From Sphingomonadales bacterium (GTDB lineage: Bacteria; Pseudomonadota; Alphaproteobacteria; Sphingomonadales; Kordiimonadaceae), in the NCBI GenBank assembly GCA_011088215.1, contig JAALKD010000002.1:1-64000 (forward strand): a DNA stretch of 64,000 nucleotides, read 5' to 3'. Both the position numbers and the translations under genes were made by a program. The notes beneath the pieces were generated by a model. That model was not told where the DNA came from and made no database searches. It saw nothing but the letters and a program-made list of their open reading frames with translations. Positions 1 to 64,000 of this stretch are shown here, one piece after another. Every line of letters begins with the position of its first letter. The stretch's first letter is position 1.

Positions 1-61
1 CCAACCAAACCCAAAACACCCACCCACCCCCCACCCCCCCCCCCCCCCCCCCCCGCCCCCC
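1..61. other. Low-complexity poly-C stretch at the window edge
   Basis: The first 61 bases are almost only C with a few A residues and one G, and have no relation to the coding sequence that starts abruptly at about base 62. The pdxA gene should continue through here at the protein level, but this stretch would encode only Pro, His and Thr. It looks like a contig-end artefact (homopolymer run-off or a degraded read end) and not chromosomal sequence. A real C-rich tract cannot be excluded. Confidence 0.75.
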
Positions 62-373
62 AGACTCGACGTTCCCGGTCCACTGCCAGCTGACACACTA
101 TTCCATGCAGAGGCTGGCGAACAATATGATGCAGTTTTGTGCATGTATCACGACCAAGCTCTCATCCCGCTAAAAGCATTGGACTTTTGGGGCGGAGTAA
201 ACATTACCCTAGGCCTGCCTATCATTCGCACATCACCCGACCATGGCACCGCTCTTTCCTTGGCCGGCAAGGGAGCCTGTAGGTTAGACAGTATGATCGC
301 TGCAATCAGAATTGCCGGCGAAATGGTTGACAGGGCACGCTCGGCGGAAGGTAGCGAGGCAGGTAATGACTGA
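62..373 (+). CDS. pdxA: 4-hydroxythreonine-4-phosphate dehydrogenase, C-terminal part
   Basis: This is the last ~103 residues of PdxA, which oxidises 4-phosphohydroxy-L-threonine in the DXP-dependent pyridoxal phosphate pathway in the cytoplasm. The frame is open from about base 62 and reads PADTLFHAE, then [26 protein letters not shown] and AGKG, the conserved C-terminal block of the family that includes a metal-ligand histidine. The TTG at 137 that a gene finder would choose is internal; the true start lies outside the window. Its TGA overlaps the rsmA start by 8 bp, the usual pdxA-rsmA arrangement, so the two are probably cotranscribed and translationally coupled. The 5' part is missing because of the window edge and the poly-C artefact. 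Confidence 0.93.
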
Positions 374-1220
374 TCCTCTACCGCCACTAAGAGACGTCAT
401 AAAAACTCATGATCTGCAGGCGAAAAAATCTTTCGGCCAAAACTTTCTGCTCGATTTAAATTTGACCGGGAAAATTGCGCGTGTTGCCGGTGATTTGACC
501 AACAGCGTGATTTATGAGGTTGGCCCCGGCCCCGGCGGCCTAACCCGAGGCCTGCTAGAAAATCGTGCTAAACGCGTTGTTGCTGTGGAAATGGACCACC
601 GCTGTTTGCCTGCACTGGAAGAAGTATCCGCTGCATATGGCGGTGTACTGACCATTCACAAGGCCGATGCTCTTGATATTAACGAACAAAAGATTCTGGA
701 AATTCAAAACGGTGAGGACGCGCGCATTGCCTCAAATTTACCCTATAACGTAGGGACCGCGCTATTCGTTAAGTGGCTAACGATTGGCGAATGGTTGCCA
801 TGGTACAAATCTCTAACCTTGATGTTCCAGCAAGAAGTAGCAGAACGCATTGTCGCAGTCCCGGGCAGCAAAGCATATGGTCGCCTTTCTGTGCTCGCGC
901 AGTGGCGCGGCCGTGTTCGCATTGCCATGCGGGTTCCGGCTGCAGCGTTCACACCGCCGCCAAAAGTGTCTAGTGCCATCATCCATTTTGAGCCAACGGC
1001 CCCAATCGATGACCGTGTTGCCCTTGCGGATCTGGAATTGATAGTTGCACGGGCGTTTGGCCAGCGCCGAAAAATGCTGCGCGCCAGCCTGAAAGGATTG
1101 GATGTAAATGCGCTCCAACTTCTTGAAAACGCTGGCATCGAACCTACGTTGCGCGCTGAAAACATTAGTGTTGCAGGGTTTGTCGAACTAGCGCGTCATT
1201 ACGGATTGATGCGCGCCTAA
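366..1220 (+). CDS. rsmA: 16S rRNA (adenine1518-N6/adenine1519-N6)-dimethyltransferase
   Basis: RsmA (KsgA) dimethylates two adjacent adenines in the 3'-terminal hairpin of 16S rRNA late in 30S assembly, using S-adenosylmethionine. The 284-residue protein has GQNFL (residues 24-28), the SAM-binding loop [10 protein letters not shown] near residue 50 and the catalytic NLPYN motif near residue 126. I place the start at the ATG at 366, which overlaps the pdxA stop by 8 bp and gives the usual N-terminus; an upstream in-frame start at 312 would add 18 residues without family support. It converges on gmk with only a 10-bp gap and no visible intrinsic terminator between them. Confidence 0.96.
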
Positions 1221-1230
1221 TATTGAAAAC

Positions 1231-1881
1231 CTAGCTTTGGCGCTCTTCCATTAATTGGCGAACAAAGTCAGACATGCCCGGCCGCCTTTCGCGGCGGAAA
1301 CGCTCTGCTCTGACAATAGCTTTCAGGTCTTCATAAGTTCGTTCTAAATCATCGTTCACCAGCACATAATCATATTCCGCCCAGTGACTAATCTCGCTTT
1401 CGGCTTGCTCCATGCGGTGTTGAACCGTTTCCTCGCTGTCTTGCGCACGATTTTTCAAGCGCTCTTCCAGCGCCTTCACGCTAGGAGGCAATATGAAAAT
1501 CCTGACCAGATCAATCGCGCTGGCGCTAGACATCATCTGCTGCGTGCCCTGCCAATCGATATCAAAAATCACATCTTTACCGTCCTGCAGCGCCTCTTTT
1601 ACCGGGCCCGTTGGTGTGCCGTATCGGTTTTCGAAGACGATTGCATGCTCCAATAATTCCCCACCATCAATCATTTCGCGAAAGCGTTCATGGCTGACAA
1701 AATAATAATCTTTGCCGTCTTCTTCTCCGGGCCTCGGCTCACGCGTGGTCGCAGAAACTGACATAACCACATCATCATCTTCGTCTAGGAGGCGCCGTGT
1801 CAGCGTTGTTTTTCCCGCACCCGACGGGGAAGACATTACCAACATCAAGCCGCGCCGTGTTTCGATTGGATCTGAAGACAT
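1231..1881 (-). CDS. gmk: Guanylate kinase
   Basis: Guanylate kinase phosphorylates GMP to GDP with ATP and is essential for GTP and dGTP supply. The 216-residue protein has the P-loop SSPSGAGKTT (residues 17-26), the GMP-binding TTREPRPGE segment and Y..PTG further on, and a normal C-terminus. I chose the ATG at 1881 because translation from it gives the standard short N-terminus; a longer open frame upstream (to 2019) runs into the yicC coding region. It lies 41 bp downstream of the YicC-family gene on the same strand, probably in the same leftward transcript (mltG-yicC-gmk). Confidence 0.96.
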   Translation of the reverse strand: MSSDPIETRRGLMLVMSSPSGAGKTTLTRRLLDEDDDVVMSVSATTREPRPGEEDGKDYYFVSHERFREMIDGGELLEHAIVFENRYGTPTGPVKEALQDGKDVIFDIDWQGTQQMMSSASAIDLVRIFILPPSVKALEERLKNRAQDSEETVQHRMEQAESEISHWAEYDYVLVNDDLERTYEDLKAIVRAERFRRERRPGMSDFVRQLMEERQS

Positions 1882-1922
1882 TCGTAAACCTACATCTATT
1901 AAGCTATTGAAATAAAATATTT

Positions 1923-2810
1923 TTATTCGATATTTTGAACTTGTTCCCGAAATTGATCGATAAGAACTTTGAGATCTACACCGATTTTTGTCAGCTGGGC
2001 ATCCCCTGATTTGGAACAAAGCGTATTAGTTTCCCTGTTAAACTCCTGACACAGGAAATCCAACCGTCTTCCCACTGGTTTTTTCTCCGCAAGCAATGAT
2101 GCCGCCTCATCGAAATGGCTTTCCAGCCGATCAAATTCTTCCTGAATATCGGCTTTTACTGCCATAACTGCAATTTCTTGCGCCAACCGTTCGTCACTGA
2201 CCGGTTTGTCCGACTGCTCAAGCTTCCTAATCTGGGCGGTAAAGCGTTCGCGCATGGCGACGCCGCGATCGCCCACTGCTATTTTAGCCGCAGCCAATAA
2301 ATCATGCATGTTTTCCAGCTGTTTGGCCAAAAACACTTCCATGCGCCTACCCTCATCCCGCCGAGCAGCGGCAAGGTCTGCAATCAGTAGCTTCAAGTCA
2401 GTCAACAATGCCGCTTTCAGAGAGGCAAGCTCGTCCTCCGCCGGTTCCTCGCTGACCAAATCGACCACACCTTTAATCGCCATCAAGCCATCAACGCTGG
2501 CAGGCACGACGCCGGGCTGGTCACTGTAGCGCGCAGCAATTTCAACTAGATCAGCGAGTCGCGATTCGTTGACCACAAACCGTTCATTGTCAGCGGACCT
2601 GTCCACCTGAAGATTCAGAAAAACCGAACCCCTGTTCAAAGCTGTTGATATTTTCTTTTTTACATCAATGTCAAAACCGTCAAGGAACCCAGGTATTTTG
2701 GTGCGAACTTCAAGGCCCTTGTTGTTGACGCTTTTTATCTCCCAGTTCCAGCGAAAGGGCCCCACCTCACCGCCACGTCGGGTAAAACCTGTCATACTAG
2801 CAAGCGTCAT
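1923..2810 (-). CDS. YicC family protein (putative endoribonuclease)
   Basis: The 295-residue protein starts MTLASMTGFTR and contains EIKSVNNKGLE, both hallmarks of the YicC family N-terminal domain, and ends with the conserved C-terminal DUF1732-type region (RRLDFLCQEFNRETNTLCSK). E. coli YicC has been described as an endoribonuclease that affects small RNA stability; that role here is by homology only. The start at 2810 is preferred over an in-frame start four codons upstream because MT.ASMTGF is the family N-terminus. The linkage yicC-gmk is very widely conserved. It is followed directly by gmk and preceded by mltG with an 84-bp gap. Confidence 0.92.
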   Translation of the reverse strand: MTLASMTGFTRRGGEVGPFRWNWEIKSVNNKGLEVRTKIPGFLDGFDIDVKKKISTALNRGSVFLNLQVDRSADNERFVVNESRLADLVEIAARYSDQPGVVPASVDGLMAIKGVVDLVSEEPAEDELASLKAALLTDLKLLIADLAAARRDEGRRMEVFLAKQLENMHDLLAAAKIAVGDRGVAMRERFTAQIRKLEQSDKPVSDERLAQEIAVMAVKADIQEEFDRLESHFDEAASLLAEKKPVGRRLDFLCQEFNRETNTLCSKSGDAQLTKIGVDLKVLIDQFREQVQNIE

Positions 2811-2894
2811 AAAGCATCCCAAAAGCTGGTTGAATGAGTGTTCATTATAGTAAACTAAACGAAGATTGGCACAAAAATAGTGTCCAAACTTGTG

Positions 2895-3875
2895 CTATTG
2901 AACGTTTTTCTCAATGCGACACCAACGAGCCACAGTCCGATTGTGCTCAGCCAACGTTTTTGCAAAAGCGTGACCGCCTGTTCCGTCAGCCACAAAATAA
3001 AGATATGCAACATTAGCCGGATTTAAAACCGCCGCAATCGATGCCTTGCCAGGGTTTGCAATCGGTGTTGGAGGTAATCCGCCGCGCCGATAACTGTTGT
3101 AGGGCGTATCGCTACGCAAATCGCGCCTGGTTAGCCCACGGTCCAAGGGCGCACCTCCACTGAGGCCGTATATTACCGTTGGATCAGACTGTAGACGCAT
3201 ACCTTGCCGCAATCGATTGATGAATACCGCTGCCACCAATTCCCGTTCAGCCGCCAGCCCTGTTTCTTTTTCAACGATCGAGGCCAAGATGATTGCCTCG
3301 CGCGAATCGGTAAATGGTAAATTCACCGCGCGAGACCGCCACAATTGTTCAAATGCATCATCCATGGCTGCTTGCATGCGTACTATCAGGCCTGCTGCCG
3401 CGTCGCCCCGTTCATAGTAGTAAGTTTCCGGCAATAAGCTTCCTTCGGTTGGCAGCGTGTAGCTGGCCATATCCAGACCGAAACTAGCACGCATCAACGT
3501 TTCCACATCACTAACCGATGCGCCCTCAGGTATAACAAGCCGCCGCTTGTATGTGTCCTGTAACTCGACTTTTCCCAGAATGTCATAGAGGGTTGTCTTC
3601 GGCGGTATTTCATACTCCCCCGCATAAAGGGCACGGTCTAATCCACGCCAACGGGTTATCAATTTGAAATGCCAGGCTCGACGAACAAAACCCAGAGCCA
3701 CAGCCTGCTGTGCAACACTACCAACACTGTCGCCAGCTTTTATGTATAATAACTGGGATTCAGCGTGCGCCCCCGGCGAATAGGCTATGTGGCGCACAAG
3801 GCCATGGCCTGCACCAAAAGCCAAGCAAACCGCAGCAAAAAGCACCGCAAAAATATATAAAACCCGGCTTCGCAT
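2895..3875 (-). CDS. mltG: Endolytic peptidoglycan transglycosylase MltG
   Basis: MltG (YceG) is an inner-membrane lytic transglycosylase that cuts nascent glycan strands and limits their length. The protein has one N-terminal membrane segment (about residues 5-28), a LysM-like module around LYAGEYEIPPKTT and the YceG catalytic domain with the IILASIVEKET motif, whose glutamate is catalytic, followed by QSDPTVIYG and the TPYNSY/GLPPTPI block. Length (about 326 residues) is normal. GTG at 3878 and ATG at 3875 are both possible starts; I used ATG. It follows fabF with a 75-bp gap, the standard alphaproteobacterial fabF-mltG linkage. Confidence 0.93.
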   Translation of the reverse strand: MRSRVLYIFAVLFAAVCLAFGAGHGLVRHIAYSPGAHAESQLLYIKAGDSVGSVAQQAVALGFVRRAWHFKLITRWRGLDRALYAGEYEIPPKTTLYDILGKVELQDTYKRRLVIPEGASVSDVETLMRASFGLDMASYTLPTEGSLLPETYYYERGDAAAGLIVRMQAAMDDAFEQLWRSRAVNLPFTDSREAIILASIVEKETGLAAERELVAAVFINRLRQGMRLQSDPTVIYGLSGGAPLDRGLTRRDLRSDTPYNSYRRGGLPPTPIANPGKASIAAVLNPANVAYLYFVADGTGGHAFAKTLAEHNRTVARWCRIEKNVQ

Positions 3876-3950
3876 CACAGCTTTACCCTATCAGGGTTTT
3901 TCCGCATGCAAAACCTGCGTTTTGGAATCATCTAACTCAAAACTGGAGAG

Positions 3951-5219
3951 TTAACCCTCGAATTTCTGAACCACGAGGGAGGCATTGGTCCCGCCAAACC
4001 CAAATGAATTTGACAGCGCAGCTTTCACTTCGCGTTCTTGCGCTTCCAGCGGCACAAGGTTCATGCCTTCGCAGCCTTCTGCGGGTTCGTGTAGATTCAA
4101 AGTCGGCGGTACAACACTGTCCTGAATAGATTTGATACAGAAAATCGCCTCAACCGCGCCAGCAGCACCTAACAAATGCCCGATTGAAGATTTGGTCGAC
4201 GACATAGCCACATTATCAGCATGGCTGCCCATCAAGCGTTTTACTGCACCAAATTCAATAGGGTCGCCGATGGGTGTCGACGTGCCGTGGGCATTGATAT
4301 AACCGATATCGTCCGCATTCAGCCCTGCCCGTTTGATCGCAGCGGCCATTGAGCGATATCCGCCGTTACCGTCCGGTGCAGGCGCTGTAACGTGATGTGC
4401 GTCACCCGACATGCCGTACCCGGTTACCTCACAGTATATTTTCGCACCGCGTGCTTTGGCGTGCTCCAGTTCTTCCAAAACCACAATACCAGCACCTTCG
4501 CCCATAACGAAGCCATCATGGCCAACGTCCCAGGGCCGCGAGGCCTCTTCCGGTGTATCATTGTATTTTGTCGAAAGTGCACGCGCCTGCGAAAAACCAG
4601 CAAAAGCAACGCCGCAAACGGATGCTTCCGCACCGCCAGCAACCATAACATCAGCATCATCAAGCGCGATCAAACGTGCTGCATCACCAATTGCGTGAGC
4701 ACCCGTTGAACAGGCAGTTACAACCGCATGGTTTGGTCCTTTAAAGCCATATTTAATCGACACATTGCCGGAAACAAGATTGATAATCAAACCGGCGATA
4801 AAGTGCGGGCTAACCTTACGGATGCCGCGCGTATGAAGGGTTACAGCCGTGTCTGCGGTCAAAAGCAGGCCGCCAACGCCAGAGCCAATCATCACACCGG
4901 TGCGGAAACTTTCTTCTTCGCCCGGATCCGTCCAACCAGCATCTTCAACCGCTTGTTGCGCGGCAGAAACACCGAAAACAATGAAATTATCAACTCGGCG
5001 CTGATCTTTAGGCGGCATGTAATTGTCTGCGTTAAATGTACCATTTGAGCCATCACCCAGCGGCACTTCGCAAGCAATTTTGCACGGGAATGTCTCGGTA
5101 TCAAACAAGGTGATTGGGCCAGCGCCCGACTTACCTGCGATCAGATGGCCCCATGTCGTATCGACGGTGTCCCCTAACGGCGAAACCATCCCCAAACCGG
5201 TAACAACAACTCTTCTCAT
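3951..5219 (-). CDS. fabF: Beta-ketoacyl-ACP synthase II
   Basis: FabF condenses malonyl-ACP with a growing acyl-ACP in type II fatty-acid elongation. The 422-residue protein shows the thiolase-fold triad: Cys170 in TACSTGAH, His311 in NAHGTSTP and His348 in SSIGHLLGAAG. The start MRRVVVTGLG is the usual family N-terminus. It is downstream of acpP, separated by a strong intrinsic terminator at 5343-5385, so fabF may depend on readthrough or a promoter of its own in the 5220-5342 interval. Confidence 0.97.
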   Translation of the reverse strand: MRRVVVTGLGMVSPLGDTVDTTWGHLIAGKSGAGPITLFDTETFPCKIACEVPLGDGSNGTFNADNYMPPKDQRRVDNFIVFGVSAAQQAVEDAGWTDPGEEESFRTGVMIGSGVGGLLLTADTAVTLHTRGIRKVSPHFIAGLIINLVSGNVSIKYGFKGPNHAVVTACSTGAHAIGDAARLIALDDADVMVAGGAEASVCGVAFAGFSQARALSTKYNDTPEEASRPWDVGHDGFVMGEGAGIVVLEELEHAKARGAKIYCEVTGYGMSGDAHHVTAPAPDGNGGYRSMAAAIKRAGLNADDIGYINAHGTSTPIGDPIEFGAVKRLMGSHADNVAMSSTKSSIGHLLGAAGAVEAIFCIKSIQDSVVPPTLNLHEPAEGCEGMNLVPLEAQEREVKAALSNSFGFGGTNASLVVQKFEG

Positions 5220-5342
5220 CGACTATCCCTCATTCATTTACCAGCGCTGTGGTCGCTACAATTCTGGTGTGCACTTTACTGCGAAAAGACGCGTCTTAGA
5301 AACCTAAAAACGCCAAAAAAACAAATGGTGATTATTTATGAA

Positions 5343-5385
5343 TAAAAAAGGGCAACAACCAAACCACCCGGCCCGGTTATTGCCC
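5343..5385 (-). terminator. Intrinsic terminator after acpP
   Basis: On the minus strand an 11-bp stem with one T-G wobble (GGGCAATAACC pairing with GGTTGTTGCCC) is followed directly by a run of six T. It lies 21 bp beyond the acpP stop codon and separates acpP from fabF. The very high demand for acyl carrier protein makes a terminator here plausible. Confidence 0.85.
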
Positions 5386-5405
5386 TCAATAATACTGAAT
5401 CCCGC

Positions 5406-5639
5406 TTAGGAATTCGCGCTGATAAAATCAATCGCGTTTTTAACGGTCTGAATTTTTTCAGCGGCGTCGTCTGGGATCTCGATTCCGAATTCTTCCTCAA
5501 ACGCCATTACCAGCTCAACTGTATCAAGGCTGTCAGCGCCAAGATCATCAATAAAGCTTGCAGTGTCGGTTACTTTGTCTTCGTCGACACCTAGGTGCTC
5601 GACTACGATTTTCTTCACCTTTTCGGCGATTTCGCTCAT
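5406..5639 (-). CDS. acpP: Acyl carrier protein
   Basis: AcpP carries acyl intermediates of fatty-acid synthesis on a phosphopantetheine arm. The 77-residue acidic protein has the attachment serine at position 37 in [17 protein letters not shown] ribosome-binding site lies a few bases before the ATG. The 263-bp interval upstream (5640-5902), which I could not resolve into clear -35/-10 elements, separates it from fabG and probably holds its own promoter. An intrinsic terminator follows at 5343-5385, consistent with a separately and strongly expressed gene. Confidence 0.97.
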
Positions 5640-5902
5640 AGCTATGTCCTCGTTTATAACACCATTAAATCGGAGATCACTTAAGTCTTATATATGTCCC
5701 CGGCTGTACGGTTTCCCTGCTATTTCGGCTGGAATGACCGCGTCGCGGCTGCTCCTAACACAGTTTATTCGGTTTGAGAAGCCCAGGAACTAGAATTCCC
5801 TATTTGAACTTTTCAAACCATTACTTACGATTTTAATCAACTGCGCGCAACCCTTGGCTTGTAACCACCAAAGTCAATGACGCGCCGACGACGCTATCGC
5901 GG

Positions 5903-6640
5903 TCAAATCATCGCCATACCGCCATTTACGTGCAACGTCTGACCAGTAACATACTGCGCTTCTTCGCTGGCCAAATACAGAACCGCAGACGCAATATCTT
6001 CCGGTGACCCGAGCGCGCCAGACGGGATTCCGCTAGTAATCGCCGCCTTTTGATCATCGGTCAACGCATCGGTCATTGGTGTAGCGATAAACCCCGGCGC
6101 AACACAGTTGATTGTGATGCCGCGGCTAGCCACTTCCTGCGCCATAGATTTTGACATACCTATCATGCCCGCTTTTGACGCCGCGTAGTTGGCCTGCCCC
6201 GGGTTTCCGGTAACACCTACCACAGACGTAATGTTCACCATCCGGCCCCAGCGTGCCTTCATCATACCGCGCATCACACCTTTCATCAGGCGAAAAGCGC
6301 TCTCCAGATTGACCTGCAAAACCGTGTCCCACTCGTCGTCTTTCATGCGCATAGCAAGATTGTCTTTGGTAACACCTGCGTTATTAACCAGGATATCGAC
6401 ACTGCCCATGGCCGCAACCGCCTCCTTGGCCAATGTATCTACACTGTCGCGATCCGATAAATTGGCGGAAATAACGTGGGCCCGCCCATCCAACTCAACG
6501 GCCAATTCAGCCAGCTTTTCTGCTCGGGTTCCGGATATTGCAACGGTCGCACCCGCACCGTGCAACGCACGAGCAATCGCCGCGCCAATGCCGCCGGTCG
6601 CCCCGGTTACCAACGCATTTTTTCCTGTTAAATCAAACAT
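5903..6640 (-). CDS. fabG: 3-oxoacyl-ACP reductase
   Basis: FabG reduces beta-ketoacyl-ACP with NADPH in fatty-acid elongation. The 245-residue short-chain dehydrogenase has the cofactor loop VTGATGGIG (residues 11-19), NNAG (86-89), and the catalytic Ser139, Tyr152 and Lys156 in the YAASK motif. It ends in GQTLHVNGGMAMI, typical of FabG. It is 29 bp downstream of fabD on the same strand and likely forms an operon with it. Confidence 0.97.
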   Translation of the reverse strand: MFDLTGKNALVTGATGGIGAAIARALHGAGATVAISGTRAEKLAELAVELDGRAHVISANLSDRDSVDTLAKEAVAAMGSVDILVNNAGVTKDNLAMRMKDDEWDTVLQVNLESAFRLMKGVMRGMMKARWGRMVNITSVVGVTGNPGQANYAASKAGMIGMSKSMAQEVASRGITINCVAPGFIATPMTDALTDDQKAAITSGIPSGALGSPEDIASAVLYLASEEAQYVTGQTLHVNGGMAMI

Positions 6641-6669
6641 CTAAAATCCCCAATTATTATGTTGCCTAA

Positions 6670-7608
6670 TTACAATGTCGCTGCGAAAGCTTCGATATCG
6701 GCAGGGTCCTGCAAGTTTGTAGTCGCAAGGTCGCGGTCAATGCGCCGCGCCAATCCGGAAAGCACTTTTCCTGCGCCCACTTCTACCATTCGATCAATGC
6801 CCAACGATGTCATCGACCCAACGCTTTCACGCCACCTGACAGCGCCCGTCACTTGTTCAACAAGCAATGTTTTAATGCCTTCAGGCTCGCTGATTGGCAC
6901 CGCTAAAACATTTGCAATCACTGGCAAGACTGGCCGTTTGATTTCGACGTCGGCCAGCGCGGCTTTCATTTCGTCAGCTGCGGGTTTCATCAATGGACAA
7001 TGAAACGGCGCTGAAACTGGCAACAACAAGCCGCGTTTGGCTCCTTTAGTCTTGGCAATCTCAATGGCTCGTTCAACCGCGCCCTTGTGCCCGGAAACAA
7101 CAACCTGACCGTCTGCGTTGTCGTTGGCCGCAACGACAATTTCACCGCTTGCAGCTTCTTCGCACACAGTATTCACATCATCCATGCTCAAGCCAAGAAT
7201 TGCCGCCATCGCGCCATCGCCCACAGGCACAGCACGCTGCATGGCTTGGCCGCGTAACTTCAGCAGCTTGGCGGCATCAGCAATACCGAATGCACCAGTA
7301 GCTGCCAGGGCAGAATATTCGCCCAACGAGTGCCCGGCTACATGGCTGGCAATCTCATCGATTTTCAAGCCGCCTGCTTCCAGCGTGCGAATAACCGCTA
7401 GCGACACTGCCATCAACGCTGGCTGCGTATTTTCAGTCAGGCGAAGGTCTTCTTCAGGGCCTTCCCACATAATTTTGGACAGATCCTGCGACAGCGCATC
7501 ATTCACTTCTTCAAAAACGAGCCTTGCCGCCGGTTCGGCTTCATCGAGCGACTTGCCCATGCCAACGAATTGGCTGCCCTGACCAGGAAACACGAGTGCG
7601 CGGGTCAT
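6670..7608 (-). CDS. fabD: Malonyl CoA-ACP transacylase
   Basis: FabD moves malonyl groups from CoA to ACP to start each elongation cycle. The 312-residue protein has FPGQGSQ at residues 7-13, the active-site Ser94 in GHSLGEYSAL and the partner histidine in SAPFHCPLM near residue 200. It is the first gene of the leftward fab block; the ~165 bp upstream to the VOC gene should hold the promoter. Confidence 0.97.
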   Translation of the reverse strand: MTRALVFPGQGSQFVGMGKSLDEAEPAARLVFEEVNDALSQDLSKIMWEGPEEDLRLTENTQPALMAVSLAVIRTLEAGGLKIDEIASHVAGHSLGEYSALAATGAFGIADAAKLLKLRGQAMQRAVPVGDGAMAAILGLSMDDVNTVCEEAASGEIVVAANDNADGQVVVSGHKGAVERAIEIAKTKGAKRGLLLPVSAPFHCPLMKPAADEMKAALADVEIKRPVLPVIANVLAVPISEPEGIKTLLVEQVTGAVRWRESVGSMTSLGIDRMVEVGAGKVLSGLARRIDRDLATTNLQDPADIEAFAATL

Positions 7609-7773
7609 TCAATCCTCCGTTATTTTATTGTTCAGGAACCATCTTATGTCCGCAGATGGCACATAGCCAACCGAGAAGGCAAGAAGTTTGACAAAAACTC
7701 TTTAAATATCAACTTCTCACCTGACCTTGGAGAACGCGCGGGGCACATTCACACAAGCACGCTGCGAGCCCGG

Positions 7774-8145
7774 TCATACATGTTGATCAACCAAAATAGG
7801 GTTTCCGTCAGGGTCAACAACAATGAAGCTTGCTGGGCCACTTGTTGCCTCATCCGCTTCATCAATTACCGTAACGCCCTGCTCTTTTAATGATTTCTGA
7901 ATATCCCTAATATCTTTGAAGTCTGACACGGGCTGTCCGTCTGAATCCCAACCAGGATTGAAAGTCATCATATTTTTGTCAAACATCCCTTGGAAAAGCC
8001 CAAGTACACAGCTAGGACTTTTAAGGATCAACCAACCTTGGTTTTCAGCACCCCCAAAAACCGAAAAGCCCAGTCCTTCGTAAAATGCCTTCGAAGTCGC
8101 TATATCTTTTACTGTTAGACTTAATGAAAACGCACCCAAATTCAT
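7774..8145 (-). CDS. VOC (glyoxalase/bleomycin-resistance) family protein
   Basis: The 123-residue protein is a single vicinal-oxygen-chelate unit: beta-alpha-beta-beta-beta with VKDIATSKAFYEGLGFSVFG at the start and VVDPDGNPILVDQ at the end. Family members bind a metal and act in isomerisation, ring cleavage or drug binding; the substrate here cannot be read from the sequence. It is most like the small stand-alone proteins often annotated as extradiol-dioxygenase-like or glyoxalase. It is divergent from the DUF1489 gene across an 86-bp gap and on the same strand as fabD. Confidence 0.88.
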   Translation of the reverse strand: MNLGAFSLSLTVKDIATSKAFYEGLGFSVFGGAENQGWLILKSPSCVLGLFQGMFDKNMMTFNPGWDSDGQPVSDFKDIRDIQKSLKEQGVTVIDEADEATSGPASFIVVDPDGNPILVDQHV

Positions 8146-8231
8146 CGTATATCCTTTCTTTCATCGTTGCTGCAGTTACACTAGAACAATCGCTTCACCT
8201 TACAAACTTTCAAGAGAATTGACGGTAAAAC

Positions 8232-8660
8232 ATGACCCTCCACATTGTAAAAGTCGCTGCGGGCATTGCTACGCTGAACCGTCTCGAGGAAATTGTCGCA
8301 CAATATTCCTATGATGACCCCGACCTCGGCCCGATCATGCCCATGTCATCGCGCAATCGACCCCAACGGCCTGAGGTTCTTGAGGGTGGTTCAGTTTACT
8401 GGATCATAAAAGGCAAGATCGTCGCCCGCGCCCATATTGTTGCTATCAGAGACGATGAGCGCCCAGATGGCCGAAAAGGTTGCCAAATCTGTATAACGCC
8501 AAAGGTTATTCACACAGTACCATTTTTAAAACGTGGCTTTCAGGGCTGGCGTTACCTAAAGCCTGAAGATGCGCCCGCAGACTTGATAACCGGCGACAGC
8601 GAAACGGGCAAAGGTTCAGCAGATTTGGCCAATGAGCTGCAAGCGTTAGGGCTGTTGTAG
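8232..8660 (+). CDS. DUF1489 family protein
   Basis: The 142-residue protein begins MTLHIVKVAAG and carries the sequence VYWIIKGKIVARAHIVAIRDD and FQGWRYLKPEDAPADL that characterise DUF1489, a family almost confined to Alphaproteobacteria. No function is known. Cytoplasmic, no signal peptide or membrane segment. It is monocistronic on the plus strand, followed by the operator region of the SRPBCC gene. Confidence 0.85.
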   Translation: MTLHIVKVAAGIATLNRLEEIVAQYSYDDPDLGPIMPMSSRNRPQRPEVLEGGSVYWIIKGKIVARAHIVAIRDDERPDGRKGCQICITPKVIHTVPFLKRGFQGWRYLKPEDAPADLITGDSETGKGSADLANELQALGLL

Positions 8661-8691
8661 GACGCAAAAGCTCCACGGCCATTCAATATTA

Positions 8692-8746
8692 AACCAAATG
8701 GTTGACAATTGTTGCATCGCCCTATATTTAACCATATGGTTAAATA
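8692..8746 (+). promoter_or_regulatory. Promoter with two palindromic operators before the SRPBCC gene
   Basis: A 22-bp perfect palindrome at 8725-8746 (arms TATTTAACCAT and ATGGTTAAATA) overlaps the probable -10 region. A second, shorter copy, AACCAAATGGTT at 8692-8703, overlaps the -35 element TTGACA (8702-8707). Both share AACCA-N2-TGGTT and their centres are 38 bp apart. The layout fits a repressor that blocks the promoter at both elements. Genes of this SRPBCC type are often controlled by an ArsR-family repressor (established for the family), but none is encoded here. Confidence 0.6.
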
Positions 8747-8764
8747 ATGAAACAGGAGGATCAA

Positions 8765-9196
8765 ATGCCCGACATTTTGTTAAATTTTCCAGTGAACGCA
8801 CCAGTCGAAAAAGTATTTGACGCTATCGCTGCGCCTGAAGGCCTTAGTCAATGGTGGACGCTTCGGTCCGACGGAAAACCTATAGTTGGTACCACTTACG
8901 AATTGTATTTCGCTAAAGATTATGATTGGCGTGCAGCGGTTATAGAAGCCAAGCCACCGCACCGGTTGGTGCTGAAGGTAACAGATGCCACACCCGATTG
9001 GCTGGGCACCCAGGTTAGCTTCACACTCGCCGAAAGCGACGGATAAACCAAACTCAGTTTCGAGCACACGGGTTGGCCAGAAGACAACGACCATTTCCGC
9101 TCCTCCAGTTTTTGCTGGGCAATGTACCTTAGGCTTATGAAGCGACATGTAGAATTCGGCGAGACAGTTGAATACGGCAAGCGCTTGAACGTCTAG
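8765..9196 (+). pseudogene. SRPBCC (AHSA1/START-like) protein, interrupted by an in-frame stop
   Basis: The N-terminal 93 residues match the AHSA1/polyketide-cyclase-like SRPBCC family, with FPVNAPVEKVFDAIAAPEGLSQWWT at the start of the ligand-binding helix-grip fold. A TAA at 9044-9046 stops translation after AESDG, but the same frame continues without interruption for 49 more codons to the TAG at 9194, giving TKLSFEHTGW, WAMYLRLMKRHVEFG and EYGKRLNV, the expected C-terminal helix. So one nonsense change (for example from AAA, CAA or GAA) has cut the gene. I use the ATG at 8765, which sits 6 bases after a GGAGG; the ATG at 8747 overlaps the operator. Confidence 0.8.
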
Positions 9197-9340
9197 GCCG
9201 CTATGCACGAAGGGTTTGGCACAAGGTTAACCTGCCCTGCAACACCTGATATGATTACTTAAGCCAAAAAACAGCACAATTTGGCGTCTATTGTGTTATG
9301 CTATATCCTCACTTTCATTTAAAAGTGCGGGGGACGTTCG

Positions 9341-10419
9341 ATGAAATTTGTTGTGGCGGTTGTTAGTTTCGTGCTGACCTCAATGCCAGTCTTAGCAGAA
9401 GGCGCCCAGCACAGAGCCAACCTAAAGGATGCCGTTCAGGCTTATACAAACGCGAAAATGCTAGGCCAAAAAGCCAGCACATTCCTTCATGCCGGGCCGC
9501 ATACAGGTTGGCGCGCAAAATATACTTGAAAGAGCCAAATAAATTAGCGCCTTTTTCCTGGCGCTATGCCAAAGCGGCCGCCACCTATGGGGACCCTCTT
9601 GCGCTATTTCTCTATGAACAAACGTTGGATTTCCACATAGCCGCTTACGGCCACACAGACGTCAGACTCACGGCCCCATTGATTGACGCTGCAGACGAAG
9701 CCCTGCAACAAAATGAGAGAAAAATGGCCTATGCCTGGTACAGTATGGCTCGCAGGTTACTGGCGCAAAACCATCCAGACACTAGTTTCGATACCGCCCG
9801 CATTTTGATGGGCTTGGCCCGACTGCACATGGGCGCCGATCAATTGAAAATAGCCAAGCAAAAAGCACAGACGGCCATTGATTTGTTATATCGGCATTAT
9901 TCCGGAGGCGCACCCACAATAGTTGCCTCAATGATATACAGGCACGGTGAAATTGAACAGGCTAGCGGACACTATGCCAAAGCTTTCGAAGCCTATAATC
10001 AGTCGTTGAAACTTTACATGGAGCATGACGCAAGCGCGCCAGACATATTCGGGCTGCACAAACGACTTATGGAGCTTAATCACACATTCGAACGGGAAAG
10101 CGACGTAACTGCACACTGTATCGCTGCACAAAAATTCCACTACGCTCGTAACAAGACAGCCATATTTGGCGCGATTTACGACCCAACTGGTCGTTTGAGC
10201 GGCCCGGACAGACAGAAACAGGGCAAAATTCGAGCGACATTCAGAAAAGGCGCCGACTGTAGGCTCCATGACATTGAAATTCACCATGCCGACGGCATCA
10301 GCCAAAAAGAGGCAAAGACATTGTTGGCGCAGGCTTATTATGCACCGATTATGATGCGCGGTATCATCACCAAAGGCGAGTATTTGACCTATTCAACACT
10401 AGCCATTTACAAAAACTGA
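9341..10419 (+). pseudogene. Exported helical-repeat (TPR-like) protein A, frameshifted
   Basis: The gene starts with a signal peptide (about residues 1-19, ending AEG) and runs in frame until about 9492, where one base is missing; the rest continues from there in the next frame to 10419. Adding one base restores HARAAYRLARKIYLKEP, which matches HARRAYNIGRKLYAKSP at the same position in the intact paralogue at 12346. The body has TPR-like helix pairs (AYAWYSMARRLL, ALARLHMG-type repeats). The C-terminal block with ADCRLHDIEIH and EAKTLLAQAYYAP resembles a TonB C-terminal fold only faintly. Function unknown; exported, probably periplasmic or envelope-attached. It precedes the propeller gene by 56 bp. 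Confidence 0.75.
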
Positions 10420-10475
10420 CCTACACACTTAACCTTATGGGGTTTCTCCGCTAACATGCAGAGGGGATTAAGGCG

Positions 10476-12173
10476 ATGTTTTCACTAACTAAAATTACAG
10501 TCACTTCTATTCTGGTTTCATTTACCCTGCCCGCATATGCAGACAACAAGCAATTGCTTTCTGTCGTTTCCTCACCATTGCCAGAATACGGTCTTGTCGT
10601 GTCGCCTGACAGCAATACTGCTGTCTTTGCCAGAATGTCTGGCGCATGGGGAACACGTGAGAATATATCCAAACTTTATGTCACTCATAAGCACAAGACT
10701 GGCTGGACCCAGCCGAAACAGCTATTCGGCGCATCTTTCAGCGCTGGTGACCCGTTCTTTTCCCTGGATGGTACGAATCTGTTTTTTACCACTAATCAAA
10801 CATCAGATGGTCCCCAGAAGGCGGATGATGATATTTGGATAGCCGACCATAACGCGGGGGTATTCCAGAACCTGCGGCCTTTGACTAATTTGATCTCCCC
10901 AGGAATGGAGTCTAGTCCCGTAGTAACCACAAATGGAGACCTGTATTTTTCCAGCACTCGCCCCGGGGGTCTGGGGGCTGGTGACATCTGGGTTTCGCGC
11001 TCTGAGAATGGCATTTTCCAAACGCCGGAAAATCTAGGAGCGCCAGTCAATACTGTTCACGGCGAATGGAATATTTTTGCCCAAAAAGATGAACAATATC
11101 TTGTGGTTGAGGCGTCGGGCCGCGCAGGTGCAAAATCATCGAGCGGTGACCTCTATCTATACGAGAAAAAGGATGACGGTTGGAGTTCAGCCATTCCTCT
11201 TACGCATATCAACACCACCGGCAGTGACTTAATGCCTCGGCTTACGCCAGATGATAAAAGCTTCTTTTACACGAGTTCAGGTTCGGCAAATTCAGTTGAT
11301 ACCGAAATACTTCTGACAAGCAGGCCCGCCTTCCTTGGTGAGAACAACCCAAGCCCAAAGCCAGTTCTTTTGGTGGCTAGCCGGTCAAATCATGAAGTGG
11401 TAGTTCTCAATCCAGATACACTTGAAGTGATAACCCGTTATCCTACCGGCCCCGGCCCGCACGAAATTGCCGTCTCACCAGATGGTAAAACGGTATTTGC
11501 ACCCAATTATGGTGTTTACCCAAAGCCGCATAACGAACCAATTTTACCAACGCAAATGCAATTTACATCTCAACCATCTGATACGTTAACACGCATAAGC
11601 ACGACAGCTGATGTCGCTGAAAACGCTCAATTTCCCATCTGCGCTCGCAGTCACGGCGTAACAGTCAGCTCAGATGGACATGTATGGGTTACATGCCAAA
11701 ACGAAGCCCGGGTCATGGAGCTGGACGGCGTAACCGGTGCTCTTCAACAAGATTGGTTAGTGGGGGAAAAGGGTAGCCATATCCTGGTTGCAACAAGTGA
11801 CAACCGCTACATAGTAACCAGCAATGTAGACTCTGGCTCAATCTCAATACTCAACCGCAAATCAAAGACTATCCAAACCGTAAAAACAGGTAAGGGTGCG
11901 GAAGGTTTAGCGCTTGCTCCAGATCATCAGAGTGTTTGGGTAGGCAATACTCAAGCGAATACAATTTCTATTGTGCGCATCATTGATGGTGTGGTTGTGC
12001 GAGAATTTTCAAGCCACGGTCGATTTCCTGTAAAAATGGTAATCGCGAAAAATAGTAGAGAAGTTTGGGTGGTGAACACCTTCTCAAGAGAAATTGCTAT
12101 CCTTGATTTCAATACCGGAGAACTCAAAGAAAAAATAGCCTTTAACTCGCCCCCTCTCGGCATCCATATGTAA
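10476..12173 (+). CDS. Exported double beta-propeller protein (PD40 + YVTN/YncE-like), in-frame stop near the end
   Basis: The 565-residue product has a signal peptide (cleavage near AYADN, residue 23). Residues ~40-280 form WD40-like PD40/TolB-type blades (PFFSLDGTNLFF, DDDIWIAD, NGDLYFSSTRPGG, DLYLYEK, PRLTPDDKSFFYTS). Residues ~295-565 form YVTN/YncE-type blades (LLVASRSNHEVVVLNPDT, HEIAVSPDGKTVFAPN, GLALAPDHQSVWVGN). The TAA at 12171 follows LGIHM, but the same frame stays open for 46 codons to the TAG at 12312 and encodes another blade (PNGQLIYATF, NEVRAFD, EIARTSGVMEGDGMAWL). The natural protein was therefore probably about 612 residues. Propellers of this kind are binding platforms or lactonase-like enzymes; no catalytic residues are evident. 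Confidence 0.8.
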   Translation: MFSLTKITVTSILVSFTLPAYADNKQLLSVVSSPLPEYGLVVSPDSNTAVFARMSGAWGTRENISKLYVTHKHKTGWTQPKQLFGASFSAGDPFFSLDGTNLFFTTNQTSDGPQKADDDIWIADHNAGVFQNLRPLTNLISPGMESSPVVTTNGDLYFSSTRPGGLGAGDIWVSRSENGIFQTPENLGAPVNTVHGEWNIFAQKDEQYLVVEASGRAGAKSSSGDLYLYEKKDDGWSSAIPLTHINTTGSDLMPRLTPDDKSFFYTSSGSANSVDTEILLTSRPAFLGENNPSPKPVLLVASRSNHEVVVLNPDTLEVITRYPTGPGPHEIAVSPDGKTVFAPNYGVYPKPHNEPILPTQMQFTSQPSDTLTRISTTADVAENAQFPICARSHGVTVSSDGHVWVTCQNEARVMELDGVTGALQQDWLVGEKGSHILVATSDNRYIVTSNVDSGSISILNRKSKTIQTVKTGKGAEGLALAPDHQSVWVGNTQANTISIVRIIDGVVVREFSSHGRFPVKMVIAKNSREVWVVNTFSREIAILDFNTGELKEKIAFNSPPLGIHM

Positions 12174-12345
12174 CCTAATGGTCAGCTCATATACGCTACC
12201 TTTCCCAGATTAAATGAGGTGCGCGCTTTTGATCGCTCCTCTCGAAAGGAAATTGCCAGAACCAGCGGCGTGATGGAAGGCGACGGAATGGCGTGGCTAG
12301 CAGCAAGTCATTAGAATGATATCTTCACTTAATTCAAAAGAAACC

Positions 12346-13428
12346 ATGACCGTATTTTGGCAAATCAAAATTGTATATGTCCTGCTTCTAGTGTCATTTG
12401 CCCTACCCTCATCTGCTAGCAACGAAAGAATAGCCGAGCTAAAAGAAGCAATTCACGCATACATCGAAGCCAAAGAACTCGGGCATAAGGCCGACACTTT
12501 CCTGCACGCGCGCCGAGCCTATAACATAGGGCGAAAACTGTATGCTAAATCTCCAAAGAATCTTGCTCCAATCGTGTTTTCCTATGCAAATGCTGCTGCC
12601 GCATATAAAGAACCAATCGCTCTGGAAATATTCAAAAAAACACTGGGCATTTATGCAAAAGCCTACGGCGCGAAACACACAAACTTGGCCCCGCCGTTAA
12701 TCGAGGCAGCCGAGGAGGCAATACACCGTAAAGAACCGGAAGCGGCTTATTCTTGGCTCGCTAAGGCTCGCGAACTATTGAACGGCGAAGATTTTGAGGA
12801 CGGTTTTCTCCGGGCCCGTCTGCACATGAGCCTTGCACGGTTATTTCTCAATTCAGATCAGCTAAGCCGGGCGGAGAACCACGCATCGCAATCTATCGAG
12901 CTTGCCACTAACTCCAATCCGGCCAGCACGTTTACCAAAGAAGCAAACCTTTACTTCTGGCACGGCCAAGTGACACGCAAGTTGGGCTTATATGATTTAG
13001 CCAGCAATTCGTATCTCAAAGCTCTTTCCGTATTTTTAAAAAATGAACCGCGAGCACGACAGGTTCTATCTATCCATCTCCATATGGTCGAAGTGAGCCA
13101 TCAGCTTAGCAAAACAGATCAAGCAATTTTTCACTGTATTGCCGCAGAAAAATGGGAAAACGGACGGAATAGAAGCATGTGGTGGCCTATTTACGACCCG
13201 TCTGGACGCACTACTCGCGGCGACACACCAAAGACAGGGCAAATACTTGCTGGATACGTTAAGGCGGAAGATTGCCGCGCACATGATATTGTTATCCACA
13301 AAACAATCGGCATTAGCCCTGAAGAAGCTAAAATTATTTTGCAGAAAGTTTATGTTGCGCCAAGTTTACTGAGAAATAGTAAAAACGCTGACCAGAAGGT
13401 TCCCCAAATAAACATTGATGTCTATTAA
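12346..13428 (+). CDS. Exported helical-repeat (TPR-like) protein B
   Basis: This is the intact paralogue of the broken gene at 9341, about 360 residues. It has a signal peptide (cleavage near SSASN), then KEAIHAYIEAKELGHKADTFLHARRAY, TPR-like helix pairs through residue ~240, a conserved HCIAAEKW, a YDPSGR loop and the C-terminal DCRAHDIVIHK...GISPEEAKIILQKVYVAPSLLR block. Both paralogues share this whole order, including the cysteine before HDI. The ATG at 12346 gives a normal signal peptide; an in-frame ATG at 12316 would add ten residues and start 1 bp after the propeller protein's original stop. I do not recognise a named family. It is the last gene of the three-gene cluster. Confidence 0.75.
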   Translation: MTVFWQIKIVYVLLLVSFALPSSASNERIAELKEAIHAYIEAKELGHKADTFLHARRAYNIGRKLYAKSPKNLAPIVFSYANAAAAYKEPIALEIFKKTLGIYAKAYGAKHTNLAPPLIEAAEEAIHRKEPEAAYSWLAKARELLNGEDFEDGFLRARLHMSLARLFLNSDQLSRAENHASQSIELATNSNPASTFTKEANLYFWHGQVTRKLGLYDLASNSYLKALSVFLKNEPRARQVLSIHLHMVEVSHQLSKTDQAIFHCIAAEKWENGRNRSMWWPIYDPSGRTTRGDTPKTGQILAGYVKAEDCRAHDIVIHKTIGISPEEAKIILQKVYVAPSLLRNSKNADQKVPQINIDVY

Positions 13429-13599
13429 CTATGTCAGCCACTGCCCCGCACTTTCCCTTGCAATTTCTTAAACCTACGTCTATGAAGGCGCGTCCTTTGA
13501 GATGGCTGATTCGAATGATGATGCGAAACAGGGACATGAAGCGAGCTGGAGGCCCCTGCTCATGGTGACTGGGGTGCGATCAGCACATAGGAGTAGAAC

Positions 13600-14010
13600 A
13601 TGGCTTTATACGAGCATGTTTTCATTGCGCGCCAAGACGTTAGCGCGACGCAAGTTGAAAACATTACTGCCGAATTCTCGAAAATTATCGAGGACAATGA
13701 CGGCAAAGTCGCCAAGAGCGAATATTGGGGCCTGAAAGGTCTCGCATACCGCATTAAGAAAAACCGCAAGGGTCACTATGTGATGCTGCACCTTGATGCC
13801 CCCCATGCAGCTGTTGCTGAAATGGAACGTCAGGTACGCCTGAACGAAGATATTCTTCGTTACATGACTGTGCGCGTCGAAGAGTTGGAAGAAGGCCAAT
13901 CGGTTGTTCTTCGCTCTAAAGCAGAAAAAGACCACCGTCGGGGCCCTCGCCCAGACAACCGGGGCCCTCGCCCTGACCGCGGTGATCGCAATGACAGGAA
14001 GGCATCTTAA
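13600..14010 (+). CDS. rpsF: 30S ribosomal protein S6
   Basis: S6 binds the central domain of 16S rRNA with S18 on the 30S platform. The 136-residue protein has the N-terminal [17 protein letters not shown], the [19 protein letters not shown] core and a basic, repetitive C-terminal tail with two GPRPD units, a common alphaproteobacterial extension. A GGAG-type site precedes the ATG. The 100 bp before it include a possible GCCCC/GGGGT stem (about 13552-13576), where an S6:S18 autoregulatory leader is found in many bacteria, but I cannot confirm the family motif. First gene of rpsF-rpsR-rplI. Confidence 0.97.
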
Positions 14011-14012
14011 TC

Positions 14013-14243
14013 ATGGCTGCAGGTCGTCCATTTTTCCGTCGTCGCAAAACATGCTCGTTTTCCGGCGAGAACGCACAGACCATCAATTATAAAGATGTTC
14101 GTCTGTTGCAAAAATATGTATCCGAACGTGGCAAGATCGTTCCCAGCCGTATCACTGCGGTTTCTGCAAAGAAACAGCGTGAGCTTGCGAAAGCAATCAA
14201 ACGGGCCCGGAACATCGCTTTGCTGCCGTTCATCATTCAATAG
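14013..14243 (+). CDS. rpsR: 30S ribosomal protein S18
   Basis: S18 pairs with S6 on the 30S platform. The 76-residue basic protein begins [17 protein letters not shown] and contains [25 protein letters not shown], the family signature. The start is only 2 bp after the rpsF stop, so translation is coupled, keeping S6 and S18 in equal supply. Confidence 0.98.
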
Positions 14244-14265
14244 AACCTGAGGGAAGGAGACAATC

Positions 14266-14919
14266 ATGGAAGTCATTCTCTTGGAACGGGTCGAAAGACT
14301 TGGTCAGATGGGCGATGTTGTAACCGTTAAAGACGGTTTTGCCCGTAATTTCTTGTTGCCAATGAAAAAAGCGCTTCGCGCAACCGCCGGTAACAAAGCA
14401 ACCTTTGAAGCTGATCGCGCGCAGCTTGAAGCAGATAACCTCGAGCGCAAAGCCGAAGCAGAAGCTGTTGCAAAAGCAATGGCCGACGTGAAAGTGGTAA
14501 TGATCCGCGCAGCCGGCGAAAGCGGCCAGCTGTATGGTTCTGTATCCAGCCGCGATATCGCAGAAGCTGTCACTGAAGCTGGTGTTGGTATCAGCCGCAA
14601 CCAGGTTGTTCTTGATCGTGCGATCAAAACACTTGGCCTGCACGATGTTGTTATCCGCCTGCACCCTGAAGTTTCAGAAACTGTTGTTGTCAACATCGCG
14701 CGCAGCGCCGATGAAGCCGAAACACAGTTTTCCACAGGGTCCGCTGTTGTTGCGTCCGAGCATGAAGAATTTCAAGCGGACAACGAGTTCGTTGAAGAAG
14801 TTGCTGAAGAAGATGCGGAAGCTGTTTCTGATGAAGCAGTCGAGGCTGCGGCCGGCGACGCTGGAACGTCTGATGAAGCGGAAGCTGAAGTTTCTGAAGA
14901 AGAAGCAAAAGAAGAATAG
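14266..14919 (+). CDS. rplI: 50S ribosomal protein L9 with long acidic tail
   Basis: L9 binds domain V of 23S rRNA and projects from the L1 side of the 50S. Residues 1-150 are standard: [32 protein letters not shown], the connecting helix and the C-domain with SRDIAEAV. Residues ~150-217 are an extra tail, very rich in Glu, Asp and Ala. Acidic L9 tails are known in Alphaproteobacteria but 217 residues is long. An intrinsic terminator follows at 14944. Confidence 0.96.
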
Positions 14920-14943
14920 CCTTTCTTCATCATACCGAATTAG

Positions 14944-14972
14944 AAAAGGTGGCATTCGTGCCGCCTTTTTTT
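14944..14972 (+). terminator. Intrinsic terminator after rplI
   Basis: The stem AAAGGTGGCA / TGCCGCCTTT (one T-G wobble) closes a TTCG tetraloop and runs into a T stretch ending at 14972. It lies 24 bp after the rplI stop and closes the rpsF-rpsR-rplI operon, so dnaB needs its own promoter in the next 145 bp. Confidence 0.9.
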
Positions 14973-14999
14973 ATCTCCAAATACATGCCCTGCAACAAG

Positions 15000-15029
15000 T
15001 TATCCCCATAGTTATCCCCCTGTGGAAAA
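15000..15029. promoter_or_regulatory. Three clustered DnaA-box-like 9-mers before dnaB
   Basis: Within 30 bp lie TTATCCCCA (15000-15008), TTATCCCCC (15012-15020) and TGTGGAAAA (15021-15029), whose reverse complement TTTTCCACA fits the DnaA-box consensus TTWTNCACA exactly. The first is one mismatch from the consensus. They sit 90-118 bp upstream of the dnaB start, where DnaA could control dnaB transcription. No AT-rich unwinding region or larger box array is seen, so this is not proposed as oriC. Confidence 0.4.
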
Positions 15030-15117
15030 AACATCGTGAACAATCAAACTTATTCGTTTGTTCAGCCAACCGAACACGTCATGATGGCTGAAATATATAT
15101 TCAGGGCTGGGGACATC

Positions 15118-16650
15118 ATGGAAGCTGCACGAACAGACGACGCTGCAAACGACGAAGACGGCGGGCTGGGCTATCGTCAGGCACCGCATAATCTGGAGGC
15201 AGAACAAGCACTTCTGGGCGCTATCCTGGTTAACAACGAGGCTGCACAAAAGGTTCAGGGTTTTCTGATGCCTGAACATTTCTTCGAACCCGTGCACGGA
15301 CGCATATTCGAATCAGTCGTCAAACTGATGGACAAGAACCAGATCGCCGATCCGGTGAAACTAAAGCCTTATTTCGAACATGACGAAGCGCTCGCCGATG
15401 TTGGCGGCGCCCAGTATCTTGTGCGCTTGGCAGCCTCTGCAGCCACAATCATCAATACTGAAGACTATGGCCGTACGATCTATGATCTTGCCATGCGTCG
15501 AGCGCTTATCCAGATCGGTGAAGGCATGGTTATCGATGCCTATGATGCACCAGTCGACGCTGAAGCGACCGAACAAATTTCCGAGGCGGAAAAGCAGCTG
15601 TTTGATCTGGCGGAAATGGGCCAAGCAGACTCTGGGCCTCAATCATTTTCCCGTGCGTTGAAAACTGCGGTGGAAAACATTGAAAGTGCCTACAAAGACT
15701 CTGACAGCCTTTCCGGCATCACCACCGGATTAACCAGGCTAAACGAGCAAATTGGCGGCATGCATCCGTCTGACCTTGTCATTCTTGCCGGGCGGCCTGC
15801 TATGGGAAAAACTGCACTGGCAACAAACATCGCTTTTAACGCAGCCAAACGATGGACCGATGATTTGATTGCCGGGCATGATATGGACCGTTCAAAAGGT
15901 GCCGTCGTGTGTTTTTTCAGCCTGGAAATGTCGGCGGACCAGTTGGCGGCCCGGATACTATCTGACCGTGCTAACCTCCATTACCAAGGTGCAGACCCAA
16001 TCCAGTCGCACGCTATGCGCCAGGGCAAATTAACTGATGAACAATTCATGGCAATCTCACGGGCAGCGATGGAGATGGAGGACATGCCACTCTTTATCGA
16101 TGATACACCGGCTCTTACAATTGCAGGATTAAGAACCCGGGCACGGCGACTGAAACGCCAACACAAGTTGGGCATGGTCGTGGTTGATTATTTGCAGCTA
16201 TTACGCGGCTCGGCAAAATCAGGAGGTCACGAAAACCGCGTTCAGGAAATTTCTGAAATTACACGCGGTCTCAAAGGTTTAGCAAAAGAACTTCAAGTGC
16301 CGGTTCTCGCACTATCGCAGCTCAGCCGTCAGGTCGAGCAACGAGAAAACAAACGGCCTATGCTATCCGATTTGCGCGAATCCGGCTCCATTGAGCAAGA
16401 CGCAGACATGGTAATGTTTGTTTTCCGCGAGGAATATTACAAAGAAAAAGACCAGCCTTCGACTGCTGAGTCTGAGCAAGTAAAACACAAGGAATGGCAG
16501 ACCCAAATGGACCAGCTCCGAGGAAAAGCGGAACTAATTGTTGGAAAGCAAAGGCATGGGCCTGTCGGGACTGTGCATTTAGCCTTCAAGGCAGAGGTAA
16601 CGCGCTTCACTGATCTCATCGAAGATGATCACACGTCCGAGATACATTAG
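15118..16650 (+). CDS. dnaB: Replicative DNA helicase DnaB
   Basis: DnaB is the hexameric 5'-3' helicase that opens the replication fork. The 510-residue protein has the N-terminal primase-binding helical domain (APHNLEAEQALLGAIL), Walker A GRPAMGKTA (residues ~225-233), the FSLEMS motif H1a-type segment, Walker B VVDYLQLL, and LSQLSRQVEQR plus DLRESGSIEQDAD near the C-terminus. Length is normal. It follows the rplI terminator and a short region with DnaA-box-like sites and a small CTGAA/TTCAG hairpin just before the ATG. The rpsR-rplI-dnaB linkage is widely conserved. Confidence 0.97.
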   Translation: MEAARTDDAANDEDGGLGYRQAPHNLEAEQALLGAILVNNEAAQKVQGFLMPEHFFEPVHGRIFESVVKLMDKNQIADPVKLKPYFEHDEALADVGGAQYLVRLAASAATIINTEDYGRTIYDLAMRRALIQIGEGMVIDAYDAPVDAEATEQISEAEKQLFDLAEMGQADSGPQSFSRALKTAVENIESAYKDSDSLSGITTGLTRLNEQIGGMHPSDLVILAGRPAMGKTALATNIAFNAAKRWTDDLIAGHDMDRSKGAVVCFFSLEMSADQLAARILSDRANLHYQGADPIQSHAMRQGKLTDEQFMAISRAAMEMEDMPLFIDDTPALTIAGLRTRARRLKRQHKLGMVVVDYLQLLRGSAKSGGHENRVQEISEITRGLKGLAKELQVPVLALSQLSRQVEQRENKRPMLSDLRESGSIEQDADMVMFVFREEYYKEKDQPSTAESEQVKHKEWQTQMDQLRGKAELIVGKQRHGPVGTVHLAFKAEVTRFTDLIEDDHTSEIH

Positions 16651-16682
16651 ACAGAAGCGCAAATGAGGCCTATGCCTGTGGC

Positions 16683-16970
16683 CTAGTCACAAGCAATAAC
16701 AGTAACGGAACCGTCTTCACGGGTGACAGAAATACTGTCCTGTCCGTCTTCGCATTCAATTTTACCATCTTTGGTGAAAACAACGGTTTTATCACCCATT
16801 GTTTTGATTACGATCTCATCGCCATCAACATCCACATCAATGGACACGTCATAACGATAGTCGTTATCATCGTGCCGATAATTCCTGTCTTCATCTGAAA
16901 ACAGGCTACCAATCGCCATAAAAACGACAATGCCGCCAACCGCGCCGCCAAATATTTGATTTCTGGTCAT
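16683..16970 (-). CDS. Small membrane-anchored protein of unknown function
   Basis: The 95-residue protein has one N-terminal membrane segment (IFGGAVGGIVVFMAIGSLF, residues 5-23), then an acidic stretch (DEDRNYRHDDNDYRYDV) and a compact beta-rich domain (VDGDEIVIKTMGDKTVVFTKDGKIEC) with two cysteines, near residue 74 and next to the C-terminus, that could pair. I do not recognise the family. The membrane segment would place the domain in the periplasm, where the disulfide could form. It ends 32 bp from the dnaB stop, convergent. Confidence 0.65.
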   Translation of the reverse strand: MTRNQIFGGAVGGIVVFMAIGSLFSDEDRNYRHDDNDYRYDVSIDVDVDGDEIVIKTMGDKTVVFTKDGKIECEDGQDSISVTREDGSVTVIACD

Positions 16971-17163
16971 TTTACATCCTCCCCGCTGGTTAAAACCAAA
17001 CTTTTACTTCAATATTATATGGACAACATCCCGTTCATTTAAAGGGCTGATAGACAATTACAGTCATTGGGTTTGGCTTACTGCGCAAAAATGAACCGTC
17101 AGCAGATACTATTCATAACCTCTGTACTGAGCCAAATACTCAAACTTTACAGCTTCCTAACTG

Positions 17164-17703
17164 TCAAGTTGCTTGGCTTTCCCGCCAACTACTCAACAAT
17201 TTAACCCAACCTTCAGCAGATTGCCGCGAATATTGAATATGCTCACCATCATAAACTTCTGCTAGAATGTCAGCGTCATTCTGGCTGGCCCATTTGATCA
17301 CAGGCTCCAACGCACGCGCCACCGCGCCGGGGTCCTTTACCGACCCGCCGCTTGCTTCATATGAAACAGATCGGATTAGGTTTTCGTTGTTAAACTGAAA
17401 TTCCATACGAGCCTGAAGTGGTGGTACACTCAACAATTCGAGAAAGTTGTTCGTTTCGGTCAGGTCAACGACTACCGCCTCCGCGACAGTCTCCGCAACA
17501 GTATATGAAAACCGGGCCTTGGTTCCCATATCCCATCCCAAAGAACTCAGAATTTGTGCTTTGTTCAACTCGTAATCGGTGCCGACGAAGTTCATCACCA
17601 CATTGGCAGCGAGAAACGTGCCAGCATAATCAAGGTCATGCTGGTTTAATGCAGTGATATAGTTTTCCACTGTATTTAACAGCGCTTCTATTTTTGGTTC
17701 CAT
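17164..17703 (-). CDS. NTF2-like / SnoaL-like family protein
   Basis: From the ATG at 17703 the product is 179 residues: MEPKIEALLNTVENYITALNQHDLDYAGTFLAANVVMNFVG is the helix-helix-strand opening of a SnoaL/NTF2-like cone fold, followed by strands around FSYTVAETVAEAVVVDL and ARMEFQFNNENLIRSVSYE. Such proteins are ligand binders or small isomerases/hydrolases; the role here is unknown. An in-frame start at 17778 would add 25 residues that do not look like part of the fold. It is not clearly linked to its neighbours. Confidence 0.6.
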   Translation of the reverse strand: MEPKIEALLNTVENYITALNQHDLDYAGTFLAANVVMNFVGTDYELNKAQILSSLGWDMGTKARFSYTVAETVAEAVVVDLTETNNFLELLSVPPLQARMEFQFNNENLIRSVSYEASGGSVKDPGAVARALEPVIKWASQNDADILAEVYDGEHIQYSRQSAEGWVKLLSSWRESQAT

Positions 17704-17817
17704 ATGCTCGGCTTCGCTGGTTTCAACCAAAATTCTGCCTCTTGGATATAGGCAGTTTAAACCTGATTTAAAGCCCAAACGTTGGCTAGCGCTCCAACAT
17801 CGGCGCCAACCCAGCCA

Positions 17818-18156
17818 TTACAAACCCATCATATTACGGCTATCTTTGGGAATAAATAACCGCATACCGTCAACTTTAGCGGTTGCCTCCACTTGGCAGC
17901 CGAGCCTTGAGGTTCTCTTTAGCCCGCTCGCCAAATCGAGCATTTCTTCCTCGTCTTCACTGGCCTTGGGCAACAGATCGAAGAATTTTTCCTCGACAAT
18001 CAAATGACAAGTCGAGCAGGCCATATTGCCCTCACATGCACCCTCAATATCAATACCTACAGACTGCGCCAATTCCAGAAGCGTTGTCCCCGCCGCGCCG
18101 GACACCGACGTCTCATCGCCATCGTGGTTCACGAAGATAACCGTCACATCGCTCAT
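17818..18156 (-). CDS. [2Fe-2S] ferredoxin, ISC/adrenodoxin type
   Basis: The 112-residue protein has the cluster ligands C-x5-C-x2-C in GACEGNMACSTCH and a fourth cysteine in SRLGCQV, the adrenodoxin-like spacing. Such ferredoxins (Fdx) supply electrons for iron-sulfur cluster assembly. The ATG at 18156 overlaps the desulfurase stop in the arrangement ATGA, which favours it over the ATG two codons upstream. Last gene of the desulfurase-desulfurase-fdx operon; its place behind two cysteine desulfurases supports a role in Fe-S assembly. Confidence 0.93.
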   Translation of the reverse strand: MSDVTVIFVNHDGDETSVSGAAGTTLLELAQSVGIDIEGACEGNMACSTCHLIVEEKFFDLLPKASEDEEEMLDLASGLKRTSRLGCQVEATAKVDGMRLFIPKDSRNMMGL

Positions 18157-19307
18157 GTGCATCCGCCTTGCTTAAATACGGCTTCGCTGATTTTTCCAAT
18201 CGCGAAATCTATTTCTTCGTCCGTCGTGAAACGGCCAATACCTAGTCTAAGTGAAGCCTTGGCATCTCTTACAGATAAGCCAATAGCATCCAAAACATAG
18301 GACGGACCAGCCACCGCAGACGCGCACGCCGCTCCGCTCGACACAGCAAGCCCACGGATGTCCGCAAACAGCCGATCACCGTCTAAACCAGGAAAGCATA
18401 CATTCAAATTTCCGGTCCACCGCATGTCAGTATGACCATTGATTTTCATTCCCGGTGCGGCGCTACCAAGGTCGCCTACAATGCGTTTCATCATGGTTAC
18501 CAATCGCCCCTGCTCCTGCGCCATTTCAGCAGCACATAAATCAGCAGCTTTGCCGAAGCCCGCCACTAGTGCAGGTGCCTGCGTACCCGCGCGCATACCG
18601 CCCTCTTGCCCGCCACCGTGCATTTGCGCCGCAATGGCTGTGTCTTTGCTTTGCCGCCGGTACAGAGCGCCGACACCTATAGGGCCGTATATCTTGTGCG
18701 CAGAAATGCTCATGAAATCGATGTTCATAGCCTCGACATCAATCGGTATTTTGCCATAGGCCTGCGCTGCATCAGTATGAAACAACGCTCCTCGCTCACG
18801 GCAAATCGCACCAATATTAGCCAACGGCTGAATAACACCGATTTCATTGTTTGCCGCCATAACTGACACGAGCGCCGTATCTTCACAGATGGCATCTTCC
18901 AGTTGGTCAAGGTCTATCAACCCGTCACTACCTACTGTCAGTGTAGTCAGCCGGTACCCCGCACGCTCACAAGCTGCTGCTGCTTCCAGTACGCATTTAT
19001 GTTCCGTTACGACAGTAATCAGGTGCGGCTTTACTGCACCCCAATGTTCCATCACGCCCTTAATCACCAAATTGTTGGCCTCAGTCGCACCGGATAGAAA
19101 GGTGATCGCCTCTGGCTTGGCAGCGATCACGCCTGCAACCTTTTCCCGCGCAACGTCAATCGCCGCATCAGCCTCCCAGCCAAATCTGTGTTCTGCAGAA
19201 TGCGGATTGCCGAATTTTTCGGTTAGATAGGGCATCATCGCCGCAAGTGCCCGCTCATCCAACGGCGTGGTTGATTGATAATCCATATATGCGAACTTAA
19301 CAGTCAT
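18153..19307 (-). CDS. Cysteine desulfurase, IscS-like (second of a tandem pair)
   Basis: This PLP enzyme removes sulfur from cysteine for Fe-S clusters or tRNA thiolation. The 384-residue protein has the PLP-lysine in SISAHKIYGP, the nearby HTDAAQAYGK, and the persulfide cysteine in the flexible loop SSGAACASAVAGPSYVL. It begins MTVKFAYMDYQSTTPLD, the IscS-type N-terminus. It overlaps fdx by 4 bp and the upstream desulfurase by 4 bp, so all three are translationally coupled. It is closer to IscS than its partner, which is more NifS-like. Confidence 0.92.
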   Translation of the reverse strand: MTVKFAYMDYQSTTPLDERALAAMMPYLTEKFGNPHSAEHRFGWEADAAIDVAREKVAGVIAAKPEAITFLSGATEANNLVIKGVMEHWGAVKPHLITVVTEHKCVLEAAAACERAGYRLTTLTVGSDGLIDLDQLEDAICEDTALVSVMAANNEIGVIQPLANIGAICRERGALFHTDAAQAYGKIPIDVEAMNIDFMSISAHKIYGPIGVGALYRRQSKDTAIAAQMHGGGQEGGMRAGTQAPALVAGFGKAADLCAAEMAQEQGRLVTMMKRIVGDLGSAAPGMKINGHTDMRWTGNLNVCFPGLDGDRLFADIRGLAVSSGAACASAVAGPSYVLDAIGLSVRDAKASLRLGIGRFTTDEEIDFAIGKISEAVFKQGGCT

Positions 19308-20431
19308 GCAATCGGCCGATCCGTTGTACGACCATAAAGGCTTTTCCAGGCAGTGATCAGCGCGTTTACATCACTGTCCTGAGTCATACGTCCCAACGAC
19401 ACCCGAATCGATGCGTATGCGGTTTCCTCGTCGTATCCCATCGCCGACAGCACATGCGACACCTTTACCTTGCCTGAAGAACATGCCGAGCCCGACGACA
19501 GACATATGCCGTTCAAATCAAAATGCATTACTTGAGTCTCACCTTTGACACCCGGCATGGCAACACAGCTGGTGTTCGGTGTGCGTGGCACAGCGCGGCC
19601 GATTATGCAGGCTGTGTTGGTGTGATCTGAAACGGCGGCCTCGAACCGGTCGCGCATAGCGGCGATTCGCGGTACTTCACCCAGGTCATCCATCGCCTCA
19701 AGCGCGGCAACACCGAACCCAACAATGCCTGCAACATTTTCTGTACCTGAACGGCGAGCAAGTTCCTGCCCACCGCCAGCAATCAGTGGCGCCAACGGCG
19801 CGGTCGGAGCGGTGATGATGGCCCCAACGCCTTGTGGACCACCGAGTTTATGGCTGGACAGCGTCAGATAATCCGCACCCAGCGCGTTGAAATCAATATT
19901 GATTTTCCCAGCTGCCTGTACCGCGTCGGTATGCAGACACGCTCCAAATTCGTGAACGATTTGCGCGATTTCCTGGACCGGTTGAATAACGCCAGTTTCG
20001 TTGTTGGCTAGCATAACCGACACCAATGCTGGTGAGGGAGACTCGGCAAGCAGAGCACGTAATTGGTCCTGGTTAATCACGCCATCGCTGTCCACACCGC
20101 AAACAAACATAGGTACGCCAGCAAGTTTAGCTGCCGCCAGAGCGCTATCATGCTCAATGGCCGAAACGATGACGCTGGCGGCCCCTGCCCCTCGAATAGC
20201 TGCATTATTAGCTTCGGTTCCGCCTGAGCAAAATGTCACGTCGCGAATTCTGCATCCGGCAAGCGCCGCTACCTTTGTGCGTGCCTCTTCCACCAATTTC
20301 CGAGCGCTGCGTCCCGCTGCGTGAACCGACGATGGGTTTCCAACCACGCGCATGGCATCGGTTACTGCGTCGATAACGCTGGTGCGAATCGGGGCAGTAG
20401 CATTGTAATCCATGTAGATCGGTGCGGTCAT
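19304..20431 (-). CDS. Cysteine desulfurase, NifS/IscS-like (first of a tandem pair)
   Basis: The 375-residue class V aminotransferase-fold protein has the PLP-lysine in TLSSHKLGGPQG, the aspartate of HTDAVQAAGK and the catalytic cysteine in SSGSACSSGKVKVSHVL. It differs clearly from the next gene, so the two are old paralogues and not a recent duplication. It is the first gene of the operon; the 161-bp gap to the divergent hydrolase gene should hold the promoters. No scaffold (iscU/sufU) or isc regulator is nearby. Confidence 0.9.
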   Translation of the reverse strand: MTAPIYMDYNATAPIRTSVIDAVTDAMRVVGNPSSVHAAGRSARKLVEEARTKVAALAGCRIRDVTFCSGGTEANNAAIRGAGAASVIVSAIEHDSALAAAKLAGVPMFVCGVDSDGVINQDQLRALLAESPSPALVSVMLANNETGVIQPVQEIAQIVHEFGACLHTDAVQAAGKINIDFNALGADYLTLSSHKLGGPQGVGAIITAPTAPLAPLIAGGGQELARRSGTENVAGIVGFGVAALEAMDDLGEVPRIAAMRDRFEAAVSDHTNTACIIGRAVPRTPNTSCVAMPGVKGETQVMHFDLNGICLSSGSACSSGKVKVSHVLSAMGYDEETAYASIRVSLGRMTQDSDVNALITAWKSLYGRTTDRPIA

Positions 20432-20592
20432 ATGTCGTCAAATAGGCGGAATGTGGCCAACGTTCAATTCTAATTTGTCCAAAAACAACAAGATAACTTG
20501 CGAATCGAGTAAAAAAATCGATATATCGTGAGTAACAGTGATAAGCCATATTACGGCTTCGCCAACAACATTAGTGCAAAAGAAAAGAATAT

Positions 20593-21240
20593 ATGCCCGA
20601 AATTATTTTCAGTGGACCCGCGGGTCGGCTTGAAGGCCGGTATCAGCCCGGCAAGTCACCCACGTCTCCTCTTGCTTTGATCCTGCATCCACATCCGCAA
20701 CATGGCGGTACGATGGATAATAAGGTCGCTTACTACCTGTACCACGCATTTGTGCACCGCGGCTTTGCCACGCTGCGCTTCAACTTCCGAGGCGTTGGAC
20801 GAAGCCAAGGCGAATTCGACAGCGGCGTCGGAGAGCTCTCAGATGCAGCGTCTGCGCTGGACTGGATGCAGGCAATGAATCCAAATTCAACCGGTACCTG
20901 GATCGCAGGTTTCTCGTTCGGTGCCTGGATCGGCATGCAACTCCTAATGCGTCGCCCGGAAATCAAGGGTTTCATCTCGGTTGCACCGCCCGCCAACCTG
21001 TATGACTTCTCATTCCTTGCGCCCTGTCCATCGTCTGGCTTGATTGTTCAAGCTGATCAGGACGAACTGGTTACGCCGATTTCGGTAGTAAAACTGGTTG
21101 AAAAGCTGAAGACTCAAAAGGCCATCACCATTGATCATGATGTGATCAAGGGCGCGACACATTTCTTCGAATCAGAATTGAACGCCCTAATGATGTCGAT
21201 CAATGGCTATTTGAACAAACGGCTTTCCGGCGACGAATAA
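20593..21240 (+). CDS. Alpha/beta hydrolase
   Basis: The 215-residue protein has the small alpha/beta hydrolase fold with LILHPHPQHGGTMDN near the N-terminus, LRFNFRGVGRSQG and the nucleophile elbow GFSFGAW (serine near residue 108), an acid in QADQDELV and a C-terminal HFF histidine. It belongs to the COG2945-type group of predicted hydrolases; the substrate is unknown. The same gene commonly lies divergent to the cysteine desulfurase operon in Alphaproteobacteria, as here. Confidence 0.88.
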   Translation: MPEIIFSGPAGRLEGRYQPGKSPTSPLALILHPHPQHGGTMDNKVAYYLYHAFVHRGFATLRFNFRGVGRSQGEFDSGVGELSDAASALDWMQAMNPNSTGTWIAGFSFGAWIGMQLLMRRPEIKGFISVAPPANLYDFSFLAPCPSSGLIVQADQDELVTPISVVKLVEKLKTQKAITIDHDVIKGATHFFESELNALMMSINGYLNKRLSGDE

Positions 21241-21273
21241 TCCACCGCGAATGCACGACCGAAACAGCAGCCA

Positions 21274-21786
21274 CTATGGCTGCTGTTCGTCCAACTCCAG
21301 AATCACGGCAACTCCCGCCGAAACAAAACCAATACCAAACAACATCCCGCTCACCGCGAAAGCAAACGGAGAGTGGGATAGGCTTGCCATAATTCCGGCC
21401 ACCAGCGCGGCCAACCAATATAGCGCCGCAGATTTCATCACTCCAACCCACAACATGGCAGCTGAAAGGCCAGCCAGGCCCACCAACAAAACTGCTGCAC
21501 CTAGTTGGTAAAGGTCTACACCCCACAAAGTTCGATCTGGACCTACGATGCTAGCAAGACCGACAACCGTCACTAGAAAACCGACCAAGCCCAGCCACCC
21601 CAACTTCTCGGCCTGCCTGAGGTAAATGGCAAACAGTCCTAGCAGCAGGCTTATGTCTATAAATCCGTAGAATATCTCCAGCCCCAGCACACCTTCGCTG
21701 TAGGGAATAAAACTAGAGATTACACGCGGCATGCCCCCCGCAATAGCAGCGAGCGCGCCGGTGTATAATAATATCCGGTATGTCAT
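21274..21786 (-). CDS. Integral membrane protein of unknown function, likely DUF4345-like
   Basis: The 170-residue protein is almost entirely hydrophobic, with about five or six membrane spans and little between them (WLGLVGFLVTVVGLASIVG, AAVLLVGLAGLSAAMLWVGVM and AAGIMASL-type segments). It may belong to the DUF4345 type but I cannot be sure. Its ATG overlaps the stop of the upstream VOC gene (ATGA), so the two are coupled, and both lie behind a SoxR-type promoter. Confidence 0.65.
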   Translation of the reverse strand: MTYRILLYTGALAAIAGGMPRVISSFIPYSEGVLGLEIFYGFIDISLLLGLFAIYLRQAEKLGWLGLVGFLVTVVGLASIVGPDRTLWGVDLYQLGAAVLLVGLAGLSAAMLWVGVMKSAALYWLAALVAGIMASLSHSPFAFAVSGMLFGIGFVSAGVAVILELDEQQP

Positions 21787-22175
21787 TTCGGATCAGCGTA
21801 GCTGATAACCTCAAACTCTATGCCGTCATTGTCGTAGAAGTAAAAGCGCCGGCCGGGCTCATAATTGCCATGGTTTTCCGGCGTATATCCGGCTGCAACA
21901 ACCTGCGCCTCGGTTTCATCCAGATCATCTACAACGATACCCACATGGTTCAAACCGCCCTTGACTTTATAACTTGAGGCCGTTGGGTCGCCCGGCGTCC
22001 CCACCGAATAAACCGCGAGATAACTGTCTTGTGTACCAACATGAACCGTGTAGCCTCCGTTCAAAGAAGGTCCTTGCCAACGTACCTTCCAACCGAACAG
22101 CCGCTCCATCATCGCAGCAGTCTGTTTGGGCTCGCTTACAGTTAAGTTTACATGTTCCAACATTGCGTTCGTCAT
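21783..22175 (-). CDS. VOC (glyoxalase-like) family protein, predicted SoxR target
   Basis: The ~130-residue protein has two half-domains of the vicinal-oxygen-chelate fold: LEHVNLTVSEPKQTAAMMERLFGWKVRW and LNHVGIVVDDLDETEAQVVAAGY, ending YFYDNDGIEFEVISY. Histidine and glutamate at the usual metal positions are present. The ATG at 22175 has a GAGG site 7-8 bp upstream; a longer start at 22232 would run into the regulatory region. It is divergent from soxR and its promoter contains the SoxR-box-like dyad, which suggests redox-responsive expression. Confidence 0.82.
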   Translation of the reverse strand: MTNAMLEHVNLTVSEPKQTAAMMERLFGWKVRWQGPSLNGGYTVHVGTQDSYLAVYSVGTPGDPTASSYKVKGGLNHVGIVVDDLDETEAQVVAAGYTPENHGNYEPGRRFYFYDNDGIEFEVISYADPK

Positions 22176-22208
22176 TTTCTTATCCTCTTTCAACCGAAGT
22201 TTTTTCTT

Positions 22209-22256
22209 GATTTTCTTAACGTAATTGCTCAACCTTACTTGAGGTCAAGCTATTTT
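22209..22256 (-). promoter_or_regulatory. SoxR-type promoter between soxR and the VOC operon
   Basis: The dyad GCTCAAC-CTTA-CTTGAGG (22227-22244) closely matches the SoxR box CCTCAAG-TTAA-CTTGAGG. On the minus strand it lies between a -35 TTGACC and a weak -10 TACGTT with a 19-bp spacer, the overlong spacing that MerR-family activators correct. This fits activation of the VOC-membrane-protein operon by SoxR, with the same site covering the soxR promoter region. Confidence 0.65.
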
Positions 22257-22275
22257 TTTAAATTTGAGATTTTAT

Positions 22276-22746
22276 ATGAAACGACCAACAGATTTGCTTT
22301 CAATCGGCCAGTTGGCAGACCGAACAGGTCTTTCGGTCTCAGCCATACGTTTTTACGAAACCAAAGGCCTTGTCGCGCCAACGAGAAACCAAGGCGGCCA
22401 GCGCCGTTTTCACCGGTCAGATATTCGCAGGCTTTCGTTTGTCATGATTGCCCAGCAATTGGGCTTGCCAATCCGCGACATTGTCTCTGCCCTCGCAACC
22501 TTGCCACAGGGGGGCGCGCCAACCCAAAAAGACTGGACAAGAATTAGTAGAGAGGTTCGCGACGAGTTAGACAAACGTATCGACGCATTAATCCGCTCAC
22601 GCAAGAATTTGGATGGCTGCATTGGCTGCGGATGTCTGTCGCTAAAAAAATGCACCCTATACAACCCGGATGACAAAGCCAGCGCACTGGGAGCAGGCCC
22701 CCACTATGCTATTGGAAATCGGCGCGAACCAAACACGGCCCGCTAG
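22276..22746 (+). CDS. soxR: Redox-sensing transcriptional regulator SoxR
   Basis: SoxR is a MerR-family activator that senses redox-cycling compounds through a [2Fe-2S] cluster. The ~156-residue protein has the winged-helix start LLSIGQLADRTGLSVSAIRFYETKGL and the cluster motif C-x2-C-x-C-x5-C in GCIGCGCLSLKKC near residues 116-127. The ATG at 22276 is preferred to the upstream TTG at 22264. In Alphaproteobacteria SoxR usually activates nearby transport or detoxification genes and not soxS (established); here the target is probably the divergent VOC-membrane-protein pair. Confidence 0.92.
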   Translation: MKRPTDLLSIGQLADRTGLSVSAIRFYETKGLVAPTRNQGGQRRFHRSDIRRLSFVMIAQQLGLPIRDIVSALATLPQGGAPTQKDWTRISREVRDELDKRIDALIRSRKNLDGCIGCGCLSLKKCTLYNPDDKASALGAGPHYAIGNRREPNTAR

Positions 22747-22758
22747 ACATACATAAAC

Positions 22759-23922
22759 TTATCGAAAAGTACGTGGGCGCCGTTTGGGCATGTGCGCAGT
22801 GCCGCCGGGCGTAGGCTTCTCGCAGCCAGTTGTCTCCGGAAAGCTGAGCGGCAGGCCCCGCTCGCTACGCACTGCTAAAAAGGCAAATGCCTCTGCTTCC
22901 AGCGCATCGCCGCGCATGCCCAAAACTTCTACGGGGTCTACTAGAACAGGTAGCCGTCGCCGCAAGCGACGCATCAACGTCATATTGTGACGACCACCAC
23001 CACACACGTACCAAGCCTCCGGAGGTCTAGGGAAATGGCTTTGCGCCGCCACAACTGATTCGACAATAAAGTCCGCAAGGGTCGCCGCTCCATCTTCCGC
23101 CGACAGGCCGCGCACTGCCTGGGTATTAAAATCATCTCGGTCCAGTGTTTTTGGCGGCGCATCGTCAAAATAAGACGACGCCATCATTCCCATCACGACT
23201 TCTTCGTGACTAATACCCCGCGCAGAAAGATTACCGTCTTTGTCATAACTATCATTAGTATGAAGCTGCGCCCAATCATCTAAGGCGGCATTGCCTGGAC
23301 CGGTGTCAAATGCCACAATCTGAGGGTCCGCTGGGTCGTCCTCAAGCGACAGCCATGTTACATTGGCGACTCCACCTAGGTTCAGCACCGCAACGGTCTT
23401 GTGGCGGCTAGCCTTTGCCATTTGCGCTGCGTGATATATGGGCACCATCGGCGCACCCTCGCCGCCTGCAGTCATATCTGCGGTGCGAAAATCATTGATA
23501 ACTTTGATACCGGTCTGCCCCGCTAGCCGTCCGCCGTCACCGATCTGCCATGTCCACCCGCGCTCAGGCCGGTGGCTGATGGTCTGACCGTGGAAACCAA
23601 TCAGGTCAACTGTGTCAGTATTCTGGCCGGTCACAGACAGTAATTCACCGACGGCCTCGGCATGCCAGTCAGTTAACTCTTGCTCAATCAGCTTAATCTC
23701 GGCTGGCGTATCCACAGGCACCGCACTGGCAGACGCTAAATGAATAGCTTCCTTCAACGAGTCCCGCATTTCAGCTGAGTACGGAAGCGTGAGCGAAGGG
23801 CCCAACCGATCAACCCGCACTCCGTCGGTGTAGACCAGTGCAGCATCTACGCCGTCCATCGACGTACCACTCATCAGGCCAATCGCGCATTTAATCTCGC
23901 CCGGGTCGCCGATTTTAACCAT
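22759..23922 (-). CDS. anmK: Anhydro-N-acetylmuramic acid kinase
   Basis: AnmK phosphorylates 1,6-anhydro-MurNAc from recycled peptidoglycan, with opening of the anhydro ring, to MurNAc-6-phosphate. The 387-residue protein has [16 protein letters not shown] at the N-terminus, [11 protein letters not shown], a NLGGVANVT phosphate loop and the [12 protein letters not shown] block, all typical. The last ~20 residues are basic and proline-rich. I use the ATG at 23922; a TTG or similar start at 23955 would add eleven residues. Divergent from tyrS, as in many Alphaproteobacteria. Confidence 0.93.
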
Positions 23923-24078
23923 AAAACATCTTTCACACTGGTTTTGAACTACCAAATCAGCAAATGTGGACCCATACTGTCCAATCGGCCAAACAGGCTT
24001 TGTCTTTGGCTAACCCTATGCTACATCACGCCGCTAACCAAATCCTTAATTGCAACTATAAACCGTGCAGACAAACCC

Positions 24079-25338
24079 ATGACAAGCTTGAAATCTGACT
24101 TTCTTCATATCCTGACCGAACGGGGCTTTATCCATCAAGTTACCGACCTTGAAGGGCTGGATGCCAAAATGGCGGCCAAAGAAAAAGAAGGCCCAATTTC
24201 AGCCTATATCGGCTTCGATTGCACGGCACCGTCTCTGCATGTGGGCAGCCTTGTGCAAATCATGATGCTGCGCTGGCTTCAGAAATGCGGCCACAAGCCA
24301 ATTGCGTTGCTTGGTGGCGGCACCACGAAAATCGGTGATCCGTCTGGTAAGGATGAAAGCCGCAAGATGTTGACCGACGATGACATCGCTGGGAACATGG
24401 ATGGTATACGTACGATTTTTGATCAATTTTTAGACTTCAGTGGCGACGACCCTGCTTTAATGATCAACAATCAGGAATGGCTGGACAGTCTTGAATATAT
24501 TCCATTCCTCCGCGAGATCGGCACCCATTTCACCATTAATCGAATGATGACCTTTGATAGTGTAAAGCTTCGCCTTGAGCGCGAGCAACCGCTTACCTTT
24601 CTAGAGTTCAACTATATGATCATGCAGGCCTACGACTTTATGGAACTGGGCAAACGCTATGGTTGTTCTTTGCAAATGGGGGGCTCGGACCAATGGGGTA
24701 ATATCGTAAACGGTATGGAGCTTGGCCGTCGCTCTGCGGGCTTGTCACTATACGGCCTAACCACGCCATTAATCACCACCGCAGACGGCAAGAAAATGGG
24801 CAAAACCGCCGAAGGCGCGGTTTGGCTGAACGAAAGCGCCCTATCCGCTTACGATTACTGGCAGTTTTGGCGCAACACCCAAGATGGCGATGTGGGGCGC
24901 TTCTTGCGGCTGTTCACTGACCTACCTATGGATGAGATCAAGCGACTCGAAGCTCTTGAAGGCGCAGAAATCAACGACGCCAAAATCATTTTGGCAAACG
25001 AGGCGACCAAAATGTGCCGCGGCGCAGAAGCGGCTGATGCAGCGAATAAGACCGCACGCGAAACTTTTGTACAAGGCGGCGCAGGCACAGACTTGCCAAC
25101 CGTTACAGTTGCAGCAGGCAATTTCGCTGACGGTATGTCAGTGATTGAATTATTCATCGAAGCTGGATTAGGTGCCTCCAAAGGCGAAGTAAGGCGCCTG
25201 ATCAAAGGCGGCGGTGCCAAAATCAACGACGTGAAGGTTGGCAGCGCCGATGACACCGTTGGCACCGACGCATTCGCTGAGGGTCAGATCAAGCTTTCCG
25301 CCGGAAAAAAACGCCACGCCCTTGTCAAGCAGGGTTGA
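24079..25338 (+). CDS. tyrS: Tyrosyl-tRNA synthetase
   Basis: TyrRS charges tRNA-Tyr. The 419-residue class I synthetase has the HIGH-like PSLHVGSL near residue 50, YMIMQAYDF and GGSDQWGN in the active site, the KMSKS-like KKMGKT near residue 237 and an S4 RNA-binding domain at the C-terminus ([16 protein letters not shown]). The ATG at 24079 gives the family N-terminus [12 protein letters not shown]; the frame is open upstream to 23944 but has no family match there. Confidence 0.96.
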
Positions 25339-25391
25339 GGTCGCCCAGAATATCGATAAGCTAAGCCCTCAATTGGTTGAGGGAGTGGCAT

Positions 25392-26183
25392 ATGAGAACG
25401 CTTTTAATTGCAGGAATCCTATCAATATCAACGAGCTTGTCGGCGCAAGAAGCGCCGCGGCTAGACGAAGTGATATTGGTCGACCTCAGCCACACCTACG
25501 ATCAAACCACCCTATTCTGGCCCACCTCACCGATAGCCTTTGAACATAACAAGCTGGCCTACGGTCCATCGGGCAATGGGTACTTTTACTCTGCCTACAC
25601 TTTCGCGACACCAGAACACGGCGGCACCCATCTGGATTCACCTATCCATTTCTCCGAGGGTGCAAAAACCGTTGAACAATTACCCATCGGAGACCTGTAT
25701 GCTCCGCTGGTGATCCTCGATGTGACGCCGCAAGCCGCCGCAAATCGAGACTATCGGCTTGCGCCGAGCGATGTAGAAGCTTACGAGGCGGTTCACGGAC
25801 CGATTAAACCGGGTACAGCAGTATTGGTGCGTACCGGCTGGTCGCAGCACTGGCCGAATGCTAAGGCTTATCTGGGCGACGACACAAAAGGTGACGCCAG
25901 CAACTTGAGTTTCCCGGGCTTCGGCGCGGCCGCAGCCAAAATGTTGGTAGACCGCAAAGCTGCGATGATTGGTATCGACACGGCTTCCATCGACTTCGGG
26001 AAATCAAAAGACTTTGCCGTTCATGTTGTTATTGCGGGAGCAAATATTCCTGCGCTTGAGAACCTGACTAACCTTGATAATCTGCCGGTCTCAGGCGCAT
26101 ACATTTTGGCCGCGCCAATGAAAATTGGTGGTGGGTCTGGCGCCCCGGCACGGGTCATCGCTTTCGTTCAAAAGCCAAATTAA
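25392..26183 (+). CDS. Exported cyclase-family metal-dependent hydrolase
   Basis: The ~263-residue protein starts with a signal peptide (LLIAGILSISTSLSAQ) and has the cyclase/kynurenine-formamidase metal motif HGGTHLDSP and later GIDTASIDFGKSKDFAVH. Family members are Mn/Zn-dependent amidohydrolases that act on N-formylkynurenine or other small acyl compounds; the exported form here has an unknown substrate. The ATG at 25392 is preceded by GAGGGAG at a good distance. It follows tyrS by about 50 bp and converges on the AsmA/DUF3971 gene with a 4-bp overlap of the two stop codons. Confidence 0.88.
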   Translation: MRTLLIAGILSISTSLSAQEAPRLDEVILVDLSHTYDQTTLFWPTSPIAFEHNKLAYGPSGNGYFYSAYTFATPEHGGTHLDSPIHFSEGAKTVEQLPIGDLYAPLVILDVTPQAAANRDYRLAPSDVEAYEAVHGPIKPGTAVLVRTGWSQHWPNAKAYLGDDTKGDASNLSFPGFGAAAAKMLVDRKAAMIGIDTASIDFGKSKDFAVHVVIAGANIPALENLTNLDNLPVSGAYILAAPMKIGGGSGAPARVIAFVQKPN

Positions 26184-29100
26184 CCCTCATCGCCCCCGCT
26201 GGGGTCCAAGGGGTCACCAGTTTCTTCAGGTGTTTGATCTGCAGCAGGTGCTTCCACGTCCGCGACACGACCCTTGCGACCTTCGAACAACAATCGTAAA
26301 AAACCTGGTGCAAGCCCAGACAGCGCATTCACACTCACATCTGGTTCTTCCGTCGTGCCTTTAACCCTGTAAGCTACGCCAAACAGGCCTTTGCCATCAC
26401 CGCCTGAAAACAAACCGCCAACCAGAGGTATATTTCCCAGCAGCGAATTGATGCCGTAGGCTGGCACCACAACACCGTTTACATTTATCAGCCCATCAAT
26501 AGTGGCAATTTCACCCTCCATGGTCAGACCGACCGTGGGACCATTAGCCTTAATTCCACTGAACTCTATGATGCGACCATCATATTCAAACGGAACTTCA
26601 AGTACGTCCAATTGTAGCGGTTTTCCGTCTAAATAGTCATCGAGTCCCGAAATCTCGCCTCTGGTTATTCCCTCGCCCAAAGTAGCCTTGGGTACTAATG
26701 TCGCCTCACTGACATTCATCTTGCCATCAAGATGCCATTCCTCACCCCAACCGCGGGTGCGAGCATCCAATGTAAGTGTCCCCCCCTCGACATGGGCGAA
26801 AAAGCCCATGCCACGCAACACACGGCCTCCGTCATCAGTTCGCACACTGAATGGACGAGTTCCATCAACAGAGTCTGGATCATTACGAACTGAAATATTA
26901 ATGGGTGTCTTGGCTTCTCCCGTAACAGCGTCAAGGGTCAACATGTTAGGTTGGCCTTCCCGAAATTCCAGTTCAAGTGAAGCATCATCCCATTGCTCCG
27001 TATTTTCTAACAATATCCGGTCAGCGGACAACGAAAGATCAAATTCAGTTGCAGGTTTGTTGACCGGAATATTGGCACCGTGATCTTGTGCGCGAACGGC
27101 ATTCTCGTCTGGTCGTAAAAATGGAGAAAGGTCAAACTCCTCGGCCTGTACATCAATTTCCATTGGCCTCCCAGCCTGCTGATCTAACGTGGCGATCAAC
27201 TGATTTGCACCAACCTGCCGGGCCTGAATTTCTGCGTCAAATATACCGCTATCTTTCGGGCCAAAGTTGATACTTGCAACCAAATCAATATCTTCACCCT
27301 TTACAAGTAGAGGCGCTACTGTAGTTCCACCGTCGGAGAAAACCACGCCGCCGTTTATCGTTGCAGGTGCACCAATCGGTTTCGACCATGCCAGTTGCGG
27401 CAGGTGTAACTGAGCGGTCGAGGCATCAGCGGTAAAAGTTCCATGGGAAAATTTGAAATTTCGCCCTTGAAACGACGCTTCGGCGTGTGCTTTACCCTCG
27501 AGAAAATCGTCAACATCCACGCCCAGTGCTTTGGTGTCTTCTGCATCCATATCACCGCGCAGCACAACCAAAGTTGTATCCGCAGATGGATCATCGCGGC
27601 CAGCAGCAAAATCTTCTTCCCAGCGCAAGGCCACTGGCACGCCGTTCAAGAGACCGTTGCCCGCCGCACTCAAACGGTCCCGGCTAACCCTCAACGACAA
27701 TTGAGCCCCGGACAGGCCTTCGCCCCCCAACAAATCTTTGACCGATGTGTTTGCCAATTCGGCAGTTACGTCGTAGGTCGTGCTGCCAGGCGGCGGTTTG
27801 GCAATTAATGGGCTGCGCACAATTGCCTTAACCGTGGCAGTACCATCCAACCTGTCAATATCGAGATTCGCTTTTTGGGCTACCAAAAGTGGTGGATAAT
27901 CAATCAATCGCATCAGGTTTTTTACATCGCCTCGAGCGAATATACTAAACTCGCCGACCCCCTTGTCGCGAACATGAATATCGCTAAGCCTTACTTCGCT
28001 GCCGCCAACCGGCATGCCCAAAAGCTGGCCCTCAGCGATTGAAATTGTCAGGCCTGTTCGCGTTAACACGGCAGCGCCAGCCGCCCCGACAATCGGCGGC
28101 ATAGTCTTGATAAATTTGGAATCCAGTCCGCCAAAATCGAAAGTTAGCTCATAAATGCTTTCGTTCAGGTACGCCCCCATGCCAGACGGCGCTGCATCTA
28201 CCCGAAAGCTCAAATTTGTAGTGGTACCTGTAACCATATGCTGATCAATCCAGGCCCGCGCGCCGCGCTCCCGCCCATCTGGATGGCGCTCGATTGGCCA
28301 ACAATCCAAAGCATCCATAACCGACAGATCTGTCGTTTTCAATTCAAGTTGGACGCCAGGAATGTTGCTGGTTTGATGCCAATATAACAACCCGTTGCCT
28401 GTCACTTGGTTATCCTCAAGTGTTAGGTCAATCTGGTCAAAAACCAATATTTTTTCACGTGCATTATATGTTCCAATAATCGCACCAAACGTAACAGGCG
28501 CCGGCATTGGAAATACCGCGGGATCATAAATCTCGCCCTCGCCTAACGTCGCTTCAATGTTAGCTGACCGCAATCCAACGCCAGCATCAATATCCAGATT
28601 AAGGCTGAGATCAATCGGCAATTGAAAATACTTAAGCTGCTTGGGTAGACCCGCTTCCGCCGGAAAAGATGATGGATAAAAGTCCTTCAGGGAGGCCAGA
28701 AGTGACAAATCACCCCTTGTAGGGTTCGCACGTCCCAAAAGCTGGGTTTTGATTGGGTTACCACCCACCGAGGCCTCAAGCTGGGCTGACAAATCAATCT
28801 CGGCACCATCCTGTTGCAACACAAATGTAGAAACAGACAAGCGGCCTTCCGATAAGTTATCGCCTCTGTATAGGCGTACCGACATTTTATCAAAAGCAAC
28901 GCGTTCCAACGACGGTGCAGTTGCCAGTAGTCGCAACGCAAAACGGTTAAATGCCTCAGTTAACGGTATAAAAATTTCCGGTCTCGGTATCCCGCTTTCG
29001 CCGAACAGGTCTTTGAACAAACTATCGTCAGTCGTATCACTAAAACCGCCGAGGTCAGATATTCTGATATCTGCGCGGCCAATTTCTACAGTTGAAACCC

Positions 29101-29437
29101 CTAAACCTGACAATATACCATCGAAGCCGAGACCTATTTCCGCACGCGGTAAGCTGGCAGTTAACCTGTTACGCCGGTCAATCAGCCGTACATCCTCAAT
29201 CATTACCCAAGGGCGTACCTCGCTCCAATCCCAACCCACCTTGGCGGAACGGAACTTCACGTTCCACCCCGGCAACAGCGCGTCCGACTGGCTAATAATC
29301 TGATCGCGGGCAAAACCAACATCTATGGGGGCGAAGAAAAGCCGCCCTAGCAAGACACACATAAGCAGCGCCGAGGCTGTAACGAGCCACAAGCTGATTG
29401 AGACAATCGCGCTACCAAACTTCTTCAAACCAAACAC
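26180..29437 (-). CDS. AsmA-like / DUF3971 large membrane-anchored protein
   Basis: The 1085-residue protein has one N-terminal membrane segment (residues ~10-33) and a long, beta-rich periplasmic body. It includes the DUF3971 region and, near the C-terminus, the AsmA-like block with LLDYPPLL-type repeats and VNGVVVPAYGINSLLGNIPLVGGLFSGGDGKGLFGVAYRVKGT, which is typical of YhdP/AsmA-type proteins. Members of this superfamily form bridge-like tubes that move phospholipids between the membranes (established for E. coli YhdP/TamB/YdbH). The protein ends in an acidic, proline-rich tail. Divergent from glnE. Confidence 0.85.
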   Translation of the reverse strand: MFGLKKFGSAIVSISLWLVTASALLMCVLLGRLFFAPIDVGFARDQIISQSDALLPGWNVKFRSAKVGWDWSEVRPWVMIEDVRLIDRRNRLTASLPRAEIGLGFDGILSGLGVSTVEIGRADIRISDLGGFSDTTDDSLFKDLFGESGIPRPEIFIPLTEAFNRFALRLLATAPSLERVAFDKMSVRLYRGDNLSEGRLSVSTFVLQQDGAEIDLSAQLEASVGGNPIKTQLLGRANPTRGDLSLLASLKDFYPSSFPAEAGLPKQLKYFQLPIDLSLNLDIDAGVGLRSANIEATLGEGEIYDPAVFPMPAPVTFGAIIGTYNAREKILVFDQIDLTLEDNQVTGNGLLYWHQTSNIPGVQLELKTTDLSVMDALDCWPIERHPDGRERGARAWIDQHMVTGTTTNLSFRVDAAPSGMGAYLNESIYELTFDFGGLDSKFIKTMPPIVGAAGAAVLTRTGLTISIAEGQLLGMPVGGSEVRLSDIHVRDKGVGEFSIFARGDVKNLMRLIDYPPLLVAQKANLDIDRLDGTATVKAIVRSPLIAKPPPGSTTYDVTAELANTSVKDLLGGEGLSGAQLSLRVSRDRLSAAGNGLLNGVPVALRWEEDFAAGRDDPSADTTLVVLRGDMDAEDTKALGVDVDDFLEGKAHAEASFQGRNFKFSHGTFTADASTAQLHLPQLAWSKPIGAPATINGGVVFSDGGTTVAPLLVKGEDIDLVASINFGPKDSGIFDAEIQARQVGANQLIATLDQQAGRPMEIDVQAEEFDLSPFLRPDENAVRAQDHGANIPVNKPATEFDLSLSADRILLENTEQWDDASLELEFREGQPNMLTLDAVTGEAKTPINISVRNDPDSVDGTRPFSVRTDDGGRVLRGMGFFAHVEGGTLTLDARTRGWGEEWHLDGKMNVSEATLVPKATLGEGITRGEISGLDDYLDGKPLQLDVLEVPFEYDGRIIEFSGIKANGPTVGLTMEGEIATIDGLINVNGVVVPAYGINSLLGNIPLVGGLFSGGDGKGLFGVAYRVKGTTEEPDVSVNALSGLAPGFLRLLFEGRKGRVADVEAPAADQTPEETGDPLDPSGGDEG

Positions 29438-29579
29438 CTTCAGGTGGCTAACGCAAACACCATGCTCTTTTGATACGTCCTAAACATCTGGCAGATGCCA
29501 AAAAACTATATTCGTTAGAGCATTTCCCCTACCCGGCGTCTATACACAAGGGTGTTAAAGCCACCTAAATCCGCCAAAA

Positions 29580-32555
29580 ATGAGGCACTACCTTGATTTA
29601 GTCCAAAAACTTGAGAAAAATGACAAGTTATTCGACCATGAGGACTCCAGTCTTTTGAATAGACAGCTACAAAACAATTCACTGATTTTCGATGAGGGCA
29701 AAGCCGACGAAACACTGAGCCTTTTGGGCTTAACAGCGCCGATGGGTGAGACCGGTAAAGCGATGAAGCTAGCGGCGCGTTCTGCCTTTGGCAATAGTCC
29801 CCATTTGGCCGCTTTGGCGAAACGGTACCCGCAGCAAACCAAGACGATGCTAGACGGGAACCCCAATGATCATTTTGCGTCAATTGTCGCTGCATTGGCC
29901 GAACCAAGAGACCCAAGCGAAAGCGAAGAAGAGTTTATGTCTTTTTTGCGCCGCCAAAAAAACCTGGCGGCACTTTTGATCGCGTTGGCGGATATTGCCA
30001 GGATTTGGTCGCTTGATATGGTCACTACAAATCTTAGCCTGCTGGCTAAATCTTGTCTGGACCTTGCTGTTGCGCGTGCTCTCAGGACACGCATGCAAGC
30101 TGGCGATCTGCCGTGGCCGGACGGCATCGACGAACTCTCAGATGTGAGTAGGTTTGCTAACGCCAATTGCGGTTATTTTCTGCTCGGCATGGGCAAACTG
30201 GGCGGATGCGAACTGAATTACTCGTCAGACATCGATTTGATCGCACTATATGATCCGGTAAGAGCCCGCTATCAGGGCCGTAAATCCGTGTCCGATTGCT
30301 TTGTTAAACTAACCCAGGATGTAGTTCGATATATCGATCAACGCACCATGGATGGCTATGTTTTCCGGGTAGACCTGCGGTTACGCCCAGACCCCGGAGC
30401 AACGCCTGTGGCTTTGTCCGTGGATGCGGCATTGGGCTACTACCATAGTGTGGCTGCGAATTGGGAGCGGTCTGCCATGATCAAGGCGTCGTTTGCGTCT
30501 GGCGACAATGGTGCTGCAGACCAGTATCTGGAGGAAATGTCCAGCTGGGTATGGCGGCGCAACATGGATTTTGAGGCGCTCCGAGATATTGCCAGCATAA
30601 AAAATCAGATTAACCGCCATTACAGCGTCGAAGACGCACACTTTCGTGGTTATGACGTGAAATTGGGCATCGGCGGCATTCGTGAAGTCGAATTTTTCGC
30701 GCAGGTAAACCAACTTTTACACGGGGGCCGAAACCCTTCGCTGCGGTTAAAAGATACAGTCGCAACATTAGGCGAGTTAGTCACATTGAACCTGCTTCCA
30801 AAAGCAACTTGCAGCGAACTAACCCAAGCTTACCAATACTTGCGGCACGTCGAACACCGCATTCAAATGACCAATGACGAGCAAACGCATACGATTCCTG
30901 ATGACGACGGTACCATGCGGCTTACATATTTTCTTGGCTACAGTTCAGAGGCTGTTTTTGAGCAAACTCTGGGACGCCACACGGACAACGTTCGAAATCA
31001 TTATGACCAGTTATTGCCAGGTGTCGCCGACCAAAACACTACCCTGACCGAGGAACAAACAAGGGTCAGCCTTAAAAGCGCAGGATTCAGTGATCCTGAC
31101 GCCGCGCTTATAACAATAACCGCATGGAAATTCGGACGCTATCGCAGCTTAAAGGCCACTCGGGCCAGAGATTTGCTGGCACTGTGCCTGCCCGAATTGC
31201 TTACGGCTTTCTCCACCACTCATTCGCCCGACGCTGCATTAACGAGGTTCGACACATTCCTGTCGCAACTTCCTGCGGGCGTACAGTTGTTTTCTTTGTT
31301 GCAATCGAACCCCAGTCTTCTGGGTTTGCTGGCGAGGATCATAGGACTGGCGCCCGCGCTATCAACTATCCTAGCCAAGGCACCCGGGCTTTGGGACACG
31401 GTTTTAAGTACCGAGTTTTTCGCCCCGCCGGAAAGCGCGGACAGCCTGCGCACACAACTCAAAACACAGCTGTCAACGGCACGGGACTATCAGGATAAGC
31501 TCGGCTTTATCAGACGGTTTTATGCAGAGCAAAAATTCCGCACCGGGGTTTTGGTGCTTGAAGGAGTTGCTACAGCTGCTGAAATTGGCACCAGTTTGTC
31601 AATGGTCACCGATGTCATTTTGCAGGAATTAATTCCCATTGTAGAACAAGACTTCGCGATAAAACATGGTGGTTTCGATAATGAAAATCATGGAATTGCA
31701 ATGCTTGCGTTGGGAAAATACGGTGGAGCAGAGCTCACCCACACCTCCGACATCGACATCATTTTTCTGTATGAGAACGCAGGGGAAGGCGTTTATTCAA
31801 ACGGGGAAAAACCTTTATTTTCAAATGTTTACTACACACGTTTAGCACAGCACATTGTAACGGCTATTACAGCACTTACTCCCGAAGGTCGTTTGTTCGA
31901 AGTCGATACCCGCCTCCGCCCTTCCGGTAACCAAGGGCCACTCGCGGTCATGGTCTCCACATTCGAGGATTATTACCAGTCCGGAGCCTGGTCTTGGGAG
32001 TTTTTGGCCCTCACCCGCGCGCGGCTTATTTTAGGGCCAGATAAACTGGTGCCTAAGATTCGGCAGATCATCACCGCGGCTATTATCAGGGGGCCATCGT
32101 GCGTTGACCTTGCATCGGAAACTATTTCCATGCGCGAGAAGTTACGCGAACAATTTGGTACACCGAACATATGGGACGTCAAGCACACCCGGGGCGGATT
32201 GGTAGATATTGAGTTTATTTGCCAGTTCCTCACTCTGAAGTACTCAAAGGCGAGCCCCAAAATCATTCGGCCCAATACACCGAACAGCCTCGAGGCTTTA
32301 CACTCCAACGGTTATTTACCGCTCAACGATTTTAAAGGCTTGTTGGAAGGCTATGAATTACAGAGGACAATCCAATCGCAGTTGCGCTTATGCCTGGATA
32401 GTTTGCCAAAACAAGACGGCGACATTCCGCCAGGGTTGCAACAAATATTGTTGGACAGCGGCGACTGCACGTCTTTTGACCAGTTAAAAAAACACATGCT
32501 TGATATGCAACAACGCTGTCACAAGCTGTTCAAAAGTCTAATCACAAACGATTAG
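29580..32555 (+). CDS. glnE: Bifunctional glutamine-synthetase adenylyltransferase/adenylyl-removing enzyme
   Basis: GlnE adds and removes AMP on glutamine synthetase according to PII and glutamine signals. The 991-residue protein has two nucleotidyltransferase domains: the adenylyl-removing one with GMGKLGGCELNYSSDIDLI near residue 203 and GGIREVEFFAQ, and the adenylylating one with ALGKYGGAELTHTSDIDII near residue 708 and GGLVDIEFICQF. Length and both motif sets are complete. It is the first gene of a run glnE-bcp-DUF455-M23-bactofilin that is common in Alphaproteobacteria. Confidence 0.96.
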   Translation: MRHYLDLVQKLEKNDKLFDHEDSSLLNRQLQNNSLIFDEGKADETLSLLGLTAPMGETGKAMKLAARSAFGNSPHLAALAKRYPQQTKTMLDGNPNDHFASIVAALAEPRDPSESEEEFMSFLRRQKNLAALLIALADIARIWSLDMVTTNLSLLAKSCLDLAVARALRTRMQAGDLPWPDGIDELSDVSRFANANCGYFLLGMGKLGGCELNYSSDIDLIALYDPVRARYQGRKSVSDCFVKLTQDVVRYIDQRTMDGYVFRVDLRLRPDPGATPVALSVDAALGYYHSVAANWERSAMIKASFASGDNGAADQYLEEMSSWVWRRNMDFEALRDIASIKNQINRHYSVEDAHFRGYDVKLGIGGIREVEFFAQVNQLLHGGRNPSLRLKDTVATLGELVTLNLLPKATCSELTQAYQYLRHVEHRIQMTNDEQTHTIPDDDGTMRLTYFLGYSSEAVFEQTLGRHTDNVRNHYDQLLPGVADQNTTLTEEQTRVSLKSAGFSDPDAALITITAWKFGRYRSLKATRARDLLALCLPELLTAFSTTHSPDAALTRFDTFLSQLPAGVQLFSLLQSNPSLLGLLARIIGLAPALSTILAKAPGLWDTVLSTEFFAPPESADSLRTQLKTQLSTARDYQDKLGFIRRFYAEQKFRTGVLVLEGVATAAEIGTSLSMVTDVILQELIPIVEQDFAIKHGGFDNENHGIAMLALGKYGGAELTHTSDIDIIFLYENAGEGVYSNGEKPLFSNVYYTRLAQHIVTAITALTPEGRLFEVDTRLRPSGNQGPLAVMVSTFEDYYQSGAWSWEFLALTRARLILGPDKLVPKIRQIITAAIIRGPSCVDLASETISMREKLREQFGTPNIWDVKHTRGGLVDIEFICQFLTLKYSKASPKIIRPNTPNSLEALHSNGYLPLNDFKGLLEGYELQRTIQSQLRLCLDSLPKQDGDIPPGLQQILLDSGDCTSFDQLKKHMLDMQQRCHKLFKSLITND

Positions 32556-32657
32556 ACCAGTTTGTAGGGTTGTTATTAGGTCTTGCATAACACGCTAACG
32601 GCGATAATGTCGCACGCCAGAAGCCAATTAAATCAACGCTGTATAAGGATGTTATCG

Positions 32658-33122
32658 ATGCCCGTATCAATTGGTACCAAAGCCCCTGAATTCTCTCTGC
32701 CCGGTGACGGTGGCACAACTGTTTCTCTAAGTGACTTTGTTGGCAAGAATGTGGTTCTCTATTTCTATCCAAAAGATGACACCCCGGGCTGCACCACCGA
32801 AGCCAAGGACTTCACCGCACTGGCAGATGCATTTGGTGCAGCAAATACCGTGGTCATCGGTATGTCAAAAGATACGGCCGCCAAGCACGACAAATTTATC
32901 GCCAAGCATAACCTGTCAGTCCTTTTGGCTTCGGACGAAAGCGGTGCCGCGCTCGAGGCATACGGTGTATGGGTAGAAAAGAATATGTATGGCCGCAAAT
33001 ATATGGGCATTCAGCGTGCCACCTTTCTGATCGATTCCACGGGAACCATTCAGGAAATTTGGCCGAAAGTGAAGGTTAAGGGTCATGCGGCAGCGGTTCT
33101 GGAGCGAGCAGAAAACTTGTGA
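32658..33122 (+). CDS. bcp: Thiol peroxidase of the BCP/PrxQ family
   Basis: This peroxiredoxin reduces hydrogen and organic peroxides. The 154-residue protein has FYPKDDTPGCTTEAKDF with the peroxidatic cysteine at residue 45. The resolving cysteine five residues later, present in E. coli Bcp, is Lys50 here, so it is a 1-Cys form that depends on a separate thiol. The ATG at 32658 follows an AAGGA site; the frame is open further upstream. Placed between glnE and the DUF455 gene. Confidence 0.93.
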   Translation: MPVSIGTKAPEFSLPGDGGTTVSLSDFVGKNVVLYFYPKDDTPGCTTEAKDFTALADAFGAANTVVIGMSKDTAAKHDKFIAKHNLSVLLASDESGAALEAYGVWVEKNMYGRKYMGIQRATFLIDSTGTIQEIWPKVKVKGHAAAVLERAENL

Positions 33123-33167
33123 TCCCCGGCACTCCTGTCACTTAAAACCCCGGAAGGAATTCAACGG

Positions 33168-33986
33168 TTGAACCAAGAATGGGACAACATAAGCACAGCG
33201 ACCTGCGCCGTGTTGGGTTGCGGCAAAGCAGTTGACAAGGCCGTTGCTGCGAGGACTGTCGCCGCCAAATGGCGCTCGGGTGAACTTTTACACAGTTTCA
33301 CTGAGTTGCCTCCAAAACGTCCAGCAAGACCACCATTACCCAAACTATTGGACCCGTCTGAAATGCCCCGCAGGCGCAAGGCCGGCAACGACAATAACCG
33401 GCGAGCGCTATTGCATGCGGTCGCCCACATCGAATTAAACGCCATAGACCTGGCCTTTGATATTATCGCCCGGTTTGGCAATATCATGCCCAGAAGCTTC
33501 ACTGACGACTGGATCAGTGTCGGCGACGACGAGGCTCGTCATTTTGCGCTTGTCAATAATCGTTTGAAAGCCTGCGAAAGTTTTTATGGTGACCTACCCG
33601 CACATGACGGGTTGTGGCAATCATCAAAGGAAACCGCAAAGAACCTGCCCGCCCGATTAGCGGTTGTGCCGATGGTACTGGAAGCCCGCGGTCTTGATGT
33701 AACCCCTGCAATGATCAAACAGTTTGAAGGTTCTGGTGACCAAATCTCAGCAGAAATATTACAAACTATTTATGCGGATGAAATTGACCACGTACGGATC
33801 GGCACTAAGTGGTTCAACTTCCTCGCCGATAAAGTCAAAAAAGATCCGGAATTATGGTTCCATGATCTGGTGCGTCAATACTTTCGCGGCCACCTAAAAC
33901 CGCCTTTCAACACTGCTGCTCGCACCCGTGCTGGCATGCCCACTGGGTATTACCAACCACTGGCAGTGAAAAAACACAAAGTGTAG
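33168..33986 (+). CDS. DUF455 ferritin-like protein
   Basis: The 272-residue protein has the HAVAHIELNAIDLAFD and DDEARHFALVNNRL motifs, with the Glu/His ligands of a ferritin-like di-iron helical bundle, and DEIDHVRIGTKWF near the C-terminus. The family is widespread in Proteobacteria but its reaction is unknown. Translation seems to start at TTG (33168), 9 bases after an AGGA site; no ATG gives the same conserved N-terminus. 45 bp downstream of bcp, probably cotranscribed. Confidence 0.88.
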   Translation: MNQEWDNISTATCAVLGCGKAVDKAVAARTVAAKWRSGELLHSFTELPPKRPARPPLPKLLDPSEMPRRRKAGNDNNRRALLHAVAHIELNAIDLAFDIIARFGNIMPRSFTDDWISVGDDEARHFALVNNRLKACESFYGDLPAHDGLWQSSKETAKNLPARLAVVPMVLEARGLDVTPAMIKQFEGSGDQISAEILQTIYADEIDHVRIGTKWFNFLADKVKKDPELWFHDLVRQYFRGHLKPPFNTAARTRAGMPTGYYQPLAVKKHKV

Positions 33987-34156
33987 GCCTCGCTATGGGC
34001 CACATATAGGCTTGACCTTTGGGAAAAAAATGAGTGTTATGCGCCAAATTTTAATCGATTATTCGTAATTTATCACTAGAATAGGCTTTAATTGCAGGAA
34101 CTGATTGATAAACAGCGAAGTTTCACAATGAAGCGCCACAAGGCCAAGGGTATATT

Positions 34157-35437
34157 TTGACGACGAAACTGACAAAAATAGCCAGATTCTTCGCCCAGTT
34201 AGAACAATGGCGTGGCACCTATTTCCCCGAACGGCAGCTATTTTTGCGCAGCCAGGGGCGTGTTCGCTTTCTGACAATTCATAGCTACACTCAAATTGCC
34301 ATGGCTTCTGGTGTACTCGTTGCTGTTGGCTGGGGCATGGTAACCAGTTACGCATACTTGAGCCGCGATCATGTCATTGAAGGCAAGAACAAAACCATTT
34401 CGACTATGTCGTCTCAATATCAAACCCTATCCAGCGACTTTTCAGCGCTCGAACTGGAAGTTGAAAGACGTGCACAGTTGCTGGAAGAGCGACAGCAGTT
34501 TCTAGAAGACATTGTTAAGACTGACCCGGTGGACAGCGTTGCCCAACCAGCTAGTCAGTCGGAAAGCGAAACTCCAGAGAGCAAAATGGAGGTCGACGCA
34601 AACGCTACTGCGGCTCCGACACCCGAACAAACATCTTCTTTGCTTGACAGGTTGTTCGCCAGCGCCCCGGTCAATGCTGCCAGTTTAACAACAGTCGACC
34701 GTAGAGTAACTCTGCTGAACCGTTTGCGCGACATGGAACAACGGCAACGATCCTTGGCAGCACTTATGATGGAAGGCGTGCAAAAAAAGCTTGTTACGGT
34801 CGATACAATCCTGGCACCAACAAAAATAAATGCCGACGATTTGATCCGAAAAATAAGCTCACCTGGTATCGCAATTGGTGGCCCCTACGTGCCAGACTAT
34901 AGTTTTGAAGGGATATTCGAGGCAACAGACGGCTCGCCGTTTTTTAACCTGAAAGAAAACAGTGACCGCCTTAAGATGGTCACAAATGCCCTCAATAGTT
35001 ATCCATACGGCAAACCAGCAGATAAATATTATATCTCAAGCAGATTTGGTAGCAGGATAGACCCAATTAAAAAAGTTCGAGCTCGACACTACGCTCTTGA
35101 CCTTTCGGGCTGGCCCGGAGAGCCCATCAAAGCAACTGCGCCGGGTAAAGTTGTCAAATCGAGATCGATATGGCCGTATGGTAATATGGTAGAAATCGAT
35201 CATGGCAATGGCTTCCGAACTCGATATGGGCATATGCGCAAACTAAATGTTAAAAAAAATGAAGAAGTAAAATTAGGGCAACAAATTGGTGAAATGGGAA
35301 GTACAGGTCGTGTTACAGGCACCCACGTTCATTATGAAGTTTGGTTCGATGGCAAAGTCAGAGACCCGATGCCCTTCATAAAGGCAGCAGCGAATGTTCT
35401 CAAAATCCAGGGACGACATGAAAAAACCTATGAGTAA
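34157..35437 (+). CDS. M23 family peptidoglycan endopeptidase
   Basis: The 426-residue protein has a membrane anchor (about residues 48-70, ASGVLVAVGWGMVTSYAYL), a coiled-coil stretch (LELEVERRAQLLEERQQFLED) and a C-terminal LytM/M23 zinc domain with RFGSRIDP, the ligand motif HYALD near residue 310, and GTHVHYEVW with the HxH near residue 389. These cleave peptide crosslinks in peptidoglycan. The start is TTG at 34157, as no in-frame ATG gives a sensible N-terminus. The gene overlaps the bactofilin gene by 44 bp, which suggests both act together on cell shape. Confidence 0.9.
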   Translation: MTTKLTKIARFFAQLEQWRGTYFPERQLFLRSQGRVRFLTIHSYTQIAMASGVLVAVGWGMVTSYAYLSRDHVIEGKNKTISTMSSQYQTLSSDFSALELEVERRAQLLEERQQFLEDIVKTDPVDSVAQPASQSESETPESKMEVDANATAAPTPEQTSSLLDRLFASAPVNAASLTTVDRRVTLLNRLRDMEQRQRSLAALMMEGVQKKLVTVDTILAPTKINADDLIRKISSPGIAIGGPYVPDYSFEGIFEATDGSPFFNLKENSDRLKMVTNALNSYPYGKPADKYYISSRFGSRIDPIKKVRARHYALDLSGWPGEPIKATAPGKVVKSRSIWPYGNMVEIDHGNGFRTRYGHMRKLNVKKNEEVKLGQQIGEMGSTGRVTGTHVHYEVWFDGKVRDPMPFIKAAANVLKIQGRHEKTYE

Positions 35438-35858
35438 TCCAAATCCATCTCCGCGATCAGGCGTGGCCCCCACTCCTTCAATTGTTGGCGCAGATGTGCA
35501 CATCGAAGGCAATGTAAAAACAGTCGGCGAGTTGCAATTGGATGGTTCCATCACTGGCGACCTTGCTTGTGGCAGCCTTGTTATGGGCGAAAGCGGTGCC
35601 GTAGACGGCACAATTGCTGCTGAATCTGTTACTGTACGTGGCAGCGTCAAAGGCGAAATTCGCGCGAAATCTGTACGCTTAGAAAAAAGCGCAGTTGTAG
35701 AAGGCGACGTTTACCACGAAAGTCTTTCTGTCGAAGCCGGAGCCAAGTTAACCGGTCGTTTTGCTCATACGTCCGGACCGAAGGCTGTTCCTGCGGCGCC
35801 AGCAAAGCCTGCTGAAACCCCGTCATTTGTTGAAGCAAAAAAACCGGCTGCTGTTTAA
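35394..35858 (+). CDS. Bactofilin family cytoskeletal protein
   Basis: Bactofilins polymerise into membrane-bound filaments that position cell-wall enzymes. The 154-residue protein has the right-handed beta-helix core SIVGADVHIEGNVKTVGELQLDG...GSLVMGESGAVDGTIAAESVTVRGSVKGEIRAKSVRL with regular glycine/valine periodicity, flanked by proline-rich disordered ends. The ATG at 35394 gives MFSKS, a common bactofilin start; ATG at 35418 with an AGGGA site is an alternative. It lies inside the end of the M23 gene; bactofilin-M23 pairs are known in stalked and curved Alphaproteobacteria. A terminator follows. Confidence 0.9.
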   Translation: MFSKSRDDMKKPMSNPNPSPRSGVAPTPSIVGADVHIEGNVKTVGELQLDGSITGDLACGSLVMGESGAVDGTIAAESVTVRGSVKGEIRAKSVRLEKSAVVEGDVYHESLSVEAGAKLTGRFAHTSGPKAVPAAPAKPAETPSFVEAKKPAAV

Positions 35859-35878
35859 AACCAGCGACAGCTTGTGAA

Positions 35879-35907
35879 AAAAAGGGCACCCAGCAGATGC
35901 CCTTTTT
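35879..35907. terminator. Bidirectional intrinsic terminator after the bactofilin gene
   Basis: A perfect 10-bp inverted repeat, AAAAAGGGCA and TGCCCTTTTT, around a 9-base loop lies between the convergent bactofilin and ClpP-like genes. The A and T runs make it work in both directions. Confidence 0.85.
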
Positions 35908-35949
35908 ATTTACCCAGGTTTATTCAACATTTTGATTATTCGATGAATA

Positions 35950-36533
35950 TCAACCCATCTCCGCGGCGTTGGTAATAATTTTTCCAACAATGCCGTAGTC
36001 AAGCGCATCCTTGCACTCAAGCCAAAAATCGCGATCTACATCTGCAGTCACTTTCTTAACTGATGACCTGTTGCCTCGGCAAAAATTTTGTTAAGTCGCG
36101 CCCGCATTTTAACTATTTCCTGTGCAGCAATATCGATGTTCGTTGCATCACCGCGCACACCGCCACTTGGTTGATGCAATAGGAAACGAGTGTTGGGCAA
36201 CGCAAAACGATTTTCCTTCTTGGCTGCCACGTAAATAAGCGCGCCAGCGCTAGCAACCCAACCGGTTCCCAGCATTTTAACCTCAGGTTCAATGAACTTG
36301 ATTGTATCATGGATCATGTCACCGGATTCCACATGGCCGCCAGGAGACGACACAATCACTGTGATCGAATCGCTGGACACATGGGCCATAGCCATCAATC
36401 GCGCGCATACGTCGCGTGCAACATCCTGATTGATTTCGCCAGTAATGAATATCTTACGGGCGTCAAACAACACTTTTTGAATTTGCTCGTTGCCGAATTT
36501 TTCTTTTTCTGTGTTGCTTTCTTCATTATTCAT
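35950..36533 (-). pseudogene. ClpP-like serine protease, frameshifted near the C-terminus
   Basis: The protein matches Clp protease proteolytic subunits: SSPGGHVESGDMIHDTI, the catalytic serine in GWVASAGALIYVAA and histidine in RFLLHQPSGG. At about 36058-36060 one base is missing, so translation ends at 36048 after GHQLRK. In the next frame the sequence continues for about 35 codons with KVTADVDRDFWLECKDALDYGIVGKIIT and stops at 35950. The lost part holds the aspartate of the triad (DALDYG), so the truncated product should be inactive. Start taken as ATG at 36533, 7 bp after AAGGA. It is not close to a clpX or clpA. Confidence 0.8.
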
Positions 36534-36554
36534 AGTGGATTCCTTGTCCAAAAG

Positions 36555-37683
36555 TTACTCAATATCTTTTACTTCGCCGCCTTCGCCGTGCACGCGCGCT
36601 GCAAGGGCGGCGGCCATAAACAGGTCCAGGTCACCATCCAAAACCTTGTCAGGTTGTCCCGATTCCTCGCCGGTGCGCAAATCTTTCACCATTTGATAAG
36701 GCTGCAGGACATACGAGCGAATCTGGTGACCCCAACCGATGTCTGTTTTCTGCGCATTGACAGCATTTGCCTCATCTTCACGCCGCCGCAGTTCTGCCTC
36801 ATACAGCCGTGCTTTCAACATGCTCATGGCCTCGGCTCTGTTCTTATGCTGCGAGCGCTGGTTCTGGCACTGCACAACAATGCCTGATGGCTGGTGGGTA
36901 ATACGAACCGCGCTATCAGTTGTATTCACATGCTGGCCGCCCGCGCCCGAAGCCCGGTAAGTATCCACCTTCAATTCGCTTTCGTTGATATCAATATCAA
37001 TCGAATCGTCGATAACCGGATATATCCAAACCGAAGCAAAGCTGGTGTGCCTACGCGCATTCGAATCGTAAGGTGAAATGCGCACCAAACGGTGCACGCC
37101 GGATTCGGTCTTCAACCAGCCATATGCATCTTCACCCTTCACTTGGATAGTCGCAGATTTGATACCCGCTTCCTCGCCCGGCATATACTGTATCGTATCT
37201 GCCTTAAACCCTCGGCGCTCGGCCCAGCGCACATACATGCGCAGCAGCATGTTTGCCCAGTCCTGGCTTTCCGTGCCGCCCGCACCCGAGTGGATTTCAA
37301 CATAAGTATCGTTGCCGTCGGCTTCGCCTGAGAGAAGCGCTTGTAGTTCAGCTTCCTTGGCTTTGCCGCCCAAAGACAAAAGCTGTTCAACAGCATCATC
37401 TTCCATGTCACTGTCGCCGTCTAGTTCGGCCAACTCCATAATTTCCAGTGTATCCGACAGGTCGGTTTCGATCATGCTAACAGCCTTGATCGCGCCGTCC
37501 AGTTTGGTGCGCTCGCGCATCAATTTCTGGGCGTTGGCAGGATTACTCCACAGGTCTGGGTCTTCGGCCAGAGCATTCAGCTCTTCCAGCCGCAAATTGG
37601 CTTTGTCCCAGTCAAAGATGCCTCCTCAGCAGCGCCATTGACTGTTGAAGTTGGTCCACGGCTGCCTGAGCTTCCGCACGCAT
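36555..37683 (-). CDS. prfB: Peptide chain release factor 2 (programmed +1 frameshift)
   Basis: RF2 ends translation at UGA and UAA. The gene is read in two parts: 37683-37615 (23 codons, [23 protein letters not shown]), then after skipping one T at 37614, from 37613 down to the stop at 36555, about 375 residues in all. The second part holds the GGQ motif in [16 protein letters not shown]. The decoding tripeptide is SPY ([12 protein letters not shown]) where E. coli has SPF. The shift lets RF2 control its own level: abundant RF2 stops at the in-frame UGA, scarce RF2 lets the ribosome slip. Followed on the same strand by the ClpP-like gene and preceded by mrcA. Confidence 0.93.
37611..37626 (-). 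promoter_or_regulatory. prfB +1 frameshift site
   Basis: On the minus strand the sequence reads AGGAGG-CAT-CTT-TGA-C. The CTT-TGA-C slip site is identical to the canonical one in E. coli, and the Shine-Dalgarno-like AGGAGG lies 3 bases upstream of the CTT, the spacing known to push the ribosome forward. The zero frame ends at the TGA at 37614-37612. Confidence 0.93.
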
Positions 37684-37736
37684 ACGCACGTTCCTTTAAA
37701 AATGCCGGATTGCTGGCACTGCTTTTCGAACAAAAG

Positions 37737-40283
37737 TCAGTAGATGCCACCGGTACCTTTTCTAATTGAACTCTTGGTTTTACCGATTGGGAGCGAGCCG
37801 TCAAGCACTGCGAGTTGACCGCTTCTGGGTTCGGTGCCCGGTTTAAAGGCTTCGAGTATGATTTTGGCGTCGCCTGCGCTGGCTGGTTCGCCGGTTTCAG
37901 CATTAACCCTTACCAGTCTGATGCCAGTCGGCGTGCGGAATGGAACGCCGGGCTGGCCTCGAAGTGCATCGCGCATAAAATCGCGAAATACCGGCACGGC
38001 AACACTTGAACCTTCTTCACCGCGGCCCAGCGAGCGGGGCCGATCAAAGCCGGTGAAAACACCGACAACAAGGTCCGGCGAAAAGCCAACAAACCACGCG
38101 TCGTGCTCTTCGTTAGTAGTGCCTGTTTTTCCGGCCAGCGGTTTACCAATTGCACGAATTTTTCTACCGGTGCCGTTTTCGACCACGCCTTGCATCATAG
38201 AAACCAGCTGATAAGCCGTTAGCGTGTCCAATATTTGATCACGGTCATCTGGCACCGGGGGCTCGCTCGATGCTAATTCCCAATTTAGTTCGCAAGCACC
38301 ACAAATCCGCTCGTCGTGGCTAAAAATGGTGTGCCCGCGTCTATCTTGAATTCGGTCGATCAGAGCCGGTTTAATTTTCTTACCACCATTGACAATCATG
38401 CCGTAAGCCGCCGTTAGCTTCAGTAGGGAGACTTCACCCGCACCAAGACTGGCAGCAAGCGAAGGCTCCATATTTTCATGCAGTTCAAATCTCTTGGCAT
38501 AATCGAGAATTGTCCCCATGCCCAAATGCTGCGCCAAACGCACGGTCATCAGATTGCGAGATTTCTCAATACCCAACCTGAGTGTGCTGGGGCCATAAAA
38601 CTTTTCGGTGCTGTTTTTTGGTTTCCATTTACCAAGGCCCTGACCCTGGTCAATCACAAAGGGCGCATCCAGCACCAGGCTGGAGGGCGTGAAATCACGG
38701 TCCAGACCAGCCGCATAAACAAAAGGCTTGAATGCAGAACCCGGCTGACGCTGGGCTTGGGTCGCCCGGTTATATTCGCTTGCCGCGTAATCGTAACCGC
38801 CCGCCATAGCCAAGGTACGGCCTGTATGTGGGTCCATCGCCACCAATGCACCTTGTATTGCGGGAATTTGCCTTAAGCCGAAATTTGTAAAATTGGTGAC
38901 TTCTGTGCCATCGGTATCATAAAAATCTGTAAGTGTTGTTGGCTCGCCCTTTGTCAACGCCTCTACAGCAATGACATCACCCATGGATAACACTTCGCCC
39001 ATGTCTTTGACCTTAGGCCCTAGTCGCTCCCCACTACGCCAGGCACGTGCCCATGCCACTTCGGCAAAAGGAACAAATCCGTAGCCGCCTGTTTTCAGGC
39101 CAACAACTGCTCCTTCGGCCCGCACTTCATGGACAACGGCATGCAGCCATGTTGGTTCACCGAGCGGGGTTTTAATTGCGGCCAAACGTTGCTGCCACAC
39201 ATTATCAACATCCAACCGGCCTATAGGGCCGCGCCATCCATGGCGACGGTCATAAGCGATCAGTCCACCGCGCAGCGTGCGTTCTGCAATGGCCTGAAGA
39301 CGGGGCTCCAACGATGTGCGTACCGATAAGCCACCCTCATAGAGAGATTTGGAGCCGTACATGCGCCCCACCCGACGGCGAACTTCCTCAGCAAAATAAC
39401 CAGCTTCAAAGCGCGCGTCGCCACCACGTTTACGCATAACAATCTCGCGCGTGGCTGCTTCCTGATATGTCTTTTCGTCAATGTGTCCCAGTATATTCAT
39501 ACGAGACAGAACCCAATTCCGACGCCCCATCGCTCGTTCGCGGTGTCGTACAGGGTGATAATTATTGGGCGCTTTCGGCAGCGCCGCCAGAAAAGCCATT
39601 TCATCGACTGTGAGTTCATTTAGTGACTTATTAAAATAATTCAGAGACGCCGCGGCCACTCCGTAGGACCGATTACCAAAATAAATCTCATTAAGATACA
39701 GCTCCAGAATTCGGTCTTTGGAGAAAGCCCGTTCAATCCGGAGCGTAAGGATCATTTCCTTGATCTTGCGGTCAAGCCGCTGATCAAGCGTCAACAAGAA
39801 GTTGCGTGCGGTTTGTTGAGTGATGGTTGAACCGCCCTGCAGTGGTCGGCCTTGGATAACATTTAGCACATTTCGAATGTTTCCGCGTACCATGCCCATG
39901 TAATCAAGGCCGGAATGCTCATAAAAGTTCTTGTCTTCAGCAGACAGAAACGCATTGATCAACTGCTGGGGGATAGCGTTGATTGGCACGAAAAGCCGCT
40001 GTTCTTTGGCAAACTCAGTCAGCAGGCTACCATCACCGGCATGAATACGGGTAACTACCGACGGTTCATAGTTAGCTAGCTGGCGATAATCCGGCAGGTC
40101 GCGCCCGTAATGAATGATTGCCCAGAACACAACGCCCACAACAAGCACGACGCCGACGGCACCTGATATCAGGGTGAATTTAACCAGCCGTCGCCAGAGT
40201 GGTTTTTTTCCCGCTTTAGCGGCCTGATTGGCGGCTTTTCCCTCTTTGAGGTCAGCAACTTTTTTCCGGGTCTTTTCTGTCAT
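37737..40283 (-). CDS. mrcA: Penicillin-binding protein 1A
   Basis: A bifunctional class A PBP that polymerises glycan strands and cross-links peptides. The 848-residue protein has a lysine-rich cytoplasmic start, one membrane helix (about residues 35-57), a GT51 glycosyltransferase domain with FLSAEDKNFYEHSG, GGSTITQQTARN and RIERAFSKDRILELYLNEIYFG, and a transpeptidase domain with SxxK (GSAFK), SRN and KTGTT. Length is normal. It is upstream of prfB and downstream of the amidase gene on the same strand, a set of envelope genes that is often together. Confidence 0.95.
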   Translation of the reverse strand: MTEKTRKKVADLKEGKAANQAAKAGKKPLWRRLVKFTLISGAVGVVLVVGVVFWAIIHYGRDLPDYRQLANYEPSVVTRIHAGDGSLLTEFAKEQRLFVPINAIPQQLINAFLSAEDKNFYEHSGLDYMGMVRGNIRNVLNVIQGRPLQGGSTITQQTARNFLLTLDQRLDRKIKEMILTLRIERAFSKDRILELYLNEIYFGNRSYGVAAASLNYFNKSLNELTVDEMAFLAALPKAPNNYHPVRHRERAMGRRNWVLSRMNILGHIDEKTYQEAATREIVMRKRGGDARFEAGYFAEEVRRRVGRMYGSKSLYEGGLSVRTSLEPRLQAIAERTLRGGLIAYDRRHGWRGPIGRLDVDNVWQQRLAAIKTPLGEPTWLHAVVHEVRAEGAVVGLKTGGYGFVPFAEVAWARAWRSGERLGPKVKDMGEVLSMGDVIAVEALTKGEPTTLTDFYDTDGTEVTNFTNFGLRQIPAIQGALVAMDPHTGRTLAMAGGYDYAASEYNRATQAQRQPGSAFKPFVYAAGLDRDFTPSSLVLDAPFVIDQGQGLGKWKPKNSTEKFYGPSTLRLGIEKSRNLMTVRLAQHLGMGTILDYAKRFELHENMEPSLAASLGAGEVSLLKLTAAYGMIVNGGKKIKPALIDRIQDRRGHTIFSHDERICGACELNWELASSEPPVPDDRDQILDTLTAYQLVSMMQGVVENGTGRKIRAIGKPLAGKTGTTNEEHDAWFVGFSPDLVVGVFTGFDRPRSLGRGEEGSSVAVPVFRDFMRDALRGQPGVPFRTPTGIRLVRVNAETGEPASAGDAKIILEAFKPGTEPRSGQLAVLDGSLPIGKTKSSIRKGTGGIY

Positions 40284-40436
40284 TTAAAAAGAATCTCAAA
40301 AATACAATCAAACATCGAGCCAGTTTTAAGCTTCGGCCGCACCTATGCCACTTTATTACATGCCAAGCAAATGTGTTCCAGATATGGCAAGCCGACATTG
40401 CAAAACGATAAAGTCATTAGCGGCAACGTTAAGTAA

Positions 40437-41672
40437 TCAGCGTCCTTGTCCGACGATTTTTGAAAAATATTGATCAATAGCCCTGCGAGTAGATTGGGCG
40501 ATCAACGCTTGGCCTTTTTTGCTGTTAAAAAACCGGGCATTGGTAAGATTGGTCAAATAACCAACTTCGAGCAAAACCGATGGCACGTCCGGTGCTTTCA
40601 ACACGCCTAAATTTGCATAGCGGTGAGCCCGGTCCAGCATAGGAACACTGCCGCCCATCTCCGCAACCAACAATTCCGCAAATTGCGCGGAGTAATTCAT
40701 GGTTTCTCGCTGCGCCAAATCGATCAATATCCCGGATACCTCATCTTCAACAACGTCCAAATTAACCCCTGCAAGCACATCGGATTTATTCTCTCGCGCC
40801 GCCAGCCTCTCCGCTTCTTTATCTGAGGCTGTTTCTGACAGGTTATAAACACTGCCGCCTTTCACTCGCGGATTGTTAATCGAATCTGCATGAATACTGA
40901 TAAAAAGGTCGGCGTTATGCCGGCGCGCAATGCGAAAACGCTCCCGCACTTTATGAAAAATATCCCGATCTCGCGTTAAATGCACCTCATAGCGGCCAGA
41001 TTTATTCAGCTCATCACGAATGGCACGAGCAATTTTTAGGGTGATGACCTTTTCATGAACGCCAATCGCACCCAGGTTGCCAGGGTCAATGCCGCCGTGG
41101 CCAGGGTCTAGAACGATTATATGCTTACCGTCTTTGCGGCGCGAATTGGAAACCGCTGGCCCCTTCTCAACTTTGGCAGCATACCGACTACGTTGGGGCT
41201 TCGACGAGGCAACAGCGGCTATAAACTCGGTCCTATTTGATGGTTTGATATCAACGACATAACGCTTCCCCTTGCCACTTGTAGCAGGCAAACTAAATGC
41301 ATTGGATACGATGGCCGGACTTTTCAGGTCCAGAACAATGCGATAGGTGCCGCCAGTGAACAACCCGTGCCTATAACCTTCCACCAACCCCGTAGAACGT
41401 ACAGCATCACCGCCACGCCAGTTAACCTCTGGCAAATCGATAACTATTCTGTATGGGTCAGCCAGCAGGAAAATTGCTGGCTTGGTATCGCCGGACAGCT
41501 CGATCACAAATCGTGTTGTATCGCCGTTCTGCCCGAAGCGAACGCCCGAAACGTCGCCCGATGCATAAACAGGGACAGGCGCGGTCATAACAAGCGCAAT
41601 GCAGCACAAAGCCAGCATTGCCGAGAAACCTAAAAATCTCGATTTTCGATCCATCAAAAAACTTCGATCCAT
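40437..41672 (-). CDS. N-acetylmuramoyl-L-alanine amidase with AMIN domain
   Basis: AmiC-type enzyme that removes stem peptides from septal peptidoglycan during cell separation. The protein has a signal peptide (cleavage after VPVYASG), an AMIN domain around residues 40-140 (VSGVRFGQNGDTTRFVIELSG) and an amidase_3 domain with the zinc ligands in LDPGHGGIDPGN, GVHEK and ISIHADS and the catalytic glutamate in LLEVGYLTN. ATG codons at 41672 and 41654 lie in a short direct repeat (ATGGATCGAA); I kept the first. Divergent from rne. Confidence 0.93.
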   Translation of the reverse strand: MDRSFLMDRKSRFLGFSAMLALCCIALVMTAPVPVYASGDVSGVRFGQNGDTTRFVIELSGDTKPAIFLLADPYRIVIDLPEVNWRGGDAVRSTGLVEGYRHGLFTGGTYRIVLDLKSPAIVSNAFSLPATSGKGKRYVVDIKPSNRTEFIAAVASSKPQRSRYAAKVEKGPAVSNSRRKDGKHIIVLDPGHGGIDPGNLGAIGVHEKVITLKIARAIRDELNKSGRYEVHLTRDRDIFHKVRERFRIARRHNADLFISIHADSINNPRVKGGSVYNLSETASDKEAERLAARENKSDVLAGVNLDVVEDEVSGILIDLAQRETMNYSAQFAELLVAEMGGSVPMLDRAHRYANLGVLKAPDVPSVLLEVGYLTNLTNARFFNSKKGQALIAQSTRRAIDQYFSKIVGQGR

Positions 41673-42200
41673 CTGAGCCTATGATAACTGCGGCTTTAAC
41701 ACATCCATCTATCGCACAAAAATACTAAATAGCTGATTAACCAATCTCAAGGAAAACCAACAGTCTTCAATAAATATTATTAAGCCTGTCAAAGACTTTA
41801 CCGCCAAATACGCATTGAAATATGGCAATAAATAAATCGTTTGTAATAAATTCATTAGTTCATTAAGTTGTGCCTGTGAGTTTACCGACTTGCCGCAAAA
41901 CAGGCGGCGGGTCATGGCCTTACCGAAACAAAGAAGCCTGCGACCGAAGAAGATGTCGCGCTTATCCGGTAGAGCCCAAAAAGGACAAGAACAGGCAATG
42001 GCCAACAGGCTTTGCGCATTTTTTATAACATTTGTAATCCGTCTGAAATCATTTGGGCGGATCTGTTTACATATGTTGTACCCCACATTGGGGCTTGCCT
42101 TCTCCACATCTGAAAAATCTTTTAAATCACCGGTATTCGCCAGCGCCCCCCTCAGTCGAGGGTGTGAGACAACGCGGCGAGCCGTTCGGAGTATAGTTAT
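41673..42200 (+). promoter_or_regulatory. amiC-rne intergenic region, probable long RNase E leader
   Basis: No believable gene lies in these 528 bp. The part next to rne is GC-rich and can form several short stems, such as GCGAC/GTCGC (about 41939-41958) and CCCTC-AGTC-GAGGG before the start. The distal half is AT-rich, as expected for promoters of the two divergent genes. In E. coli and other bacteria a long rne 5' UTR mediates feedback control by RNase E (established); that this leader does so is inference. Confidence 0.4.
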
Positions 42201-44654
42201 ATGTCGACTAGAATGCTTATCGACGCGCGTCATCCTGAGGAGACGCGGGTCACAGTTGTTAAGGGAAGCCGCGTAGAGGAATTTGACTACGAATCTGCTA
42301 CAAAACGTCCCCTTAAAGGCAATATTTATCTTGCGCGGGTAACCCGCGTTGAACCGTCATTGCAAGCAGCCTTCGTGGAATATGGCGGCAATCGCCACGG
42401 TTTCCTGGCCTTCAGTGAAATCCACCCTGACTACTATCAAATTCCCGTAGAAGACCGCCGTGAGTTGATCGAGGCTGAAACCAAGGCTGCCCTTGAGCGG
42501 TCTCAGGAAATTGATGCCAAAATAGAACAAGAAGCTGAAGAAGCTGAGAAAAAGAAAAAGTCACGCCGTGGCCGCCGATCAAAAAAATCGGAAGACCAAA
42601 GTGATGCATCCAGTGAAAATAAAAGCGAAGATGCCAAGGATTCGGACGCCACTGCCGATAACGACGGCGAGACAAAATCCGAGGGTCAGGCGTCGTCTGA
42701 CGAAAAGCCAGGCACTACCAAATCAGACGATACAGAACTAGGGCCCTCGGAAAAAGACACTGTTTCCGGCACTTCTAAAGCCGCCGAAGCGAACGAGACA
42801 AGCGATGACGACGAAAGCGACAATGCCGCCAAGGACAGCGATGAAGCAGAAACAGACGAAGAAATCGCTGAAGCTGCTGCTCGCCGCCATGCGCTGCGCG
42901 CGCTGAAGCGCCGCTACAGCATTCAAGAAGTTATCAAACGTCGTCAGGTTCTGCTGGTACAAGTTGTCAAGGAAGAGCGCGGCAACAAGGGTGCCGCCCT
43001 CACTACATACATGTCGCTGGCGGGTCGTTACTGCGTTTTGATGCCTAACAGCACCCATTCTGGCGGCATTAGCCGGAAAATTTCTAACGCATCTGATCGT
43101 AGAAACCTGAAGAAAATTATCTCGTCGCTGGAAATCCCCGATGAGATGGGCTTGATTGTTCGAACGGCGGGCATGGAGCGAACAAAAACCGAAATAAAAC
43201 GCGATTTTGATTATCTTGTTCGCCTGTGGAGCGGCATTCGCGATCTAACGCTGAATTCGGTAGCGCCGTCACTTGTCTACGAAGAAGGCAACCTGATCAA
43301 ACGCACAATTCGAGACCTTTATACCCGCGATATTGACGAAATTCAGGTCGAGGGTGAAGAAGGCTACAAATCGGCAAAAGAATTTATGAAGATGCTGATG
43401 CCAAGCCACGCCAAAAAGGTGCAGCATTACACTGACCCAATCCCCCTATTCCATCGCTATCAGGTAGAGAATCACCTGGAGGCCATGTACCAGCCAGTGG
43501 TGCAGCTGCGCTCGGGTGGGTATATCGTGATCAACCCTACCGAAGCATTGATTTCTATCGATGTGAACTCGGGCCGGGCGACAAAAGAACACAATATTGA
43601 AGAGACGGCGGTCAAAACCAACCTTGAAGCCGCTGAAGAAGTTGCACGCCAACTTCGCCTTCGCGATTTAGCCGGACTGGTGGTTATCGACTTTATCGAT
43701 ATGGAAGAGCGCTCCAATAACCGTTCCGTTGAACGCCGCATGAAAGATGTCTTGAAGTCCGATCGCGCCCGCATTCAGGTTGGTCGCATATCAAGCTTTG
43801 GTCTGATGGAAATGTCACGCCAACGTTTGCGGTCCAACCTGCAGGAAATGTCGATGGAAACCTGCGCAACATGCGCAGGCACCGGCATTGTACGATCGGT
43901 GGAATCGGCAGCTCTTATGGCACTTCGCCAATTGGAAGAAGAATGCATCAGGGGCCGAAGTTCAGTTGTCCGCGTTGCAGCCTGCTCGGACGTTGCAGTT
44001 TATCTGCTCAACAAGAAGCGTAATATTTTAACCGGTTACGAAAATAAATACGGCATTGAAATCGAGATTTTGGCCCAACCTTCCATGGGACCTTCTGACC
44101 TTGAATTGACCTATGAAGCTGGCAGCGGCAAGCCAACATCAACGGACAATGTGGTCAAGCCTGATACTCAAGTATCGGATATGCCCACACCCGAACCCGT
44201 TGAAGCACGCTCGCCGTCAAACAATGACGATGACAAGCCGCAGCGAACACGTAGACGCCTTAGACGCAGGCGGCGCGGTGGAGATGACAATCAGGAAACA
44301 ACGGCCTCAGGAACTGAAGCTAACAGCAAAGCCGCCAGTGACAGCAATGGTACGACTGATAGTAACAATGCAGCGGCAGCCGATGGCGAAGGCCAAGAAC
44401 GCAGACCTCGGCGTCGGCGCGGCAGCCGTGGCGGCAGGCGTCGGCCGGACCGCAATCGTGACAACACCGAACAAACAGCGCCGGCGGCGGATAGCGGCGC
44501 TACTGATACGGCAAAAGAGCAAAACGCCCAGCCATCGCAAAATGAGGACGGTGAAGAAAAACCGCGCACAAGGCGTAGGCGTGTTCGCAAGTCAGACGAT
44601 GGTGGTACATCCGAAACAGCGGCAGCGGACGCACCAACTAACACAACCACATAG
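42201..44654 (+). CDS. rne: Ribonuclease E, with an in-frame amber stop in the C-terminal tail
   Basis: RNase E starts mRNA decay and processes rRNA and tRNA precursors, and its tail holds the degradosome. The 817-residue product begins MSTRMLIDARHPEETRV. Its S1 domain is split by an acidic, lysine-containing insert (residues ~110-225), common in Alphaproteobacteria, then the catalytic core with SIDVNSGRATKEHN and VVIDFIDMEE holds the metal aspartates, and CATCAG is the zinc link. The tail is disordered and Arg-rich (RRRLRRRRRGG). After the TAG at 44652 the same frame continues 110 codons to the TAA at 44985 and ends PKRKGWWQRNFG, the conserved alphaproteobacterial RNase E end. So a CAG-to-TAG type change probably cuts off the tail; the catalytic part is complete. 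Confidence 0.93.
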   Translation: MSTRMLIDARHPEETRVTVVKGSRVEEFDYESATKRPLKGNIYLARVTRVEPSLQAAFVEYGGNRHGFLAFSEIHPDYYQIPVEDRRELIEAETKAALERSQEIDAKIEQEAEEAEKKKKSRRGRRSKKSEDQSDASSENKSEDAKDSDATADNDGETKSEGQASSDEKPGTTKSDDTELGPSEKDTVSGTSKAAEANETSDDDESDNAAKDSDEAETDEEIAEAAARRHALRALKRRYSIQEVIKRRQVLLVQVVKEERGNKGAALTTYMSLAGRYCVLMPNSTHSGGISRKISNASDRRNLKKIISSLEIPDEMGLIVRTAGMERTKTEIKRDFDYLVRLWSGIRDLTLNSVAPSLVYEEGNLIKRTIRDLYTRDIDEIQVEGEEGYKSAKEFMKMLMPSHAKKVQHYTDPIPLFHRYQVENHLEAMYQPVVQLRSGGYIVINPTEALISIDVNSGRATKEHNIEETAVKTNLEAAEEVARQLRLRDLAGLVVIDFIDMEERSNNRSVERRMKDVLKSDRARIQVGRISSFGLMEMSRQRLRSNLQEMSMETCATCAGTGIVRSVESAALMALRQLEEECIRGRSSVVRVAACSDVAVYLLNKKRNILTGYENKYGIEIEILAQPSMGPSDLELTYEAGSGKPTSTDNVVKPDTQVSDMPTPEPVEARSPSNNDDDKPQRTRRRLRRRRRGGDDNQETTASGTEANSKAASDSNGTTDSNNAAAADGEGQERRPRRRRGSRGGRRRPDRNRDNTEQTAPAADSGATDTAKEQNAQPSQNEDGEEKPRTRRRRVRKSDDGGTSETAAADAPTNTTT

Positions 44655-45012
44655 CAAGCAGCGGATAAAGACACAGCAAAGCCACGCCGTGGCCGCCGCA
44701 AAAAAACTGACGCAACTGAAACCAGCGGCGATAATTCTGAGACGGCTTCAGTTGTAGCCTCCGACGAGGAGAAAAAGCCTCGTCGCAGTCGCAAATCGAC
44801 CGAAGGCGCAGATGCAAATACAGAAAACGCAGAAGCTGAAACTGGTAAAGATGCAGCGAGTGCACCAAAAGCCGCGGCGGCCCCTGCCCCGGTGAAGAAG
44901 CAAGCGCCGACACCACCGGCTGAGAATGCAGGCGGCGGTGATGACCAGCCAAAACGCAAAGGTTGGTGGCAACGAAACTTCGGTTAACGGACCAGCAGTC
45001 AATGATCATAGA

Positions 45013-45042
45013 AAAGCGGCGATGTCACATCGTCGCTTTTTT
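45013..45042 (+). terminator. Intrinsic terminator after rne
   Basis: A 12-bp stem with one G-T wobble (AAAGCGGCGATG / CATCGTCGCTTT) around the loop TCA is followed by a T run. It lies 26 bp after the TAA at 44985 and over 350 bp after the amber codon at 44652, which supports 44987 as the original gene end. Confidence 0.88.
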
Positions 45043-45172
45043 AGTTTGTAACGGCTGCGCCGCGAAGGAAAATTCACAGAATTACCGTATTTTCATCACA
45101 AGTTAGTTAAGCGATATTCATTGACGGTTAAGCCAGCAGAGCATAGCTTTCCTGCAACTTTGGAGCAGTTCT

Positions 45173-46573
45173 TTGACTAGATATTTTCGACAGATATTAA
45201 CAGCCTTCATTGTGACGCTAAGTGCCAGCGCGCATGTTGCTGCCCAGTCGATCCTCAGAGATGCGGAAACCGAGGCCTTTTTTCGCCAAGTTTCCTATCC
45301 GGTTTTTGAAGCCGCAGGTCTAACACCTCAGTCTGTTCACATGTATCTTCTCGGTGACAAGTCTATCAATGCTTTCGTCACCGGAGGACAAAATATCTTC
45401 TTTCACTCCGGCCTTATTTTGGCGGCAGACGATGTAGATGAGTTTATGGGCGTATTGGCCCACGAAACCTGCCATATTTCGTGCGGCCATCGCATCAGTC
45501 GCGGTGACGCTGCATCAACAGCCGGCGCATTCAGCATCTTATCGCTTGTGTTAGGGGCGGCAGCCATCGCTCTTGGCGGGGGTGACGCTGGTATTGGCAT
45601 TCTCGCAGCCGGCCAAACCGTTGCGCAACGACAGTTTCTGGCCTACACGCGCGGACAAGAAAGCGAAGCTGACCTTGCTGGCGCTCGTTACTTGGAAACG
45701 GTCGGTGTATCCCCAAGCGGAATGATCCGATTTTTCGACAAACTGCGTGATCAGGAAATACTCGCCCAGGTCCGCCAAGACCCTTATGTACGAAGCCATC
45801 CGCTCAATCGCACCCGCATTTTACAGTTGCAACAAACCGCTTCTGGGAGCCCGTATTTTAACACACCACCAAACAAATTCATCAATGAACGCTTCAAGCG
45901 TCTTCAAGCCAAACTTGGCGGATATCTCGATCAACCGCGTCAAACGCTGCGTAAATATCCAGTCAGCGACACCAGCATCGCCGCCCGTTACGCAAGAGTT
46001 TACGCCTATAATAAAGCGTTGGAATGGGATTTAGCGCTGGCCGAGGCCGATGCGCTGATAAAAGCCGAGCCCAACAACCCATATTTCCATGAGATCAAAG
46101 GCCAAATATTATTCGAAAACGGTCGGGTGACCGACTCTATTCCGGTTTTCGAGGAAGCGGTTCGGCTAGCACCACGTGAGCCATTGATCGCAACGGCACT
46201 GGGCCAGGCGCTGGTGTCATTCGAAGATTCTGAACGCATGCAGCAGGCATTGCCGATCCTTAAGGCCGCCACACGCCAGGACCGAACCAATACGTTTGCC
46301 TGGTTTAACCTAGCGAAAGCCTATAGTTGGCTCGATCAACAGCCACAGGCCAATCTAGCGACCGCCGAACGATTTTATTCTGGCGGTGCCGCCGCACAGG
46401 CGCTAACCCATGCTCGACGGGCCATGGACGGCTTTGATGTTGGCACCCCAGATTGGATTCGAGCCCAGGACATTTTCATAGCTGCAGAAGAAGCGGCCAG
46501 CAAACAACAGCGCCGACGCGGGCGCCGCAGAATTACAACCAGTTTCGGCGCAGAGCCGACCAGTAACGAGTAA
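45173..46573 (+). CDS. Exported M48 metalloprotease with TPR repeats (BepA-like)
   Basis: The 466-residue protein has a signal peptide (cleavage near AHVAAQS), an M48 peptidase domain with the HExxH zinc motif HETCH and the third ligand in the ESEADLAG helix, and C-terminal TPR repeats from about residue 290 (EWDLALAEADALIKAEPNNPYFHEIKGQILFENG). It resembles BepA/YfgC, a periplasmic protease and chaperone that helps or degrades outer-membrane proteins such as LptD. Start is TTG at 45173 after a GGAG site. The DsbA-like gene follows after 5 bp, so they are in one operon. Confidence 0.92.
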   Translation: MTRYFRQILTAFIVTLSASAHVAAQSILRDAETEAFFRQVSYPVFEAAGLTPQSVHMYLLGDKSINAFVTGGQNIFFHSGLILAADDVDEFMGVLAHETCHISCGHRISRGDAASTAGAFSILSLVLGAAAIALGGGDAGIGILAAGQTVAQRQFLAYTRGQESEADLAGARYLETVGVSPSGMIRFFDKLRDQEILAQVRQDPYVRSHPLNRTRILQLQQTASGSPYFNTPPNKFINERFKRLQAKLGGYLDQPRQTLRKYPVSDTSIAARYARVYAYNKALEWDLALAEADALIKAEPNNPYFHEIKGQILFENGRVTDSIPVFEEAVRLAPREPLIATALGQALVSFEDSERMQQALPILKAATRQDRTNTFAWFNLAKAYSWLDQQPQANLATAERFYSGGAAAQALTHARRAMDGFDVGTPDWIRAQDIFIAAEEAASKQQRRRGRRRITTSFGAEPTSNE

Positions 46574-46578
46574 AATTT

Positions 46579-47367
46579 ATGACGCTATATGGGACACAAT
46601 TAATTAGGGCTGTTACAGCATTTGCCTTTATCGTGGCGATGTTCACCGCGCCAACCTCGGCTCAAGACAATGAGGTTGACCCCGCTGAACGCGAGAAAAT
46701 TGAGCAAATAGTTCAGGAGTACCTCATAGAAAACCCTGAAATTATTGCGCTCGCCTTCAGAGAACTTCAACGGCGACAAACCATGGCGCGCATGGGCCCC
46801 GCAATTAATAGTTACCGCGACTACTTGGAGAAGGATCCCGCAACGCCAGTTATAGGCAACCCCAATGGTGACGTAACCATGGTCGAATTTTTTGATTATC
46901 GTTGTGGCTTCTGTCGCCGTCATTTCCCAGAAGTCATGAAGCTGGTGCGCGAAGACGGTAATATCCGTTATATTCCGAGACAATTCCCCATATTGGACCG
47001 CCAAGGTGAAACACCGGTTTCCTATCTAGCTGCCCTAGCTGCGCTTGCTGCCCACAAGCAGGGAAAGTTTGAAGAGTTTCATATAGCGACCATGACTTCC
47101 AAAGGGTCTCTCACTGAAGATCAGATATACCAAATTGCCGGCACTCTTGACCTAAATGTAGAACGGTTGAAGGCCGATATGAATGACAAGTTGGTAATCA
47201 AATCAGTGCAGAATACGCTCGCTATCGGCAAAGACATCGGCTTTGAGGGCACGCCGGGTTATATCATCGGTGATGATGTCGTAACCGGTGCAGCAGGCTA
47301 TGGTCGCTTGGTGCAAGCTGTTTCTCGCGCACGCCGTGAAGCAAACGCCAGACAATCAGCCGAATAA
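46579..47367 (+). CDS. DsbA-family exported thioredoxin-fold protein
   Basis: The 262-residue protein has a signal peptide (cleavage near TSAQ), an N-terminal helical segment (EREKIEQIVQEYLIENPEIIALAFRELQRRQ) and a DsbA-type domain with FFDYRCGFCRRHFPEV, in which CGFC is the active-site pair, and the cis-proline GTPGYIIG. It probably makes or reshuffles disulfides in exported proteins. It follows the M48 protease by 5 bp; a protease and a disulfide enzyme together point to a role in outer-membrane protein quality control. Confidence 0.9.
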   Translation: MTLYGTQLIRAVTAFAFIVAMFTAPTSAQDNEVDPAEREKIEQIVQEYLIENPEIIALAFRELQRRQTMARMGPAINSYRDYLEKDPATPVIGNPNGDVTMVEFFDYRCGFCRRHFPEVMKLVREDGNIRYIPRQFPILDRQGETPVSYLAALAALAAHKQGKFEEFHIATMTSKGSLTEDQIYQIAGTLDLNVERLKADMNDKLVIKSVQNTLAIGKDIGFEGTPGYIIGDDVVTGAAGYGRLVQAVSRARREANARQSAE

Positions 47368-47375
47368 CATCGGCG

Positions 47376-48185
47376 TTAAATCAACCCTGCAAGCGGCGAA
47401 CTTGGGTCAGCGTATTTCTTTTTAGGCATCCGACCAGCGAGGTAAGCCAATCGGCCGCTTTCCACACCCAGTTTCATCGCGTGCGCCATTTTGACCGGAT
47501 CTTTTGCATCCGCGATCGCTGTGTTCATCAATACACCGTCACAGCCCAGTTCCATAGCAACGGAAGCATCAGAAGCGGTTCCGACGCCTGCATCGACCAA
47601 TAGTGGCACTTTAACTTGTTCCTGCACCAACCTGATTTGCACTTGATTTTGAATACCCAGACCTGAGCCAATAGGTGCACCAAGTGGCATGATTGCCACG
47701 CAACCCATGTCTTCCAGTTTGGCCGCAGCGATTGGGTCGTCGCTGCAATAAACCATTACTTTGAAGCCGTCTTTGATCAATTCCTCAGCGGCCTCAAAAG
47801 TCTCTAACATATTGGGGTATAATGTTTTTTGGTCCCCGAGAACTTCAAGCTTGACCAAATCCCAATTACCCGCCTCACGTGCCAACCGGAGGGTGCGCAC
47901 CGCGGATGCGGCGTCAAAACAGCCCGCGGTATTGGGCAAATAAGTAATTTTCTTCGGGTCTAGATAATCCACCAACATAGGCTGGTTCGGATCGGAAACA
48001 TTAACCCGACGTACAGCAACCGTGACGATCTCAGCGCCAGACGCTTCAACCGCTGCGGCCGTCTGCTCGAAATCCTTGTATTTTCCAGTGCCTACAATCA
48101 GCCGCGAGCGATAATTTTTGCCCGCAAGTAGCCACGTGTCATTTGCTGAATGGTCTAAGTTAACTGATGGTGCCACGGGTGTCAT
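47376..48185 (-). CDS. thiG: Thiazole synthase
   Basis: ThiG forms the thiazole phosphate of thiamine from deoxyxylulose phosphate, dehydroglycine and sulfur on ThiS. The 269-residue TIM-barrel protein has [11 protein letters not shown], the Schiff-base lysine in LVKLEVLGD and the phosphate loop [12 protein letters not shown] and [14 protein letters not shown]. Its ATG overlaps the thiS stop by 4 bp. It ends 9 bp from the DsbA-like gene, convergent. Confidence 0.95.
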
Positions 48186-48388
48186 CCTCCGCCGATGAAA
48201 TGAACAATTTCCAACTGATCGCCGTCCTCAAGTACCACGTCCTTGAACAATGATTTGGATACAATTTCAAGGTTTCGCTCGACTGCAACCTTTTTGGGGT
48301 CCAGTTGAAGGCCTTCAAGGAACACCCAAACCGTTTGCTGGGCTTCTATGAATCTGGCTTCACCGTTGACAGTGATTGATAGGCTCAT
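48182..48388 (-). CDS. thiS: Sulfur carrier protein ThiS
   Basis: The 68-residue protein has a beta-grasp ubiquitin-like fold and ends in the GG required for adenylation and thiocarboxylate formation (HFIGGG). The ATG at 48388 gives [10 protein letters not shown]; an in-frame longer start is unlikely. It makes a two-gene operon with thiG. thiF, thiO and the other partners are not in the window. Confidence 0.92.
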
Positions 48389-48537
48389 AATTGCTTTTCT
48401 AATCTTGTGTTCTGGCTGTTGCATTTTGATCTAATTGGCTTTAGGCAGCAGCAATAAATTACTGTTCCTGCTTTGCACGCCATCATTATGGCATTATACA
48501 GGTGGCTTCAAGCGATCTGTGGAGAGAGTGACCGCTG

Positions 48538-48981
48538 ATGCAGAAAAAAATTGTTGTTTTGAACGGGCCCAACCTGAATTTACTGGGTACGCGCGAACCA
48601 GACACATACGGCACCACCACACTAGACGAAATCAGTGCCTTGGTTTCCGAGCATGCCACCAGTCACGGCTTAGCGGCAGACTTTCGCCAAACCAACATTG
48701 AAGGCACTCTTGTTGACTGGGTCCAGGAAGCTGGCACCTCTGCTGATGGAATTATTTTAAACGCCGCCGCCTATACCCATACATCCATTGCCCTGCACGA
48801 CGCAGTTAGCGCGATTGATACACCGGTTATTGAAGTTCATCTATCCAACGTGTTTGCACGCGAGGAATACCGACACCGCAGTTTCATTTCTGATGTGGCA
48901 GCTGGGGTAATTTGTGGTTTCGGCGCAACCAGTTATATTCTTGCGGTTGACGCAATTGCAGCTATGCTGCGCAACAATTGA
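48538..48981 (+). CDS. aroQ: 3-dehydroquinate dehydratase, type II
   Basis: AroQ catalyses the third shikimate step. The 147-residue protein has the start VVLNGPNLNLLGTREPDTYG with the catalytic Arg and Tyr of the mobile loop, NAAAYTHTSIALHDA with the catalytic Asn and His, and EVHLSNVFAREEYRHRS. It comes right before accB (43 bp), the usual aroQ-accB-accC linkage. Confidence 0.96.
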   Translation: MQKKIVVLNGPNLNLLGTREPDTYGTTTLDEISALVSEHATSHGLAADFRQTNIEGTLVDWVQEAGTSADGIILNAAAYTHTSIALHDAVSAIDTPVIEVHLSNVFAREEYRHRSFISDVAAGVICGFGATSYILAVDAIAAMLRNN

Positions 48982-49023
48982 TTTGCACGACTAAAGACAT
49001 CGAGAGACGAAGGGGAAGACTGA

Positions 49024-49497
49024 ATGTCCAAAATTAAAGAGTATAAAGAATTGATCCGCGAATTGGCGGAATTACTCGATAAATCGACATTATCAGAAAT
49101 CGAAGTGGCCGAGGATGACTTCAGCATTCGCGTTGCGCGCCAGGCACCAAGTGCCGTGAATTATGCTGTACCAGCAGCGCCTGCGGCACCTGCCTCTGCC
49201 CCTGTTGCGGCTCCAACAAGCGCGGCTCCAGCTGCAGCCCCGGCTGCCAACGCTGCTGACCACCCTGGAATGGTGCCCTCGCCTATGGTTGGGACGGCCT
49301 ATGCTGCGTCCGGTCCGGACGCGGACGCCTTCATTAAAGTCGGCGACACCGTCAAGGAAGGCGACACATTGCTTATTATTGAGGCAATGAAAGTTATGAA
49401 CCAGATTGCATCCCCAAAATCTGGCACGGTGAAAGAAATTCTGTTTGCGGATTCCCAACCGGTGGAATTCGGCGAACCTCTCTGTATCATTGAGTAG
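49024..49497 (+). CDS. accB: Biotin carboxyl carrier protein of acetyl-CoA carboxylase
   Basis: BCCP carries biotin in the first committed step of fatty-acid synthesis. The 157-residue protein has an N-terminal helix, a long Ala/Pro linker (about residues 50-80), then the biotinyl domain with the lysine in EAMKVM. Followed by accC after 11 bp. Confidence 0.97.
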
Positions 49498-49508
49498 GAA
49501 CACTGCCG

Positions 49509-50855
49509 ATGATTAAAAAAGTTCTGATCGCTAACCGCGGCGAGATTGCTCTTCGCATCCACCGAGCCTGCCACGAAATGGGTATCAAAACGGTGGCAGT
49601 GCATTCAACCGCCGATGAAGACGCTATGCATGTTCGTCTCGCAGACGAAAGCGTGTGTATAGGGCCGCCAGCCTCAGTTGACAGCTATCTGAACATTCCT
49701 GCGATTTTGACCGCAGCCGAAATCACCGGTGCAGACGCGATCCATCCGGGTTATGGCTTTCTGTCCGAGAATGCAAAGTTCGCCGATATTGTTGAAGAAC
49801 ACGACATCGCATTCATCGGCCCGTCGGGCGATCATATTCGCGTGATGGGCGACAAAATTACTGCTAAAAAAACTGTCAAAGAATTGGGCATTCCAGTTGT
49901 TCCCGGATCAGATGGCGGCATTACCGATGATGAAACAGCCCGCAAGGTATGCGAAGACATTGGCTTTCCGGTCATCATCAAGGCTTCCGCTGGCGGCGGC
50001 GGCCGCGGGATGCAAATTGTCCGCAGCGCGGAAAATCTTAGTGAACAACTCAACACCTGCCGAACTGAGGCAAAAGCCTCCTTCGGTGACGACGCGGTTT
50101 ATATTGAGAAATTCCTGACCAAGCCACGCCACATTGAATTTCAATTGATTGGCGACAAACACGGCAATTGTATTCATTTGGGCGAACGCGATTGCTCCTT
50201 GCAGCGACGTCACCAGAAAGTACTTGAGGAAGCCCCGTCGCCGGTTATCGACAGCGAGACACGCGAACGCATGGGCGGCATTATTTCAAAAGCCATGTCT
50301 GACCTTGGTTATTGTGGCGCTGGCACTATAGAGTTCTTGTATGAAGACGGCGAATTTTACTTCATCGAAATGAACACCCGCGTGCAAGTTGAACACCCAG
50401 TTACCGAAATGATCACCGGTATTGATATTGTACGCGAGCAGATTCGCGTCGCATCTGGCGAAAAATTGTCCTACACGCAGGATATGGTGCGTTTCTTCGG
50501 TCATGCCATCGAGTGCCGCATTAACGCTGAACATCCATTTAGCTTTGTGCCCAATCCTGGCCTTGTTACTCAGTATCATGTCCCCGGAGGCCTCAACGTC
50601 CGCTGTGACAGCGCCGTGTATGCGGGATACAAAATCCCGCCTTATTACGACAGTATGATCGCAAAGCTGATCGTATCTGGCTATTCGCGCGAGGGATGCT
50701 TGTTGCGGCTTAAGCGGTCGCTGGAAGAATATGTAATTGACGGTGTGATCACCACAATTCCGTTACATCAAGCACTCATGGAAAACGAAGATTTTCAAGC
50801 GGGAGATTATGACATTCACTGGCTTGAAAAATTCCTCGAAGAACGGTCAAAATAA
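49509..50855 (+). CDS. accC: Biotin carboxylase subunit of acetyl-CoA carboxylase
   Basis: AccC carboxylates biotin on BCCP with ATP and bicarbonate. The 448-residue protein begins [17 protein letters not shown] and has the ATP-grasp glycine loop [22 protein letters not shown], the [15 protein letters not shown] signature and a normal C-terminal domain. It is in an operon with accB; aat follows after 29 bp and may be cotranscribed. Confidence 0.97.
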
Positions 50856-50884
50856 CCTAGGCGGCAAATGAAAAGACATGGGGC

Positions 50885-51541
50885 ATGACTGACAGTAAAG
50901 TTACCCCTGAATTGTTGCTAAACGCCTATGCCAACGGCATTTTTCCCATGGCCGACAGCCGCAACGATGCGGAAATGTTCTGGGTTGACCCAGAACAACG
51001 GGGTATTCTGCCTCTAGATGGGTTTCACGTTCCCCGTAGTCTTAAAAAATTGATCAAACAAGAAAAATTTGACGTCAGAATTGATACCGCGTTTCGTGAT
51101 GTTGTGCGCGCATGTGCTGCGCCGTCAGATTACCGAGAAGGAACCTGGATTAGCGAAGACATCGAAAACCTCTATTGTGACCTTCACACCCACGGTTATA
51201 CCCATTCTGTGGAGTGCTGGCGTGCCGGCAAACTTGTTGGCGGCCTGTACGGCGTTTCATTAGAGGGCGGCTTTTTTGGCGAGAGCATGTTTCACACCGA
51301 AACCGGAGCCAGCAAAGTTGCGTTGGTGCATCTGGTCGCGCGACTGAAAGCTGGTGGCTTCACGCTATTGGATACCCAGTTTGGCACTGGCCATCTAGCT
51401 CAATTCGGTGTGATTGAAGTAAGCCGCGAAGCATACCGCGCTCTACTCGATCAGGCATTGAGGCATGACGCAAACTTTCAGGAATTGGCGCCTGGACTGT
51501 CTGGCTCAACCATTTTGCAGTTGATCACCCAAACATCATAA
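50885..51541 (+). CDS. aat: Leucyl/phenylalanyl-tRNA-protein transferase
   Basis: Aat adds Leu or Phe to proteins with N-terminal Lys or Arg, which marks them for ClpS/ClpAP degradation. The 218-residue protein has AYANGIFPM, WVDPEQRGILP, the EGTWISEDI segment, SVECWRAGKLVGGLYGVSLEGGFFGESMF and LLDTQFGTGHLAQFGV, the family core. It overlaps the DUF2155 gene on the other strand by 64 bp at their 3' ends. Confidence 0.95.
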   Translation: MTDSKVTPELLLNAYANGIFPMADSRNDAEMFWVDPEQRGILPLDGFHVPRSLKKLIKQEKFDVRIDTAFRDVVRACAAPSDYREGTWISEDIENLYCDLHTHGYTHSVECWRAGKLVGGLYGVSLEGGFFGESMFHTETGASKVALVHLVARLKAGGFTLLDTQFGTGHLAQFGVIEVSREAYRALLDQALRHDANFQELAPGLSGSTILQLITQTS

Positions 51542-51939
51542 ACAGCATGCTCCAGTGCGTTCAACGCCGGGCTTGAGGCCACCATCCAGCCTTCAAAAAC
51601 ACGCTCGGCGTCGCCTGACCTTTTCAGGTCGTCAATTTCCAAGTAAGCAAATGTTTCAGGCGGCTCAATCGGTGGTCGTGTTCGGCAATATTTAGCGCGG
51701 ATGGCCAGCGTGCCAAAGCGAACTTCGTCGCCAATTTTCAACTCTAGCTCGGTGATCCGGGCTGTGATTTTATCCAGCGCGCGCAGCACCACAACATCCC
51801 GGGCTTCGCTCTCTAAATCGGTGGGGCCAACATCCTGTGCGTTAGCGAAAAATGGAAATGCGAGCGCCAGCAAGGCGGCTATCCCAAGAGCCCGAATAGA
51901 AAAATCAGCAGTGCTATTAGTTTGTCGCCGCACTGTCAT
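51478..51939 (-). CDS. Exported DUF2155 protein
   Basis: The 153-residue protein has a signal peptide (cleavage near FANAQD) and the DUF2155 domain with RALDKITARITELELKIGDEVRFGTLAIRAKYCRTRPP and FEGWMVASSPALNALEHAVYDVWVINCK, with two conserved cysteines. The family occurs beside NDUFA12 and mlaD in Alphaproteobacteria; its role is unknown. It overlaps mlaD by 23 bp at its start and aat by 64 bp at its end. Confidence 0.9.
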   Translation of the reverse strand: MTVRRQTNSTADFSIRALGIAALLALAFPFFANAQDVGPTDLESEARDVVVLRALDKITARITELELKIGDEVRFGTLAIRAKYCRTRPPIEPPETFAYLEIDDLKRSGDAERVFEGWMVASSPALNALEHAVYDVWVINCKMVEPDSPGANS

Positions 51940-52372
51940 CGCCGTATATAAATTTCCCGATCAAGCCCAACAGGTCTACTGCATCTTGGGTTTCGCTGAT
52001 TTCATCACCGTTAGCCAAGGTTTCATCCATTCCGCCCGGCAACAAATTCATATAGGTGCCACCAAGTAAGCCTTCAGCAGTTATTGCGACAGCGGTATCT
52101 GTGGGTAACTGAATTTCGTTATCCAGTGACAGTGTGACGATCGCCTGAAAGGAAACAGGGTCCAACTTGCTGTCGACCACTGTTCCAACTTTAATGCCGG
52201 CCATGCGAACATCACTGCCGACACCGATACCATCAATACGGTCAAATCGAGCGGTTAGTTCATAACCATTACCCGCGCCCGCGTCTGTGCGTTCGTATGC
52301 GAAAACCAAAAACCAGCCAGCAACCAACAGGACCAGTGCGCCAATCAACGATTCTACCAGATTGCTAGACAT
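51917..52372 (-). CDS. mlaD: MlaD-type MCE protein of the phospholipid ABC transporter
   Basis: MlaD binds phospholipids in the periplasm as part of the system that keeps outer-membrane lipid asymmetry. The 151-residue protein has an N-terminal membrane helix (ESLIGALVLLVAGWFLVFA) and the MCE domain with DGIGVGSDVRMAGIKVGTVV and AEGLLGGTYMNLLPG. Other mla genes are not in the window, the usual situation when it pairs with DUF2155. Upstream of the DUF2155 gene, overlapping it. Confidence 0.92.
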   Translation of the reverse strand: MSSNLVESLIGALVLLVAGWFLVFAYERTDAGAGNGYELTARFDRIDGIGVGSDVRMAGIKVGTVVDSKLDPVSFQAIVTLSLDNEIQLPTDTAVAITAEGLLGGTYMNLLPGGMDETLANGDEISETQDAVDLLGLIGKFIYGDDSAATN

Positions 52373-52418
52373 AGATGTTTCCGTTTCCAGTAAAAATCAG
52401 GCTTCTACCCATACCAGA

Positions 52419-52817
52419 CTATGGGCGCCAGGCTTCATAATCTGAAGCAGTTGCGGCACGCTTGCCACCAGCATGCTCACTTCCGCTCGGAAAATAGGCT
52501 GCCGCCGAACCCGTTAGATTAGGCTGGTGATCTTTTTCCCAGTCTTTCACCTTAAGTGGTGTCTCTGATGGCAACTCATCGCTGGTGTAATGCAACCAAC
52601 CATGCCATTCCGCAGGAACGCGGGAGGCCTCGACCGGGCCGTTTTTATATATGACCCAACGGCGATGGCCGTCTTTCTGCTGATAATAAATATTACCCTG
52701 ATCATCTTCACCCACTTTTTTGCCCTTGCGGCTGGTAAAAAGAAGCGTGCCGAATGAGGCGCTATTCCACCAAGTGAACAAAGGAGAAGAAAAAACTCTA
52801 GATACTAAACCCGCCAT
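52419..52817 (-). CDS. NADH:ubiquinone oxidoreductase subunit, NDUFA12 family
   Basis: A supernumerary complex I subunit found in Alphaproteobacteria and mitochondria. The ~132-residue protein has FTWWNSASFGTLLFTSRKGKKVGEDDQGNIYYQQK and RRWVIYKNGPVEASRVPAEWHGWLHYTSDELP, the family core, and a C-terminal PSGSEHAGGKRAATASDYEAWRP. ATG at 52817 used in preference to a GTG five codons upstream. First gene of a leftward NDUFA12-mlaD-DUF2155 set; this linkage is a good marker for the class. Confidence 0.94.
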   Translation of the reverse strand: MAGLVSRVFSSPLFTWWNSASFGTLLFTSRKGKKVGEDDQGNIYYQQKDGHRRWVIYKNGPVEASRVPAEWHGWLHYTSDELPSETPLKVKDWEKDHQPNLTGSAAAYFPSGSEHAGGKRAATASDYEAWRP

Positions 52818-53363
52818 ATTAAATATCCGCACTTGTCAATTAACCATTGGTATCGTGGGTAATCTGGTCTCGTAAACTCTGTAACCAAAACCCTACTCGA
52901 CGCCGTTTATCATGTTTGTTCAACAAGGGAAAGTAACTGCTCATATCTTTATTATTTCTAAAGGCCTGCGAATCTATTTATCGACCACAATATTCGATTT
53001 ATAAGTCCCTCGAAAGCACAACGGCTGTTTCACCTCTGACTACCCACACATTATGCGCACAATAAGGCAATTTAATGCGACTCATTGGCCGCAGCCGATT
53101 CGACCTGCGCCACCTTGTGCCCAAGGCACTGTCAACCACAACATATTGAAAAAATGCCTTGTACCCCGCGGAATTTAAGCTCTAAACTTGTGCCAACGAA
53201 GACCAATGCCCCAACATATAGTAGGGGAATGGGTCAGGCTGGGGTCACCCCCAAAGCAAATATCGGGCGGATATTAGGGCTTATCTGCACAACGAATAAA
53301 CGGCAGACTGTGTAGAAATCCACGCTGCCCAACAACAATTATGTGTCTTTCAAGGGGGAAAGA
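52818..53363 (+). promoter_or_regulatory. Intergenic region with possible structured leader of nrdJ
   Basis: These ~545 bp between NDUFA12 and the B12-dependent ribonucleotide reductase hold no believable gene. The half next to nrdJ has strong hairpin potential. CAAGGCA (53122-53128) can pair with CCTTG just upstream or with TGCCTTG (53155-53161), two mutually exclusive stems. A nested hairpin at 53201-53235 (GACC-AATG-CCCC / GGGG-AATG-GGTC) is followed by GGGG-TCA-CCCC at 53241-53251. NrdR-box-like AT-rich sites (around 52985 and 53136) are weak. No cobalamin-riboswitch core (GCCACTG, B12 box) was found. Confidence 0.35.
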
Positions 53364-56300
53364 ATGCGTTTAGAGCGTCGGTTTACCAAAGAACATCCGT
53401 GTCCATATGCCGCTATTGACTGGCACACTGCTGTAAGTGAGATCCGCAATCCTGACGGGTCGATTGTTTTTCATATGGATGCGGTTGAAGTTCCCGCGAG
53501 CTGGAGCCAGGTTGCGACCGACATTATTGCGCAGAAATATTTCCGTAAAGCCGGGGTGCCGCAGGCCCTTAAGCCGGTAAAAGAAAAAGATGTACCCAGT
53601 TGGTTGTGGCGACAGGAAATCGACAAAAAAGCACTAACTGACGTTCCCAAAGAAAATCATTTCAGTAGCGAGAAAAGCAGCAAGCAGGTTTTTGATCGGT
53701 TAGCTGGCACCTGGACATATTGGGGCTGGAAAGGCGGCTATTTCGACAGTGAAGAAGATGCCCGCACTTTCTTTGACGAAATGCGCTTCATGCTGGCTAC
53801 ACAAATGGCAGCGCCAAACAGTCCGCAATGGTTTAACACAGGCCTTCATTGGGCTTACGGCATTGATGGTCCGGCTCAGGGTCACCATTATGTTGACTTT
53901 AAGTCCGGGAAATTAACCAAGTCAAAGAGCAGCTACGAACACCCGCAACCTCACGCCTGTTTTATTCAGTCCGTTTCTGATGATCTGGTCAATGAAGGCG
54001 GAATTATGGACCTATGGACGCGCGAGGCGCGCTTGTTCAAATATGGTTCAGGCACCGGCACAAATTTTTCCAATGTGCGCGGCTCGGGTGAAAGCTTGTC
54101 TGGTGGTGGTCAGTCGTCTGGCTTGATGAGTTTCCTTAAAATTGGTGACCGCGCTGCTGGGGCAATAAAATCTGGTGGCACCACACGCCGTGCGGCAAAA
54201 ATGGTCGTAGTAGATATTGACCACCCTGACATTGAAGAGTTTATCAACTGGAAAGTTATCGAAGAGCAGAAAGTGTCCGCCCTCGTCTCGGGCTCCAAGC
54301 TCAATGAAATTCATCTCAATCGGATCATGAAGGCGTGTCACGACGCCAAAGAAGACTTGGCCGAATCCGCCTTTGAGCCCAAAGCCAACAAAGAACTGAA
54401 GAAGCAAATCATTGCTGCCAGAAAAGTGATGATTTCAGAGAATTATATCCAGCGGGTGATCCAATTTGCCAAGCAAGACTACGCTTCAATTGACTTCAAA
54501 ACATACAATACTGACTGGGATTCAGACGCGTATTTAACGGTTTCCGGTCAAAACTCCAACAATTCGATTCGCGTGTCCGACGACTTTATGCGTGCGATCA
54601 AAGGTGACGGCAATTGGCCGCTCAAGAGCCGCACAGATGGTTCTATCGTCCGCGAAATTAATGCCAAAGACCTTTGGCGTGATGTGGGACAGGCCGCATG
54701 GGCATGCGCAGACCCCGGCATTCAGTTTCATACCACTATCAATGATTGGCACACCTGTCCCGCAGCAGGAGAAATCAAGGCGTCCAACCCTTGCTCGGAA
54801 TATATGTTCCTTGATGATACTGCCTGCAATTTAGCCTCGCTAAATTTGATGACATTTCGCAACGAAGACGGCACCTTTGCTGTGGAAAACTTCAAGCACG
54901 GCGTTCGACTATGGACGATGGTTCTGGAAATATCAGTTTTAATGGCACAATTTCCATCAAAGGAAATTGCACAGCTTTCCTACGAATATCGCACCCTTGG
55001 TATAGGTTATGCCAACATTGGCGGACTGTTGATGAGCAACGGCATTGCCTACGATAGCAACGAAGGTCGTGCACTGTGCGGTGCCATCACGGCACTGATG
55101 ACCGGCGAATCGTACGCTACAAGCGCGGAAATGGCGTCTGAGCTGGGCGCTTTCCCTGGCTATGAAAAGAACAAAGACCACATGTTGCGGGTTATTCGCA
55201 ATCATCGTCGCGCCGCATACGGCCAAAAGGATGGCTACGAAAAACTAAACACGAACCCGGTTGCTTTGGATATTTCCAATTGCCCGGATCAACTGATAAC
55301 AATCGCCGCAGCAGACGCGTGGGACCGTGCACTGGAGATTGGCGAAAAGAACGGCTACCGCAACGCACAGTCCTCAGTTATCGCGCCAACCGGCACTATT
55401 GGCTTGGTTATGGACTGTGATACAACGGGTATTGAGCCTGACTTTGCTCTAGTGAAATTCAAAAAACTTGCGGGCGGCGGTTACTTTAAAATTATCAACC
55501 GCGTTGTACCACAGGCACTTAAAGTCCTTGGCTATAATGCCAAGCAAATCGGCGAAATCGAAAAATATGCCGTTGGGAACTCGACACTGAAAGATGCGCC
55601 TGGCATCAACCACGCCAACCTGAAAGAAAAAGGTTTTACCGACAGGGAAATCGATTTGGTCGAAGGGCAACTGGAAAATGCTTTCGATATTAAATTTGTT
55701 TTCAACCATTTCACACTCGGTGCTGACTTTTGTAAAAATGCCCTTGGTGTGACCGACGAGCAGATGAACGACTATAGTTTCAATCTTTTGGAGGCCATTG
55801 GCTTTGCCAAAGCAGACGTGGATGCTGCCAACGTGTATTGCTGCGGTGCCATGACCTTGGAGATGGCCCCATACCTAAGCGAAGACCATTATAGTGTGTT
55901 TGATTGCGCCAACCCGTGCGGGAAAATTGGAAAGCGCTCGCTGTCATGGGAAAGCCATATCCGCATGATGGCTGCGGCGCAGCCGTTTATTTCCGGCGCT
56001 ATTTCCAAAACAATAAACATGCCAAACTCGGCCGAAGTTAGCGAGTGCATGACAGCTTACGAATTGAGTTGGTCACTGGCACTGAAAGCCAATGCGCTAT
56101 ACCGGGATGGCTCTAAGCTCAGCCAGCCGCTGAACGCGTCATTGCTTGATTCGGACGATCTGGAAGATGAACTTGAAGCCAAGAGCTTGCCGGAAAAAAC
56201 CGAAATTGTAGCAGAACGAATTGTGGAGCGTATTGTCGAGATTGAACGTGACGCCACCAAGCGCAACCGGCTGCCGGAACGCCGCAAAGGCTATACGCAA

Positions 56301-57029
56301 AAAGCCATTGTTGGCGGCCACAAAGTATACCTGCGCACCGGTGAGTATGATGATGGCTCCGTCGGAGAAATATTTATCGACATGCACAAAGAAGGTGCCG
56401 CCTTCCGTTCGTTGATGAATAATTTCGCCATCGCGATTTCCATTGGCCTTCAATACGGCGTGCCATTGGAAGAATTTGTCGACGCATTTACTTTCACCCG
56501 TTTTGAACCGTTTGGACGGGTTGAAGGCAATGACACCATCAAAATGGCAACATCGCTGTTGGATTATATTTTCCGCGAATTGGCCATTTCCTACCTTGGC
56601 CGTGAAGACTTGGCTCATGCAACACCTGCCGATCTGATGCCTGACACTACGGGGCGCGGCGATAAAAACGACGGACTGCCGCCTTTAAGAGATGATGTAT
56701 CTGAAGCCCTTGAAAGGGTTCAGAAATTTGCCTCAGCTGGATATGTCAGAGGCAGCAATCTTGTTGTACTTAACACGGCGCGCACCACGGACAAGGACAC
56801 TGAGTTAGAAACAGTTTCAGTAGCAGCTACAAGCGCATCGGCAACAACGGTGGCTATGGGATCAGCAATGACAAACGGCGCCACTGATGCAACACCCGAT
56901 GCCAGAACAACGGCGCGGATGAAAGGGTATGAAGGTGATGCGTGCGGAGAATGCGGCAATTTCACATTGGTCCGCAATGGCACCTGCATGAAATGCAACA
57001 CCTGTGGCTCTACTAGCGGCTGCAGCTAG
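53364..57029 (+). CDS. nrdJ: Vitamin B12-dependent (class II) ribonucleoside-diphosphate reductase
   Basis: NrdJ makes deoxyribonucleotides with adenosylcobalamin, without oxygen. The 1221-residue protein has the class II core: [71 protein letters not shown], and a C-terminal cysteine tail ([20 protein letters not shown]) that serves as zinc-binding/redox tail. ATG at 53364 is 5 bases after a GGGGGA site; a GTG at 53343 is also possible. It is a single gene, preceded by a possibly structured leader and closed by a strong terminator. A B12 uptake or synthesis route should exist elsewhere. Confidence 0.95.
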
Positions 57030-57099
57030 CCTGCACGCCAACACACGTATGAAATTTGAATTTACCGCCCACTAACCCGTCCCTGTGGGTGGTCATCTC

Positions 57100-57128
57100 G
57101 GGGAAGGCTTGCCTTCCCCAATTTTTTT
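57100..57128 (+). terminator. Intrinsic terminator after nrdJ
   Basis: The perfect stem GGGGAAGGC / GCCTTCCCC around TT, followed by AA and seven T, lies 70 bp after the nrdJ stop. Confidence 0.92.
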
Positions 57129-57280
57129 AAATTAACCAAAGAGTTATCCGCTAAATTTTTAACAAAAAAGGAAGCTGTTTCCTGATTTGTTAATAAAATT
57201 GTCACTTTTTTACCAAATATTTACCAGCCACGATTGATGATGAAAAGTACGGATAAAAGCTTGCGCCGTGGTTTAAGGAA

Positions 57281-59068
57281 ATGGATGTGTTAGTGGGAAA
57301 AAAAGTAGCAGACAGTGCAGCTCCAATGTCGCCAGTAACTTCCAGTTCTTCAAGGGGCGGTCGCCCTGAATCAGCGCCCGACTATACCACAGCCATTATT
57401 AATGCCCTTCCCTACGGCGTGGTCTGTTTTGATCTGGCTCCAAATAACAGCATCATTGTTCATTCCGCGAATCCGCATGCGCAGTCTCTTTTTGGTTTTT
57501 CCAACATTGACGAATTACCAGCGCCGCTTACCTCAATCTGGACATCGAAGCAAAAGGACAGTTTGGCGGATAAGGTCCGGGAAACATTGGAAAAAAACAA
57601 CCAATAATTTATGAGTGGACAGCTCACGATAAAGACGGCGACCATTATCTTTCCAGCCAGCTTCAACCGATTGTAAATGCTGCGGGCGATCGCAGGTTAG
57701 TTCTCTGTACTATCGAAGACCAGACCGCTGAAAAACTGGCGGAAAAAAATATCATGCATCATGCTTTCCATGATGCCCTGACCGGCCAACCCAATCGTGT
57801 ACTATTCCGTAACAAATTTGAGGAAACAGTAATCAAGGGCGAGAGCAGCGACGAACCATTTGGCTGCGCAGTATTGATTGTTAATATCGACCGCTTCCAG
57901 TTGATCAATGAAAGTTTTGGGCACAGCGCGGGCGACAGGTTTCTGATTTCCATGGCATCCACCTTGCGGCGCTGTATTGGTAGTCAAGATATTCTTGCTA
58001 GGCTTTCAGGCGATGAATTTGCGATTTTAGTACCTAACATGCGCGAGATCCAACCAGTCATTGATGTCTGCGACCGAATTCACACCGCAATGACACAGCC
58101 GTATGATCTTGATGGCAATGAGGTTTTCACTTCGGTTTCCATCGGCGTTGCCAGCACAATTTCTAGCGCGACCCATCCGGAAGACCTAATTCGTGATGCA
58201 GACTTCGCCATGCACCGCGCAAAAATAGCTGGCAAAGCCTGCACCGAAGTTTACCGCCGTGAGTCACATCAGGAAGCCCGGTCATTGTTTCATCTTGAAA
58301 CCGAGCTACGGCGCGCTGTGGAACGGCAGGAATTGCAGTTATACTACCAGCCGATAATCGACCTACGCACTTCAGAGTTACACGGATTCGAGGCTCTTAC
58401 CCGCTGGCAGCACAAAGAACATGGTTTTGTGTCACCTGTGGAGTTCATTCAACTCGCTGAAGAAACTGGCATTATTGTCCCGCTGGGTCGTTGGGCTATC
58501 GAAGCCTGCTGCACCTGCTTAAAGCATTGGATAATGGAAGTGGGCGAGGACAGAGTTGTCCCAATTAACGTGAATGTATCTGGTGTGCAGTTCGCCCGCG
58601 ATGACGTAGCCACTGTGGTTGAAAACGCATTAAAAAAATATAACCTTCCCGGACGGCTTCTCCGCATTGAGTTGACCGAAAGTTCAATCATGGCCAATCC
58701 TGAACATATTTCCCTTTCGCTAGACCGGATAAGGGCGCTGGGAGTTAAAGTTGCGCTCGATGATTTCGGTACTGGCTATTCATCGCTAAATTACCTGCAC
58801 CAATTTCCGATCGACATTATCAAAATCGATCGAGCTTTCATCAATCAGTTGAAACGCGGGAACGCCCAGTTCAAAATCCTTGAAATGATTGGTATGTTGG
58901 CAACGAATTTGGGGCACCAGATCGTTGCTGAAGGGCCTTGAAGATACCGAGTATATCGACATGGTAACCGAAATGGGTTTTGCCTTTGCGCAGGGCTTTT
59001 ACTACTCGCGACCTGTTGCCGGCGTAGACGCCGCAAAAATGGTTCATGGCCAGTTGCCCTGGGCCTAA
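57281..59068 (+). pseudogene. PAS-GGDEF-EAL cyclic-di-GMP protein, broken by two one-base frameshifts
   Basis: An ~595-residue protein of the diguanylate cyclase/phosphodiesterase type is encoded in three pieces. Part 1 (57281-57607) holds a disordered start and a PAS-like domain (INALPYGVVCFDLAP). A missing A near 57603 shifts the frame; part 2 starts with IIYEWTAHDKDGDHYL and runs through a GGDEF domain with HDALTGQPNR and RLSGDEFAIL (signature SGDEF) and an EAL domain with ELQLYYQPIIDLRT, GFEALTRWQH, IELTESS, DDFGTGYSS and IDRAFI. An extra C near 58936 then ends it; the last piece, LEDTEYIDMVTEMGFAFAQGFYYSRP, is in the next frame to 59066. The EAL-signature position has FEAL and the catalytic DDFGTG is present, so the phosphodiesterase was probably active. 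The two breaks each lie beside a homopolymer. Confidence 0.82.
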
Positions 59069-59188
59069 ATCGTCATTCCGCACCAAACATTTGCATATCT
59101 AACAAATAGTATTTTCCGCTCCGCACTTGACGGCAAGGCTCTGGCTCCCCAAATATCAGAGATAAAATAAGTAAACATTGAGGACACC

Positions 59189-59749
59189 ATGACTGAGGAA
59201 AATTCAGCGCCTAAAAAAGGTGCCGCAACGCCAGCAAAAAAGTCGGCTACCAAGCGTAAACCTGCTGGTGCCAAAGCAACATCAAAGGCTGCTTCTGCCA
59301 AGAAACCAGCAACGCGTAAAACGGCCGCGCCTAGAAAAAATACAACGCAAGACAGTGCGACTGCCACAGAACAACCTGCGGCGAGCACCAAGTCGCGAGC
59401 AGGAGAGCAACCGCACTCGTCGAAGAAAACGACTACGCAGACCGGCGGGCGAGACTATGACGCATCAAATTTGGTCGACGACCTCAAGGGGCGTGACTGG
59501 CCAAAAATTATTCAAAGGGCGTTGTTGATGGTGTTTTTTGGTTTCCTGGCTTGGGTAACCATTTCGGTCGCGTTTTTTCTGGCTACTGCGCAAGTGGTGA
59601 TCAGCATCTTTGTCGGCGAACCGAACGCGGCGCTAACGCGGTTGATCAAACAAGGGGCAAATTACATCCATGACGTTCTGGATTATTTGAGCTTCGCCTC
59701 AGACGAATGCCCTTTTCCTTTTGGCCGCAAACTGCCTGAAGCCGATTAA
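59189..59749 (+). CDS. DUF4389 membrane protein with histone-H1-like N-terminal tail
   Basis: The 186-residue protein has an N-terminal ~95 residues very rich in Lys, Ala, Thr and Pro (KKGAATPAKKSATKRKP and KKPATRKTAAPRK), much like histone H1 or AlgP tails. A DUF4389-type part follows with one or two membrane spans (ALLMVFFGFLAWVTISVAFF) and the C-terminal ECPFPFG signature. The first part could bind nucleic acids or polyphosphate; fused to a membrane part this is an unusual design. Function unknown. Good start after an AGGA-type site; not linked to its neighbours. Confidence 0.8.
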   Translation: MTEENSAPKKGAATPAKKSATKRKPAGAKATSKAASAKKPATRKTAAPRKNTTQDSATATEQPAASTKSRAGEQPHSSKKTTTQTGGRDYDASNLVDDLKGRDWPKIIQRALLMVFFGFLAWVTISVAFFLATAQVVISIFVGEPNAALTRLIKQGANYIHDVLDYLSFASDECPFPFGRKLPEAD

Positions 59750-59800
59750 TCAGGCGCAGCTATAAAATTCAATCATCAGCTAACCATCACGGCTGGCAAT

Positions 59801-59896
59801 TTACATATTGCTAGCCGCAAATAACATTTCTGCACCGACCTTAATTATGATGAGCGCAATCAAGGCTGTAATGACTGCTCTGGCATAGTCAAACAT
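59801..59896 (-). CDS. Possible 31-residue single-span membrane peptide
   Basis: A short open frame starts 8 bp after the glpQ stop codon on the same strand. It encodes MFDYARAVITALIALII, then IKVGAEMLFAA, so about 20 of 31 residues form one membrane helix with a short polar end. There is no strong ribosome-binding site, but the position right after the glpQ stop would allow coupling. It could be a genuine small membrane protein or chance; too short to decide from one sequence. Confidence 0.35.
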   Translation of the reverse strand: MFDYARAVITALIALIIIKVGAEMLFAASNM

Positions 59897-59904
59897 GGCG
59901 AACT

Positions 59905-60887
59905 TTAGTCCTTCTGTGATGCTACATATTGATCACGGGCGGCAACACCTTTACTGGGAAAGTCGGTGAAAAAGCCATCGATTCCCATCTCTAACAACAG
60001 TGTAAGCTCTTGTTCCATGCTTTGAAAGCCCTTTGGCAAAGCATCGGCGCGCACGGTCCATATATGAACAATTTTGCCAGCAGTGTGTATTTTTCAACAA
60101 CACCACTTGGCTTCATATCAGAGGTGAACAACAACGCCTTATTGAGACCGAAACCATCTGCCACCGCGTAATAATTTTCCAGCGTCACATCCAAATCAAC
60201 CCATTGGCTCAGCGGATTGACCTTCCCGCCAACCAGCAACACGACCGGCACCTCGGTTAATGGCGCTATTTCGCGAACGAAATCGCCATCAAAGCATTGA
60301 AAATAAACCGGTATTCCAGACTGCTTTAGTATCGCCATTTTATCAGCAAGAAGCGATGCCAGCTGCGTGTTGAGTGAAGCTTTAAATAGCTCCGGGCGTT
60401 TCATCTCAATATGCAGTCCAACAGTTTTGCCGTCAGCTTTGTGAGCCATTACCAACTCGATGATTTCGTCCAGAGTAGCAATTTCCAATTGGTCATCGAA
60501 AGATTTATCACGGCCTTTGAATGCCTGACGCACCCGTAGGGTTTTAAGTTCAGCGAGCGTGAAATCCATGGCGAACCAATCAGTTTGGCCATCGATTGTC
60601 CGTTTACGATCAGCAAACTCGGGGTGACTGGCAACATTGGTAGTGGTCGACAGATAAATGTCGTGCCGAGCAACCAAAACACCGTCTTTGGTCATCACAA
60701 GATCTGGTTCGATGAAGTCAGCGCCCTGCTCTATGCCCAATTTATAGGCATCCAGCGAATGTTCCGGCAAATAGCCACTGGCACCACGATGCGCTATCAC
60801 AATCGGATCATCAGCCACGGCGGCAAAGTCAGACACACCCAACAGGCCAAGGCCTAGTGCTGCGGTCATTAAAATTCGTGTCAACAT
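59905..60887 (-). pseudogene. glpQ: Glycerophosphodiester phosphodiesterase, frameshifted near the C-terminus
   Basis: GlpQ hydrolyses glycerophosphodiesters to glycerol-3-phosphate and an alcohol in the periplasm. The protein has a signal peptide (cleavage near FAAVADD), IAHRGASGYLPEHS and the FIEPDLVMTKDGVLVARHD block with catalytic His and Glu residues, and LHIEMKRPELF. In the run of A residues at 60072-60075 (minus strand) one A is missing, so the reading ends at 59991 with an unrelated tail. In the next frame the expected end continues: KIVHIWTVRADALPKGF, EMGIDGFFTDFPSKG, to the TAA at 59905. About 60 conserved residues are lost in the product as read. Confidence 0.82.
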
Positions 60888-61013
60888 TCTAGCACAATCC
60901 TCAGGTTAACTATGCAAACTGCTTCATCTTAAGCTACCATTAGAATATGTCACCGCAATTTCAGCCCTTGACCCAATGAAAATCATGTTATCTTCTTACT
61001 CAAGGAGACGAAA

Positions 61014-61454
61014 ATGCCGTTCACGCAATTCATAGGATCATTGATTGCTGTCGCGATTGTAGCGCTAATTGCTGCGCGACTGTTTCCCACTAAAAACAAA
61101 CTCACGAAAGAACGGGTAATTAACAATGTGGCCCGCTATTGCCCACATATTAACCTCGCATCGGCACCACCGCTGGTTTATCTATCGGAAAATAATGCTA
61201 CCGCTGTAGCCGTGTTCCCCAACCGCAGCGATGGTTTTGCAATTGCTTCCGCCTTAGGCGACAGGGTGGTTGTCCGCGAAATTCCAGATGCCAAGTTGGT
61301 TACGATCACCAAATCCGAGAATGGCCTGTCATTCAACCTGGGTGACTTCACCCAACCGACGATAGAAATACAGATGCCGGCGGACCAGCGCCAGGCATTG
61401 ATTTCGAAACTGACTAGCCGACCAAGTGAAAAACCGGAGCCCGCTCATGCTTGA
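61014..61454 (+). CDS. Membrane-anchored protein of unknown function
   Basis: The 146-residue protein has one N-terminal membrane span (FIGSLIAVAIVALIAARLF, residues 6-24) and then a small, probably periplasmic or cytoplasmic domain with VARYCPHINLASAPPLVYLSENNATAVAVFPN and VTITKSENGLSFNLGDF. I do not recognise a family. Its stop overlaps the start of the sterol-desaturase-like gene by 8 bp, so the two are translationally coupled and may work together in membrane lipid modification. Confidence 0.65.
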   Translation: MPFTQFIGSLIAVAIVALIAARLFPTKNKLTKERVINNVARYCPHINLASAPPLVYLSENNATAVAVFPNRSDGFAIASALGDRVVVREIPDAKLVTITKSENGLSFNLGDFTQPTIEIQMPADQRQALISKLTSRPSEKPEPAHA

Positions 61455-62388
61455 TTTGCTCGCCCCAACCCAACTTGCGGTGCCCGCCTTTACTATTCTG
61501 ATCCTCGCGGAAATGATCATTGGCTGGAAATCCGGCCGTGCGCGCTATGAAGGCAAAGACACCATGACATCCATGTTAATGGGACTGGGCAGCACCGTTG
61601 CTGGCGCTTTGTCGGCTGCCTTTTTCATCGGAGTTTCCTATTGGGTTTGGCAAAATTTCGGCATTTTTGACATGGGTACTGCCCTTTGGGTATTTGCGCT
61701 GGCGTTTGTGCTTGATGACTTGGCTTATTATTGGATTCACCGGATGGGGCACCGCATGCGCTGGATGTGGGCAGCGCACGTTATTCATCATTCAAGCCAG
61801 CATTATAATCTCTCAACAGCCCTACGCCAAACCTGGACTGGTGCTTTCACCCCCGGCATTTTATTCAAAATGCCTCTATTCCTATTGGGAATAGAGCCCG
61901 CGATCGTGTTTTTCGTCGCAGGCATAAATTTGGTTTACCAATTTTGGATTCACACCGAAGCCATCGACAAGATGCCGCGCTGGTTCGAGTATATCTTCAA
62001 CACACCAAGCCATCACCGGGTGCATCATGCTAACAATCCGCGCTATCTTGATGCCAATTATGCTGGCGTATTCATGGCGTGGGACCGTATGTTCGGATCG
62101 TTCATCCCAGAACGAAAAGACGAAGCCTGCCGTTATGGATTAGTAACTGACTTGGGGACCTTCAACCCGCTTAGGGTGGCAGTTCATGAGTGGCTTGGAA
62201 TTTTCAAAGATATCTGGTCGGCGAAAGACTGGAAACACAAGGTCCTGTTTTTACTGGCCCCACCTGGCTGGACACCGGACGGCAGCCGAATGACCAGTGA
62301 TATGATCCGGGCAGCCTGGCTGGAACGTGAAGCTATCAAGAAATCCGGCAAAGTGACAGGCGACAAAAACACAATCGCTGCGGAATAA
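61447..62388 (+). CDS. Sterol desaturase / fatty-acid hydroxylase family protein
   Basis: A membrane di-iron oxygenase of the fatty-acid hydroxylase superfamily. The ~313-residue protein has at least four membrane spans and the three histidine clusters HRMGHRM, HVIHHSSQH and HRVHHANN that hold the iron pair. The substrate could be a hopanoid, carotenoid, ornithine lipid or fatty-acid chain; the sequence does not tell. Start at ATG 61447 after GGAG; a GTG at 61426 is less likely. Confidence 0.9.
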   Translation: MLDLLAPTQLAVPAFTILILAEMIIGWKSGRARYEGKDTMTSMLMGLGSTVAGALSAAFFIGVSYWVWQNFGIFDMGTALWVFALAFVLDDLAYYWIHRMGHRMRWMWAAHVIHHSSQHYNLSTALRQTWTGAFTPGILFKMPLFLLGIEPAIVFFVAGINLVYQFWIHTEAIDKMPRWFEYIFNTPSHHRVHHANNPRYLDANYAGVFMAWDRMFGSFIPERKDEACRYGLVTDLGTFNPLRVAVHEWLGIFKDIWSAKDWKHKVLFLLAPPGWTPDGSRMTSDMIRAAWLEREAIKKSGKVTGDKNTIAAE

Positions 62389-62424
62389 GCGCTAAAAAAC
62401 TTCCGGAACGAACCTGAGAAAAGC

Positions 62425-62598
62425 CTAACTCTTTTTTTGGCTATTCCGTCGATCGATTAGAAAGCCAATAAGACCACCAAGAACGCCGCCCGCGAGAGCC
62501 TCCAAACTTGGGATATACGGTAACCAAAGACCGCCAACAACACCGCCGAGCAGCCCCAAGAATACCATCACCCCGGTTACGGTTGGTTTTTTGTTCAT
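62425..62598 (-). CDS. Small hydrophobic protein with glycine-zipper helices
   Basis: From the ATG at 62598, after a GAGAGG site, the product is 57 residues with two hydrophobic stretches (VMVFLGLLGGVVGGLWL and ALAGGVLGGLIGFLI) full of GxxxG-type spacing, and a basic C-terminus (RRNSQKKS). Probably a small membrane protein; function unknown. It converges on the desaturase gene with a 36-bp gap. Confidence 0.6.
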   Translation of the reverse strand: MNKKPTVTGVMVFLGLLGGVVGGLWLPYIPSLEALAGGVLGGLIGFLIDRRNSQKKS

Positions 62599-62770
62599 AT
62601 TCTGCCTCTCAATCGCGCCATTTATAGCTGCCATGCATTTTTGGTCAATCAAATAACACTTGCGAAACTACAGTATTTTGGCCATTGTCCCGGCAAATTC
62701 TGACGCCCTTTCCAAGGGCCTAACATCTGCGGCTTGCCTCCCCGCGCCGCGCACCAGTTGGAGCACACAT

Positions 62771-63952
62771 ATGTCTCAAGAAAAAATCGTAATCGTTGGC
62801 ATGGCACGCACACCAATGGGCGGCTTGCTCGGTGATTTATCATCTGTTTCTGCCTCTGATTTAGGCGCAACGGCGATCACGGCCGCACTGAAAAATGCTA
62901 AGGTCGACAGCGAAACAGTCGACGAAACTATAATGGGTTGTGTATTACCCGCCGGACAAGGCCAGGCGCCTGCTCGTCAAGCCAGCATCAAAGCAGGCAT
63001 TCCCAATTCAACTGGTGCGGTAACGGTTAATAAAATGTGCGGCTCAGGCATGAAAGCAATGATGCAAGCCCATGACAGTATTCTTGCCGGCACCAATGAC
63101 GTGGTTGTCGCAGGCGGTATGGAAAGCATGTCGTTGGCGCCGCACATGATGCCGAACGCCCGCACCGGCATCAAATACGGTAATGCCCAAATCATTGACC
63201 ATATGGCCCTGGACGGCCTCACCGACGCTTATGCTGGCGGTCCCATGGGCGTTTTCGCTGAACTGTGCGCTGAGCATTACCAGTTCACCCGCGAAGCGCA
63301 GGACGCCTATGCAATCGAGTCGCTCAAACGCGCTCAAAAGGCCATTGAAAATGGATCTTTTGAGGGAGAAGTAACGCCTGTTACCGTCAAAAGCCGGCGC
63401 GGTGACGTTGAGGTCAACCAAGACGAGCAACCGATGAAGGCTCGGTTCGACAAAATCCCCACGCTGCGCCCTGCTTTCAAGAAAGACGGCACAGTAACTG
63501 CGGCTAACGCCAGCTCCATTTCAGACGGTGCGGCTGCGCTGGTTATGATGACAGCCAAAGAGGCCGAGACGCGCGGTCTGACACCACTTGCCACAATTAA
63601 AGCGCATGCGAATTTCGCTCACGAACCGGAATGGTTCACCACAGCGCCAGTTACAGCGGTAAAAAGCGTGATGGAAAAAGCTGGGTGGACAGCCGACGAT
63701 GTAGACTTGTTTGAAATCAACGAAGCCTTCGCGGTTGTGCCGATGGCGGCAATGCAAGAACTTGGCCTTGATCATGCCAAAGTCAACGTAAACGGGGGCG
63801 CTTGCGCGCTTGGACACCCAATCGGTGCCTCCGGCGCACGCATCTGTGTTACGTTAATCAACGCACTGAAGAAACGCGACCTGAAAACTGGTGTCGCGAG
63901 CTTGTGCATTGGCGGCGGCGAAGCAACAGCGATCGCGATAGAATTGGCTTAA
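62771..63952 (+). CDS. Acetyl-CoA C-acyltransferase (thiolase)
   Basis: The 393-residue thiolase has the acyl-binding cysteine in NKMCGSGMKAMMQA (near residue 90), EINEAFAVVPMA, and the C-terminal NGGACALGHPIGASGAR and CIGGGEATAIAIE active-site loops. Length and motifs fit the acetoacetyl-CoA thiolase type (biosynthetic, PhaA/AtoB-like) as well as FadA; I cannot separate them. The ATG at 62771 starts the family N-terminus; a frame open to 62660 is not part of it. A GTG/TTG longer form can be ruled out by family length. Confidence 0.92.
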   Translation: MSQEKIVIVGMARTPMGGLLGDLSSVSASDLGATAITAALKNAKVDSETVDETIMGCVLPAGQGQAPARQASIKAGIPNSTGAVTVNKMCGSGMKAMMQAHDSILAGTNDVVVAGGMESMSLAPHMMPNARTGIKYGNAQIIDHMALDGLTDAYAGGPMGVFAELCAEHYQFTREAQDAYAIESLKRAQKAIENGSFEGEVTPVTVKSRRGDVEVNQDEQPMKARFDKIPTLRPAFKKDGTVTAANASSISDGAAALVMMTAKEAETRGLTPLATIKAHANFAHEPEWFTTAPVTAVKSVMEKAGWTADDVDLFEINEAFAVVPMAAMQELGLDHAKVNVNGGACALGHPIGASGARICVTLINALKKRDLKTGVASLCIGGGEATAIAIELA

Positions 63953-63985
63953 CAGACGCACACCAAAATTGGATAGGACCAAGTC

Positions 63986-64000
63986 ATGATGCTTTCTGAA
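63986..64000 (+). CDS. Start of the next gene, cut by the window edge
   Basis: After a GGATAGGA site, two ATG codons in a row (63986 and 63989) open a reading frame that leaves the window after five codons (MMLSE). Too little is left to say what it is; the spacing of 33 bp from the thiolase suggests an operon. Confidence 0.35.

Follow-up and report, generated by a model that had tools for sequence, protein, structure and literature searches.

A SoxR box in the promoter of a VOC-family gene that accompanies soxR across a bacterial order

The soxR–VOC locus and its promoter

The window, a 64,000-nucleotide stretch of the genome of a Sphingomonadales bacterium, contains a gene for a [2Fe-2S] MerR-family regulator, soxR, on the plus strand (22279..22746; ATG at 22279, stop codon ending at 22746, with an in-frame TTG at 22264 in the ORF reading). 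Its product scored 189.4 bits with TIGR01950, the SoxR equivalog model (cut-off 116.9), and was the only match over that cut-off in the whole 4.0-Mb genome. It aligned with E. coli SoxR (2zhg; E = 8.9e-39) over residues 5–141, with the four cluster cysteines matched, and the cluster motif CxxCxCxxxxxC is present as CIGCGCLSLKKC. This motif was found in 154 of the 155 SoxR rows of our alignment, the row without it being that of G268. The equivalog score and the cysteine motif thus bear out the identification of this gene as SoxR in the initial annotation.

Divergent from soxR, on the minus strand, lies a gene for a 130-aa protein of the VOC superfamily (21783..22175; ATG at 22175, stop ending at 21783), followed on the same strand by a gene for a hydrophobic, all-helical membrane protein of 170 aa (21274..21786), which belongs to no Pfam or NCBIfam family. 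The stop of the VOC gene and the start of the membrane-protein gene share 4 bp, ATGA, at 21786–21783, confirming the overlap first read there. An Rfam search of the window gave no match, and a search for related loci among genome contigs returned two loci. Near the operon, at 17818–20431, two adjacent cysteine-desulfurase-like genes and a ferredoxin-like gene (named by reading) form a neighbourhood that is kept in several relatives. An extra gene lies between soxR and anmK in two relatives (L026, 5163–6278; L028, 5016–6119); judged by eye, it is nitroreductase-like with a Tat-type start.

The VOC promoter, on the minus strand, has a −35 hexamer TTGACC (22243..22248) and a −10 hexamer TACGTT (22218..22223) at 19-bp spacing. 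Between them lies the SoxR box, an 18-bp dyad that reads CCTCAAGTAAGGTTGAGC on the minus strand and GCTCAAC-CTTA-CTTGAGG on the plus strand (22227–22244); its first two bases are the last two of TTGACC. Compared with the CCTCAAG-N4-CTTGAGG type of dyad it has two mismatches of 14. A dyad between −35 and −10 elements spaced 19 bp apart is the MerR-family activation geometry that had been proposed for this promoter, and the sequence agrees with it. The −10 element is weak, matching at 3 of 6 positions, as it likewise does in 69 of the 126 related loci described below. Our generic promoter scan covers spacers of 16–18 bp, which puts the VOC promoter outside its reach.

Against CTCAAG-N4-CTTGAG, the inner 16 bases of the dyad differ at one position, and the window holds two further places that match with two mismatches. 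These three sites compare with 2.17 expected in shuffles, so the dyad of the window would by itself prove little. In the 4.0-Mb genome, exact CTCAA-N6-TTGAG cores were listed at two places, the VOC promoter and window position 27690, the latter inside a 1085-aa reading frame. Allowing up to one mismatch gave 76 genome sites, vs. 52 for the backward control pattern, and a TTGA start was absent from the four of these near-match sites that were examined (L222–L225), so that further SoxR targets may exist among the rest.

Pairing of soxR with the VOC gene and retention of the box

The initial annotation had considered a VOC gene not to be a usual SoxR target, a view that does not hold in the order. 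SoxR was present in 129 of 296 genomes sampled from the order and a VOC match, counted at E up to 1e-8, in 122, of which 120 were of the window type (E = 3.1e-34 or lower) and two more distant (G006 and G028; E = 3.7e-13 and 9.3e-16). Every one of these 122 genomes has a SoxR, and in 120 of them the two genes are divergently adjacent, so that 120 of the 129 SoxR genomes have a VOC gene as divergent partner. Seven SoxR genomes had no VOC match, and at this threshold neither did any of the 167 genomes that lack SoxR. Fisher's test for the co-occurrence gave 1.6e-75, a value that ignores kinship within the order and overstates independence. In the sampled order the VOC gene is the usual partner of SoxR, and it is probably also the main SoxR target there.

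This pairing was also seen at closer range. In a family sample of 29 genomes, 13 had a SoxR over the cut-off, and every strong VOC match, ten in all (E = 1.2e-42 or lower), adjoined a SoxR. Within the genus of the window, nine genomes have both genes; the other ten, of which G014 and G016 are less than 90% complete, have no SoxR above the cut-off, and their only VOC matches are two weak ones at E = 7.5e-5 and 5.6e-4. Of 270 genomes sampled from the class, 27 had SoxR and 15 a VOC match. Eleven of these matches were strong (E = 1.1e-40 or lower), all in SoxR genomes, with nine genes divergent from soxR, one convergent with it (G531) and one on another contig (G559); the other four were weak relatives (E = 3.7e-9 to 4.3e-18) in genomes without SoxR. 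The window-type VOC gene therefore occurs in only 11 of the 27 SoxR genomes of the class sample, and since the other 16 are without it, the pairing is the rule in the order and not in the class. A phylum sample of 209 genomes gave 18 VOC matches, among them a strong one from outside the class (G573; E = 2.8e-44) with a divergent SoxR next to it. In Ruegeria sp. TM1040, an annotated soxR stands beside a 'VOC family protein'.

We then placed the pairing on a SoxR tree (FastTree, 156 SoxRs, rooted on E. coli), a quick tree that came with a long-branch warning from the program. The 124 SoxRs that pair with a window-type VOC all fell in one clade of 127 with local support of 98; the other three members (G053, G116 and G177) are without VOC. 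The VOC-pairing label changed 4 times on this tree vs. 29.4 times in shuffles. SoxR and VOC identities correlated over the 124 pairs with r = 0.60, a value reached in 0 of 500 permutations; shared descent contributes to this correlation.

Conservation of the box was followed in 126 loci, comprising 118 of the 120 adjacent pairs of the order (including the distant-type G006 and G028), seven from the class sample and one MAG (L008), and the best-matching site of each intergenic stretch was counted. This site had 0 to 5 mismatches of 14, with three or fewer in 111 loci; TTGA stands directly before it in 122 of the 126, and the second base of the −10 element at 19 bp is A in all 126. TTGA followed by a dyad with at most 4 of 14 mismatches was found in 120 of the 126 promoters and nowhere else in 1,040,432 strand-bases of the same loci. 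The two remaining adjacent pairs of the order (G166 and G168) have TTGA and a dyad with 4 and 2 mismatches, respectively, and the box is present outside the class in G573 (4 mismatches). The genome-wide core counts, together with the register of TTGA and box across the 126 loci, rule out a chance dyad.

The box is also kept where a VOC gene of the window type stands apart from soxR, in all four cases found. In three of these (G060, G184 and G559), TTGA, box and 19-bp spacing lie upstream, with 2, 3 and 4 mismatches; in the fourth (G724), which has no SoxR within 1.5 kb, TTTA precedes a box with one mismatch. The distance from box to VOC match is 43 to 49 bases in the four. Where the two genes converge (G531), the box stands before the VOC gene. 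No box in promoter register was found within 450 bases of the four weak VOC relatives in SoxR-less genomes (L139–L142), and none in register at two VOC relatives outside the class (L242 and L244). Because the box is kept in register at VOC genes apart from or convergent with soxR, and is absent at the relatives in SoxR-less genomes, it belongs to the VOC promoter. This conservation strongly supports the earlier proposal that SoxR acts on the VOC gene through the box; judged from the comparison of promoters, SoxR very probably controls this gene.

The VOC protein, the genes behind it and other SoxR partners

The VOC protein matched PF00903 with 40.3 bits (cut-off 20.6; E = 4.9e-10), which places it in the VOC superfamily, and its structure model (pLDDT 87) came closest in fold to 2rk0 (Z 14.4; rmsd 2.5 over 123 residues). 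His8, Asn10, Trp29, Arg32, His45, His77, Tyr112 and Glu120 are invariant in the 124 paired VOC proteins, and Glu122 is kept in 123, the remaining one being cut by a contig end. In an alignment to solved VOC proteins, the counterparts of His8, His77 and Glu122 are His, His and Glu, at what we take to be the usual VOC metal-ligand positions. (L127, L139, L141, L033 and L034 were left out of 65 representatives in alignment A3.) Glyoxalase I has four metal ligands, His/Glu/His/Glu. Residues 52–57 of the window protein (YLAVYS) hold no acid at the strand of the fourth glyoxalase I ligand, and at position 54 the 124 proteins have either Ala (117) or Ser (7). With His8, His77 and Glu122 present and the fourth ligand absent, a 2-His-1-carboxylate set remains, which is the type of the extradiol dioxygenases and FosA; the positions of this 2-His-1-Glu facial triad are conserved and are placed from alignment only.

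Models of named VOC families all stayed far under their cut-offs: glyoxalase I (GloA), the best NCBIfam match, with 24.5 bits vs. 165, two FosA-type models with 13.7 of 250 and 12.9 of 180 bits, and catechol 2,3-dioxygenase (TIGR03211) with 12.8 bits vs. 320.2. Thus, the protein belongs to an unnamed subfamily. Fold comparison gave Z values of 13.9 for glyoxalase I, 13.0 for the drug-binding TnmS3, and 12.8 for both the ChaP oxidase and a homogentisate dioxygenase entry, values too close to separate glyoxalase, dioxygenase and drug-binding VOC proteins. The initial annotation had suggested a unit for detoxification and export. SoxR control and the conserved metal-type site make detoxification plausible, and on balance we favor a metal enzyme acting on redox-cycling compounds, whose substrates would probably be quinone-like; the export half of the suggestion found no support.

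The membrane protein was modeled as all helical (pLDDT 88.7; hydropathy peak 2.2). No transporter family was found for it in Pfam or NCBIfam, no family was matched by more than one of the 13 members searched, with E = 1 as the limit (the best of these scattered one-member matches being an ectoine-dehydratase model at E = 0.004), and no solved relative was found by sequence. Its best fold row, the SatP acetate channel at Z 9.2, falls within the noise range given for helical bundles. These family, solved-relative and fold searches turned up no transporter signature and so do not establish export as a function of this protein, which is in our view improbable. The protein occurs in 7 of the 296 genomes of the order sample and follows the VOC gene immediately in 5 of the 122 genomes that have one (G000, G021, G024, G026 and G280, the last from another family), so that a conserved trio of SoxR, VOC and membrane protein, as had been envisaged, is ruled out and the membrane protein is accessory. 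In G014 and G017, which have no SoxR over the cut-off, it stands beside a different VOC gene. Seven of the 270 class-sample genomes, the own genome included, have the protein. A questin-oxidase-like gene (PF14027) lies beside it in G304, G417, G520 and, barely over the cut-off, G437, and other genes in G299 and G385; questin oxidase opens an anthraquinone ring. No convincing box was found near the questin-type or other-VOC copies, where one 5-mismatch site (in L229) was seen. By guilt by association, these neighbors point to quinone chemistry rather than export.

A different second gene is more frequent. In 43 of the 126 loci (including L194, L192, L202, L186 and L201), an ORF starting MN(E/D) lies directly behind the VOC gene, with a start 4 or 8 bases ahead of the VOC stop's end. 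Of these, about 40 continue (P/I)(I/L/M)(L/P)R(E/R)P(M/L)F, with R at position 7 in 40, P at 9 in 38 and F at 11 in 40, and the remainder of the ORF diverges. Third codon positions vary most, so the ORF looks coding, and it is a probable microprotein of the SoxR operon; its first codons overlap the VOC gene, and the conservation may partly be that of VOC. Other arrangements were noticed in the same place. In Ruegeria TM1040 a small ORF overlaps the VOC end (L247, 3356–3511). A gene starting MSDDIK..FWK follows VOC in seven genomes of one genus (L083, L087, L088, L090, L091, L216 and L219), and a 60-residue piece of one product gave a weak match, under the cut-off, to PF16242 (pyridoxamine-5'-phosphate-oxidase-like). 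Behind the full VOC gene of G559, three overlapping frames (L133, 1501–2352) match the C-terminal half of the VOC profile, as if the 3' part of the gene had been repeated in tandem.

SoxR has other partners where the window-type VOC gene is missing. Of 29 such loci, the divergent genes of 10 were run against Pfam. Those of transport type were MFS proteins (two), an outer-membrane efflux protein and a membrane-fusion protein, and the further ones encode DoxX, an FMN reductase, a metallo-beta-lactamase fold, a rubredoxin-like protein, another VOC (G479) and a questin-oxidase-like protein with a 4-mismatch box before its gene (G385). Other VOC types adjoin SoxR in G006 and G028 as well as in G479; in the first two the box is identical to the E. 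coli box. Outside the class, in G646 and G723, a box precedes a weakly related VOC gene that has no adjacent SoxR. These cases suggest that VOC proteins passed under SoxR control on more than one occasion. One genome without a VOC match (G003) has two SoxR genes (L038 and L039), whose divergent genes, for an outer-membrane efflux protein in one case and an MFS protein in the other, both have a box with two mismatches.

A proposed one-promoter regulon, its alternatives and known SoxR systems

We propose, with a probability of roughly 0.6, that the locus is a one-promoter SoxR regulon whose VOC metal enzyme disposes of the inducer. Reduced SoxR would sit on the dyad within the over-long 19-bp spacer of the VOC promoter. 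A redox-cycling compound would oxidize its [2Fe-2S] cluster, and oxidized SoxR would twist the promoter into a form readable by RNA polymerase, after which the VOC gene and the coupled membrane-protein gene would be made. The VOC protein, most likely a 2-His-1-carboxylate metal-dependent enzyme, would then remove the inducer chemically, either oxidizing its ring or modifying it in a thiol-dependent reaction; the inducer itself would probably be an aromatic of quinone or hydroquinone type. As for the membrane protein, it would be a lineage-specific helper of quinone-handling enzymes and not part of the core. A bolder form of this proposal, which we put forward only tentatively, is that the core SoxR task in the order is to run one VOC metal oxygenase that destroys the oxidant of SoxR, a closed sense-and-destroy loop rather than a stress regulon; the loop would be the nearly inseparable pair, with lineage-specific second genes behind it (the membrane partner here, the microprotein in about 40 of the 126 loci).

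Alternatively, the VOC protein could be a thiol transferase or a glyoxalase-like lyase acting on glutathione adducts or on reactive carbonyls that arise under redox stress. Structures of glyoxalase I, FosA and FosX align well with the model (Z 11.5 to 13.9), and His/His/Glu is also the FosA ligand set; with bit scores so far below the glyoxalase I and FosA cut-offs (24.5 of 165; 12.9 of 180 and 13.7 of 250) and with residues 52–57 lacking the acid of the fourth glyoxalase I ligand, we consider such an activity unlikely. The protein could also sequester a redox-active compound unchanged, like the enediyne- and bleomycin-binding VOC proteins, in which case the membrane protein may help to expel it. 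The antibiotic-binding TnmS1-3 and TioX are among its fold neighbors, and MFS and RND-type efflux parts stand beside other SoxRs of the class. Sequestration needs no His/His/Glu set, however, and yet that set is kept in the 124 paired proteins (Glu in 123, one being truncated), while expulsion would fall to a membrane protein that has no transporter signature and is missing from most loci, which leaves this reading rather improbable.

Finally, the box might serve only the autoregulation of soxR, with the VOC gene a bystander. In the accessible part of PMC4411124, the box represses soxR in Stenotrophomonas. In the window the soxR start codon lies 34 bases past the end of the dyad, which makes repression of soxR by the box probable, and by analogy with Stenotrophomonas the box may well have this role in addition. 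As its sole role, autoregulation does not explain why the box keeps to the VOC-promoter register (TTGA in 122 and the −10 A in 126 of 126 loci) or stays with VOC genes that are apart from soxR (four of four found) or convergent with it (G531); this retention rules the reading out save for a negligible residual chance.

E. coli SoxR activates soxS, a second regulator. The locus described here is like E. coli SoxR–SoxS in regulator family, 18-bp box and promoter geometry, and unlike it in that the target is an enzyme-type gene. A closer parallel in layout comes from Stenotrophomonas maltophilia. According to the portion of PMC4411124 available to us, which also gives the E. coli SoxR box sequence, SoxR-activated promoters hold the dyad in a 19-bp spacer, S. 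maltophilia responds to redox-cycling drugs, and its soxR lies head to head with one target, mfsA, over one shared dyad. As far as that portion goes, the two systems share the divergent single target, the shared dyad and the 19-bp spacer, whereas the target there is an MFS exporter and here a VOC gene with, in few lineages, a small membrane protein. In the part of PMC4146615 at hand, the SoxRs of Streptomyces and Pseudomonas directly control a few genes, which encode redox enzymes and transporters presumed to work on redox-active compounds. A target that may act on redox-active compounds is common to these regulons and ours; theirs have several targets, with no VOC gene found in that part of the source, and here one divergent operon is proposed.

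In Bacillus and Staphylococcus, quinone-sensing repressors drive ring-cleaving dioxygenases, as described in the part of PMC6798810 that we used, where the title of a cited paper speaks of dioxygenases/glyoxalases; that the dioxygenases of the MhqR, YodB and QsrR regulons are VOC-type is our own gloss. Our proposal resembles these regulons, within what that part covers, in linking a quinone-responsive regulator to ring-cleaving dioxygenases, a likeness drawn without comparing enzyme sequences. It differs in that MhqR, YodB and QsrR are repressors with thiol or pocket sensing, whereas the regulator here is a [2Fe-2S] MerR-type activator.

The regulator, the box and the geometry are thus already known, and so is a SoxR with one divergent target (mfsA). 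An order-wide, nearly exclusive SoxR–VOC unit did not appear in the literature that we searched, which was mostly outside subscription journals, and no SoxR–VOC regulon was found there. A 2008 study reportedly surveyed SoxR targets and may list VOC genes. Such a regulon is likewise absent from the accessible portions of PMC8859910, PMC4219479 and PMC13210998; in that of PMC4219479, a glyoxalase-family gene of Sphingomonas wittichii, Swit_3298, is a match in a salt-stress reporter screen and is unlinked to SoxR.

Outside enteric bacteria the targets of SoxR vary from species to species, and its role there has stayed open. A direct handle on that role comes from an enzyme-type gene that, among the 296 genomes sampled, was found only in company with SoxR. 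Once found, the substrate of the VOC protein would probably reveal the natural SoxR signal in a large group of environmental bacteria, and two uncharacterised families, the VOC subfamily and the membrane protein, become testable parts of redox defense.
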